A stretch of DNA of 64,000 nt from Capniomyces stellatus. Taxonomy: Eukaryota; Kickxellomycota; Harpellomycetes; Harpellales; Legeriomycetaceae. The first letter of the stretch is position 1. The number at the start of each line of letters is the position of its first letter. Of the stretch, positions 1 through 64,000 are shown piece by piece. The stretch is from the NCBI GenBank assembly GCA_001661515.1, contig LUVW01000009.1, positions 515,772-579,771 of the forward strand, given 5' to 3'. The notes beneath the pieces are model-generated. The model was not told the origin of the DNA. It did not search any database and saw only the letters and a list, made by a program, of their open reading frames with translations. The translations under genes and the position numbers were made by a program.

Positions 1-3000
1 GTACACAAACAGCTTGTTTTTTTTAAAGAAAAAAAAATTCAAACTTAATTAATAATTGACATTATCTAAAAGCATTTTTACTTTTGCCGTTTCTAACCAT
101 TCGGTTCACATTCATGTATTAATCTTTACATCCCTCTTTTACAGTCTTGCAAATTTGCACTTTAATTTCTCTTATTTTTAATATTCAATGCAATTTAAAG
201 TTATAAATTAAAAAATAAAAAAAACCAAACTTAACCAACGATTAAAAGAAAAAAATTAAAGGAAAAAAAAAAGCAAGTCGTGTAATAAAATCTAACGAAA
301 AAAATTAAATAAAATAGGTAGAAATTTGCTAATACTCAAAAGATGTCGCTAGATTTGGTTACACCCTTAAACATTCTCAGATAAGTAGTTTTAGTTTGGA
401 ATTTTATGAAAACAAATTATAGCTTAATGCATCACTAGTTTTAAAGCTCTACACATCCTATCTTCAACAAGCCAATAACATCAATCCAGTATTATTTTTT
501 TTCAGAGTTTCTTGATTCACCGCCTATTAACCTTTTTTTGAGATTGTTACCATCCACTTTTTATTTATTTTTCAAGTGCTTTTTTGTTCAAAAAAACTAG
601 CACAGTATTTTTCTCATCCAACCCAATCTGCCCCCTCTTCCCCCCCCCATTCTTTATAGAACCTGTAAGTTATTGATTGTAAAATCACAATCTTTATAAC
701 CGCTCAAGTCCATTTTCAGCAACTACACCTTTTGTCAACAAAGCTTATAAATTTATAAACCAATACCTAAGCTGCATCACAAAGCTTTACCACATTTATA
801 CTACAAATTCTGGACTTTTATTTTGCTGTTTGTAATCGATTATTCAATAGCCTGCTTCTTGGACAATATTGATTACAAGTTTATTCCACCTGCTTTTTTG
901 ATTATATTCGTAAATCAAAACTATAATTGAAAACAGCATATCTTACACCTTGTTTCATTATCCCCAATACATTCGCCCTTTAACTTGAGCCATACTAGCC
1001 CTGATCTAAAATTAACTTCAACAGCCTATTTTAAAAATACAGCCAACATTCTTCCACTTATCGCATTTATTGGCCTTGGATTACAACTGAAATCTCTATA
1101 GTTCCGGCCCAGGTGCATTTTTTTCCCCCTTCCATTAAGACTGGTCTTGTTGCATTTGAGCCTTACTAATAACACACTGAAAATAGTTTGGTTTAGGCCT
1201 ATACAGTCGCCGCAAAAACGGGCTTAATACTATTTACAAACTCGGTGGAACCAAATCAACAAAGCTAATTAAGTCTTAGCTGGTCTTTGGTTTTGGCGAT
1301 TGAATAGTCGTTCTTTTTTTTTTAGATTCCCAACTCTTTGTTTTGCACAATCGAAACTATATTCTAACCAAGTAGACTGACGGTTTATTTACCATTTTCA
1401 CCTTTTGTGCACGTATCAGTCAAGTATTTGTCTATATACACTTACATTGCCCTCCCCATTATTCTCTGTATGAGTGTACGATGTGTATGTTGCTGACCAG
1501 TCAACCCAATATATTTCCAACATCAGTTTCAAATATCACCTTTACAATTATTTTGACTAATTCCAAATTGTCTTCCTAAAACCAATACTTATTTTATTCG
1601 CTGTGAAATCAAATAAAGTGCAAGTTATCCACTGTTTCAAGTACGAGTATCAGTGCTCAATTTCTACAAATTCATTGATCAAAAAAAAACGAATATTCTT
1701 GCACCAATTGGCTACTATAAAACACCGATGTATTTTTTTTTTTCCAGACCCTACACAGAAAAGGCCCTCCTTGCTTTTATTTGATAAACTCAAAATATTA
1801 TGATACGACTTATTTTTTCTTCCTCATTCAGAGTCTTTATCAGTTTGATCTACAAGCATTTTTCAACAAAAAATAGTGGAAAAAGCAGAAAAAACATCAC
1901 CCCAGTTTTCAAATTATAAATAACTCTAAATCTATCGTAACTCTCATTATATAATTTATAAAATATTCTGTTATTTTTAAACCGTTACTTTTATTCTAAA
2001 GTATAATTTTTTATTTTACTGGCTGGATAGCGTGCCTAAATATTCAATTATTACTGCCTTTTATTCGCCATAATAAAAGTTAACCTTCAACTAACCCTAT
2101 AAGTAAATCAGTTTATTGACTAATCAGCAAAAACAACTAGCCTACTTGTTGGTACAAGTTAAACCCAGCTGGAATACAAAACTTCGAGCAAAACCAGACT
2201 CTTCACCTTGCCATACTTTAGTGTGGCCAATTGATTAACATCGATTGCTCTACTTTACAGCAATTTTATGTCAATGCTTAATGAATTACAGAACGCCATT
2301 CTTTTACCGTACATTCAATCCCCTTGATTCAATGATAACGAGAGCTTTGTCTCAGATTTTTTTTTTGAAAAAAAAAAAACACCACTCGACACGACCCTTA
2401 CACAACATAGCTTTACAATATATTACCAAATGAATAAAATATTAGTCATGTAATCTATACACTTCCATTTTAGTTGCTGTCTGTTTTGACTTGTCAAACA
2501 ACTTTAATTTAAGGTTTCAAAAGCCTTACTAGTATTTTAACAATATAGCCTAGTTTGGACTGTCTTATCTCACGTTTATAGCAGATTGCCTAGCCAATCA
2601 TGTATTTTACTCCTTAACCGGTTTTGATAAAACGTCGTTCGATTATTTTCCATGCTCTTGAGCTTATTTACATCAAGGCTATTACTTGTTTATGGCTGTT
2701 ACCTTTCAACTTTTGGTAATTTGTCTAATTGACTACCCTGTTTATAACCTGCCTTGTCCATTATTTAACCTTAGAATTTTTTTTAATTAACAAAGCAATT
2801 TGCATGTGAATGAACAGTAACACCAACATTTTCATATTTAAAGAATGTAAATTATTACAGCCATTACCGCTATTTTCGGCTTATCCGATTTAAGCCAAGT
2901 GCCAGTTGGTCGAGATAGAGGCAGTTTATATTTGCAGTTATCTGAGTTAAAATTTAAACAAGGGTCAATGCTGCTACTAGGGTGACGATAAATAAAAATG

Positions 3001-3905
3001 TCTCAAAATTTTTACATAAGAACGACATCCCCCCTCCCTCCCCCCAGTATACATAAAAGGACTAACAGTGTTGCTAGTGCTATAAAACCACAACCAACAT
3101 ACTCCAGCAACTTGCCATCTACCATACCACCCTAATCAAACAACCAACTATGTGTGGCTCCATATCTAATAACACACATCAATCTGAGTGGTGTCTGATT
3201 TGCTGACACCAGTGCTTAAAAGGTCCATGCACAGTAGCCAATGTCTAGTGTTATACTCCACACATAAATAATATACATTATAATCCCTAATCATTGAATA
3301 GATAACTCTCCCCCCCGAAAAAAGAAAATTTAAAAATTATAGGTTTCATCTTTTAAATAGTCGTACCAATTGTTGATACAAGAAACACTGCAGCGATATA
3401 TTAACACACTCCGCTAATCTTGTCACCTGATTTACACGCTGTTTTGTTGTCAAGATGCTTTTGGCGTTAAACGTAAAATGTAATGGTATTGCCACATTTC
3501 GCTCAAACCAAGATGGTGTAATGGCTCTTGGACCACTACATTCATTATACCCGAGTTATACAACCTACAAACTCACTTGTCGTTATATATCCCGTCGTTT
3601 CAAAGATAATGATGTTGGTTCCAATATTAGTAAATAAAAGTACTCGATGTCAAGCTACAGGGCTTTATGGGTAACTGGCCAAGTGCTGGCCCATCACAAT
3701 GACAAAATGGTTGAATTTATTATTATTATTATTATTATTGACAAGTAGCAATAAAAGAAGAATTTTACGATTATCGATTTGGTAATGCCATTTGTTTTCA
3801 AGATAAGCCACACTTTCCTTTGCTCAGGCGTTTAGCTGGCCATAAACAAACTAAACAGCCAAAATACATTTCACAGCTCAGCTAGTATACGCATGGGCCT
3901 ATTTT
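1..3905. other. AT-rich intergenic stretch, no gene recognised
   Basis: This stretch is rich in A/T runs with short C/G homopolymers near 630, 3030 and 3310 and a short ATT trinucleotide tract near 3718-3740. A few open frames of 60-70 codons exist (for example 3455-3637 on +), but none shows a recognisable motif or connects to another exon. I see no tRNA or repeat element. Confidence 0.5.
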
Positions 3906-5366
3906 CTATTTGAGCTCTGCTTTTGAGTCGTATCTGACATACACCTTTTCAGGGATTCCGCTTTTGATTGAGACATATCTTGTCAGGGCAAACAAGTAGT
4001 CACTGAGTCTGTTAACGTATTTAATCACACTATCGTCGACTTCGCCTATCAACGGAACTATCCTTCTTTCTGCTCTGCGACAAATGGTCCGGGCAACATG
4101 TAAAGAGCAAGCTGCCTTGCCTCCCGACTATTTAAGTTTTTTTTTAAAAAAAATAAAACCAAATTAATATGCTTATGCTTTGATTTTTAAAAAAAAATGA
4201 CTAGCGTTATTTGTGAAAAACGTTACTCACTGGCAATGTAAAATACAAGAGCTCAGGAACATGGGCCATGGTCTCATCAATCCAAACCTCAAGCTCTTTT
4301 AGAAACTCGCCATTCTTATCAAACCTCGTACGACCTTTCATTCCAAAACACACAATTCCACCAGAGTAGTAAGTAAAAGACGTCTAACATTATATAGTTA
4401 TGTCAAATGCGCCCAATTCAGGCATCACACCTTTACTTGGCACCTTTTTTAATTGTTTTTGTCGCGAAAAATATCTTCCTCTTACTCAGCTTCTTTGCAC
4501 TGTCAGAGTTAACGGGTGTTGCTATGTTGGATCCAATGTCTTGTAACAAGCATTGTATTTTTTCTATTCTTGGGGATAGCTCATCAACCAACCCATTTTC
4601 AAGAAAAGACTGTGAAAACCTATAACGTTGTAAGGTTGAGTTCAATTGAATAACAGTCTGTAAGTGGTACTGGTGGTATAAAACAGCCTAATAGAAAACC
4701 CCGAGAAATAGTGGGTATGTTTTAATGCCAAAAAACAGCTTACCCTAGAGCCGATGACAACTCGTCAACTGCCCCTAACGCTTCAAAAACGACATCAGCT
4801 TTTGACCTACGCTCGCCAGTATATAATGCAGATCTGCCTATATATATATATTTTTTTTTAGAGGAAGGATGCGGTGTGTGAGGAAAGAAGATTTTATACC
4901 TCTGTTGGCTCTAAATGTAAGCAACAAAGCCTAGCGCTAAGTATAGACCTGGCCAACAATAGAAATGGTATCCTAGAAGAACAGCATACCTTTATCCCCC
5001 GTCTTTGTGTATATTTTCAGGGCAGCTTTTTTTGGAGCTCTAACCTCGTAGACAAATAAAGTAGATATTTAAAATAAATATCTGTTATTCTTTACCGAAT
5101 TAATAACAGTAGGCTTTAGCTCGAGGGAATGCAATATAGTAGATGTAGTTTTTTTTTAATATAACAGTATATGCGCCTTTTTATCTTATTAATTGCGGCA
5201 CCTATAGTACTATTAGGACTTACATGTCAGTCGGCTTGGCTATAGTAAAGTCTTTAGATTTAACTGAAGATGTGTTGATAAGTCTTGAATTTCCCTTTAC
5301 TAAACTGATATTGGCTCGAAGTGCACCTGAGAGATTTAAACGAGTTATCAGACGTAAAGCATGCAT
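3906..5366 (-). CDS. MMAB: ATP:cob(I)alamin adenosyltransferase, mitochondrial (MMAB/PduO type)
   Basis: Six exons: 5366-5224, 5039-4990, 4837-4744, 4619-4486, 4334-4231, 4127-3906 (747 nt, 248 residues). All junctions are GT-AG and in phase. The enzyme transfers the adenosyl group of ATP to cob(I)alamin, making the cofactor of mitochondrial methylmalonyl-CoA mutase. The first exon encodes an Arg/Ser/Leu-rich, acid-poor N-terminus starting [17 protein letters not shown], a typical mitochondrial presequence. It is followed by the family hallmarks: YTKTGDKG (split between exons 2 and 3), [42 protein letters not shown], the ATP/cobalamin-site block [12 protein letters not shown], and [13 protein letters not shown]. 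Length matches human MMAB (about 250). Start chosen because it is the only Met ahead of the presequence exon in frame. Arginase lies upstream on the same strand with no functional link known. Family identity is secure; cofactor use by the organism is inferred. Confidence 0.93.
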
Positions 5367-5418
5367 TTCTTTTCTCTCTTTTCTCTCTTTTCTCTCTTTT
5401 CTTTCTCTCTCTTTCGGA
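5367..5418. repeat. Polypyrimidine microsatellite 5' of MMAB
   Basis: Imperfect tandem TTTTCTCTC units read on the plus strand. They abut the MMAB start codon, so the transcript leader would be GA-rich. A regulatory role is only possible, not shown. Confidence 0.7.
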
Positions 5419-5910
5419 ATATTTGGATCGAGTTGTAAAAGTTGGTTAATGACGCTTCTGTTTTCTGCACAGAACTAACACTTGCTAGCTTTAATCTCTA
5501 ATAAATCAAATTCGGAAATGGGCACAAGTGCTGCAACTTAAAATATAAAAGTAAAAGTAAGGAGGTGCAATCAGGATGTTTTGAATTGAATTGAATTGAC
5601 TTTTTCGTTTGCTTGTTTGATGTAAAGTTTCGTTTTGCTAGCTTTTAGCTGTATGCTTCAATTATACAAGTGCGGTGTGATTGTAAATTTTGATTTCAAA
5701 CTCCAACGGTCAATTGGACCGAGTAAACTTGGTACCTGTTGTTTGTTTGCATATTAATTATTTAATTGCTTGATCACTTATTTGCTTAACTGCTTAACTT
5801 GTTATTGTTTAGCCAATATTTATGTTCCACTACCCCTGTTATTCTCCATCAACGTAATAACACTAGGTAATTCAGTAAAATATGGCTCATTGGTTATTTT
5901 GAGCAATATC

Positions 5911-5970
5911 ACATGGTTTAACACTACATAGTTTAACACCACATAGTTTAACACCACATAGTTTAATATC
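5911..5970. repeat. Four tandem copies of a 15-bp unit
   Basis: The unit is ACATAGTTTAACACC: copies at 5911-5925 (two mismatches), 5926-5940 and 5941-5955 (exact) and 5956-5970 (diverged at the end). It lies downstream of the arginase stop codon, in or beyond its 3' UTR. Confidence 0.85.
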
Positions 5971-6196
5971 ACATCATTAATACTCGCATGTCGAGAAGAA
6001 AAAAAAACTGTTATTAAACGGCTCTAAGGTGTGAAATATCAAGAGCCAGTTCTATGCTTGTGTGGCATTGGCAATGCTTTGATTGGTTGAAGTTACAATA
6101 TTTGACTAAAATTGACATATAGATATATTTAAAAGGTAAAATGAACAGCAGTGTTGTTATAATCTAACCAAGGGGGTAAAGGTGTTCAAAATGCAA

Positions 6197-7320
6197 CTAT
6201 AGCAGGTTCTCGCCCAAAGAGCATCTTACCAAGGAGCACCCTATCGCAACAGTAAGATTTGAAGAGTCCAGGTCTCCCAACAGTGGGTTCACTTCGACCA
6301 AATCCATGGCAACAAGACACCCTGTTTCAGCGATAGCTTCACACAAGTAGTGGCCCTCCCTGAAAGTCAAACCGCCTCTTACAGGAGTTCCTGTGGACGG
6401 AACAACAGATGGGTCCATGGCATCTACATCAAAACTCAAGTGGATAGGGAGGTTTCTGTTTGGGTTGACGTAATCTAAAGCCATTTCTACCACTTTAGAA
6501 ATCCCATACTTGTCTACCTCGTGCATCGAGAAGGCTCTGATGTTGTGTTTTCTAAGAATCTGCTTTTCTCCCGAGTCCAGGTCTCTAAGACCGATATAAA
6601 CCAGCTTTTCTTTTTTAAGAACAGGCTTGATCCACTCAAAGTGAGTGGTGTCTTCAGAAATCCCCAGAATATACGAAACTGGCAAACCGTGTAAGTTTCC
6701 TGAAGGTGTGCTCAAGGGTGTATTGATGTCCTATTTGTTTTTTTATTTTTATTCAAACAGTATTAGTCTATAGCTTATAAAAACTACTCATACACCTGGC
6801 TATTTGGACGTGGCTACAAAAAGGCAGAAATAGACAAAATGGTAAGTTCTAATGATTAATATGTACAGACTACACTTACTGCATGGGCGTCAACCCAAAT
6901 AACGCAGAGGTCGTCGCCATAAACAGCTGTAGACCCTGATATAGTGCCCATAGCAATCGAGTGATCACCGCCTATTGTCAACGCGAAGTTGCCATTTCTG
7001 CACTCTTCCTCGACTTTCTTTGCTACATCCTTGCAAGTTTCGCTGACCCAAATAGGATTTTTGATGTTCAGACTAGTCGTTTCTAGCTTTGGCTTACGCG
7101 ACATATAATCTAGACCACTACCCTCTTTGTTTGTTTTGACATTCAGTCCCATCTCTTCTAGCTGGTTGACTAGGCCAAACTTTAGCATTTCTGTAGGTCC
7201 AAACTCAACACCTGGCTTAGTTTGTCCTCCATTGAAGGCAGCTGGGATGATAGCAACTGTGTTTGGCTCCTTTATGAATTTGTTTGGTGTAGGCGATGGG
7301 TAAAAGCTCTCAGTACTCAT
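6197..7320 (-). CDS. Arginase
   Basis: Two exons, 7320-6880 and 6730-6197, joined across a 149-nt GTAAGT...TAG intron in phase 0 (975 nt, 324 residues). Arginase hydrolyses L-arginine to ornithine and urea using a binuclear Mn2+ centre. Six metal ligands are visible in order: His120 in GGDHS, Asp144/His146/Asp148 in VDAHADINTP (the motif is split by the intron after DAHA), and Asp248/Asp250 in SFDVDAMDPS. MDLVEVNP near residue 293 and the substrate-loop region STPSGNLHG are also present. Length matches fungal and animal arginases (about 310-330). No mitochondrial presequence is evident, so a cytosolic enzyme is likely. Exon 2 begins exactly with DINTP, which fixes the splice site. The family also contains agmatinase, but the arginase-type substrate loop and C-terminus favour arginase. 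Confidence 0.95.
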
Positions 7321-9303
7321 ATTAATAGTATTTATTTAATTGATGTGTTTAGTTGAATGTTAGGTTGAGGTAACAGGTTTGCTATAGCTCTATAATTTAG
7401 TGTGGGAAATTATTTAAAGTAATATAAAAAAGTAAAAGAAGGGAAGGAAGTAATAAAAAATGTGTGTGTTTAGTCCTTTAATTGGTAAACGTAGCGTCTG
7501 CGGCTTGTGCTATAAACCTAACTTATTCCTTGTTTTTTAATTCTATCCTTTTAAACTTGCAGTCTAAGCTTTTCTTTATTAACTTTATTCTAAGTAAAAA
7601 TATATTTTATTTTTAATGCTTTTTTTTCATTCTTTAGGTGGATCAATTCCCTACCCTACTATTTATACTTTTTTTTCATTTTTCTCAATATCTTTTTTTG
7701 TTTCAAAGGCAGTGTGAAAGTTTTTTTTTACGTGCTCCATAATTGGTCCAAATCAGCGTTACATGTATTGCGCTTTTACCTATAAAAAATGGTAGCAATT
7801 AATTTTTAATAAGGCGTAAATGGCATATTTAGCCTATAAAAGCAGGGTGTTTAAAGTTCGATATGTAAAAATATATTCATTAGTTGTGAATTAACTATTC
7901 TGAATGGTTTTAGCGTTTATAATTGCTATGGAATTAACTACTGTTGCTGGAGTAAAAGACAAATACAGCTTAAAAATACAATACAACCAAAGGCTTCTAC
8001 GCTTATTTTGGTTTGGGAAATTACCCGGAATTAGTAAACGCATTAACTAATAAAAATAAACCCCACAAGACCAATACAGACACCGATTAATGACTTATTT
8101 ACATATACGCAAAAGCATATTGCAGAATTGAAACAAAAGTTGAAACAAAAGTTGGAATAGGGGAGAGTTCCTTAACTAACCATAATAAGCCTCATTTCTT
8201 ACTTTTGCTTATCCAGAATCCTTACCCAGCCGTCCATTTGTAGACTTATTTTATAGTATCGTTCAAGGATACACCTTAGTGATGGGGTATCAAACACCTG
8301 GGAGATATAAATAGGAAAAAAAACACTCATGCACCAACCAGTTTTTGATAATGACCACCAAGTATATAACTTATTTACTTTAGCCGTTCGCTATTACAAA
8401 AGCTGGGAAATATGACTGTATACCTATCTGGGGTTGTTCTTTTTCCTCTCACACTCATTTTTTTTTGTTTGCCAATAGCAGTGCTATCAACAACAAGCTA
8501 GAAAATAATCATATACAAGAATGACTAAAGTAGTATTTAGCCCTTTGACCAAACATGTAAGAATCTACAGCTATGGGAATTTATCAAATACCAGCAGTCC
8601 ATATATTACACGCTCTGAAAAAGACGCATAATATAAAGCTCCAACGGTCTCTGCAGCAGCCAACATACTAATATGGCTTGCGCAGTTGAGCAAGATTACC
8701 AAGCACTTGCTGTCCAAGCTATTCAGTCTTATGATCAGCGTAGTTACAACTATTCTGTTTTATTGCTTTTTTTAAAAAAATAAAGCTACGTGTTTTATAA
8801 CTCAACCAACTCGTGGGTAAATTGTTTTTGAATTAGTTTGCAACCATGCACAGACAGAACAAAGTATGTGAACTTGTTTTTGAAACGGGGTTCCCAAGAG
8901 TAACAAATACTTCGAGAAATAAAAGAAATGGTGGCATTTCGCTTATAGAATATTCAGAATGTGTTTATAACAAACATTAAAATGAGACAGAATAACAAAG
9001 TATTTTCCTGGACTTGTAAATACAATGCCAATCAGATGATTTTTTTAAAAAAAATTCACGGGCGCATCAAACTAGTTTGTTTTAGTGGTTGCTGTTTGGT
9101 TTGACTCTGAATGTTGCAATTGGAATTGTGAGTGGTTATCAGATGTAGGTTTTTTTTTGAGAGTCATTTGGGTTCATGGTGGCTGGGTAGCAAACAATTC
9201 AAAAGTTATATTTATGGACAGAAAAGATGCAATAATATGTCGCTGGGGAAGCGGAAGAAGCATACATAGCATAGAGCATACGCTACGTCATAATTTATGG
9301 CGA

Positions 9304-9365
9304 GGGGGGGGGGGGGGGCAAAGTANNNNNNNNNNNNNNNNNNTGGGGGGGGGGGGGGGGGGGGG
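9304..9365. other. Assembly gap between two poly-G tracts
   Basis: G tract, then CAAAGTA, then 18 N (9326-9343), then a second G tract ending again in CAAAG. The same word on both sides of the gap suggests one locus assembled twice because reads stopped in the homopolymer. It lies about 270 nt beyond the GSK3 stop codon. Confidence 0.8.
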
Positions 9366-9419
9366 CAAAGTATAGAATAACTGCAGTATAGAGTATAATC
9401 AAAATGCAATTATAAATAT

Positions 9420-9465
9420 CAATATCAATGGCAATGGCAATGGCAATGACAATGACAATAGTGTA
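9420..9465. repeat. CAATGG/CAATGA hexamer microsatellite
   Basis: Tandem hexamers CAATAT, CAATGG and CAATGA in the presumed 3' flank of the GSK3 gene. No coding sense on either strand. Confidence 0.7.
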
Positions 9466-9638
9466 AAGGTATAAATAAAATAAAAGGCAAGTAGAAAAAA
9501 AATAGTAGTAGTAGTGATAAAAACTAAGAGTAAGAAAGACATAAAGAAGAAGAAGAAGAAAAAGGAGTGAAAGTAGGGTGTTAATAGGAGATGAATGAGA
9601 AACTCAACCAATCAACAGCATGTCAAAGGCGAGTAAAG

Positions 9639-11198
9639 TTACTGGAGAGCCAATGGCCGTGGATTGGGCAGAGGGATAGGGACAAAGTTTGCAGGATCAA
9701 CGCCAGTCATTGATTTTACATCTTCCTGGAATACTTTGGGAACCAGAGTCTGGGCTAAATCTGGTCGTACTGATAGCTCTTCTAGTGAAAAGTCAAAGAG
9801 CTGTGGAATTGGCTCGTTGTTGTGCAATACAGTGCCCGGCTGGCGTAACTCATCAAAGAATGGATGAACCATGGCTTCGACTGAGCTGAGTCGCATGGAA
9901 GGTGTGTATTCAAGGAGTTTGCTTATAAGGTCGATGGCCTCGGGAGTGGCTCTACTGCGGAAAATCTGTTATAGATAATAAAAAACCAAAGAGTAAAAAA
10001 AATAAGCCATTACTTTCTGCGTTTAACTGGGGTAATTTTTAAAACAGGAAAAGAGGAAAATAAAATATATCATTATGTGTATAAATTGGAGATTTGAAAC
10101 TACCTTGGGGAAAGGATGGGGCTTGATTTGAGGGAAGCGGTGATCCATGTAGTTTGGATTCATGGTGCGTATTTGTTCACGCGATGGAGTACCAAGAACT
10201 TTAATGATTTCAACAAGCTGGTCAATTCCAGACTCGCCTGGGAATAGGGGCTGGCCAAGAATAAGTTCAGCCATAACACAGCCTGAAGACCAAATATCGA
10301 TTCTTCCGGTATAGTTGGTGGCACCAAAAATCAGTTCTGGGGCGCGGTAGTAACGCGAGCAGATGTATGAAACATTTGGCTCGCCAGCTATCAACGTCTT
10401 GGCACTGCCAAAGTCGCACAGCTTTAGAACACCCGTGGCTGAGTTGACCAAGAGATTCTGTGGCTTGATGTCACGATGGCATATTCCTAACGAGTGTATA
10501 TAGTTGAGTGATCTGAACAATTGGTACATAAAAAGCTTCACATAGAGCATTGGTACCGGCTGTTTAGCCTTGGCATACTGTCTCGTTACACGGTAGATTG
10601 TTTCTGGAATATATTCGAGAACAAGATTTAGATACACGTCCTCCTAATTTTATTAACAATCATTTCTCTTTTCAATACCAAATCATCAAGTTATCAAACA
10701 AAGTACATGCCTATATACCTGTATATCGTATCTTTACCTTTTCCCCCTGAGAGTAGAAAAAATACTTGAGCTCAACTATATTTCTATGCGCAACTGAACG
10801 CATAACCGCCAACTCTCGATTCTACCATTATAATTATTATCATTACCATTGTTATCATCAAGTCCATTAAAAAATGCATATTATCTACTATCTACTATCC
10901 ACTATCCACTATCCATTATCCACTATACATTATCTACCATATATTAAAGCTATACCTTGAAGCGTTTATCTTGCAACACCTTCTTGATGGCTACTTTCTC
11001 CCCTGACGGGACCAACTCTGCTTGGAATACAACACCAAAAGACCCGTTTCCAACGACCTTACAGCTGGTATATGAGATCTCCACTTCTGCTCCTGATCGT
11101 CCAACATTGGAAAGAACTGTATTGACCTTGCGTGGATCAAGATCTCCTATTAAGCGCATTGTAAACCCATGTTGTTTATGTACACGCATACCCTCCAT
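9639..11198 (-). CDS. GSK3: Glycogen synthase kinase 3 (GSK3/Rim11-type Ser/Thr kinase)
   Basis: Four exons: 11198-10956, 10821-10738, 10643-10104, 9965-9639, all junctions in phase 0 (1,194 nt, 397 residues). It is a proline/primed-site-directed CMGC kinase. Visible in order: glycine loop [11 protein letters not shown] (50-60), VAIKK with Lys72, the short exon 2 starting NRELAVMR (Glu84), [10 protein letters not shown] (Asp167), DFGSAK (Asp186), activation-loop [13 protein letters not shown] with Tyr202 at the site autophosphorylated in GSK3, and FFDELR near the end. Residues matching the primed-phosphate pocket of GSK3-beta (Arg96, Arg180, Lys205) are here Arg83, Arg166 and Lys191, so recognition of prephosphorylated substrates should be retained. 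The in-frame stop just 5' of the start supports the chosen Met. A 39-nt GTAAGT...CAG sequence at 11237-11199 directly upstream could be a very short leader intron, unusually small for this genome. Confidence 0.95.
10885..10936. repeat. 7-bp tandem repeat in GSK3 intron 1
   Basis: About seven imperfect copies of CTACTAT/CCACTAT inside the 134-nt first intron (10822-10955), taking up nearly half of it. Confidence 0.8.
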
Positions 11199-14100
11199 CT
11201 GATTATGCCATTTGTTGTTGGGTGGTCTTTTACTTACCTAACATTTTTAATCCATTCATTCTTGTTATTATTATTTCTTGTTTCTGTTTTGTCCTTTTTA
11301 TCTTTAATTTCTTTTTTCCCCTATAGCCCCTATTGATATTCGATGTTGCTCTAGCTACAGACTTTGCACAGGCTCCTACGTTTATCAGAGACGATAAGTT
11401 AAATGTTACTTGTTACTCAAGCCCAATTTTTCCTATTTAATTGCGTTTTCAGCTCATCTGTGCTGTCCTGATCCAATGTCAATTAGAACCTTTTTTACTT
11501 TTTCAGTTTCTCTTTCTCGCTCCAAGCTTCTTTTAATTGTTTGTTTATGCAGCATCTAGCAAGTAATTGCTCTTTTACAGCCGATTCAACTGTCAATCAT
11601 AACCCCATCGTGTACTGGGTATATTTGTAAATATATATCAATGTATATGATCTCATGTAAAATCGCTTTACCTTTTATTTTAGACGCCAAGAATCAGTGT
11701 AATTTCTTGCCTTTTATTTCCTGGACCACCGAGTCAATTCGAATCACCTTGTATTTTACCTTTATGGTCTTTTATTATCTTCACTTGTTTTAGTTGCTGA
11801 ATGTTCTTGCAAGCTGGAGTGATTGCCAGATTTAGTGTTTTGTTTGAATTGTTGATTTACTCTAGTGCATTTAATGTATATTTAAGAAACGCTCCTGGAA
11901 ATATTACCTCGGTAATGTTTTACTAATACTCTTCCTAATATGGTACCTTTATTATTAATTGTTTTAAAGCATCTAAAATATAAGGCAGCTTCTTTTTTTT
12001 AATTTGGCTGGCTCAATAATTGAAATCCATTCAGTATTCTCAATAGTGTTAATTTTCAACTATTTGGTATGTGTTATTTATAATAAAGATTTTGCTCAAC
12101 TCAATTTATCTAAATCTCCCATGTAGATTTTGCAAGTAGATAATGAGCATATTTATTATCCTACTCGCCCTGGTGGTATAATGTAAATAGTTGGCCTAAT
12201 CAGCTTTATCTTTCTTTTGCTTATTTTTTTTTTTCGCTTTATTATTATTATTGAATTTGCCTTCTTTTTCTATCGAATTTGCCTTTTTTTTTTTTTTAGC
12301 TCAACTGTCTATAGTTTAACCTTTTCTACTGCCAAACTAACTATTGTTATTTTTATGCTTTTAGCATTTTCGACATTTAAAAAGTCAATAATCAAGCTTA
12401 TTTACTCGATATTACTGATATTGTCTAGTTGCTCTAATTACCGCCATTATGCAAATCTAAATTTGCTTCAAAGGCTATTTTTCAGTCTATTGGCTATTAA
12501 TGTGTTTTTAATTTATCTGCTATTTTTCCGCGTATTTGCACATTTGTTTATTTTCTATAAGGGAAACAAATGCAAAAAAAAAAAGATTCCAAATTCTGCA
12601 ATTAAATTGTGATGATAGTTGGCAGTAAAAAATGTAAATAACGGCAGGGTTCCATTCGCTTTTATCTCTGTTGAATTTCGCTACTCGTCTTGTTTTCTTT
12701 CAACTATAAAGATCTGATTGCACTTTAGATCAATGCGTTTGACTAAACACAAATAACAAATAAAAATCCAGAGAAGCTTAACCAAACACAGCTCAGACTA
12801 ATGTCTCCAACTACAGCCCAATTTCTCTTGTTGATAAACCAAGTTATTAGGCTAGGATGATGGCCTGAAATTAAAACGTCATCAGTCACTCTAAAATAAC
12901 CGCGTCAAAGCATTATCATTAAAAACACAAAGTATTACATGGAAATCCAACTAGGGCTGCAGCAGTGTTTTATTTTATTTAAAAAACAAAATAAATAAAA
13001 AAGCCAAGCGCCCCTTAACTAGCTTTCAAAACAAACGTAACATAATGCATTCCACATTGTCAGACCAAGCGCAATGCTAACAAAAGTGTGCCGTTTTACC
13101 TAATGAAATAAGTTAACCCCGGTTCTTCTAAACACGAGTTCAAGCAAACCACATTGTGGTTGTAGTTTACTGGAATACCAATGCTTAATACCCTAGCTTT
13201 TCAAAAATATTTTAGTCTATCGCCCATTCTACGCGATCATACAGCACTTGTACTGCTCCGTTATAAACATAGAAACTTCTTTTATAGCTTCACACTCTGA
13301 TCACGACATATACCCACATTATGCTTTGTTTTGTATAAAATCGCTATGTTTCACTTAGCTGTGAGGGGTGTTTTTTATTTTTTTGGTCGAGTTTTTTCTG
13401 GTTGGTCTTTTTAATATATTGAATTTTATATGTAAGGGTATAAGAATTAATCGCACATTTATTAATCATATGGTTAAAAATGCCTTAGTTGAAGGGTATA
13501 AAAGTCCAAGTGGCGGAAACTTTTGAACACGCCCGTTTTCGTCTTCGTTTTCGTCTTCGTTTTCGTCTTCGTTTTCGTCTTCGTTTTCGTCTTCGTTTTT
13601 GTCTTCGTTAGTGAATGACTATTTGGTCATATCTCCAATTGGTGGGTTGTTGCGTTTTTCTTTCCTTTTTTTTTACAAGTCTTATTATCCAAGAGTGTTG
13701 GGTAAAATAAAAAAACATGTAATTGCGATGATTTTCTTCAAAAAATAAACTAGTTGGATAAATCAACTGACTTTGACAAAGTAGATTTGAATCTTTTAGC
13801 TTATATATGCCAGCTTGGCTTTTAACAACAACTGTCGCTTTCTACACAAGAACACTTTGGGTTTAATTACTTTGAATTATATCAAATACCAGTAAGCATA
13901 TGTCGGTCTTTTTCTCGCGTTTCTTTTACAACAAAAAAAAAATAACCCTTCCCCCAAAATTTCAAAGCTTTAGTCGTATGATGACAGATATAAAATAGAC
14001 GTCTTCTCAGTGCACTAGTATTCTACTGGTTGTTAAACATACTTTATACACTCTCAATAATGGTAATTCGAAAAGATATTGACTTTGTTTGAGAAAGCGA

Positions 14101-17100
14101 GGGTAGTTTATGGAAGGTTTAACCCAGTGTTTCTGCGAACACTCCAAGTAATGGCTGTATGCTTTATTTAAAAAGTCGGTTTCTTTTTTTGGCATCTATC
14201 AGCATGGAAAGGGGGTTTTTATTTTGTTTTTATATTTAGATGAGGTTTTAGAGTTTTTTAGAAGAGTTCGTTAAGCTTTATCAGTCCTGCAATTAAACAG
14301 TCAGTATCAAACGAAATGTGTAAAAGCCAAACTTCCAAATTACGATTAACACCGAATTTCCCCTAGATTAGCTGATATGTCTATCTTTTGTTTGTTTTTT
14401 TATATTTAATTCGATATTTTGGTACAGGTAATTGGATAGGAATAATAGGGTGGCCAGGCCTTTTCTCAATAAAATCTGGATGAAATGAATTTCATTAGTT
14501 AAAATCCAATGATTTTATAGTATTCTAGAAGATACTGTGTATGATCTGTTGAATGATGGCCGAATTTGTCATTTGTATGCATTTTAGGAGCTCAATGTAA
14601 CATGTGACTTACTTTAAGCTCAAGTCAAGCAACTATTGTGCTGAACTACTTTAACCATACTTTCAACATTTCCAACGTCTCAGGATTTTTCAATATTAAC
14701 AATAATTAATTTTTCAAGATTTGGGAGGTGCAGGGAGAGGGTTGATAATGTTTTCCTGAGCCAAAAAAAAAAAGAAAAGTAGCAACGGTTCATCTACCAG
14801 TTCATTATACATCAAATACTAACAATTGAAATATAATGTGTCTAAGCATTGCCGTTCAAGTCTGCATTTTCTGAGCAATAATAATAATAAAATGGCATTG
14901 AGCTGATTGGAATACAATAACTACCGTTTATTAAGCTTACAACTGGTTGTCATACACTATATGCTATATATTATGTGAACTTTGGGGTTAAACAAACCAA
15001 TCACCAAAGACAGGGTCTAAAAGATGGTAATTTCAAACCATAAATTGTAAACAGCTTTACAAGAATGTATGCTGTGTCGTACTTTTCTTGAAATGAAAAA
15101 GACAAAGCACATTTCAACAAAAAAAAAAAAAAGACAAAGCATTGTGTTGTATTATAGTCGTTTCTTTTTAACTTTGTTCTGGCTGGTTAAAATTGACATC
15201 GATTTTTTGTAAAATTGGGGAATAATGACAAAGGATTCAGATACCTTAAAAGGTCATAATCTCTGGGTGTGCTAAAGCATCACTTCTTTAAAAGGTCGAA
15301 AAAGGCTGTTCAGCATCAAACAAAATAGTCAAAGCGTGGATTGCGGCAAACGGCTTTGAGCTCCCAAGTTCAGAGCAGTTTAACAAACTATTGATTATTT
15401 AGCCTCGCTTTAAATAATCAAAAAATTTTGAGCCCAAAAAATGTCAATTTACAGTCTGAAGAGTCAATAAGGTATCAAAAAAAAAGTGGCAATGCAAATT
15501 ATTTTTTATATTGGAGTTTGAATAAAACGTTAAATACAACAGGAAACTGGTTGACTGGAGTGTGTAAAAGTAATGCCGCATTAAGGAAAATTGAGGTGGT
15601 GGTTCTTATTGTAGTGAGAGACCGTAACTTTGAGAAATCAATAAAAGTAGGCAAGCAAAAGCAAAGGTGAACGAAAACGAAAGATAAAACGAAAACAGTA
15701 GGAAAGTGTTTGTTAAATAAACAGGCGTGATTGATTTGCGTTTAATAGCTAAACGGTTTGAAATTGAATACACCAGTACAACTGTGTATGACATAGCGCC
15801 ATACTATAACCGTTTGGTTGTTTGTGATTGAAGTAAGGGACAAGGTTGTGATACTTTTGAAAATGTTCAAAGCAAAAGTAAATAAATGCGTAAAAAAAAA
15901 CAATATTAAATGTGAATAACGTAAACTTTGTGTTAAACAATGATAACTATTTGAAGCATTTGCCTTCAATGTAAGGTACAGTTTTAATGAAAGAAAAGGG
16001 AAAGGTAAGACGGTAAAGCCCAACTAGGGTAGATTAAATAAACCGTGGAGCACAATAACGCAGGATAAATTAAAAAACAAAAGAGAAAAAACTGTAAAAT
16101 GTAGCTATTATTTGAGGATTTAAATCAGTAACGATTGATCCCCGCAGTGGTACCAAAATAACAATGCTAAAATTAATGATAACAATGATAGTGAATATTT
16201 CACTTTTTGTTATTTTTTTGGTTTTTTTTTTATTTTTATTGAAATTTTTTTTTGGTTTTTTATAAGTGTTTCGTTATTAGAGTTTAAACAAAACAATCAA
16301 AAAAAAATCAAAAAAAATCAACTGATGGGTTTATACACAGAAGTCATTTTCCGTTATTAGATTGTTCCCTGATCTCTTAATTTTGAAAAGCTGCAAAGTC
16401 ACAAAAAAAAACAATGGAATAGCAGTAAATATGTGCTACCAGTAATAGCTGAATTTAACCAACGCTATGGGTGTGAAATAAAAATGCTAACAAACATACT
16501 TGGTTATGACGAGGAAACGGTTTAGTCATTATACTGGCTAGTCAAGTTTCCAGTTTTACATTCGTAAAATAAATAAATAGAGTATTGTCCAGTATATTTT
16601 ATACAATAACAAATAAAGCAGGCTTAAGTCTTATGCGCACAAAGTACACCAAGTACCTTGATTTAAACGTGGTATATCATAAATCTTATAACACGAGTAT
16701 ATATCTATTTTCTTTTTTTTTTTAAATAAAAACATTTAAAATGAACAACATTGGCTATTTACTAGTTTTTATTTTTTGCTAAAAAGGTCGCCAACTTTTA
16801 ATACTCTGTACAAAAGAAGCTCTATTACGCTTTTATCTCTTTAATCCTTACTGATATACTCTCCTCCCACCAACATCCTTTTAAATAATTAGCTCTAACG
16901 TATCCTTACTGCTGCAGTTCGCGAAAAAAGTACCAGTACCGAACAAGCAGATGCAACAATACCCATGTGCTATTAAAACATATCTAATTTATTTATACTC
17001 GAAGCTAAATATCTATAACTACAGGAGGTGGTTATAACTGTACTTATTTATATTTTGACGTACTTTTGATTCAATAATTGCTTCAAGAGTCAATCTCATC

Positions 17101-17362
17101 GCCATTCAAACCAATTGGACGATTAGATACTTGTTTTGTGACCTTGGCCTTCATTAACATCGACAAAAGTACAAAATCTATTAGCAAATTTTAGCTGTCT
17201 ATTTTCGAGTAGGTAGATCCAAATATAATACAGTAGAAATGTCAGAATTAATTACTGCATTTGTCGTACTTGCGCAAGTAGCAAATTGTCAGAGTCAAAT
17301 ATTTATTTGTATATTTTGGTAACTGATGACATTTAGGGAACGGAGAAATACAGTACTCAATA
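11199..17362. other. 6-kb AT-rich region without a recognisable gene
   Basis: It separates the divergently transcribed GSK3 gene and the orphan at 17363. The 131-codon frame at 12217-12612 (+) is almost all Phe/Ile/Leu/Lys and reads as translated AT-rich DNA. A minus-strand frame at 14195-14007 starts MPKKETDFLNKAY and has a GTATGT donor near 14034, but I found no continuing exon. The minisatellite at 13534-13608 is listed separately. Much of the rest is A or T homopolymer. Confidence 0.45.
13534..13608. repeat. 12-bp minisatellite TTCGTCTTCGTT
   Basis: About six tandem copies of a 12-bp unit. The unit is a multiple of three, so each strand can stay open. On the minus strand it reads as (Asn-Glu-Asp-Glu)n, preceded by a possible TAG acceptor and followed by an open frame ending in TGA near 13468. 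No upstream exon was found, so coding status is undecided. Confidence 0.85.
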
Positions 17363-19063
17363 ATGGATACACAAATACAAACTGGCGTAGACAACACCGC
17401 ATATTCACAAGATAAGGGTGTTTACAAAGTCATCAAACAAAGTTGGGAAACATTAAATGTTTTTGGCAACACGCACAAGTCAAATACAAATACACTGAGC
17501 AGCGATTATGAAGAGCTTTTGGAAGATGGTGAAAAAGTCATATGTATAATCGACAAGCACATATTCCCAAAGCTGCAAACATCGATATGCGCAGTTGGTA
17601 GCGACAACGTGACTTACGAGGAGGAGATAGGCAGTGGAAGTGGGGCTACTATAAATACTGGCAACAAAGATGTGAGAAAGATGGCTACAGTCAAAGACAG
17701 CACTAGCCAAAACGAATACCAGGAAGCATCATCAACCGAGTCAGAGTCCAACGGAATCACCAAATCAAGGGCATCCAGCAGCACAATTGATTCTCAGAAA
17801 ATGACTGGCTTAACCAGAGAAGCTGACGCAGGAACGGTGCAGTCATGTTGTGGGCTGGATGAAGACATTAGCCCACGTGAATGTATATTATTGATGAATG
17901 ACCATACATCTAGGTACTTTATCTACTCGCTATCAAAAGATAGTGATTTAGACTTGGAATACGAAAAGATTACGTCAAGCACATGTATTACAGAAACAAT
18001 GGATAAGCCAGATGAAAAAGCCGAATTTGACAAGAGTCAAGATGAAGAGACCCCTAAAGAATGTGAGAGAAATCAGTTCGGGATAGCACAGCGCTTAGGA
18101 GAGTTTATACCCACTACTGTCCCAACATCAACTTCAACGCATACAACGGTGAATGATGATCCGTTGGTTAAATTTGAGTACCTTGAGATTCGTAGCCAGG
18201 AAGAGCTTTTTAAACACGAAGAGATAAATACATTGCTAAGTAACACCGGTTTCCCTGAAACACCAAATAAAATAGCTTGGAAAGGCAGCAGTGGCTGTGG
18301 GGTCAGCATTGATATACCAACATATATGGATTCAAATAATGAGGCAAAAAATAAGTGGGTCAACCATTTAGAGGCGAAGGCGCCAAAAGAAGAAAGCGGG
18401 AGAGGTAGACACGTGGATCTTATGAAGGTGTACTCGGTCTTGTCATTAAGAATAAGCAGTGACTTTGATGAAAATTTACTTGGCATGATGATATTAAACA
18501 CAGAGAACAAGTCTAGGAGTGTCCCAGCAGATATGGGTACCAAGGAGACAAGGATGGATATTTACCTGACAGACCCGAAAAAAGAGCGCAAAATGAATAC
18601 GCTGGATTTCAGGTTTATAGAGTTTTCATCGCCAGCTGTTAATGCTGAGGCAAAGGTCATGAAGAGAGATAGCGTGCTGTTGAGAGAAATGTATACGGGT
18701 ATTGAAGGAAATATGGATGACGGATGTGAGACGAAGAAGGTGGATGGTATGTTTTGTGAAGCAGATAAGAAGAAGCTAAGTGGGTTGCCAGTGTTTGAGG
18801 GAAATATAACTGACAAAATGGATGGAAAAAGCAATGAATATGAGTTTGAGAATATAGATGTAGATGTGGATGTAGATGTGGACTACAAAAATGAGGGCAG
18901 ACAGTACTCGATGCCAGCGTATCCAAAGGTTGAAGTTATTGGAGAAAGAATAGGTAAAGATCTCACGGTTTTGGCGAGCGAGTCAAAGAAGGCAAGGGAG
19001 AGCTGGCGCCAAGCAGTCAAGAATATTTTTGCCAGGAGTATGGCGCTATGTACAAGAAATTAA
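17363..19063 (+). CDS. Orphan acidic protein, 566 residues
   Basis: Single uninterrupted frame of 566 codons in otherwise stop-rich DNA, opened by an ATG shortly after GGAGAAATACAG. I recognise no family. The product is acidic and largely polar, with Glu/Ser/Thr-rich stretches near residues 115-230 and a short (Asp-Val)n run encoded by GATGTGGATGTA-type repeats at about 18852-18885. More ordered-looking segments lie around residues 45-80, 180-205 and 350-430 (hydrophobic/charged alternation). The C-terminus (ASESKKARESWRQAVKN, then a basic tail) resembles the closing amphipathic helix of a PH domain with its near-invariant Trp, so a divergent PH-like fold interrupted by disordered inserts is one possibility. 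No signal peptide or membrane segment. It converges on the Mediator gene, whose stop lies about 590 nt away. Length and frame make it very likely real; function unknown. Confidence 0.75.
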   Translation: MDTQIQTGVDNTAYSQDKGVYKVIKQSWETLNVFGNTHKSNTNTLSSDYEELLEDGEKVICIIDKHIFPKLQTSICAVGSDNVTYEEEIGSGSGATINTGNKDVRKMATVKDSTSQNEYQEASSTESESNGITKSRASSSTIDSQKMTGLTREADAGTVQSCCGLDEDISPRECILLMNDHTSRYFIYSLSKDSDLDLEYEKITSSTCITETMDKPDEKAEFDKSQDEETPKECERNQFGIAQRLGEFIPTTVPTSTSTHTTVNDDPLVKFEYLEIRSQEELFKHEEINTLLSNTGFPETPNKIAWKGSSGCGVSIDIPTYMDSNNEAKNKWVNHLEAKAPKEESGRGRHVDLMKVYSVLSLRISSDFDENLLGMMILNTENKSRSVPADMGTKETRMDIYLTDPKKERKMNTLDFRFIEFSSPAVNAEAKVMKRDSVLLREMYTGIEGNMDDGCETKKVDGMFCEADKKKLSGLPVFEGNITDKMDGKSNEYEFENIDVDVDVDVDYKNEGRQYSMPAYPKVEVIGERIGKDLTVLASESKKARESWRQAVKNIFARSMALCTRN

Positions 19064-19655
19064 GGACGCAGATGTAGATAAGGAGAAGCAATATTAAGAT
19101 AATAATGGAAGAGAGAATAGGCTATACATTGACGGGGGGGGGGGGGGCAAANNNNGGGGGGGGGGGGGGGGGGCAAAGCATGTAGGTGTGGTGCTTGGCT
19201 TTGCACCAAAGATTATCCTTCAAAGTGGAATAAGTGGTGATTTGATCCTGTTAGTGATTTTCTTTACTTTTTTCCGCGTTGGTTTGTTGGTTTGATTTAT
19301 ATAATTAACAGTTTTTTTTAATAAAATATTTTGATTTGGTAGTTACTAAATAAACGCGGCTATAGCATCTAATGCAATATAACTGTACGGCGGTATATTC
19401 CAAACGCCCGTTTAACGCCAAATGTGCAAAACAAACTCGAAATAACATATCATTCGTAGCAATGAGCAAGCTAGTCGTAAATGCAATAAAAATAATAGTT
19501 ATAATTGTCAAAAGATAAAAAAACAAGCAATGCTAGGTAAAAAATAAATAAGTAAATAAAATTATAGGAGAGTAAGCTAGTAAAGTAAAAAAATAAAAAA
19601 ATAATAATATGAAACTAGAGAATAAATAACCAATGAAAAAAAAAAAAGTATTGAA
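19064..19655. other. Convergent intergenic spacer with assembly gap
   Basis: Spacer between two convergent genes. It holds the poly-G/N gap at 19134-19173 and an AT-rich stretch that should carry both 3' UTRs. No coding signal. Confidence 0.6.
19134..19173. other. Assembly gap between two poly-G tracts
   Basis: G tract, CAAA, four N (19152-19155), then another G tract followed by CAAAG. Same architecture as the gap at 9304-9365, so it probably has the same technical cause. Confidence 0.8.
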
Positions 19656-21023
19656 TTATAAGTGAACCCAAGACCCACCGCAAATGCAAGTATTTTCGTA
19701 CCTACGCACCCACAGGTTGAAGTATCTGCGTACATCTACGACGTTTGTATCAGTAGCGACGGTATCGCAGGTAGATGTAGCGGTGGTAGACAAGTCAAAC
19801 TGGACATCTTCCAAATAAAGCTTGGGGATGGTTTGAGTCTGCAAACGCAGAGTTTTGTCGCCGGGTTGAGGCGTACTGATATTGGATTTGTTGTTGATAT
19901 CATTTTTATTGCTAATATTAACTGAGGCGTTATTGACTGTAAGGGCAGTACCAGCCTCATCACCCTTATTTTTGATGTGTTCCTGACTACCAACTTGGTT
20001 TTGATGTTGAGATTGAGTTTTAGGTAGCGTTGCTGTTGGTGGAGGATTGAATAGAGAAAACTGGCCACATAGGGTACACACTTTAACAACAGAATTGGTG
20101 ACACTGATATTGCTCTTGGAACTGCTGAGTGACTCAACGTTAGCAAACCCTTTATTGTTATTAGAAACAGACTCTGCATCCAAAGCGTAATCTGGTTTGA
20201 TGATGTGACTGCTGGCATTGGAACTGGCATTGGTATTAGAATTCGCGGTATCACCGTCTTTACTCGTGTTTGCGCCGCCATTTCCAGTTATATTTGTGGA
20301 AGTTGATAAAAAGTTCATTACATGTAGAGGCAAGTTCAAAACAACTTTTCGAACAGAGTCGATGTTTGACGTTGGAGCCGATTGCTTAAGAGTTGGACAC
20401 ACTCTCATTGAGTCAAGTTTGAACCGTTTCAAAACTTTTACTAGGCCAACATTTGTGTTATTGCTATTGCTATCATTGATATTTGAACTGATGTTGGCAT
20501 TAGTAACTGTGCTGTTGCTGGTAGTATTTAGGACTTGTGGGCTGTTATTGGCATTGTACCCGTTAAGTGAGGCAATGCTAGGATTCAAGGCGGCAGAGTC
20601 AATGCTCATAGTACCACCAGGGCTAAGGCCTTGTCCTAGCAGTAATGAGTTACCGGCCAGAAAGGCTGGTTGTTTGGGTTGAGGAATCATGAAGGGACTA
20701 TTATTGGAACTGGAAAATTGCATAGGTGTCTGTACGTGTATTTGTAGTTGGGCCTGAGCCTGAGCCTGAGCCTGTAGTTGCATTTGCATTTGCATTTGCA
20801 TCTGAGCTTGTTGTTGTTGAACTTGTTGTTGCATATGATATTGCATTTGTGGGTTAATTTGTGGTTGCATTTGAGGTTGCATTTGAGGTTGCATTTGAAA
20901 TTGGGGGTGCATCTGTGGGTGTATCTGGGGTTGATTGTTGATGAGGAAAGGCGAGTTAGTCATTGAATTAATGATTTGATTTGGTTGCGTAAATGAAGGG
21001 ATTATCTGAACGTGCTGCTGCGG

Positions 21024-21085
<62 letters not shown>

Positions 21086-24000
21086 GAAGGAATTGCAGCT
21101 GCTGTTGTTGGTGGTATTGTTGTTGTTGATGTTGATGTAGCTGCTGTTGTTGGTGTAGCTGTTGTTGTTGATGAATTTGTTGTTGTTGGTGAATTTTTTG
21201 TTGTTGTTGGTGTTGTTGTAATTGAGGTTGTTGATTGTGTTGAGGTATAATTTGAGATTGTGTAGTATGAACTGATTGTTGTTGTTGTTGTTGTTGTTGT
21301 GGATGATGTGTTGTGTTGGTATTAATGACAGTAGCAGTGGTTGTGGTATTATGATTGGTTGGAGTTGGCAAGTTGATGTAGCCATGTGCCCATAGAACAG
21401 AGTGGTGGGATTGTGGATTAAAGTTTAATGTTGGTAAAGGAGATGAGTTGTTGTAGCTTGGCGATAGGGATTGATTGTAGTGGGACAGTAGGGTAGACAT
21501 GTTGGTTGAAAACGGCTTGATTGGTGATTGGCAAAGTAGTAGGTTAGTGCAAACAGAGTTGTGTGTGAGCAGCAGGTTGATGACTTCGTTGGGATTGGGA
21601 GGTGGTGGAGTTGGGGATAATGAAGTTTGTTGCAGCTGTGTGCCACCACTACCGCTATTATTTTTGCTGTTATTGTTGCACAGGTTGAAAGGAGCAGAAT
21701 TTTGGTGAGATTCAATGGAGTTGTTGCTGTTTAGTCCAGAGAATGTTGGGATCTGTGTGGGTTGTTTTGAAGAGCTGTTAGACAAAATCTCGGAGACAAA
21801 GAGGTTGGCGATGTTGGGAATGAGCGGGTTCATTAGAGCCAGGAGCTTTCCGCTGAGCAGCATGTGTGATGATTGGAAAGTGTTTTCAACTAGGAACTTG
21901 TACAGCGATGTGTTGTTGTGAACCAGATATTTGACAGAGTTGAAGAACTTGTCCATGGACTCTAGTGGAACTGGGAGAGACTGCAGCGAATGGGTTAGCT
22001 GGCGGGCTAGCTGGACAACAGCATGCTGTGATTGCGGGTGAAACCAGGCGTTCTTGAGGCAGTCGATTTCTAGAACCTCTACATTTCCACTTGCTGTGGA
22101 GATGGTGACGGGTCCGTGACTGCTGGAGCTTTTTGGGGGGTGGGTAATCATCCAGATTCTGGAAGAAATATCAGATTTCAGCAGTTTTAAAAGAGCCAAG
22201 GAATCGCAAATAGCGGTGATTGACTGTGGGTGGAACAGCAGAACCAGCCTGTTCGATGTGGTATTTAGTGTGCTGCTAATAGCAGACTGGTTCAACATCT
22301 GTTGTTGCTGCTGCTGTTGATGGTGATCTTGAAGCCAGAGAAACAGGTCACGGAGCAAGAACGTCAGTATATTAGCAGTCCAAATCCCCTGAGACAAAAA
22401 GTGCGGGAAATGGGCCATCCAGTCGTTGAAAACAGAACTGTGCAAACTAACACTGTTATGCACGGTGGTAGACTCACCAGACCCACCAGCAAACGGAAAC
22501 ATGCCATCGCTACCAGAAGCAAAAGTAGGCGGCGCATCGGGACAGCAAAACAAGGGAATCGACATGTCACAGCCACCAGTAGCACCAGTGGCACCAGTAG
22601 CGGTAGTGCTAGTGGGTGGGACAGTGACTTGGATCGAGTTGGCAGCAAGATATGCGCTGGAAACACCCGAGATGTGTAGCAGTAACCCCAGTGATGTGGC
22701 AGCAAGATTGTGGTTGAGAAGCGAAAACAGCTTCATGCAGATACCAATAAAGCTGACAAAAACAGGCGAAACCGAGTGTTTTGGGTCCAAGACAATCACT
22801 TTTGTTTCCAACGCACAGCATATCATTTCGGCTGTACTAGACAATACCATCTCAAGCATTGCAACGCCATTACCGCCACCACTACTGCCACCACCACTGG
22901 TGCTGGTGCTACCGGTGCCATCCAACCCAAACGAAGCTGCAAACCTGACAAGCGTTGCAATTATATCTGATGGGTCGTGGCTGTTCAGCACCTTCAGCGC
23001 CAGCATGTAGGCCAGAATGTACCGCCTGCTCAAGTGTACCATGTTGTTGGCCTTAAGCAGTCCAAAGTTGTTTTCTATGTTTTCCTCCTCAATAATAACT
23101 ATCTCCGAACCGAACACTAGCCGAATCTGGTCAATAATCGACAGCTCAACCACTCTTAAATCCCCAACAAACAATCCGCTTTCCTCAAACAAACAGCTCG
23201 TAATCCCAACAAACATTCCCCCCTCGCTTGACAACTTGCCATTCAAAACGTACTCACTGCAGCCTTTTCCAGAACCCACAACTTGTCTGTTCATACCTTG
23301 TCTATCCGCCAACACGGTCTTTGTACCACTAAACACCAACTCTGAACTCTCTTTTCCGCTCTGTCCAGCCGCCTTGTTTATCCGGTACTTGACCACTTTT
23401 CCACTTGACCATGTCACTACCCATGGCTCATACTCCCCTGAACCACTTGCATCTCCGTCTTTACTTCTATTTACACTACTGCTTTTGCTCTTGCTCTTTG
23501 TCCTGTTCTTGCTGTCTACCACTCCTTCTCCGCTGTTGGATCTGTTTGAAGAGTAAAACTCGATTCTTGAGTTGGGTGTTAGTACTTGGATACCAACAAT
23601 CAAGTCTCTGCCATCTACAAGGTCCCTGTCAACCAGTCCTTTCTTTTCATCTCCACCTACACTTATACTTGTACCTATTCCACCACCCTCAACAGCCTTT
23701 AACACGCTCTCAAACTCTAAACCCAAACATGGCTCCAACCCAACACCAGACAGCCCCATATCAAATCCACAAACCATATTATCAAACCCAACATCACCAC
23801 TGCCACTATTACTGACATTATTACTTCCGGCGTTTGTGTTGCTTACAACGCTGCTTTGATCCACCAGCTTTGCCAAAACCGCCACTAATCTTGGCCATAC
23901 AGGCGATCCTTCAACGAGGTTTCCGGTTTCGCCATCCAACGCTGGCACAAGCTTGATGTTTGTAACTTCAAACGGTTCATCCTCCAGCCTCACGCTGTTG

Positions 24001-27000
24001 TGTGCAACCAAATCCATGCCCATATTCATATTGATACTCATACTCATGTCCATTCCTTGGTCAAATCCCAAGTCCAAGTTCAAGTTCAAGTTCAAGTCTA
24101 GCTGTACTGCCACAGCATACACATGGACTACATTTCCGCTGCTGCCATTTCTAAGGCTGCTGCCTGGCTTGCCAATGTACTTCCATGTTGCTGCCACCAC
24201 CACTACAATTTTATTGCTGCTGCTGGTTTGTACTGGGTTCTTGCTACTGCTACTGTTTGTGCTCTGCTTTGTTTTGGTTGTGGTCTTGGCTGTTTGGGTG
24301 GCTGCTTGGTTGACTGCTTTCATTGATCGCTCATAGTCCACATACGAAACATCCGCATGCGTAATAACCCACACTCCTTCGGCACCGCCCTGGATATTTC
24401 CTTTGCTCTCCCCATCATACTCTGATCCCGCCTCCTTCTTGATATCCTTCTCCATATCCTTCTCACTGTTACCCTTGTTTTTGTTTTTGTTCTTGTTCTT
24501 GTTCTTGCTCTTAACCTTGCTATCACCCCCTTCGCTCTTGAAGTATGTTTGGTCTAGCTCCAACTGCAGGTCAGCCGGAATAGGCAAATCAATAAACCGA
24601 CTGCCCACGCCGCCCCCAGCCCTATTAGCCCTACCAGCTGCATTGCCATTACCCCCTTTACCCCCTAAAGACACTTTTCCACGTCCAACTCTATGCATTT
24701 CCAGCCGACCATCGCAGCAAACTGTGAAAAACAGCGGGTTTCTGCCCATCAGTTTTCTCTGCAAAATTGACGAACTTCCTCGAAACACATCCAACATCGG
24801 CTTTGTACTTGTACTTGTACTTGTACTTGTACTTGTGTTTATGTTTATGTTTGGCGCAACCCCTGGGCTGCCTGCAGCCATCCCTGAAACGCCGCTCTTT
24901 ACCTCAACCGGCCGATCCATAACCCTTGCCCGGTACTTGCGGCTGTTTGGAATCCAGAACATCGACTTTATTGGTCTCTTCAAATCTATTGCCTCTATTA
25001 CACCCCATTTACTTGGCGATGATTCCATCCCATAAACAACCAGCCTGCCACTCGGGTCACAAAGCCCCAGCTTTTTGCCATCTCCACTCCAAAACACTTT
25101 TGATGTTCCATTGTACATCTGTCCTTTTGCCTCACTCTTGGTCTTTCCTTCTGCCCTGCCCTTGTCCTTGTTCTTGTCTTTGTCCTTCGCTTCCGCTTCT
25201 ACCCCTATATCAAACACTTTACTCTTTCTTATACCCATCTCCATATCCCTCTCCAACCCCACTTTTACCTCTAACCCGTCGTCCAAATCCGAATCTTCAT
25301 CTGCGCTAAACATATTTGGATCTATCGTCAGTTGACCCAATGGAATCAGCCTTTGCTCATTCTGCCCTATTCTCTCCCTTACATCGCAATTCTCTCTCTT
25401 GCTCTCGTCCTCACTTTTGTTTATGCTTTTGCTCACTCTACTATCTACATCATCACCTTTGTATCCAGTTGCCTTTTCACTTTTACTATTACCCTTGCTA
25501 AAATTATTACTATTACTGTTATCATCATTCCCACCATTATTATTATTGCTACTATTGTTGTTGCTATAACCGTGTCCCAATAGTCTGCCATTCAAAGCAT
25601 CCACCAACACTGTACCGTTTATATTCGTGCTAATGTTAGAACTTGTGTTTGTATCAGCACTGATGTTGCTGTTGCCAATGTTGCTGCTGCTGTTGGTGCC
25701 ACTTTTCAGATCTTCACTTTGAAAATTATCCAAAACAAACAAATGCGTGACTGCCCCTTGTTTCCGCCGATTCCCAGCTCTATACATCTTGTCAAACTCG
25801 TTCATATATCCGCCTCCACTCTTGTTCTTGTTTTCGTCTTTGTCTTCACTGCTATTATCTCTACTCCGTTTGTCTTCATCCTGACCTTGAGTCAACACGC
25901 TTGATTCCAAGCTTTGTGCAAAACTAATAGCAACTATATTCTGCTTGCCCCATTCTAAACTGACCGGCGATTCGCCCAATTTCAAGCATTCAAACGTCGA
26001 CCTGATGTTTTCTGTTGGCTCAACCCCCAAACTCATTATATCCCTTGTCATTTGGCTGTACTTGCTCCTATACTCTTCTGAATAATATGGATTCGGCTGC
26101 ACATTCTTCATTTTTACACTTCCTATACTTTCAGTACTTGTTAATTCTAGTCCTAACCCTAACCCTAATCCTGACCCTGACCCTGGCCCTGATCCTGACC
26201 CTGATCCTAAATCCAACCCTAAATCCAACCCTAACCCTAACCCCAGCTCTGGCCCTGACCCTGACCCTAGCCCTGACCCTAGCCCTGATCCCAATCCCAA
26301 TCCCAATCCCAATCCTAATCCTAATCCTAATCCTAATCCTAAGCCCTGGTCGCTCCCCCCTCCTGTACTCGCTACTCCTACTACCGCTACAGCTGGGCTG
26401 GCTCCTTCACTACCTGCTTTACTGGAATTTGCTTTGCTCTGTACACTCTTTTTCCTCCTTACCGGGACTGGCTTGATACTGGTGCTTGACGTCTGAGAAT
26501 CGGTGTTACTACCAACGCTGGGCTTGCCCAACTCCGCCAACCCTAGCACTACTTCCTTTTTAGCTATTTCTTGCTTAATCTTTCGATAGCTCTTCTTGGC
26601 TACCTCTGCTTTCACCAAGTTCTTCCCTACTTTCGCGTTTACACCATCTATGGTATACGCATTTGTATCTTCACTTGCCAAACTTGCCGCCAACTTTGTT
26701 ATGTTTACATCCACAGCTTTCGCATTCGCAATGTTTGTATACGCGTTGCCTATGCTGGTACTACTACTACTGTCACTACTGCCAATGCTGCTCTTGCCTT
26801 TGCTCTTGTTTTTGCCCTTATTCAACTCCGCTAAAGCACTTTTGCCTCCCGATGTCTCTATTTTCTCCGACTCGGCTCGAATTTTTATGTTCTCCATCAA
26901 GCTCTCCCTAATCGTCTCCAGCACTGCTTCTCCCTTAAGATCCTCAGTTTTACTTCTCGCTATCCTGCCTTTACCTTTACCTTTTTCTTTTTCCTTGTCT

Positions 27001-28055
27001 TTGTCTTTTTCTTTGTCCTTATCACTCATTTTTAGCATTTTTTGTTTGTTGGAACCCTGTGTTGAAGGCTTTCTCTTCTTTTTTTCCATCACGGGTGATA
27101 CTGTCATCGATTTTTGTTCACTCGCCTCATTTTTATCTACCACTGGCGGTGGCATTGATTGAACTCTCGCAATAAGTGACGAGCTTTCTACCACCCCCTG
27201 TTTACTACTTTTACCTACCTTTTTGGTCTTCACTACTCCATTTTCTGAGCTCTCTGCTCCTGCTTTCCCTCCTCCCAAACCCCTTTGCTTCACCCCTGCC
27301 GCTTTATCCTTTGCCTTCCCTTTTTCTTTGGTGCCTGCTACCATATTCTCAAATTTTAGCCCTTTGTTTTCTTCTTTTGTTACTGCCGCTGATGCAAGCG
27401 TCGGTGTCGTGTTTGCACTCTCTGCTTTTACTCTACTTCCTTTTGATTTTTGCTTGACTGTTTGCTCCGTTTTCATTGCTCCCGCATTTTTATTCTCTAA
27501 TACGCCCATCCCAAAGTCTATTAAACCCGTCCCCACACCTATATCTTTTCCTAAACCACCCTCTCCTACCACTCCCATAAGCCCCTCACTCACCATCAAA
27601 ACACTTGAATCTAACGCCGGTTTCTTGCCTAATCCATTGTTCTGCTGCAATTTCAGCCCCAACTCTGCTCCAAAATCTAAAAAATCTTTATCCGAACCAT
27701 TGAAAAAACCTCCAAGCTCGTCGGTCTGCATTTCTAACCCCTCTTTTCCCAAGTCAAACTGGATTCCCTCCATCACTTTTGTAAAATCAAAATCTAAAAG
27801 CTTTTCTTCATCGCCTCCCCCCATATTTAAAAATTCACTCAAATCTCCAACTTCGTCTGTTCCCATAAACTCTTGTAGATTCACCTTAAAGTCCCCTAAC
27901 GAATCCAAGCTATTATGTCCTGATCCCTCTCCCAGCTTTTCTAATTCCCCCTCCTTCAGCAAATCTCCCTCAATAATAAACTTTCCATCTGCCCCCTTTG
28001 TCAATCCCAGACTCTCCCATCCCATATAATCGCTGTTGCCGTCAAAACTGTCCAT
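19656..28055 (-). CDS. MED16: Mediator complex subunit 16 (Sin4-like), greatly enlarged
   Basis: Single frame of 2,799 codons without introns, three times the usual length (human about 880, yeast Sin4 about 970). Med16 belongs to the Mediator tail, which links activators to RNA polymerase II. Identification rests on the C-terminus: a CTLCG knuckle at 2660-2663, then RRYFNLWVRRYE and CICGGSW (Cys2790, Cys2792), matching the CxxCG...W..RW...CLCGGLW ending of metazoan MED16. About 125 residues of disordered sequence separate the two halves, where animals have about 25. Order: acidic N-terminus; Lys/Ser-rich segment; (Gly-Leu)n tract about 570-637; beta-propeller-like pieces from about 985 (SGDGKKLGLCDPSGRLVVYG) to 1600 broken by Asn/Ser inserts; helical domain about 1680-2030; Asn/His/Gln region with a run of about 20 Gln near 2325-2345. 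The start is the first Met of the frame. Confidence 0.8.
21019..21085 (-). repeat. Polyglutamine-coding trinucleotide repeat in MED16
   Basis: Uninterrupted TTG units on the plus strand, so CAA codons on the coding strand: about 20 consecutive glutamines. Further Gln/His-rich CAA tracts continue to about 21300. Confidence 0.9.
26145..26345 (-). repeat. Telomere-like hexamer repeat coding (Gly-Leu)n in MED16
   Basis: The plus strand reads CCCTAACCCTAATCCTGACC and similar for about 200 nt; the coding strand is therefore variants of TTAGGG/TCAGGG/TTGGGA. Read in frame it gives alternating Leu-Gly with some Ser, Pro, Glu and Asp. The unit and its variants stay in frame, so the repeat is tolerated as protein. 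Confidence 0.85.
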
Positions 28056-29960
28056 TTAATTGCTGCTGCTTATCCGCAACCTACTATATTTGTTGTGTCT
28101 TTTCGTTTCTGTTTCCCAATGCTCCTTTGCTCTCTTTCTGCTTTTTGTCTGCTAAAGAGCTGTTTCCCTGATAGATCTTTCTATCTTTTTACCTATTCCA
28201 AGTGCCTACACTCCTACCTCTACCATTTAGATTCTTGGTCTTGTGTTTTCACTGGTGCATTCAACTGTATTTTCCTTTGATATCTCTACTTTGACCTTTA
28301 TACTTAATCTTTGTTTTATCCTTGCTTTCCTTGCGTAAATGCCTTTGTATGTTTGTTTTTATAAGTGTGCAAGTGTGCAAGTGTGTATGTGTGTATGCAC
28401 TTCTAAAGCTTTTATTGCATAAAAAGCTGTGCTTACGGATTCTATTCCTGTACAATAAATAATAACTGTTGGGTAAATTAATGATACCAAATCAACAGTT
28501 TTGTCTTTTAGAATCAAGCAATAATTATCGTTAACCTTGCTCAAAAATGTTTAAACATGTATATTTGCATCAACACGCAAACACCGTACATACCTTGAAA
28601 AGAACCTTTTACTGTTTTAACACCCCTTCTCTTAAATTATTATTCCAATACACCACACACAACTCCAGTAATGCAGTCTGTTGCTTTAGTTTCAATCAGA
28701 TTGGATTGATTGCTTAACTGATTGTTAACTCTCGATGCTGGTGTCTTTCCTTCCGCCGATTTATACTGCTGTATTTATTTACTCGCTTTTGTTTATTTCT
28801 TCGTGTTAACTTGTCTGTTTTATCGAGTATTATTCTATTGACTTGATATTTTAAATTAATAAATCAATTAACTTAAACCTATTCTGTTTTTTTCTATAAA
28901 TCCAATACTTTATTTCTGCACCTGATGGATTTTTATTCCAGCTACTTTTGTTCTTTTATTTCTTTTTCCTTTTACGATATTGCTATGACATAAGTATCTT
29001 ACACTTTTATACGTAAAGTTCTTAATACCAACCACTTTTCTTTTTTCTCATTATTTAGCACGATTTTTATTTACCTCACACACACTTTATTCCCGTTGGG
29101 TACTTATTAAAAATAGTTTGTAAAAGCGATTTGCTAATCAAATTTAAATAAAACCATAAATATTCTCGCGTAAATACAAGTTAAAATACTTGCAAATACG
29201 TTAAATTTGTTAATCATAATTATTTCAAGCTCATCAAAAACAACACAATACAATATGCATCGTCCATTATTGCCAACATTGTTCTTTACTCTTTTTTTTA
29301 AACCAAACCCTACGTGTTTACTTATTCGCCACTACTACCAACAGCTGCTGTCTTGTAGACTTAGATCAGCTATTCCTCCTTTATAAATTAAAGTATCTTT
29401 TTAAATAGTACATTATGAATTTGGAGTCAAAGCCTCTTTGTACAAAAGCATTCTATATCTCTCGGTATACATGCTGCCTTTTTATTGGTACTCTGCTTTA
29501 TTCAACTTGGAGAAATCGAATTCAATTTATCGTTTTTTTTTAAAAAAAAAAAAATGACCCAGGGCTCTTTATAGCCTTAAAGCGTATCTCCACTTGGGAC
29601 CTACATTTTATACCAACAAAAAAAAAACATACCTTTACCCTCTCCCCCCCCCTACCACATCCTCCTTATTTACTTTTCCGGTTCCAGCACATTTGAAAAC
29701 AGCCAACTGATCACAGTACTGAATATATTCTCAACTTATATATATATATACATGTATCTAGTATTGTGGCACGTTTTGAAACAAAACTTGATATTGTTTG
29801 TTTCTTGGTTTATACCCGTTTGTTGGTGTGTATTTAAGTAGGTTTTTTTTACCAAGTACCACTGGATAATTGTGAAATAAACTAAATGATCAGAAATCTG
29901 GATTATAGCCTTTATACCAGACATTAAATTGTCAGGATAAAGCATCTAAACACTCATAAT

Positions 29961-30214
29961 TTACGGTTGAGACTTTTGTATTTGAACAGCCTTTTTGGTT
30001 TTCTGTTTCCCAAAATTCAGTATTATCTCTTTCAAACACCTCCTATTCACTTTTTGTTGATTCTTGCCCAAAACTATCTGAAAACAAACCAAGATCATAT
30101 TATAGATCACTAACCGACTCATAGATTTAACAGAACCATCAACAGATCGTAAAAACGAGTATATCAATGTTCAGAAGAGTCCTTATCTTCCCTACTCACC
30201 CTTCCCAAACTCAT
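29961..30214 (-). CDS. Tentative two-exon small basic protein (43 residues)
   Basis: Candidate exons 30214-30200 and 30077-29961 join in phase 0 across a 122-nt intron with donor GTGAGT and a pyrimidine-rich TTTGTTTTCAG acceptor. The result begins MSLGRIVLGKNQQKVNRRCL and ends in TAA after a Lys/Gln-rich tail. The second exon alone is open for 38 codons and strongly basic. I recognise no family. The frame also stays open upstream of the Met for several codons back to a TAG acceptor, so the true protein could have more 5' exons. Short length makes chance a real alternative. Confidence 0.2.
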
Positions 30215-31374
30215 AGAATGCCTGGTGTTTATTATTCTATTTCCAAATTCCCATGCCAATCCTCACCTCCCCATCCTTCTCACCTCCCCTGTCCTCCCTG
30301 TCCTGCTTTGTTTAGTGACTTTAGATATTCTCTTTAGTTTGGCTTTTGCATACTTTACACCTTTTGGGGGACTTTTTTAAACTGCCAGCTATTTGTAATA
30401 CTTTGTTTGGTAATTCCAACTCATTTTACTGTATTGTTAACACTTTTTCTTTTACTTTTCAAGTCTATTTACATTTTTTGTGCGTTTTCTCCTTCTGATT
30501 CCACCTGCCATTAGCTGGTTTTTATTTATAGTTTCAAAACCTCGTAAATTAGGTCCTATTAAACATTCTTTTGATTATTTAATCATATAATCAATCGTCT
30601 CAAGCCAACTATTTTATTGTTTCACAAGCTTGATAAATCAGTGCGAATTACACCTGTTATAAAACACGCCCTATACCCCTTACATAATACCAATCTCTCT
30701 GCATTTTTATTTCCAATCATACTTCTGGTCTATTTTATTCTTGTATTTGCTGATTTTGCAGCTCTTAATAAAGTTATGTTTATTAATTTTTGAATTTAAT
30801 AATGGCCGTAATTACAGGCTCCTGTTGATTTTTCTCTTTTGCTCTATGTTTTATTTGGCTAGTCTTATTGATGAACCAATATTTTTTGAAATTCATAACA
30901 GCGAAATATACTCGTTTTGAAAATCTTATGCATATGTGGTCTGAATTAATCAGCGGACTTTAGCAAAAAGCCTTGGGCTTTAATAATGTAAATAAATATC
31001 AAGCGAAGATTATACCTAAATTATAAAACGAAGATGTCGTTCAAGATCAAACCAATTTATACCAGCCAATCTTCACCTTTATTGATCCAACTAAACTTTT
31101 AATTAAACGAACATAAATGTGTTAAACCGTTTGAACTGGCACGGAATTGTTATTACAAAGACTAAACAAACTACGGAAAAAAAAAATAAACATAACTTGA
31201 ATTGATGAGTTTGTAATCTATACTGTGATTGTTCAGTAGAGTACCTTAATGTTGTATCCTTTCGGCTATCCGGCAAATGTACTTGTCTCCAGGAATCTAT
31301 ACAATAAAACGCCAAAACCAGATTCAAAAGAAACACCCCCCCCCCAAACTGATGGATAAATCAGTAATTTAAAA

Positions 31375-31470
31375 TTGTAGTTGCAGTTGTAGTTGTAGTT
31401 GTAGTTGTAGTTGTAGTTGTAGTTGTAGTTGTAGTTGTAGTTGTAGTTGTAGTTGTAGTTGTAGTTGTAG
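31375..31470. repeat. Hexamer array (TTGTAG)n, about 16 copies
   Basis: Nearly perfect head-to-tail TTGTAG over 96 nt, with one TTGCAG variant near the left end. Both strands contain stops in some frames, and it lies far from any gene. Confidence 0.95.
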
Positions 31471-32850
31471 AATTAAATAAATAAAATGTGCCAATAGGTG
31501 CATCTACTTCACTATAAACTGGGTCCAGATATCAAAGTCCAGCTTCGATTTTTTAAACTTTGTTGTTTGCATTTTACGTTTAGCCAAATCTCGCATAAAT
31601 TACACTGACTGATATATACTCTATTTAAAATAAAAAGTCTAAATGCCCCAAACTCATTACTAGCAGACTCGCTTCCTACATCATTTGTATCAGTAGATGA
31701 CCCTATTTAAGCTCTGCTGCTTCGTCTTTGTGTTCACCTATATTATATACGCCGTGCTCGGGTAGATAATCCACTTTATAACCGAGTGCCTTAATACAAC
31801 ACCCCACACCTAAAAGTGTGCACTTCACTCGCTTTTAGATTCCGATTTACTTGGAACCTTTATTACACTAGTCAACGCAGTATGTCGACTAAATTTGCAA
31901 TAATTTAAAGTAACAATCTTGTAAAGTATGATTAGTCAAGTGTTAGTTAGAAATCTGTTTGTTTGGAAAATAAAAATAAGAATAGTGAAAAGACATTTTT
32001 GCCAACTAATCTTCAGCTCAAATAACCATTAACAACGTATCCTTTCTTTGTAGCAGCTGTGGTCAAAGTATTCGGTCTGTGTTTACGTTACGATTAGGAA
32101 TACCTTTTGGTCATAAATATAATTTTGGCTATGACTTTACTCAATGTATAAATATACACACAAATCATGGTTCTATCATCTTACTGATAAGTCATATCAG
32201 ACAAGTCTTCTTATATTTATTATGCGGTAGAATAAAAAAATAGCAGGTAGTGACCAAATGTAGTGTATAAACAAATGTGGGGTTTTCTAGAAGTGTCATT
32301 ATACCAAAACGGTACTACTCATGTTTGGATTTAAACCACGATACATAGTCTCCAATGTTGGTAAAGTTATGTTTCATTGTACTAAATAAACTCTAGCTCA
32401 ACTCTTGTAAAGGTCAATTTGACAGAATACTAGCTAATTCAATAAGGTTCAATTATAGTCTAAAAGAATGAACCGGACTTAAGTTTGAAGCTCAGTATCG
32501 CCAATACTATATATACTACCTTTTTATTGGCTGTAATTATCAAAGCAGCAATTTCCCAGCGAATGTAGAGGCAATTGTTTTCATCTCTAATGCTAATGAA
32601 TCTAGTGACCTTACTGAAACCACCTTTAAATTGAATGGTAGCATGGTTGTTACACCTTTTCCTCAACCTTTTTTCTAATTTTTTTAAACTTTTTTTCTTG
32701 AACCAAAGTTCTCTATTATTGCTTTTATCTAAATAGAGATATTGGCTTTACTACTATTCAAGAATAAAGGAATGTTTATGCTCTAGATTTTGCTCAATCA
32801 GTATTCCACTCATTCAAACAACACTCAGTTTTACAGGAAATATATTTAAA

Positions 32851-34529
32851 ATGTCTGCAATCCGCGAAAATGTCTTTCCTACACGGATGTAAGAAGTACA
32901 ACATTTGCATTTATACACATTCGCTCGGGTCTAATCTTTATACATTTGTTTTGACCTACTCAATATAAATAGAACTGATTTATTTGCATCTACTCTTATT
33001 TTATATCCATCCATTTCTGCCCCCATTGTCGTTGGCATTACTTTTTTATTAAGGAAAATCTAAAGGCCAATCTTAATGTGATTTTGTTCCAACTCCCTTT
33101 TTTACTTAGGAATCTTCAAAACACCAAAACGAGATTAAAGGGTGCACAAAATGGCCATTCCTTACTAAAACGCAAAAGCGAGGCCTTGAATATGCGTTTC
33201 AGAGAAATAGTAAGGAAGATTCAGGAGGTAGGTTGCTTCTATTTATCTTTACTTTTTCTATCTCTTATGCTTGTATTTATGATTTTATACAGTAGGCTTT
33301 TTATTTAATACCGATTGGTGTTATATTCAATAATATGCCAGTAGGTGAACGTGTTATAGTGGCTCATTACAGCTAATTTCTAATGTCTAATGTCTAATGT
33401 TTAATATATATATATATATATACCTTTCAATAGGCAAAGCTTAAAATGGGACAAGTAATCCAGTCAGCATCCTTCTCGCTTGCAGAAGTAAACTACACCT
33501 CAGGTGATATTGGTTTCCAAGTCCGTGAAAATTCCAAATCTGCAACCTTTACTTTGGCCTCAAAGCAGGATAATGTGTCCGGAGTTTTGCTACCAGTTTT
33601 TGAAAAAAGGATCCATGGAGCAAATGGTAAATTTACACTTGTTCACGATTAAAGTATATTTGATTGGATAAACAAGTTTCCATATCGACATGTATTTGTT
33701 ACTCGGATAAAATAACGCCCAAACCAACAAGTAGTTTGTAACTATTCAGCCTAGGGCAGATATTGCTATTATATCACTAAACAACAAACTTGAACACATT
33801 AAACAATAGCATTTGAGCTAGCAGGGCTTGGGAGAGGAGGAAAGCAAATTCAAAACTGTAAAGATAAATTCATATCGGCTATGGATACGCTTATTGAGCT
33901 CGCATCTTTGCAAACAGCATTCTTGTTGCTCGATGAAATTATCAAAATGACCAATCGACGTGTAGCTGCTATCGAGTATGTGATTATTCCACGAATTGAA
34001 AACACAATATCGTATATATCCTCCGAGCTTGACGAACAGGATCGTGAAGAGTTTTACAGGTAAGTCTACAACTATAAATCAAGATGCATTATAGCCCGCC
34101 ACTTTGGTCATTGCCCTCTTGCTTTACAGCAATGTATTTTATTCTTTTCAAGATACTTGTGGCTGGATCCGGCTCTGTTTAGTTTTCTTGCTTAAAAAAT
34201 GTCCTTGTTTTTGCCTGTTATTAACCTGCATTTAAATTGTACAAATTTTCAATTATTAGACTTAAAAAGGTCCAATCAAAGAAAAAAGAAAGACAGGACC
34301 AAGAGGACATCGAAATGATGGCTGCAATGGAGATGGAGAAGCATATCGATTGTAAGTTCCCTCATTTCTATTACACATCATATTTTCGCCATTCGTATTC
34401 ACTGGTAAACCAATTATGGTGTACGTGTTTGCATTTTCTAATAACATTTATTATAAAAAAATAGCCCGAAATCTGGCCGAAGCTCGAGATATACTTTTAG
34501 AACAAGCAGACACGGATATAATATTCTAA
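32851..34529 (+). CDS. VMA8: V-type H+-ATPase subunit D (V1 central stalk)
   Basis: Six exons: 32851-32888, 33110-33227, 33434-33626, 33810-34059, 34260-34351, 34465-34529 (756 nt, 251 residues), all GT-AG and in phase. Subunit D is the rotor shaft of the V1 sector, coupling ATP hydrolysis to proton pumping into vacuoles and Golgi. Family landmarks in order: a short first exon starting [75 protein letters not shown], the glycine-rich [60 protein letters not shown], and a charged coiled-coil tail. Length fits eukaryotic orthologues (about 245-260). The 38-nt first exon is too small for ordinary ORF finding; its Met is the only one that splices in frame to the conserved core. Confidence 0.96.
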
Positions 34530-35116
34530 CTAAATATTTTTTTTCTCAGACAATATATTTATCAAATGTCAGTTTAATTTTTTCTTTATGAATGTATATA
34601 CCCTGTATTCATGAATCTTTATAATACTCTTTTTTTCTCAAATGAGGTTTGCTAATCCAGTAAATTAATACAAAGCGAGTTTTAAAGCTAGTGGACGCTT
34701 CAGGCGTAGCAAAGATTTCATGCGTAGATTAGCAACACAAACCTTACTGAATTAGCCAAATCCACCATGCTAACAAAATCTGTAGCTTCTTCTAGTTTGT
34801 AGGGCGCATTTCTGTTGCTTTGTACACTACCCCGGCTTGGGTTTTATTTGGGTATTTCTACAATGTAAACTCACTCATGTACATTGAGCCCTACTAGGCT
34901 GCCTTTTTTTTGACAGTTTGAATAGCCAAAAGTTTGGGAATATAGTTAGATACATATTCTAATTAAGTGCAAGATTTGAAACTTTGGATTATAATCTTTA
35001 TCAAATGTCTGGTATGGTATTAAAAATATATGAGGTTGTTTACAAGAGTAGTAAATCAGTTGGATACAGCGCAGTTTATATATAGAGGTGGAGGGTTGAG
35101 AGTACAAAACAAAATG
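34530..35116. other. Convergent spacer between VMA8 and the short Mso1-like gene
   Basis: AT-rich, with no open frame of note. It should contain the two facing 3' UTRs. Confidence 0.6.
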
Positions 35117-35571
35117 TTAGGGAGTTCTAGACGGTATCCCGGGTGATGGCGAATAGTTTGAATACTCTGATATTCTAGCATTGTTAATCACTCTGCTGTT
35201 TGTAGTATCATAATCATCGCAGTTTTCTTTTTCAAGTTCATCTTCAAATAACGGATCCGATGGCGGTATATCCATCCATGGTGGCTCCTCAACACCTGCT
35301 GCATAGTAGTATCCCTTTATTGCCCGAGTTATTTTGGATTTCTCTATTTAATTTGAATTGGTTTATTAAGCAAGCATATTGCTAGTTAACTTCAAGAGTA
35401 TGTATATATGTATATTTATTTATTTTTTTCAAAGCTGTTTACATAGTTTGATATCTTCAGATTTTTTTCTTTCTTACTGGTAATAAACAGGTACACTATC
35501 TTGGATATAATACCCTCCATAATGCTAATCAGTCTTTCCAGAATACTAACACTACCTGTTGCCGGGCTCAT
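35117..35571 (-). CDS. Short Mso1-like protein (106 residues), paralogue of the gene at 37.2-38.5 kb
   Basis: Two exons, 35571-35478 and 35343-35117, joined in phase 1 across a 134-nt intron (321 nt). An in-frame TGA just upstream of the Met supports the start. The N-terminus (starting MSPATGSVSILERL) is a Leu/Ile-rich amphipathic or hydrophobic segment of about 25 residues. Then comes ITRAIKGYYYAAGVEEPPWM (36-55) followed by PPSDPLFEDELE (58-69), and an Asn/Ser-rich tail. I recall the pattern ISRVLR-YY-x(n)-PPWL from the Sec1-binding region of fungal Mso1 homologues, which bind the Sec1 protein and regulate exocytic SNARE assembly. That recall is the sole basis for the name. The PPxDPxFEDE block and the intron position are shared with the neighbouring paralogue, which makes the gene itself credible. 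Confidence 0.6.
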
Positions 35572-37244
35572 AACAAGTCACTTATACTTTATTATGGACT
35601 CTAATAACACTGTTGATGTATTTAGCGGGATTCCTCTTCTTGTTTTTATCGAATCTACCAAAGCCTGTATATATATATTTTAATAACACCTTCCTATTTT
35701 GTTTCTTTTGATTTTGGGATTAGCTTGGATAGTGTATATATACATTATTCAAAGTTTGCAAAGTTGGAGGCTCCGGTATGTTTACATAGCTCACGTATGA
35801 TCACTCGTTTCAGCAAACTCGTGTATCCAAGTATACTAAACTTTTATGTCGCAAATGTTAATTATTTTCAAAGATACGTACTGTCAACCAGGTTAACGTG
35901 CCTCTTGCTTTGATTGATGCGCCTTGTTCACCAAGAATATGCTTCTTTTTTCTTATTATCACGGTAGATACTTTGTTATTGCCGCTTTATTTTTTTGTTT
36001 TGCCTAATGTTAATGTGATAAATCTGCTTTATAAGTACACTTGCTATTTGAGTCGCTTTAATGATATATTATTATTACTAATAATTTAGAAAAAGCTATA
36101 GGGTTGATGATACAACTAAAGAGAGAAATAACGATGATATTTTATTGTTCTTAAACTCGATATGCGAATTAAACCTGACGTTTTTCCTATGTGGGATTTG
36201 AATATTTGATTTAATGCTCAAAATTTCAGGATTTTAAACAAATACAATACAAAAATGTTGGAGTTAATGCAGGCTTGTAGGTTTAGCGTATGTATTGGAT
36301 ATAAAATCTCAAACATAATAATCGGGTCAAAATCATTTGACTGCATTGAACATAGAAATGCAATGTTGTCATAATTTAGGTAAAAGGCCTAGAGCTAAAA
36401 AAAAAGAGGCAAAACTTTAAACATCAATAGCGTTTTAACAGAATCAGCCTGAACAAGCCTATTTTGATAAATATAGTGTGTATACTATTTGTAAACTCGA
36501 GAGCCTGTACATCTGCCATTCAAGTAGTCCGTCGATATACTTGGCTCTTGGGCCAGTCAACTGAATGGGACAAGTATACTCGCTTAATATTTAGTAGTAA
36601 GAAAACGTATAGGCTTTTGGTCAATGCCACCATCAATCGAGAGCAGTAGCGAGAACCCCAGAGATTACGGCATTATTTTTCCAGTTTGGATTTATAATCC
36701 AGAGTATTGATATGTCCGCCAACATCACTCTTTTTACAGCAACCTTATTTCTTTTTACAGCAACAACTTTCTTTTTACAGCAGCCTTATATCCTTTTACA
36801 GCAATTTTAGCCAAAGATGTATCTTTTAAAAAGGTAAATGTTAAGAAAAAGCTAATATTATTTAATGGCGACAAAAAGGTCATTGGTCAATCAAAGTTGC
36901 AGATAAATTGGGGCGTTCTACCATTAGGGGGTTTCTGCCTGGTAATTGGCTATTGCTATTGGCTGTATTGGGATTTTGAGATAAGGCGGACTTACACAAC
37001 CTATAACAGTGCTATGAATAGAGAGTTTTTTAAACCGCTACATAGCTGTTGCAAGATATACTTATCGTCATTGCTCAATAAAATCTTGGTGGAGTCAAAC
37101 ATGTACCGCCTTTGCTAAGATGAATCTAACACGTTCTTATTTTAACAAGTAAAATACCAGAGGAATAAGTAAAGCACACACACACAATATATTATGGGCC
37201 AAATGCCAGATATTTTTTTATTGAATTTAAATGCCAGGTTTTAG
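35572..37244. other. Spacer between the two Mso1-like paralogues
   Basis: AT-rich. It holds the repeat at 36729-36810, which lies in or beyond the 3' flank of the long paralogue and some 1.2 kb upstream of the short one. No further gene seen. Confidence 0.5.
36729..36810. repeat. Four dispersed-tandem copies of CTTTTTACAGCAAC
   Basis: Four imperfect copies of a roughly 14-bp core spaced about 20 bp apart. Each copy resembles a pyrimidine-rich splice acceptor (TTTTTACAG) on the plus strand, but no downstream exon is evident. Confidence 0.75.
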
Positions 37245-38495
37245 CTAGATTTTTTTTTCTTTATTGGAGTTGAATATGGAAGAGAGACGTCTTATTCTAA
37301 AACTTAATCCTATTTTCTCCTTCTCTTTGTCAAACTGTTCTGTTGTGTTATACATCTCTCGGAGATGTTCCAAGCTTGATTTTCGCTCTACTGGCCGAGT
37401 AAAGTCGGCCCTTTGTCTAGACATGGCAGCGCTGTTGGGACTTCTATTTGCTGGAACACGATTGGGTGCCTGGATTTTGCCCAGCGTCAAATAGTCATCT
37501 TCACCATCACTAACTCCGTCATACGCCCAGGCGCTTGCCTCTTTTTTATCAGTGCCATACTTATTTTTTCCATTGGTGAAGGGTGTATCAATTTTGGTCT
37601 CCTTATACTTGTTCTCAGCGTCTTCTAGCTTGTCGGATTTATCGTGGCTGGGTCTTCCAAATATCTTGTTAGAGAAATGCTTTGGTGTTAAATACACTTT
37701 TGCCCTGTCAGCTCTGCTAGACTTGCTTAAGACACTAACAATATCTGCATTTTTAGCAACTTCGAGCTGTTTATTTGGATTTAGAATAGGAGTCAGGGCT
37801 GGGGTTGCCAGTAGACCGGTGCTATCTTTTTCCAAGGGTTCGTCGTTTTTTTCAACATCATTTACCGGCCCTTTGGGGTTTTTTGGTATCACTTCCTTGA
37901 TATTTGACTCGAATTCGTCTTCAAAAAATGGGTCTAGTGGCGGGTGTTTTATGAAATACGGAACATCTTTTTTATTTGATATATAGTAGGCGTTTATTTT
38001 CCACTCCATCCTAGAAATGCTGGACTCGCTATCGTACTCGTCTTTTTTTTATTCCAGTAAAATATATTCGTTATTTAGAGCTTTTGTTAATTTTAACCTT
38101 TTTAGTAGACATCAATATCGCTGTATCCAGAAATCTGTGTTCCTAGAATTATTGGCATCTTTTTTTTTATATATAAAAAATACGCTGCTTTCGGTCTAAA
38201 AGTATGGAGGTGTCCTTGTCTTACCTAATTCTGAAGACAAAATATCCTTTATTGCAAGCTTGAACCTAGTTAGACTTAAATTGTTGTTATAGTTGTCGGT
38301 AGACCTGCGCCTTTTTTTGCTCTCCTTGCTAGAGTCAAGAAATCCGAGCCATGATGATCCATGCTTTTCTGTAGAGTCGTGGTTGTAGGTACTATTTATG
38401 TTATATTCTTCTGAATGGTGTTTGGTTATATTTCTGTTATACTCTTTGCTGCTGACTTTTCCCACACCACCAGATGTTCTAGCATGGAAATCCAT
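37245..38495 (-). CDS. Long Mso1-like protein (355 residues)
   Basis: Two exons, 38495-38225 and 38041-37245, joined in phase 1 (1,068 nt). The intron (183 nt) has a GTAAGA donor but an unusual poly-A-AAG acceptor; it is the only acceptor that keeps the conserved frame. The N-terminus is polar and His/Asn/Ser-rich with WLGFLDSS near residue 50, a basic KKRRR patch, then RFKLAIKDILSSE. The core is ISRMEWKINAYY (99-110) followed by HPPLDPFFEDEFES (123-136), which matches the short paralogue. The rest (140-355) is charged and probably disordered, ending in a basic segment with FRIRRLSSIFNS. As in the paralogue, the YY...P...PPxDPxFEDE core resembles the Sec1-binding motif of Mso1. No signal peptide or membrane span. 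Gene reality is likely; function is inferred. Confidence 0.6.
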
Positions 38496-39697
38496 ATCCC
38501 TTGAAAGTAGCTTTGAAGGCTATATGTACGTTTTTAGTGTTTTTTTTTTTCTTTTTTCGACGTGTACTTTTATTTTTTTATTAATGAAATTGACGTATGC
38601 TTTTATATACGACCTAGTGCCTACAAATTAACCAAGTGTAGCAATGTATGTAAGTAGTGTCTTTAGTGATGATAAGGAGGACTTATTATGTAGTAATATT
38701 TTTTTTAAAGAAAGAGTTTGGGTTGTATTTAAACCAAGATAACGCACATAAAGGCAAAACTAAATGGATCTTTACTTTTTCAAGAAATAAGAGCCAATTC
38801 GAAAAGCCCCATTATACACTTTTGAAGCCCAGCAGATTTATTTATAAATGCTACTTTGTTTAGCTGATTTTTTAAGTTTTACACCAGGAAGCTTGTTTAC
38901 TACACATATTTTACAGCATATCTATTAATAGACCAGCAAAAAAACGCTATATACTTTGAGTAAATAGAATGCACAAGTGCACCCTCGAAACCAAACTACA
39001 ATTATCATTACGCTAACGCTTTATGCCTCTGGCAATTAAACAATATGTTTTGATTGTTTGCTTATAAATGGTTCGTATGCTGCCTGAAGCTATTTTGAAG
39101 CATGTGATTATATACTTTATTCATGAGGGTGGGAGCCTACTTTTGGAATAAAAATTCTGGCACCAAGGTAATAATAAACAATAGGGTGTTATTTTTATAA
39201 CCTAAATTTACTGCACTGTTTGTTTATGCTTGACTATTTTGAATTTGCATTTGGTCTACATCAAATGGCAGTACCTTCCAACACACCATTGGCCTGTCTG
39301 GCCAAACACTGATATGTTATTGGTTTATGGTATCATTGGTTTAAATTGAATGTCAGGTTGGAGTGTTAGCTGAGGACTTCAGCCAAAAAAAAACTTGTTT
39401 GGTTGTGTAATTTGCATTCTCCAGACAAACAAGATCATTTGTTGTTGGTGCAACTTTAAATAAAGCCCGCTAAAATAACCAAAACAGTCGAGTCCCCCGA
39501 TTTTCGAGTTCAAAAGTTCGAGCCGAGTCAAATTAACCAAATAAAGACAGTATCAAGTAAATCAAATAAATCTCGAAATATAAGCTAAATAATAAATATG
39601 TACACTTGTTGCAGAGTGTGATTTGCCAAAATCCTTCAAAGCCAACTTGTAACTATGATTGTGGTGATGCTATCGGTAAACGAGGTAAACGAATGGT

Positions 39698-39792
39698 ATT
39701 ATTAATATTACTTTTACTATTACTGCTACTTTTACCATTACTACTACTTTTACTTTTACTTTTACTATTATTATTATTATTATTATTATTAC
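39698..39792. repeat. TTACTT/TTA microsatellite
   Basis: Imperfect CTTTTA and TTACTA hexamers grading into pure TTA trinucleotides, about 95 nt. Confidence 0.85.
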
Positions 39793-39888
39793 TCTGGAAC
39801 AAATGGAATTTACACAAGAAATCTATGCTTTGAACGATCTAATAAAAAAATTTCAACCTTTCTACGAGCCAAGCACATAGATGTTAGA

Positions 39889-39916
39889 ATGAGGAGGAGG
39901 AGGAGGAGGAGGAGAG
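39889..39916. repeat. GAG trinucleotide tract
   Basis: Eight or so AGG units just beyond the stop codon of the transcription-factor-domain gene, within its 3' UTR. Confidence 0.8.
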
Positions 39917-39930
39917 GGGGTATTCATGAC

Positions 39931-42201
39931 CTAGGTATTTTTACTATCGTTATCTACATCAGAGTCCAAGTATTCGTAGTTGTACAGGTTTGTATAACAT
40001 TTTTTTATACAGCAGGAGAATTTAAAGTAAGAGGCGTATTTAGGAACAGCCCAAGGGTTTGTATCGAGCGGAGTGATGCTGTAAACCTTCATCTCCTCCT
40101 CCAGTTCTGGAAAATTTGAGTTGGCATTATGGGCGGCGATTTTCATGTTCTGAATGCTGAGTATATGTTTTATATAGACCTTTGAGAACATGTAGTTGCT
40201 GGCAATATTTTTTAAAACTTCAAGGAGTAAATTTAACCCCTCAGAAATTCTCTCATGGTCCTTGTGGTCGGATAGAAAGTGGCCGTTCATTAACACCAAG
40301 AGACTGGGAAAAATCCAGGCCGATAACTGTGGACCTGATATTTGGTGAGGAAAGTTCTCCAACCCTTTTCTAATGAGCTCAACCTGGTCGATAGCAGCTT
40401 CTAAACTTTTAGTTTTGGCAGATTTTATTATTGCGTAGTGAAGAAATCGCCCTTTGCACCTGACCAAGTTTGATAGGTGCAGATGGACCTTGGCGCAGTT
40501 ATAGTACAGCAGCGTGTAAAAGTTGGTTTTTCTGTTGCTAGACTTTTGAAAGTCCTTTATGAAGTTTACGTGTTCTGCGCTAAATTTTTTATCAATTAAG
40601 ACGGTTGACTGCAAACTCAAATATACATGACCTCCAAACTCCTCAATTTTGTTTACATAGCTGTTAAATAGATTCATTTGCCTCTTTTCAAATTCAAACT
40701 TTACTTTTTTGTTGGGTATATTTTTATACTTATCCAACCATCGCCGATTTAGAAAGATTATTATCTCACCAAACAGCATAAAATAATGGCAAACCAAGCC
40801 AACCAGATCGATGGGGATCTCAACATTTATAGTATCTATGCTGTTTGCATCCGAGTCATTTGCTAGCAGATTCAAATACTTGACTTTGCTGCTGCAATCG
40901 CTTATATTGCCACCATACTTCCACTTAAAGTCGTTAGCAGGGTACTTGACGTACATGTCCAAAACGTCTATATGTGATATATTGCCCGTTATCATCATGT
41001 TTCCCCGATTGAAAATAAACAATGTCCACCACACGCGTCTATTTAATTCCTTTTCCTCTTCAGAAAGATGACTGATCGTCGTATTAGTACTCCTATCAAT
41101 TTTGTATAGCCCTGCTCTCTTTGCCGATCTATTTATATACACAAAAATCCACAAAAATTAAAGTCAGACAATAGCCATGCTCTAGCAACCCGGTATACGA
41201 CGTTTAAAAGCATTTAATGCTGTCGTTGTTGCCATACCAAACCACTACTAAGCTATAACTTACGATAGCGCCAAACCTATATCGCAATCAGCAACAACAA
41301 AGATTAATTAGTATAAAACTACAAAAGTTAGGTCCTATCAATCAGCTCATCAACCCTGTTGGGGGGGGGGGGTGGTTCTTTAAAATAATCATGTTACCAA
41401 GCCAAAAAAAAAGAAGGAAAAATAAAACTTACCACTATAAATAAGCACCGGGTTTCTATATGATGCCTTAGAGTAGTAATACGAAATAATCAAACATGAC
41501 CATATATAATACGTATCGGTACAGTATGGCGATTGTCTCAATAAAAACTCTGCTTTTTTAGCATACTGAGCTTCTCGGATGTCGGGACTGCTGTTGGTTA
41601 TAGCTGACAAGCTATTTAAGCCAAATGCTAGTAAGCTATACAGGAAGTAGTCCTTGAACTTTTTTTCTTTATACAGCTTTAAAGCTGTGGACATTCTTAG
41701 CGGTATCATTATTCCTGGAGTTGTCTGTAATAAATTCCAAACAATGTTTTCAAACTCTGTGTAGGTAGGAAGCGCAATGTTATCCGTGAACTCTTCTTCA
41801 AATTTATCCAGGTTGTTCAAGTTGAAGCTTTTGTTTCTGTACATTTCTATTAATGTTTTGCTGTCAATATTAGAAAGGAAGCTTTTATGCAACGTGATAG
41901 CCTTTCTGTGTTGGTTAGTTCTAATGTGAGACTCTAATGAAGCGTTAGTCCGTGTGTGTTCATCCAAGCTCAAGGTGCTTCTAATACCATCGATGGTCTT
42001 GCTCATAGTTGTGATTATGCTATTTATATCCTTTATTACATTTTTCCTAACCTTCTTGCTCGATGTCTTCTTTTCCACTACATAGGAAGAGTTTTTGCCT
42101 CCATTTGTTAAACGGGACCCACCCCCATTCGTAGTGTTTGATTCCTCCAACACCATTCTAACAGGCTCTATGTGTGTATGCGTGTTTTTGGTTTTTGTCA
42201 A
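39931..42201 (-). CDS. Fungal-specific transcription-factor-domain protein A, no zinc cluster seen
   Basis: Three exons: 42201-41433, 41276-41264 (13 nt), 41128-39931 (1,980 nt, 659 residues; the second Met at 42156 would give 644). The middle exon is required: without it the outer exons are out of phase. It supplies GLALS so that YSGLALSSAKRAGLYKIDR reproduces the YxGxAxRxAxxLGLHR signature of the Fungal_trans domain. This is followed by EEEKELNRRVWWTLFIFNR and a conserved PANDFKWKYGG segment. Family members are usually Zn2Cys6 transcription factors, but no CxxC...CxxC cluster precedes the domain; the N-terminus has only a basic KKTSSKKVRKNV stretch and a possible short coiled coil. The C-terminus carries FKFSCCIKKCYTNLY, shared with the paralogue at 47-50 kb, and stops soon after. 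A DNA-binding exon further upstream cannot be excluded. Confidence 0.8.
41264..41276 (-). other. 13-nt micro-exon of transcription-factor gene A
   Basis: GTTTGGCGCTATC on the coding strand, preceded by GATATAG and followed by GTAAGT. The flanking introns are 156 and 135 nt. Joined as G|GT TTG GCG CTA TC|A it restores the frame between exons 1 and 3. Confidence 0.85.
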
Positions 42202-45200
42202 TTGTGTACGTAGAAAAGGTGCCTTGGTAGCCTGTCAGTTTAATCGTTCAGGTTGTAAAGCATGCTATTTTAAGGTAGGGCTTCGTCTTGCAGATACAGC
42301 TTTTTTTTATTTGTCTGCGATTGTATTTGTGTTTACGATATAGGAAGTGCAGTCGTGTGGGCGTGAAAAATAAAACTAAACTTGTTACTATTGTTAAATT
42401 CTTAATGATAATTTATTTATATAATATGAAGCTGTAATGAGATATCAATTAAATTGACGAATTTGATTTTGATTTAAGAGTTCCAAGTGCTCCAGCTTAA
42501 AATTGGGCGATTTTACCGCTTTTTTATAAACTGTCAACATTAAAACTTCAAGTGCGCTTTTAAACCTTTCTCCAATTTCCGCTGTAATATTTTAAAATGT
42601 AGATTATAACGGAAAAAAAGGAAAGCTTGATATTTTTTTCTTCTCTCTCTTTCTTTCTATCCAGCTTCTCATAACTTAGAATTTACATCAAACCTCAAAA
42701 CAACCAAAAAAAAAAAATCTAAAATGCGCTTTTTATTATTATTGACAAGTATAAGGTGAATGTAGCTTTAAATTACCAACGTACTTTCTGGTAATACCAA
42801 TCTTTGATTTCGTCCAATTACAACCCAATTGAATCAGCTTTATTTCTCGAGCTGAATGGCAACAAAAAAATAAATAAAAAAACTCCAAATTGGGAACACG
42901 GCTTAACAGATACACGCCTTTAACAACATCATTTAATACTCTTTTCGTTTCAACTAAAAATCAAAAAAAAAAAATAGCTCAACACCAACTTATTTTGGAC
43001 ATTAGGTCAGATTTAAACTTTAGGCAATTATAAATTTTAATCCTTAAAAAGTAAACATGGAGGTGTGATTATAAAAATCAATGGCAACTGGTTTAGTTCA
43101 AGTTTTGTTTAGAGAGCCATTTTAAACTATATTTCACAATTTAACGTGAAGCACATAATTGGTTATAATTAAAGAACTCATGTTGTAAGTATATTGGTCA
43201 GCCCATTGAAATATTGCTTTTGCCATTATAAATATTCCTCCATTTGATTTGGTGTGGGGATTTTCCAATTTAATCAATTTGAATCATCAAAAGTCCTTGC
43301 CATTCTTCAAAGCACTTCAATGAAGGATCGTTTTACTAATAATAAAGCACATCGATAAATGTACCTTCAAGCATCAACAATATTATTGCCTCAATACTGC
43401 CCTGCTTCTAGTCAAATGGAGCTTCCTGTTTTACCAACTCAAATCATTTGGATAAGGTATTTGGATGTCTTATTGGTCATTTAAAGTGTATTAGAGTGAT
43501 ACTCTTGATTTTAACTGGTTTTCCAACAACCAAAGCAAGGAAATTTTTTAGAAAATTCGGTAACGCTATTATTTTACTATTTTATTTTAATTTTAATTTT
43601 TGCATTGGCTAGGTTCGGTAGCAAGATTACAGAATTAGTTGGAAGAAACTATAAAGTAAACTTGAACTCGTTTAACAAAGTATCTCTAGCATTAATACGC
43701 CGGCAAACTTTGAAAATAAGTATATTAATTAAATCGACAATTCTAATGGCAATACAAAAAAAAAAAGGCAAAGTTTGTGCCGGTTCCCTCTTTCATTGCA
43801 TTTCTGCTTTTACCCGCTTAACCCATGTGTAAGCAGTTCTTTATATCTTAGATACGCTGTGGCGTCTGTAGCAAAAGTGCGATAAAGTAAGAATACCATC
43901 AAACTTTTTGTCAATAGTCGTCACAAAGCGCAATACAGTCTATTGCAATAAATAAGGTGTCGTATTTATTGTTGAAATAAGGCACTAAAATCTGATCATC
44001 AAACTGTCCTTGGCTACAAATGTACTTGGCGATTCAATGTTGTATATAATCCATCAACACCTTACTCACTATTGCCCAATTTGGCCTAGTAACATCACTG
44101 AACTTGGTGGATAGGGCTTTATTTGGCGATTAGATTAAAATGAGTAGGCCAATATACTTAGTGACCTTGAACTGCAACTATTTTACTATAAAGGCATTTA
44201 GTGATTTTAAACACGCAGATTGATTTGTCACTCCTTGGTTGCACTCTGTGCTTATTGGCTTGCTTGAACTCCAAGTCATTTCATTTATCTCGGGAATGCT
44301 GCAAACAAGAAAATGTGCTATTAAATATCAGTCATCCATTCTTATACCATTGGGCGTGGGCTGTTTTCTGCAAGTAAGAGCATTATAGTCATATTATAAT
44401 CAATAAGAGGTGACTTATCCTACTAGTCACCGTTGAACGTGTGCAAAGTATAATTAGTGCGCCCTTTCAACAGATTTCTTTAACCAACACGGATCAATTT
44501 AGAAATGTAATTCTACTGGAATAAGAGATGTGAAAAATATCTCACAAACTGATTAGTTAATTTGGATTGAATGTTTGTAATGGTAAAATCTAATGATCAA
44601 CTCGAAAAAAAGAAAATAAAGTAGACAGATGTATGATGTGTGTTGCAAGTTGGGTCAGAGATGCTGGATGTTCTATTGGTCTTCCCAAAGTTATCCCAAG
44701 AGATTTTCCAACCCTTCGACAGGCCTACGAATAATGCATAGCAGTGGTTCTTTGAGAAATACCAATATTTGCATTTTTAATTTCAATATGCCACGTCACT
44801 AGTATATTTGGTAGTATTTTTGAATCAAGGTTTTCGTTAACTTTTGAAAAAAAAAGATAGAAAAAAAGAAACAAAAAGAAGGCGACTAAACGTAGCTCCA
44901 CTAACTCTTAATTGGTTGTCAAGTCCACACGAAATAAAAGGCAAGTTTTCAACATAAAAATGTCGTCAATAAGCAGCATATTTTGTAAATGGTCGGGTTT
45001 TGTTACTTTGCTCTAAAGAATCAAATCGATCGATTAACAAAATGTGCCTTCAACTTGGTAGTATGTGGTTTCGATTGTTCAACAGTAAAGCAAAACAAAA
45101 ACCGTGTATCATAAAAATACATCTTTAGCTGATAGGCTGCGTTGGTTCAACTTGTAAATGTGAAAATTTACCTTAGAGTTGTGAAATACAAAGGAGTTCT

Positions 45201-47080
45201 TGAACGTGGTCATTCCATTTTTGTAACTCATTTAACAACCTTAACAAAACATCAAGATAAAGGTTGGTTTCTACTTTTTTTTCTTTTAAATAGAACGAGA
45301 CAATTGGTCAAAATAAACTAACCCTGAATAGAGGTGAAGTTAATTTGAGTGAATAATATACATATATTTATATCTCGAAAAGCTTGATTAATAGAGATGG
45401 CCAAGTTCAGCCGATTAATATCCCCAAACAGCTGCCAGTTTCTTAAGTCAACCAATCTATGGATATTCTAATTTACTTGTTTGCTATTCAGCACACTTTT
45501 ACATGTGAATCATTTAACTCAAACACGGGTTTTTTTTTTTTTTTTTTTTTTGTAATTTTCATTATTTGTAAGTTGAGTTTTTTTTTTTCCATTTCTTTTT
45601 TTTTTAATTGGAATCTCGCGAGTTATTTTTTTCAGCTTTTTCAACACTCAAGTTCGTCAGTTATTTATTGTAACTGCAAGATGAGCGTTTTTTATTTATT
45701 TGAATTGAGCTTTTTTTTGTTATCGCCAATTACTAATAAAATCTCAAAAACATGACAAAACCAATTAGACTCACTCTTTAACAACTGGTTTATGAAAGAG
45801 TCTAAAGTACCTTTTATTATATAATCCTGGGCAAGAGCAGAATAATGTGTCACCTAGTTTTATCTTTTCTAATAGTAAAAAGTTCTTGGACTGAATCACA
45901 CAAATATAACTTGCGCGGATACTCTCAATGTCTTAAAGGTTCAAATACCCTCAATGTCTCAAAATCTCAAATGCTCTGAAGCTCAATATCTCAAATACTT
46001 TGGTGCTCAAAAGCTCAGAAAAATAGGAGGGCGAGTTAGTGTCTTTGGAAAAGTTCGGTAACTAACACAGAGGTCAAAAGCTTTAATTGATAAGAGCCCT
46101 TTACTCTTCTTTTTTTTCATTACTATTTTTATTAATCAATAAATTAATTGATTTTTTTTTGAATAGTATCGAGTTTATAACTCAATCTTAAGTTGATCCG
46201 TGGCATTCAGAATAAAGGGAGGTTATTCAGAAGCTTTTCTTCCAAATTTCCAAGACAACTAGCCCTCTTTATGTGGAAGAGTAGACAATGCTTTGTAGCT
46301 TTAGTTGTGAAAAGGTCCATTTGGCTTATCGGTGGCCGATATTCCGATTCAACTAAATCATGGCCAATTAATCAACGCGAATAGTTACATAATATCTAAC
46401 ACACGAACACGGGTTAAACTTTGTGAACAAGACGGATGATTGATTCAAACGTTTAACGTTTTGGTGAATTTGTAATTTCCCAGTGTCATTTTATTGCTAT
46501 TGTTTGAGCAAATAAGTTTGGCACCAGAAATTCACAGAGTGGAAGCACAGAACCCTATTTTATCAGAAATAATCCATATAATTTAGGCAGGCTAGGTCTC
46601 CCCCCCCCCAAGTTTGAAAACAATGTCAACTATCAAAGAAAAGTACGGACAGATCACCCTATTGTCATTGGTTACGTGCAACTTAAAGCACCCGGAATCC
46701 TTGAAGTCAGCGTAGGAGGCAAAACGGGAATGATGGTTGCGTACCCAAGAGACAGAGCAAAGGATAATCTGTGATGGTTGGGGATAAGTGTTAAAACAAA
46801 ACTGTATTCAACCAACACGCATAAAAAGAAAACAAAAGATAAATTATTTGTACAAAATAAAAGCTTCAACGACACCAAAACCAAACGCATATAGGTGCAT
46901 AAACAACATACGGAATCAAGAAGCCATTAGTAAGCATAGAAAATGTGCTTGATAGTTTTTATGGTTTTATTTTTTTTAGTGCTTGAAACTGAACGTCAAC
47001 ATGCCAAAACAGTGCTTGTGCTGAGAACTATACCGCGAGTGGTTTAGAGTAGGAGCAAATTGATTGGTGGTAGTGAATAA
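42202..47080. other. 4.9-kb spacer between the two transcription-factor genes
   Basis: AT-rich, with long T runs near 45530-45610. A loosely repeated CTCAATGTCTCAAATA motif lies at about 45920-46020. No zinc-cluster pattern, tRNA or other gene is recognised on either strand. The frame at 43605-43832 (+) lacks any family feature. Confidence 0.45.
45920..46020. repeat. Loose repeats of CTCAATGTCTCAAATAC
   Basis: Five or six degenerate copies of a CTCAAAT/CTCAATGT motif spaced irregularly over about 100 nt. They share the CTCAAT word with the exact heptamer array in the intron at 49064-49112. Confidence 0.55.
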
Positions 47081-49965
47081 TTAGGATCGAAACTGTTGTT
47101 GTGAGTGCGGGTGAGGGTGCGGGTGTGGCTGTGGCTGTGGCTGTGACTGTGACTGTGACTGTCGTTGTAGCTGTGGCTGTGGCTGTGGCTGCTGTCGAAA
47201 TTGAGCTTGTAGCTGCGGTGTTGGTGCTGGAGAGTTGAGTTTTAATGAGTGTGTGTATGATGTTGCAGTATTAAACTGGGGCCGTGAGTGCAATGGAAGT
47301 TTGAACTTTTGCGAAAACAAAGCAGGCATTGGTGCATCAGAGTTTTGGGGGTTTATGTTTCCGTTGGTGGCTAATGAAAAGTTGGGGGAGCGTATAGGTA
47401 AATTGGGACTGGACATGGTGGGGTTGTTTGAATTGTAAGAGTTTGGGTTTAGTTCGAATGGTCTTTGAAGTTCATGTGTTCCGTAACTGTAGTTATACTC
47501 AATTTTGGTTTCAATCAGGTTATTCAGCTCAAAATTAATGTTGTTTATTTCGGAATAAAAGCTGTTGGATGAAGATGAGGCTGTGTTTTGATTACTAAGG
47601 GCGTGGGTATCAAGTAAGGTGGGAGTTGTGCCGGAAACTGTTGAGCTTAAAACAGAAGGCTCGTTACGCGTGTATGCGTTTTGGTTTAAAGCGTAGTTGA
47701 GGTTGTATTGGGGCTCAAGAGTTAATAAATTGGAGCTATGTTGGAAAGGATTGAGGTCGATGGATGTGTGATTTGGGTTGAGCAAAGTCCCAGTCAGCGA
47801 GGCGATGTCAACAAATTCGTGTTTTGTATTAGACACGCTTACATTGTTGTCTAGGTAGTCATGTACATACAGGTTGGTGTAGCAGTCCTTTAAACAGCAC
47901 GAGAACTTGAAGTGGGAAGAGTACTTGGGAACAATCCAGGGATTTAGATCCAACTTTGTTATCCCATAAATCTTCATTTGCTCCATTAGTTTTTTATTCT
48001 TTCTGTTGAAGTTGTGTGCAGAAACTTTCATGTTTTTTAGGGTGATCAAGTAGTTTAGATAGATGTTTGAAAACTCGTACTCTTCAGACATCAGCTTTAG
48101 AGCATCCATTAGCGTATTATAGCTAAGCTGAATCTGGGCGTAGTCTGGGTGGTCGGTTAGAAACTGCGCGTTGATTAGAATCACCAAGCTGGGGAATACC
48201 CATGCAGAAACTTGCGGCCCGAGCAGTTTCTTGGGGATATTCAATAGTCCCTTTGATATAAGGTTGGCTTGGTCAATTGAAGCATCAATGCACTTCAACT
48301 TTGCTGCTCTTATCATATTAGGCGGAATAGGCCGGCCTTTGCTTCTGACAATGTTGGACTGGTGAAGGTATGTAGTGACTGCATTGTGGTACAGATACAA
48401 GAAAAAAAGCTTGGTTGATTTTGACACACTTATCAGCTCCTTTAAAATCAAATACTCTTTATGACTGTCGTTTACACTAGCGCTTGTATCTGTTAGGTCA
48501 ACCATATAAATGTCGTTTCGTAACTCATCCATTTTTTTGACAAATACGTCAAACCTCTTCAACTGCCTTTCGTCAAAGCTCTGCAGCTTTTTGGGGTCTT
48601 GTGTTAGCTTGAAATTGTCTAGCCAACGAACATTCAAAAATGCAAGAATCTCGTCAAAATATTTCCCAAACCGGCACACAATATTAAACCCATCAATGGG
48701 TAATTCAACATCCAAACCCCCCCGGCCTTCCAAGCATACACTGTTTGCTATTTTGTTCAGCGTTTTTATGTTTTGGCAACACCCCTCAGCGTCACCGCCG
48801 AATTTCCATATAAAATCATTGCTCGGGTAGTTGACTTTTATGTCCATCTGCTCAATCTGCGATAGCTTTCCTGATATCATAATGTGCGTCCGATTCGATA
48901 TAAAAGCTGCCCAGAATACTCGTCTCCTAAACTCCTTTTCACTCTCTGACAAATCGTGATTATATCTTCGATTGTCACTATCAACCAAATTAAACTTGTG
49001 GTTTCTTATTGTCCTAAATTAAATACCCATACATATCATCATTTGTTAATTTACTTGCAAGTGCTCAATACTCAATACTCAATACTCAATACTCAATACT
49101 CAATACTCAATATATACCATATATGCCATATATTATTCGCAACCAAGTCTTTGAGGTTAAATTTGCAATGCTACACTTACGAAATGGCCAGTCCTATTTT
49201 ACATTATTCAAACCAATATTGTTAGCAAACTATTACAACACATCAACTGCTTTCTACCAATTATCATTTTCTTACAAGTATTATTTTTATATTCAGTCCC
49301 TTACCTAAATACTCAAACACCAATACATGTAGGGATATACTCCATTGATACGCTGATAACAATACGCACGACCAAATAAAGTACGCGTCTGATGAAACTA
49401 TATTCAGCTTTAAAATCTTTTCGGCCTTTTGTGCATAGTCCACTCTCTTTAGGCTCGATTTTTTATCTTTTTGAAGTGAGCAAAACAAACTTGCATTAGC
49501 TAGAATTGAGTATAAAAAAAGCTTTGGAAGGCTTTTCTGCCTATATTTTTTCAGAATTTCTGGAATTCTAATTGGACCCATAACAATCGGCAGTCTATGT
49601 GTCAGGTTCCACAGCAATGTTTCAAACTCATCGTAGCTAGGCAGTTCATCCATATCCACTTCCTTAAAATCCTCGTTTATATCACCTGAAAGTGTTTTTC
49701 CAGGCTTAGCGTTGGTCGCTGAACCATTGCCATGCATACTTTTGCTCTCGGTGCCGGTCTGTTTAGTGTTTGTAACCAATTTCCGCCTTTTGTTTTTAAC
49801 TATAAAATCATCCCCTATACCCAAATTCTTTTTAATCTTATTCACACTTTTGTTTATTACCACTATTCTCTCGTCTATTTTCTTTATTGCACTCTTCCTA
49901 TCTTTTCCACGTCGCTTTCCACTCTCCATCCCATTTTCCTTATTTCCTTCAGTATTACTAGACAT
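47081..49965 (-). CDS. Fungal-specific transcription-factor-domain protein B, no zinc cluster seen
   Basis: Three exons: 49965-49305, 49193-49181 (13 nt), 49013-47081 (2,607 nt, 868 residues). The micro-exon restores phase exactly as in the paralogue, giving YLGLAISTIRNHKFNLVD, then SESEKEFRRRVFWAAFISNR and PSNDFIWKFGGD of the Fungal_trans domain. The N-terminal 60 residues are basic (GKRRGKDRKSAIKKID) and may form a short coiled coil, which in this family normally follows a Zn2Cys6 cluster; the cluster itself is absent. HFKFSCCLKDCYTNLYVHDY matches protein A. Beyond that, B has an extra 250-residue low-complexity tail rich in Asn, Ser, Pro and Gln, ending in Gln-Pro and His-Pro dipeptide runs, a possible activation region. 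Likely nuclear; DNA targets unknown. Divergence from A is considerable, so the duplication is not recent. Confidence 0.82.
47110..47200 (-). repeat. Gln-Pro/His-Pro/Gln-Ser coding hexamers
   Basis: Tandem hexamers (plus strand GTGGCT, GTGACT, GTGCGG types) at the 3' end of gene B code alternating Gln-Pro, Gln-Ser and His-Pro dipeptides. Expansion of a hexamer in frame explains the tail. Confidence 0.8.
49064..49112. repeat. Seven exact copies of CTCAATA within an intron
   Basis: 49 nt of perfect heptamer array inside the 167-nt intron (49014-49180) between the micro-exon and exon 3 of transcription-factor gene B. Confidence 0.95.
49181..49193 (-). other. 13-nt micro-exon of transcription-factor gene B
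   Basis: GACTGGCCATTTC on the coding strand, preceded by AAAATAG and followed by GTAAGT. The flanking introns are 111 and 167 nt. It is joined as G|GA CTG GCC ATT TC|G. Same length, phase and encoded motif (G-L-A-L/I-S) as in gene A. Confidence 0.87.
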
Positions 49966-51558
49966 TTTAATTATTCTCTTTGTTTATATTCATTCCTCCT
50001 AGTATATTTTCCGTGCTATTCTAGCTTTTATCTGCCAACTTTAATACACCCTATCCCTGCTAATTCAATTGCTAGTAAAGTGTATATATCTGTATCCAGT
50101 TTAGACAAATTAATATATATATATATTGCTTGTCTCTTCTTGCCACCAGCTCAACTTTCGTTCTTTTTAAAAATATAAATAAATCCAAGCCCTGAATTTA
50201 TAGTATCAACTTTGACTACACGTTTTGGGTGCTTTATTCTAGTATATGTCGATTGTGATTGTTTCGTCGGCAGATCCTCGTTCAAAGAATATCTTATTCG
50301 CTATCTACTCTCGTATTGCCGGTCTAGATTCGGTTACTCCGTTTAACGTAGCTTATAACTTTTGTGCTCGAATACAAGTATAGAGTTTATACACTGCGTT
50401 TGGATTCCAATCTCGAATTAAAACCGTTTTATTTTTATTTTACTTATTTTTTGTTCTTTTTCTTCTTTCTTTGCTAACAAAAAAAAACACAATTGTGATT
50501 TGCTATTAGTTTAAATACCAGCTTTAGGATTTGGCGATATAGCCTCAAACCAACTTGTTTCTTTATTGTGCTTTTATCAGGTTATTTTGGAATTGCTGAA
50601 TCGATTACATTAAAATAATATCAGTGGTAATACACATATATTGGCTGCAGCTCATTTTTATTTCTTTCTACAGCTACAACTATTACGTAAAACTAAAATG
50701 TTTGGGTTAACTCCAGTAAGATAGTTCCACCTTTTGTTGAGGAATTTGGTTTATTTTTAATTTTAAGATATCCCAACCTAAAATAAACTGAGTTATTAAT
50801 TATAACTGTAATTTAAATTTCCAAATAAATCCATTGGCCATCGTTATCTTGTTAGCATAAACACTTGGAACCTCAACAATTAAAGAAATACTTTGCTATT
50901 TCTTCGTTCACTCGTTTGTAATTCTGCTCTTTTTAATTTAATTTAACTTAATTTTGTTTTTTGTAGCCTGGTTAAATAAAATAGAACATAATGGTGACTT
51001 TTTCAGAGTTTCAACAAACGTCTGAGGATTTGTTGATGACGCTTTACTTTATGTTTACTCGACACGGCGTACATTTCACTTTAAACGTACTTACTAAACC
51101 CAGTTTTTTATATTCAAGTTACCTTCGGCTACAGCACAGTTGAGCATAGGTCGATTTGTCTGTACACCGATAACCAGGGAACAATCAATATATTTAAAAA
51201 AGTGAGCTAACGTGGCGACACTAACATTATATATATATATATTATTTTTTTTTGCAGTTTGATAAAACAATTGTGAAAGCTTAGTTCTCACCAAGACAAA
51301 GAGCATTGGGTCCGACTGGTCCTGGGATCTTGAATTTTAACAGTCTATTGAAATATACTTTTAACACTTTTTATTTGACGTAAATGGTTTAGTAAACAAA
51401 AAGAAGAGATTATCAAGAGTTTAAATGACAAGTATAGTATCGATACGTTAAAGAGAAAGTTATGTGTGTGTAAGCTCTTTTTTTTTCTTGTTTTTTTTTT
51501 TTTGAAAAAAGTTTATTAGTTTAAAAAATATCAAGTATTTAAGAAGTAAATAGCAGGC
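49966..51558. other. Spacer between MRM2 and transcription-factor gene B
   Basis: AT-rich 5' flank of gene B and 3' flank of MRM2. I searched the first few hundred bases upstream of gene B for a zinc-cluster exon (Cys-rich, CxxC pairs) and saw none. No other coding signal. Confidence 0.5.
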
Positions 51559-53105
51559 TCATCTCGCCCTACCGCATTTAAAGTTGATGGCGATAAAGTA
51601 TTGCTCCGAAGATTTTTTTCTTGAAGCTAAAGGCTTTTCTGAAAAAACCTTTTCAAACCTAGCATCAAGTAGTTGCCGTAGCTCCTTTTGACTTTCTCCC
51701 ATAAAATACTACATATATGATTTGTTAGAAAGGCTCAGGTTAAAAGCTAAATGTAATTTAACTAAGGTCAAGATATACAATAAATGTTTATTACCTTTAT
51801 CACCAGTGAGCCCCCAATACAAAGAAGGTTGTCAGCGAATTCTATTACGTCCAAGCAAAGCTTCTACAGAATAACACCAGTAGATTTGTTCTCAAAAAGC
51901 AATCAAAAAAAGTACAACTATGCATTGGATAGCAACAGAAGCGTAGTTTGTTTAGTTGATTTCATATGCAACTCCAGTTACCATAGACTTATTATCGTCG
52001 ATGACCTTGTGGCCCGATAGCGAGGGTGCCATGTCGCTTAGCAATAGCCCTACTTTTCTTCCTTTTATAGATGTCACTATATTTTTTTTAACCAAAGGGT
52101 CTAAAAAGTCTCCACGTATAAATTCTACTCCGCTAATAGGTATCATAGGCAATAGATCTATCGCAATAGCTCTCGGGGCACTTGGTAAATTTGCCACGCT
52201 AGCTTCATTTGGATCCGGGTTTGAATTTCCAGCTCGGCTAACCATATTTGAATAGGGTAGCTCGTGTTTATGGTTTAAGGCTTTGCTGCCTTCTATATCC
52301 TCTGGTGCAAGTCTTGGTGGTGCTTTGATATCCTTACTGCTAGCCTGTTCGAGTGGTTGGTATAGTATCTTGGATATAACCTGGCTCCACCCTCCAGGTG
52401 CTGCTCCGCAATCTATTATAACCATTTCTTCGTGGCTTGATTTGCTATTATTGGAAGTTTCAAACGAACCAATATACTGCGCGTCATCGTTTAGGGCCGC
52501 ACTGCTCAAGCTCTTTCCATCTTTTTTATGACTAATGTTTCTAGGATCGCTGCATGCTTGGATAATTTTATATTTTTCTTCAATCTCTAGTAACTTGTAG
52601 CTGCTTCGGGCGCGGTACCCATCCCGCTTAGCCATTTTAACAAAAGCATCGGTTGATTGCCTCGCTAGCCATTGATTAGACGAGCTACTTTTACCTTTAT
52701 TGCTCTATTGCGTGCATAAATCCAAGACATTTTAACATTTATGGTCAATATACCCGCGCAATAAACACTCTTAACCCCCCCCCCCCCCCCCCCAAAACCC
52801 TTTTANNNNNNCCCCCCCCCCCCCCTCTCCAAAACCTTTATGAGTTTTCGACCATAAAATGTACGTTTTTAACAGGGCAAAACATATAAATTCAAATATT
52901 AAAGATAACAATCATAATACAGATAGGAAATATGTAGAAATATAATATAATAATGGCTATTTACACGTATCAGGCAAGTATGGAATTGATTCTTACTGTT
53001 TATATTTTTCATTATTTGAGGTTTGCTACTGAGTAGATTAAGTGTATTAAATCTAAACACAGTTATCTGTGCATAGAGGCATTTGAAAGAATTGAAGGTT
53101 GCCAT
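51559..53105 (-). CDS. MRM2: Mitochondrial large-subunit rRNA 2'-O-methyltransferase (FtsJ/RrmJ, MRM2 type)
   Basis: Four exons: 53105-52965, 52704-51982, 51863-51795, 51708-51559, all phase 0 (1,083 nt, 360 residues). RrmJ-family enzymes methylate a 2'-OH in the peptidyl-transferase A loop using SAM. Exon 1 encodes a 47-residue Arg/Asn/Leu-rich presequence without acidic residues, fitting mitochondrial import. The core reads NQWLARQSTDAFVKMAKRDG, RARSSYKLLEI (Lys84), SAM-binding IDCGAAPGGWSQ (145-156), AIDLLPMIPISGVEFIRGDF, LLSDMAPSLSG (Asp271), GGSLVIK (Lys311) and KKSSEQYFIAI (Glu346). The K-D-K-E catalytic tetrad is thus complete. Two insertions relative to E. coli RrmJ lie before and after the GAAPGGWS motif (about 98-137 and 160-222). 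Intron 1 (52705-52964) contains the assembly gap. Exon 1 is the least certain part; it was chosen because phase, donor and presequence character agree. Confidence 0.88.
52775..52825. other. Assembly gap between two poly-C tracts
   Basis: C tract, AAAACCCTTTTA, six N (52806-52811), a second C tract, then TCTCCAAAACC. AAAACC recurs after both tracts, as expected for the same sequence assembled on both sides. It lies inside MRM2 intron 1. Confidence 0.8.
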
Positions 53106-56100
53106 TATCGAGATCTTGTTGGATTCCTTTCAAGAAAAAATAAATAGTTGGTTGAATTAATTTTTGATGTACATAAAGCCCCCGTTGCTTAAAGTCGCTG
53201 TTTTATGATTGAATTGCAGTAAACTTCTATTACATTGGTATAGTAAGTTGAAGTAAAGCAGCGTAATATTAAATTCTTCAGGATAACACTAATTGGCAGG
53301 AAGGAAAGAGAAACCTAAAACAGACTGTTCAATTTTAATGGAAAAAAAAACACAAGGCACAAAAAATACAAAAAATACAGTCAACTCTTTTGAAAAAATA
53401 AAAACTTTTTTCAACAAAAATTATATATCACTTGTTTGGAAACTGTAAAGCTGTATTTATTCAGCTACTTTGATCCGGTTGAATACAAATACTGTTGTTG
53501 CTCAAGCTTATCAAGCTACCGCTGGATTGGATCTAAAAGGCTGCAAATATAGATTCCATTAGCCGTAGAAGCTATTCTTGAAGCGATATGTCCAGGCTAT
53601 ATCCAACATGCTACTCAATAATTTTACAATACTGAATAAAGTCGTTCTTTTGCTTTATCACACGCTCATTTCCGGTGCTTGGATCATTTTTAGGCAATAC
53701 TGCTGCAGGTTTGAGATACTGGTGCACCTTAGCTGGAGCAAAATGTTGGCTATAAGAACAAACAACTAGCGCATTGACTGTTTTGCTAGATGCTTGTGGT
53801 ATTAAAGGCGTCTTAAATCCTATTTATTTGGAATACCGACCGCCAGCTTGCTTTATTATTCCTATTGCAAGTTATATACCAACAGTTTCGCTTGGCAGAT
53901 TTCTAGGCTAAGCTGGTATGTATTAAACAAGCATACCAAGTCTTGTATACTTAAAGTGTACACTAAATCTGAGGATATAAAGCACAGGAGGGTGAAAGAT
54001 GAATGATAAATGATCCAACATACGTTTTTTTTTTTAGTATTCAGCAATGAATATCTGAACAGGAAAACAGGTTCACCATCTCTTGTCGCTAAAGCAGCTT
54101 TAATGTATTGTGCTTGACAGCAATAGCCTATATCCAGACGAGTAACTATAAGCTAGACGTGCTCAAGCCGTAATAACCACAAGTCAGTTGTTAGAAGCAG
54201 TCTTATCATCCATAAATAGTTGGCCACGCTTAATTTGTACGTTTCTAGCTTATATTGATGAACCTGCCAAATCACCATCTAGACAAGCTATCATTACACA
54301 ACACATTGAGAGTTTAAGTGTATAGTTGAGGAGTCATTTTCATTCAGCGATACACGTCTAACGGCTTATTTATGTTATTACTAAACATAAACATTAGCTG
54401 GACCTTTTGTTTCTATAAACCAAAATGTATTTTTTTAACTCGTTGTTTGCGTAGCACAAAGCCTGGGTTTCAGCTTTAATCAAAGTTGCGGTTAATAAGG
54501 TGTATAGTGTTGTTTTTACTCTATAACTTTAATAGCAGGAGGTCACGGAGCACATAAATCATTATCGGAATGTGCTGTAGCTGGTGCAAAGCAAGTATAG
54601 CTTTTAAGCAAGATTAATAGTTTATACTTCAAAATTTGATGATGGTAACTTGTACTACTGTATTTGTTTTGATGGTGTGCCGGTGATTGGCTATTCGGAC
54701 CTTGTTCAACGTAAAACACAGCTATTTATAGTGGTTTATAATAATGCATTCTTAACTTGTAAATATTAGGGTGTGATACTAGAGTTAATTTAAAGCAATT
54801 ATTTTAAAGAGTAAAACAAAAAGTCAATATTGCTTCAGCGTTGGGAAGTAAAATAGGCAATCTAGGTTGCGGGATGATGAAAAGACATAGTTGATAATTC
54901 TTTACTGAGAAAGTCAAATTGGTTGCAATTTATAATAACAACATGCATTTACACCAATAAAAGCCTGTTATTCCATATCTTTGATTTGTTAAAGTAAACG
55001 GTGGCAAATTGTAATTTGCAACAAAGCACACAACTCTAGTTTATTATAAATGTTCAACTTGGATAGGCAATATTAAATCACTTTTTTGGATATTTTTATA
55101 TTGTTATTAATAAAATATAGTGTTTAGATAATAAACAAGCCAAAGTACGAGTGTTACAATAATAGTACAATTTCAAATTGCCAAAAAAATTTCAATAAGA
55201 AAAAAACAAACTGTTAAAGGATTTCCTAAGAACAACTCGATAATGGTGATATTAAAAATCTTAAACAGCGAGTTTTATTAATATTGTGAATGCTGTTACA
55301 AAACTGATAATAATGGCGATTTCAGTTTGGTTGTTCTAAATAATAAAGCCAAAAATCCGCCAGTAAATACCAAGGTAATTGGTAAATTAAAAATAACGAA
55401 GCTGATGTTTGCAAAGATAGGGTTTATTAAATGTTGGACTTTGCAAGGAATCTGGTGGACGGAGGGCTAGTTTTTAGAAAAAAAGTGGGGAGAAAAATAA
55501 AGAGCGGTGAAGGGTTAAAGAGAATAAATGTGGGCAAAAAATCAGAAAGTAAAGAAGCAAGAAATATAGAAATAGATAGAGAGATGTAAGGAGAGAGAGA
55601 GAAAAGAGAGACATAAGAGGAGAGAGAGAAAAGAGAGGGAGAGGAGAGCAGATGTGTATATTGAACTTGGGTTAGATGAATTTGAATGAAACGTTTATCT
55701 AAGGCACTTGGCCTTGGGTTTAGTTATAAAATAGACAAAGACTGTATATATGGTTGATATTACGGGAATAATAATAAGTTGGTTTTATGGAAATGCACTT
55801 GGACATAAACCGAGTTTTTAAATATGCGTGTATTTTGGCAAGTCGTTTTGGTTGTGGAGATGAGTTCACCGAGTTTCACTTTAATTTAGGAAAAGTTCAG
55901 CAAAATGTTGTCCATGTAACTCCTGTCAACAATTGTAGATGATTTTACAGGCGGATTAATTATGTATACGGAGATTACAATGTTTAGTTGATGGTAAATA
56001 TAGATGCAGATTTTCAAAGAAAAGTAACTGGTATAACGTAAGGCGTATCATGAATTTTAACTCGATTAAGTAATCATTGTTATTGACTTGGTGAAAAAGA

Positions 56101-56703
56101 GAAGGAAAAAAAAACTTTAATTTTGTCCAACTGGAAAAGTAAAGTTGGTTGGGGCAAGTAAATAAATAAGAACAAAAAACTGGAAGATGTTTATTACGCA
56201 AAACGAAAATGGTAAATTAAAATCAAACGAGTTGGTAGTAAATTAGTTGAGAATTTACTTTTTTATTTTCCAAAATTTAGATTAGGCAAAAGTCGAGTAG
56301 AAAGCGAGGACTACAGTAATTTAGCAGTAAAGACATAATTCAGTCTTGTGTAGTTACAGGTGATAAACCAAAGCTTTGTTACTTGTCCAAGTTGGCTGCA
56401 GTTATTCTATTTAGACATTCCACGTCCAACATAACATAATATACAGTTTTATTTATACTATACCAATAATATATTATTTATACCAAATCATTTATGCAGT
56501 CCAAGTACATATAACAAACATTCAAAGTCAAAAGCAATCATAAAGAGCGGCCACTATCTGCCTATAATTAGTAGATATATAGAATATGGAGATATAGTAG
56601 ATCAAGTAGACAATAGTGTAGGTTCAGTTGCGTAAATCGAGATAATATACGCAAAGACACCAAAGATAGTTGATGGAATAGGCTTTATATAATAGGGTTA
56701 AGA
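53106..56703. other. 3.6-kb intergenic region between divergent MRM2 and the Sec7 gene
   Basis: AT-rich, with a GA-rich tract at about 55573-55650. The open frames present (for example 53578-53769 +, 55956-56201 -) are Leu/Phe/Ile-rich and carry no motif. Promoters for both divergent genes should lie here, but I cannot point to defined elements. Confidence 0.45.
55573..55650. repeat. GA-rich purine tract
   Basis: Imperfect GAGA and GAGAAAAGAGAG units over about 80 nt, roughly 1 kb upstream of the Sec7-PH gene. Confidence 0.75.
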
Positions 56704-59700
56704 ATGGACAAAAAGGCTCTGGAGGGCGATTATGATGAATTCAAGTACCAAAGCGAAGGTGGTGTACATAAAACAAACACGACACCGTTAATACCGAGTA
56801 GTAGAAAAGGAGACTACGCAAGATACACCCAGAGCGAAAGTTCCCAACAAGGTAAGGATGGAGTAATCCAAGTGGTGGTAAAGCATGCACAGATTTTATG
56901 GCTTAATTCCAGCAGATAAAGGACATGTGTAAAACTGCAAGACGAGATAATGTAATGCAGAGCAGAATGAAATAAAATGGACTGTGTTGTATTGCGCTGT
57001 ACTCTGAATAGATTTAGGAAATGGATTAAATCCACCTGTACGCAAAAATAAAGGAGAAAAGAAAGAGAAGCGAAATATGGAGCTGAAGGCAACGGACGGA
57101 TACAAATGGATATTGTCGAGACTAAAAAAAGACACAGAAAAGTCTGGCTCGTTAGTTGGCGGAGATGGAAGAGATCGCGAGAATAGAGAGGATTTTGAAT
57201 TGGCGTCAAAAAGATTGGTAAAGAACCAGCAGGAAAAAAACCCAGAGCATTACTTGTACTCGAGCAGAAGTGTGTCAAACGAATCAAGCAGCGAAAAAAA
57301 GGAGCAGGGGGGCGAGGATAAAGGAGGAGGGGTTGGCTTAGCGATTAATAAAATGCGAAAGCCGAGTTTGTGGAGAATATTGAAGTCGTCAAAGAACATA
57401 GCGGTGGCATCAGGCAACTATACTCTTGGAGCAGGAATAAGCAACACCAGTAACTTCCAGGAGTATAGCCAAGACAGCCACAGCCCAAGTAAGGTGGAGG
57501 GGTTTAGCCTTGAGAATAATGGTAATAGCAATAACGATAGCAAAAGCAAAATAGATACAAGAAACATACTAGAAAAAATAGACATAAAAGTGGATAGAAA
57601 AAACAAGAACATGGAAAAGTACAGTGGCGAAAAGGCTGAAGATGAAGGTGAGAAGGCAGCAAAAAAAGCGATCGAGAGTAGAGAGGTGTTGTTAGAAAGT
57701 GAAGGTAAAGAGGAGAGGTATGATGGCGGGAATGATGGTGAGAAAGATAGCGAGAAAGATGGCGAGAAGGTAGGTGAAATGAGGTATATAGAGAAGGGCG
57801 GCAAGAGAGTTGAGGTTGGAGATGGCAGCATGGGAAGTAATGAGTTGGATGGAGAAGAGGGAGGGGGAGTAGTCGACAAGGTGAGTCTAGAAGTGGATAT
57901 ATGTGAAGATTCAGGGGAGAAAACAAAGACGAGGCCGAAAAACAGCAGTTTCAGGGGTAGCGTTTTACCTAAATCGGGAGCGGGGGTATCCGGGGTGAAG
58001 AAGGCATACAGTTCAATAAGAAAGTCGATTGTAGGGGCCAAGTCATCAAGTATAGATCACGCATACGCGATTGATCTAGAGAGTTTCAGTTTGATAAGCG
58101 GCAAAGAGATGGTTAAAATGGCGCGGAGTATGAGTGTGAGCCAGGAAAATGGAGACATGGAGATATCTAGGGAAATAGAGAACCAGTATAATGCGAGGAG
58201 AGCGGGCGGTAGTGGGACAGCTGAAGGGTATAGGGAGGTCAAAAGCATGTATTGTTATGACGATGAGAAGAGTAGCTATAGTGTGGAGAGAAATGGATAT
58301 ACTGAGCTGGGGGTGAGCGAGGGTGGGGATGAGAAGGAGGATGAAGGTAGAGACGGGGATAGGAATAGGAATAGGAATAGTAATAGGAATAGGAATAGGG
58401 GAAAGGATTACGAAGGAAGCGGGGACGAAGAGGCTAAAGCGCTGGAAATAGCGGCAGGGTTTCAAAAGCCGGGGGGCTTAGGGAGGAAAATCGAGGGGTT
58501 TAGGGAGCCATTGGCGGAGGAATACGTAAAGTATTTGGGGGGAGTGGGCAGGCTGAACCAGTTGGTTTTGGAATATTACATGGGATTTTTTGAATTTAGT
58601 AATACCAGGATTGACGAGTCGCTGAGAATGGTGTGTAGTAAGCTTTTGATGCGGGGAGAATCGCAGCAAATAGACCGGGTATTGCATGAGTTTGCGCGAA
58701 GGTATATGATCTGCAACCCAGGTAGTCTGCTAGGGACGGTAGATAACGCGCACACGGTGGCCTTTTCGATATTTCTACTGAATACAGATTTGCATCTGGC
58801 AGATATAAAGAGCGGCAGTCGAATGTCGCGCAACCAGTATGTGAGGAACACAATCGAGGCGTTGATGCACAATGACTCGTTGGTGGGGGTAGGAAAAAAG
58901 GCAAACACAAAGGCAAACGCAAGTACAGCCATAACAATAGGGGGCGAGGAGTGTCTGGCACAGGAACCATCAAGGATGGGGAAAGGGGTCAAACAGAGTA
59001 GCCAGCTGAAGAACACAACAAGAAGCTTTAACCAAGAGTATTCAAGGAGCATTAATGACAGTATAGGAAGCTATAGACCGAATAAGACCGGCGCGGGAAA
59101 AAAGAGCGGCGTTGGTAATATGGACGGGTTATTTAAGGTACAGGGCCGGTTGTATAACCACGAAAGCAGGACGCAGCCGATATTCACGACAACAAAAAGT
59201 CAGGAATTAAAGGACAGCAGGGAGGCGTTCATGGGTAAGCCAAGCGAAAAGGGGATGGTGATGGGCAAAGATTTTGAAATGCAACGTTTAGAGTTGAAAT
59301 CTAATACAAGGGAGGCCGGGATGGAGATGGAAAGTATAAGAAAGGTGAACATGATTAGAGACGTAGAGCTGGGTGAAGGTTTGGACAAAGGCAGCGACAC
59401 GAGATTACGAATGCAGAAGGATAGAGATGAAGGCAGTGGGAGGCGCCAGAACATGAGTAGGAGCATGAGCATAAGTATGAGTAGAAGCAACTGTAGAGGA
59501 GAGGGAGAGGGAGAGGGAGAGGGAGAGGGAGAGGAAGAGGAAGAGGAAGAGGGAGAGGGAGAGGGAGGGAGTGAGAGAGAGAGAGGAGGGGATGACGGAG
59601 GGTATAGAGAAAGAGGATTTTATGAGACAAGTCAAAACAATACTAGTGTGAGTATAGCAGGAACCCCAATAGTAACGACAATGGCAACATCGAGTCGAAT

Positions 59701-62700
59701 TAAGGCAAACAAGATCCAGAGAAACAGTGATCTGCACGGATTCCAAAGGAAAAACTCATCAAAGATATCAATAAAGGATATGGAGGGGTATGATTTAGGC
59801 AGCAACGCGAGTACAGGGGGTACTGGGAACTTGAAGCAAGGGATACTCAGCCAGTTGAGATCGGGTAACAGGTCTACCTCAAGGCTTGGGATTGGGATTG
59901 GGATCTCGACGTTGCCAAGGCAGCAGATATCGTCGGTGGGCCAGTCGACAAACGCAGTATCACAACAACAGCAGCAACAACCGCTGACACCAACAGTGGG
60001 GGCGATGCCGTCAACAGCAAGTTTGCAGCCGTTCCTGAAGGAGGTGTATAACGGAATTCGGAGCAAGCCGCTTCAAAAGCCAATGAGCAAAAAGTCGTTG
60101 ACTTTTGAGGGAGCGAGGATTCCGCTGATTGAGGCAGCAGAGGCTAAAGGCCAGAGTTCATCGGTGGGGCCCAGAACAAGTTTCAGAGCTAACACAGCGC
60201 GGTTTTCGCACCAAGTAGGCGGGATGGATCATTACTCGTTAGGCGAAGACACGGCTGGCGACCTGAGCACGGCTCTAAGCGATCTGCAGCTGTCATCAGG
60301 CTGGTTAACAAGCAAGAAGAGCAGCCAGCAGAAGCAAAACGCGTCAATGAAGAAGCACCCCAGCTCACTGAGGTCGTCGCATGTTAATTTGGGGTTGATA
60401 GAGATTGGCAGGGATTCTGGCAACGTCTACGCGGGCCAGAACAACCAGGACTTGGGGGCGTATTTCCAGCAGCAAAAGCAGCACCAGTTTCGGTCATTGA
60501 CGGCAGGGGCGAATGGGGGGGTGACGGGGGACCAGGGACACTTGGTGAAGATTGGAGGCACAGCCGAACAGCAGTACAACCAGCGGGTGCAGATGCAGAT
60601 ACAGATGCAGATGCGGCCAGAAAACTTGCCAGTAGCCAGCAGGGTTTATTACCGTTCAGGGCTGCTGTCTCGGAAGTTTTTGTTTGAACGGGTGGGGAAA
60701 AAGGCGAATGGGAGGGCGTGGAGGGGGTGTTTCTTGTCGATAGCAAATGGAAAGGCGCTGATGTATAAGGGCGAGGACCGCATAGCGCCTCGGCCAGGAC
60801 TGAGCAGCATGATTCCAATGGGGGCTCAGTTGCTGGGATCTGTGAGTCTGCAGCACGCGTACTCGCAGGTCATGCCGCCTCCAGGGTACTCGACAGCTCG
60901 GCCATACGTGTTTGCGCTGACGCTGAGCCAGGGGAGTGTGTACTTGTTCCAGACATTTACGAGTGAGGAGGCAAGTGAGTGGGCATTTGCGTGCAACTAC
61001 TGGGCGGCTCTGGAGTCCAAGGTGCCGTACATGGCTGGGGGGATTTATAATGTCGAGTATGGCTGGGATAGCATTGCTTACCTGAACAGCGAAAACGAGC
61101 TGAGGAAACGGGACTTGGAGGAGGTCGAGTCCAGCGCCAATACTCAAAGTGCCAGTGCCAATAGGTACAGCTTTGGATCGGGTGTTGGCCAAAGCTATAA
61201 CAGGCCCACAAACAAGTCCACTAACGACCTGTCGGACGTTGCAAACAACACCAAAAATACCGACAGCTTCACCGCGCTAAGAGATAGCAATAAGTCGCTG
61301 AACATTGTGGACTGGGTTCCTCCACCTGACCCAACACATCCATCCAACTCCAATGAAAAGGCTCAGTTGCTTTCGTTTGCTCGCCATATTGACTACCTGG
61401 AGTCCGAGCTGCTCAAGCACAAGGCTGTTTTTGGCTCAATAGGCGACCGGTTCCATCCAAGGTCCATTTCCCACAACAAGGCGTTTCAGAACTGGGAAAA
61501 GAAGGCTCAGTACTTGTTGCGCGAGCTCATCAAGTACAAAAACTACGTCGACTGCCTAGAGTCCGCCCTCTCCAAAATGGAGTCCCACCATACCCAGCCC
61601 CACCCTGTTGCCCCTGTCCCATCTTCTCCCTGCTTGCCTGACTCGCCAACCATCCAATTGTCAACTGATACTGTGTTTGTTGGCGACGAGTGTGCTAGTT
61701 CCGGTGCTGCTTCCGTGCCTTTGGACCAGAGCAGTCCTATCCAACCAGATCAGCCTTTAGCTCCCCCAACCACGGACCAGAGTGTACTGGTCGAGTACCT
61801 GGAGCGTACCAAAACCGAAATGAACAAACCCATTTCTTCTGATTTGCACACTTTGGCTAAAAACAGCAATGTTCAGTTGTCCAAGTCAAAAAATCTCTTT
61901 AAAAATATCACCAAGCCTATTATCTCGCACTCTTTTTCAACCCTTTCAGTGTCCACATCAACATCAACATCAAACAAGGAAACTAACCCAACAACCAAAC
62001 ACTCGAACAATGAATCCAACAAGTCAACTAAAAGCAATAGCAATAGTAATCTCAATAGCAATAGCAATAGTAATAGCAATCTCAAGACCAAAGGTAATGT
62101 TAAAGGTGTCAACGCCGTTTATAACAGCAGATCTACCAGCAAGTACCACAAAGATACCGACCCCGCACTCCCAAGCTCACCATCAAGCTACGTACTTTCA
62201 AACAAAGGTTCAAACTCTTCATTTTCGTCCACCGACAGCTACCACATTGTCCAACCAGCACCAAGACCTGTACTGTCGTTATCCCCGCTGATTCTGAAGA
62301 ACAAAGCCAGTTTAACCACAAACGGAAATTCTAATTCTGAAGATCAGGACCACTCACCATCAAAGCCTCTTACCCAAACCATCCAAAACACCTCGTTTAA
62401 ATCCCGGTCTCCAATGAACGTCAGTCCCGCTGCTGCAAAATTCTCAAACCAATCCCATTCCCAGTCTCAAATCCAAAATGCCAACCCGTCTCTGCAGGAC
62501 AACTTTAACTTTCTAAAAAACTCGGTTCTAGCTAGCTTGACTAGGAATCCGAGCTTAAAACCAGCTGCAAAATCCAGCAATAACCCCAACACTCCAGTCC
62601 AAATCTCCCAAAAATCTTCCTCCAACTTAAACTCAAGTATAGAACTCTCTCCATTTCTTGGAAAATCTCCTTCTTTCCAAGAATCAGTTTTGGGCGCTCA

Positions 62701-63592
62701 CAGCCTAATTTCCCCACCAAGCCCCAATAACTCTCGCAACTTTTTGAACTTGGATGGCGCTTCAAGCTCCAAACTCTCCAGCATTTCTAAACTCACTGAT
62801 CTCAATTTACTCTCAGACCCCAACAGCAAAATATTCTATTCTAATTCCAATTCAAATTCCAATTTCAATTCCAATTCCAACAACAGCTATATCAACTACC
62901 ACTCTCAAAACTTGTCCTCAAAAGCCGACAGCAACCATAAACTCAAACGCAAATCAAAACAAACCATCACTAGTGACCGTACCTCTAAACCTACCCTTAT
63001 TTCCAGTCACATCAACCTCGAACGGTTTAGCTATTTGTCCACTTACGACTCCTTTTCTGAGTTTAGCCTCACTTCCCCAAAAGCCAACTCGGAAGATCCA
63101 TCGAGCTCTTCCCCTCTAATCGCAAACTTTGAATCTCAATCTTTTACCGGCTACAACTACCCTTCCATTTTCACTTCCAGCCAGAACCTCGATCTCGACC
63201 CTGGCCTTGGCATATTGTCTCACTCAACCACCACCTCCTTGCCCAAGTCCAAGTCCAAGTCTAACGTGTCCAGCAACACCCCAAGAAAAATAAGCCAGGC
63301 CGCGTCCAACTTGCATAACCACCTCAAACTCAACCTCAAGTCCAAATCTAAGCCCAAACTCAATTCTAAGCCCAAGTCTAAATTCAACTCTGAAAGCTTT
63401 GACTCTCTCAAAAACAACAATTTGTCAATCTCCAACAAACCACACGTGTTTGGAAATCTTTTTGATTTCAACATTGATATCGACACCTCAGCTTTTCACA
63501 AAACTGATGGCTCATCCAACTTCAACTCTGACGTTACCAACACTTCGCCATTGAAACCAAGCGCCTCCACCAGCGCGTTACGCGACTTTTAG
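56704..63592 (+). CDS. Giant Sec7-PH ARF guanine-nucleotide exchange factor (Syt1/EFA6-like)
   Basis: Main exon 57012-63592. A probable first exon, 56704-56851, joins it in phase 1 (donor GTAAGG, acceptor TAG at 57011; 57018 is an alternative start). Total 2,242 residues; starting at the Met at 57077 would give 2,171. Numbering below is from that Met. A Sec7 domain spans about 455-610, with the catalytic glutamate finger in MRGESQQIDR (Glu528), FARRY, and AHTVAFSIFLLNTDLHLADI; it catalyses GDP release from ARF GTPases. A PH domain spans about 1190-1315 (SGLLSRKFLFERVGKKANGR to EWAFACNYWAALES), followed by a helical or coiled-coil segment at about 1434-1502 (LLSFARHIDYLESELLKHKA). Sec7-PH-coiled coil is the layout of EFA6/PSD and fungal Syt1-type factors. 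The rest is low complexity: acidic/Asn-rich before Sec7, Glu-Gly runs near 810-830, Gln-rich near 970, Ser/Asn/Lys-rich after 1560. Likely at the plasma membrane or Golgi. Confidence 0.85.
59506..59585 (+). repeat. GAGAGG hexamer tract coding Gly-Glu in the Sec7-PH gene
   Basis: Tandem GAGGGA/GAGGAA hexamers coding alternating Gly-Glu and a Glu run between the Sec7 and PH domains. Confidence 0.85.
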
Positions 63593-64000
63593 TCTTTTCA
63601 TAAACTTTACCATACATTATTTAATCACTTCTTTTTTTATACATATATTTATATTACTGTCATTGTCCATTTTTTTTTTGTTATTTTGTACTCATTTCTT
63701 TTACGGCATTATATACATACTTTACCAACTTTCATAATATAATACATCTCGATTCATTCATCCACTCATTCAACCATTATTATTATTTTTTTATTCCCAG
63801 CGACCTTTTTCTTTTAATTTTTTATATCATTTCATTCTATTCCTGGTTCTAAACTTTACATCACAAGCCCCAACTCTGAAAATTCATCAAGGATAAACTT
63901 TACAACATCAGTTATTCGCGCTACTAACAAAACTATCAAAGTGTCTGTATTTCCATAACATGCCAGTCTTTTTTTTTTTTTTTAATTTTTTTTTTTTTTT
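63593..64000. other. 3' flank of the Sec7-PH gene
   Basis: Pyrimidine- and T-rich sequence ending in long T runs. Nothing else seen. Confidence 0.6.

Follow-up and report, generated by a model that had tools for sequence, protein, structure and literature searches.

The window, meaning the whole 64,000-nucleotide stretch of DNA that was analysed, possesses a pair of related genes on contig C59 of a genome of 24.5 Mb in 59 contigs, here named the left and the right gene (Table 1). In both genes the first exon stops in phase 1 and the whole codons of exon 3 begin after its first base, so that the frame can be restored only by an insert whose length is 1 modulo 3. Such an insert is present in each as a 13-nt segment on the minus strand (TAG-GTTTGGCGCTATC-GTAAGT at 41276..41264 in the left gene and TAG-GACTGGCCATTTC-GTAAGT at 49193..49181 in the right). 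With the 13 nt included, the proteins read IYS-GLALS-SAK (left) and EYL-GLAIS-TIR (right) across the junctions. The original prediction had described this segment as repairing the frame in both genes, between introns whose sizes differ from one gene to the other, and its positions, phases, residues and flanking intron sizes were confirmed.

Table 1. Features of the two genes and their predicted splice models (positions in the window)
Feature	Position	Strand	Details
Left gene	39931-42156	-	From first ATG of open frame
Left gene exon 1	41433..42156	-	Start is first ATG of open frame (putative); ends in phase 1
Left gene intron 1	41277..41432	-	156 nt, GTAAGT..TAG
Left gene micro-exon	41264..41276	-	13 nt, GTTTGGCGCTATC; gives GLALS with neighbouring bases
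Left gene intron 2	41129..41263	-	135 nt, GTAAGT..TAG
Left gene exon 3	39931..41128	-	Runs to stop codon
Right gene	47081-49965	-	From first ATG of open frame
Right gene exon 1	49305..49965	-	Start is first ATG of open frame (putative); ends in phase 1
Right gene intron 1	49194..49304	-	111 nt, GTAAGG..TAG
Right gene micro-exon	49181..49193	-	13 nt, GACTGGCCATTTC; gives GLAIS with neighbouring bases
Right gene intron 2	49014..49180	-	167 nt, GTAAGT..TAG
Right gene exon 3	47081..49013	-	Runs to stop codon; long low-complexity C-terminal tail, absent from left gene

The C-terminal tail of the right gene ends in simple repeats rich in Gln, Pro, Ser and His (47081-47900), which the left gene does not have. 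The approximately 4.8 kb between the two genes (42235-47080) contains no open frame of more than 105 codons in a list of frames of at least 80 codons, and an Rfam scan of positions 39500-51000 at gathering thresholds gave no match.

Each window protein has one match to the Fungal_trans domain (PF04082), with 55.7 bits for the right and 43.8 bits for the left against a cut-off of 23. A Zn2Cys6 cluster (PF00172) was detected in neither protein, nor at the window genes in a six-frame search of the genome. The possibility of an upstream exon carrying the zinc cluster was discarded, as no full motif is present in the upstream DNA, the sole hit being a short C..CR. The two genes had been put forward as transcription factors; the Fungal_trans domain agrees with this, while the lack of a detectable Zn2Cys6 cluster in either protein means that the designation DNA-binding transcription factor is not justified by sequence alone. 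A sequence search of solved structures gave no match at E<=1. The PF04082 and PF00172 matches, together with gene content, suggest a fungal origin for the DNA.

Family and protein searches of the genome identified 18 relatives with a readable site, of which seven possess the micro-exon, three have the downstream intron only and eight are uninterrupted. The seven are the window pair, L018 (contig C45), L019 (C33), L023 and L046 (both C22) and L044 (C7). The proposed search of paralogues for the same micro-exon thus added five genes on four other contigs. These seven paralogues on five contigs have in common the 13-nt length, phases 1 and 2 and the position in the domain, which supports the claim that the micro-exon is older than the duplication and has been kept. 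If the term micro-exon is reserved for internal exons of no more than about 30 nt that are flanked on both sides by GT..AG introns, all seven two-intron genes have one, of 13 nt in every case. From first ATG to stop, the models of the seven require no introns beyond the two that flank the micro-exon, their 5′ ends being putative. Including the codons completed by neighbouring bases, the encoded residues are GLAIS (right), GLALS (left), VAGVR (L018), GAGVR (L019), ELAYS (L023), EIAIK (L046) and ELGMS (L044).

The downstream intron alone, at the matching column and phase, is found in L020, L021 and L025, all of contig C1. The uninterrupted genes are three near-identical copies on C23 together with L015, L016, L017, L022 and L045. 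Outside the 18 are L050, which is decayed with a broken frame and an unrecognisable site, L024, which has a zinc cluster and no Fungal_trans match, and three further relatives that adjoin withheld sequence. L050 is a decayed relative of L023 at a distance of a few kilobases, with the frame broken in its exon-3 part and no exon 1 recognised. On C23, L013 and L014 comprise one gene in three copies, with identities of about 99.7-99.96% across 2.6-2.8 kb. Two of the copies follow each other head to tail and share an open frame of at least 1984 codons, in which there are two Fungal_trans domains and a single zinc-cluster motif; since L013 contains one N, this arrangement may be an assembly artefact. 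Among the seven micro-exon genes only L019 matches PF00172 (32.1 bits), with no match in L018, L023, L044 and L046, nor in the uninterrupted L045. Scattered cysteines resembling a decayed zinc cluster occur in the N-termini of L018, L023 and L044. L023 (21.8 bits) and L045 (17.5 bits) are below the PF04082 cut-off, and their membership therefore rests on similarity to other family members. The family comparison is one of paralogues within a single genome: a protein database search with the right protein gave no match at E<=1e-5 among the 7994 best candidates scored, and one with an alignment of six members gave none at E<=1e-8 among 5697 candidates.

All 14 introns of the seven micro-exon genes have GT..AG ends, and those flanking the micro-exon are 111-229 nt in length. 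The donor 3′ of the micro-exon starts with GTAA in all seven genes, while one of the intron-1 donors is GTTAGT. Acceptors are TAG in 12 introns and CAG in two. The final 80 nt include a branch-like YTRAY motif in 11 introns and lack it in the other three. Aligned-base identity of the flanking introns in three paralogue pairs, all of them old paralogues, was 0.47-0.57 against shuffle means of 0.45-0.47, and never exceeded the best of 20 shuffles. Under intron definition, the length of an exon is of little consequence. Introns of 111-229 nt with GT..AG ends would suit such a mode of recognition.

The fit of the 13-nt segment to the family was scored with a profile of nine relatives from the same genome which lack the micro-exon. 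The rows include L045, and those of L020, L021 and L025 are one-intron splice models built in the analysis. As the nine align gap-free at the site, the profile is biased to inserts near 13 nt, and the ranking tests the family fit of the segment and not the occurrence of splicing. Candidates were enumerated gene by gene. They comprised every stop-free, frame-restoring AG..GT insert of 1-90 nt (right 13, left 3, L018 8, L019 6, L023 16, L044 8, L046 8) and direct in-frame GT..AG junctions, for which donors were taken from 120 nt ahead of the end of exon 1 onwards and acceptors to at most 120 nt beyond the start of exon 3 (right 72, left 43, L018 62, L019 63, L023 51, L044 13, L046 27). The 13-nt model ranked top among the inserts and above every direct junction in all seven genes, its smallest lead being 3.6 bits in L019, over another 13-nt insert. 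When the DNA between the large exons was dinucleotide-shuffled 300 times, the observed score was reached by none in the right gene, 1 in the left, 15 in L018, 4 in L019, none in L023, 5 in L044 and 5 in L046.

Pfam controls were run on shorter pieces of the window proteins. Without the five residues, the Fungal_trans match of the right gene fell from 59.7 to 44.5 bits (a loss of 15.2) and that of the left from 47.8 to 30.7 bits (a loss of 17.1), and the skipping products of both genes had no Fungal_trans match. The original prediction had the micro-exon completing a family signature, YxGxA; the Pfam controls support this, while that exact spelling is found only in the two window genes out of the seven.

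The segment is probably a genuine 13-nt coding exon internal to each window gene, freed of its introns by splicing and passed on in the manner set out here. The 13 nt completes one codon at each end and supplies three whole codons between, in a conserved part of the Fungal_trans domain, so that normal expression would need it in every mRNA. By intron definition, the two flanking introns would be recognised and spliced out separately, each as a unit, which would allow the exon to be as short as 13 nt. The sequence itself, its phases, its recurrence in seven genes and the occurrence of the same residues in uninterrupted relatives, of which one nests in a clade of micro-exon genes, are directly observed; we infer from these that splicing occurs and that inclusion is constitutive. 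Counted against this explanation are the 15 shuffles of L018 and the 4-5 each of L019, L044 and L046, the close runner-up in L019 and the introns that lack YTRAY.

The 13 nt could alternatively be absent from the mRNA, with the frame restored by another junction or by a stwintron (an intron nested in an intron), as in-frame direct junctions, between 13 and 72 of them, are present in all seven genes. Every one of these scores below the 13-nt model, and the uninterrupted relatives code for the residues without a gap, which argues against the segment being outside the mRNA and makes this reading extremely improbable. The stwintron form was rejected, since removal of the 13 nt shifts the frame in all seven genes and the direct junctions score lower. 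Sequencing error was also dismissed as the source of the arrangement, which is identical in seven genes.

In a tree of 16 rows, in which one of the three near-identical C23 copies stands for all, the uninterrupted L045 nests in a clade of five micro-exon genes with support of 98/98 for the six rows and 99/97 for the inner fork. The nesting is also present (100/99 and 99/98) in a second tree of 11 genes, from which L015, L020, L021, L022 and L025 were left out as long-branched, short or outside, and in which masking of the micro-exon residues was confined to the seven rows that have the micro-exon. By AU tests, which were selected after the first tree was known, both a tree holding the five micro-exon genes apart from L045 (p=0.003) and a single clade of all seven micro-exon genes (p=0.0001) were rejected. 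Given its nested position, L045 has very probably lost the two introns while the 13 nt stayed in place, as would be seen with a copied-back spliced mRNA. It is in this sense an evolutionary stand-in for a cDNA, and not a cDNA. The window pair forms a clade with support of 100/99 in the 16-gene tree and groups with the uninterrupted L016 (91/92 in the 16-gene tree, 88/90 in the 11-gene tree).

From these trees and from the intron positions we infer in which order the introns were gained and how they were lost, the root being placed by midpoint only. Early in the family, the apparently older phase-2 intron would have been present at the site, and a second intron would then have entered 13 nt upstream in phase 1, forming the micro-exon. 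Support for this comes from L020, L021 and L025, which carry intron 2 alone at the same column and phase; the split placing these three outside is weakly supported (79/68 in the 16-gene tree). The micro-exon would have been inherited through several duplications, its length held because a change breaks the frame, and some members would later have lost both introns together, probably through recombination with copied-back spliced mRNA.

Since the seven do not form a single clade, the history must include either joint loss on more than one occasion or a second entry of intron 1 at the very same nucleotide, and the several joint losses that a single gain requires were counted against the explanation preferred here. 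Two gains, one in the ancestor of the window pair and one in the ancestor of the other five, would agree with the AU result, and of the at least three changes of the two-intron state which the tree needs, two gains and one loss would suffice. This requires two insertions at one nucleotide and in one phase, however, and should intron 2 be ancestral, L013, L016, L017 and L045 must have lost it anyway, so that joint loss adds no event. The midpoint root was also weighed against the double gain, which we consider unlikely. It disputes only the history, the micro-exon being real in either case, and its probability overlaps with that of the preferred explanation. Joint intron losses are preferred over a second gain because the presence of intron 2 in three genes outside the group makes its losses necessary in any event.

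The original prediction also proposed that skipping would truncate the protein and that the micro-exon is an on/off switch. The former holds by computation: in each of the seven genes a skipped transcript would run into a stop within 2-28 codons, with the loss of 648 of 868 aa in the right gene and 403 of 644 aa in the left. Retention of intron 1 is computed to give a stop within 1-15 codons, and that of intron 2 a stop after 5 codons, provided by the TAA within the GTAA donor, which is in frame. Stops on skipping or retention can explain the absence of length drift, and are not a demonstration of control. In a regulated switch, condition-dependent skipping would lead to an early stop and to degradation of the mRNA or a protein stub, turning the gene off by splicing. 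The computed truncations would be in keeping with this, and a precedent exists in the glucose-dependent 20-nt micro-exon described for the PF04082 gene Xlr2 of Trichoderma virens (PMC11121469). However, truncation on skipping is automatic for any exon whose length is not divisible by three. Also counted against the switch were the GTAA start of all seven donors after the micro-exon, the lack of any intron at the site in eight of the 18 readable relatives and introns no closer than shuffles in the three paralogue pairs, the last being a weak point as the paralogues are old. A switch is therefore improbable and is unsupported here, the best reading being that of an ordinary, required coding exon. 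Quite improbable, too, is that the micro-exon acts as a common splicing control point, at which lower inclusion would silence the whole subfamily, that is, Fungal_trans proteins of which most have no detectable DNA-binding cluster, through frame shift and mRNA decay.

Conserved micro-exons required by the protein are already known as a class, which this set would join. The Xlr2 micro-exon shares with the window genes a length not divisible by three, its presence in a PF04082 fungal gene and its conservation among relatives (PMC11121469). It is described there as lying within the Zn2Cys6 cluster and as conserved among orthologues of one gene, with RNA evidence for its glucose-dependent use, whereas the present exon lies in Fungal_trans, is shared by seven paralogues and is predicted from sequence. 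Plant micro-exons of fixed size and phase, for example the 9-nt AP2 exon, are a closer likeness than Xlr2. These are also constant in length, phase and position within a gene family and form part of a conserved motif, and about half are reported as not divisible by three, their omission breaking gene models (PMC8831610). They differ in belonging to other families and in being documented by RNA-seq across species (PMC8831610), as opposed to one fungal genome here. Codon-sized micro-exons also occur in a fungal gene family in the NACHT genes of Tuber melanosporum, where they are described as alternatively spliced and diversifying (PMC4986451), in contrast to the single fixed 13-nt exon of this family, the skipping of which breaks the frame. 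The 4-nt micro-exon of MPC1, reported to be constitutively included, is likewise of a length not divisible by three and differs in being described, with minigene evidence, for a single metazoan gene with no paralogue series (PMC9929638). Under the terms searched in the open-access literature, no published micro-exon of such a kind in the Fungal_trans domain was found.

The family offers a fungal micro-exon of fixed length and phase comparable to those of plant families and, with relatives having both, one or neither of the introns in one genome, the birth and loss of a micro-exon may be traced in one place. Gene prediction that misses the 13-nt exon would leave seven genes truncated or frame-shifted.
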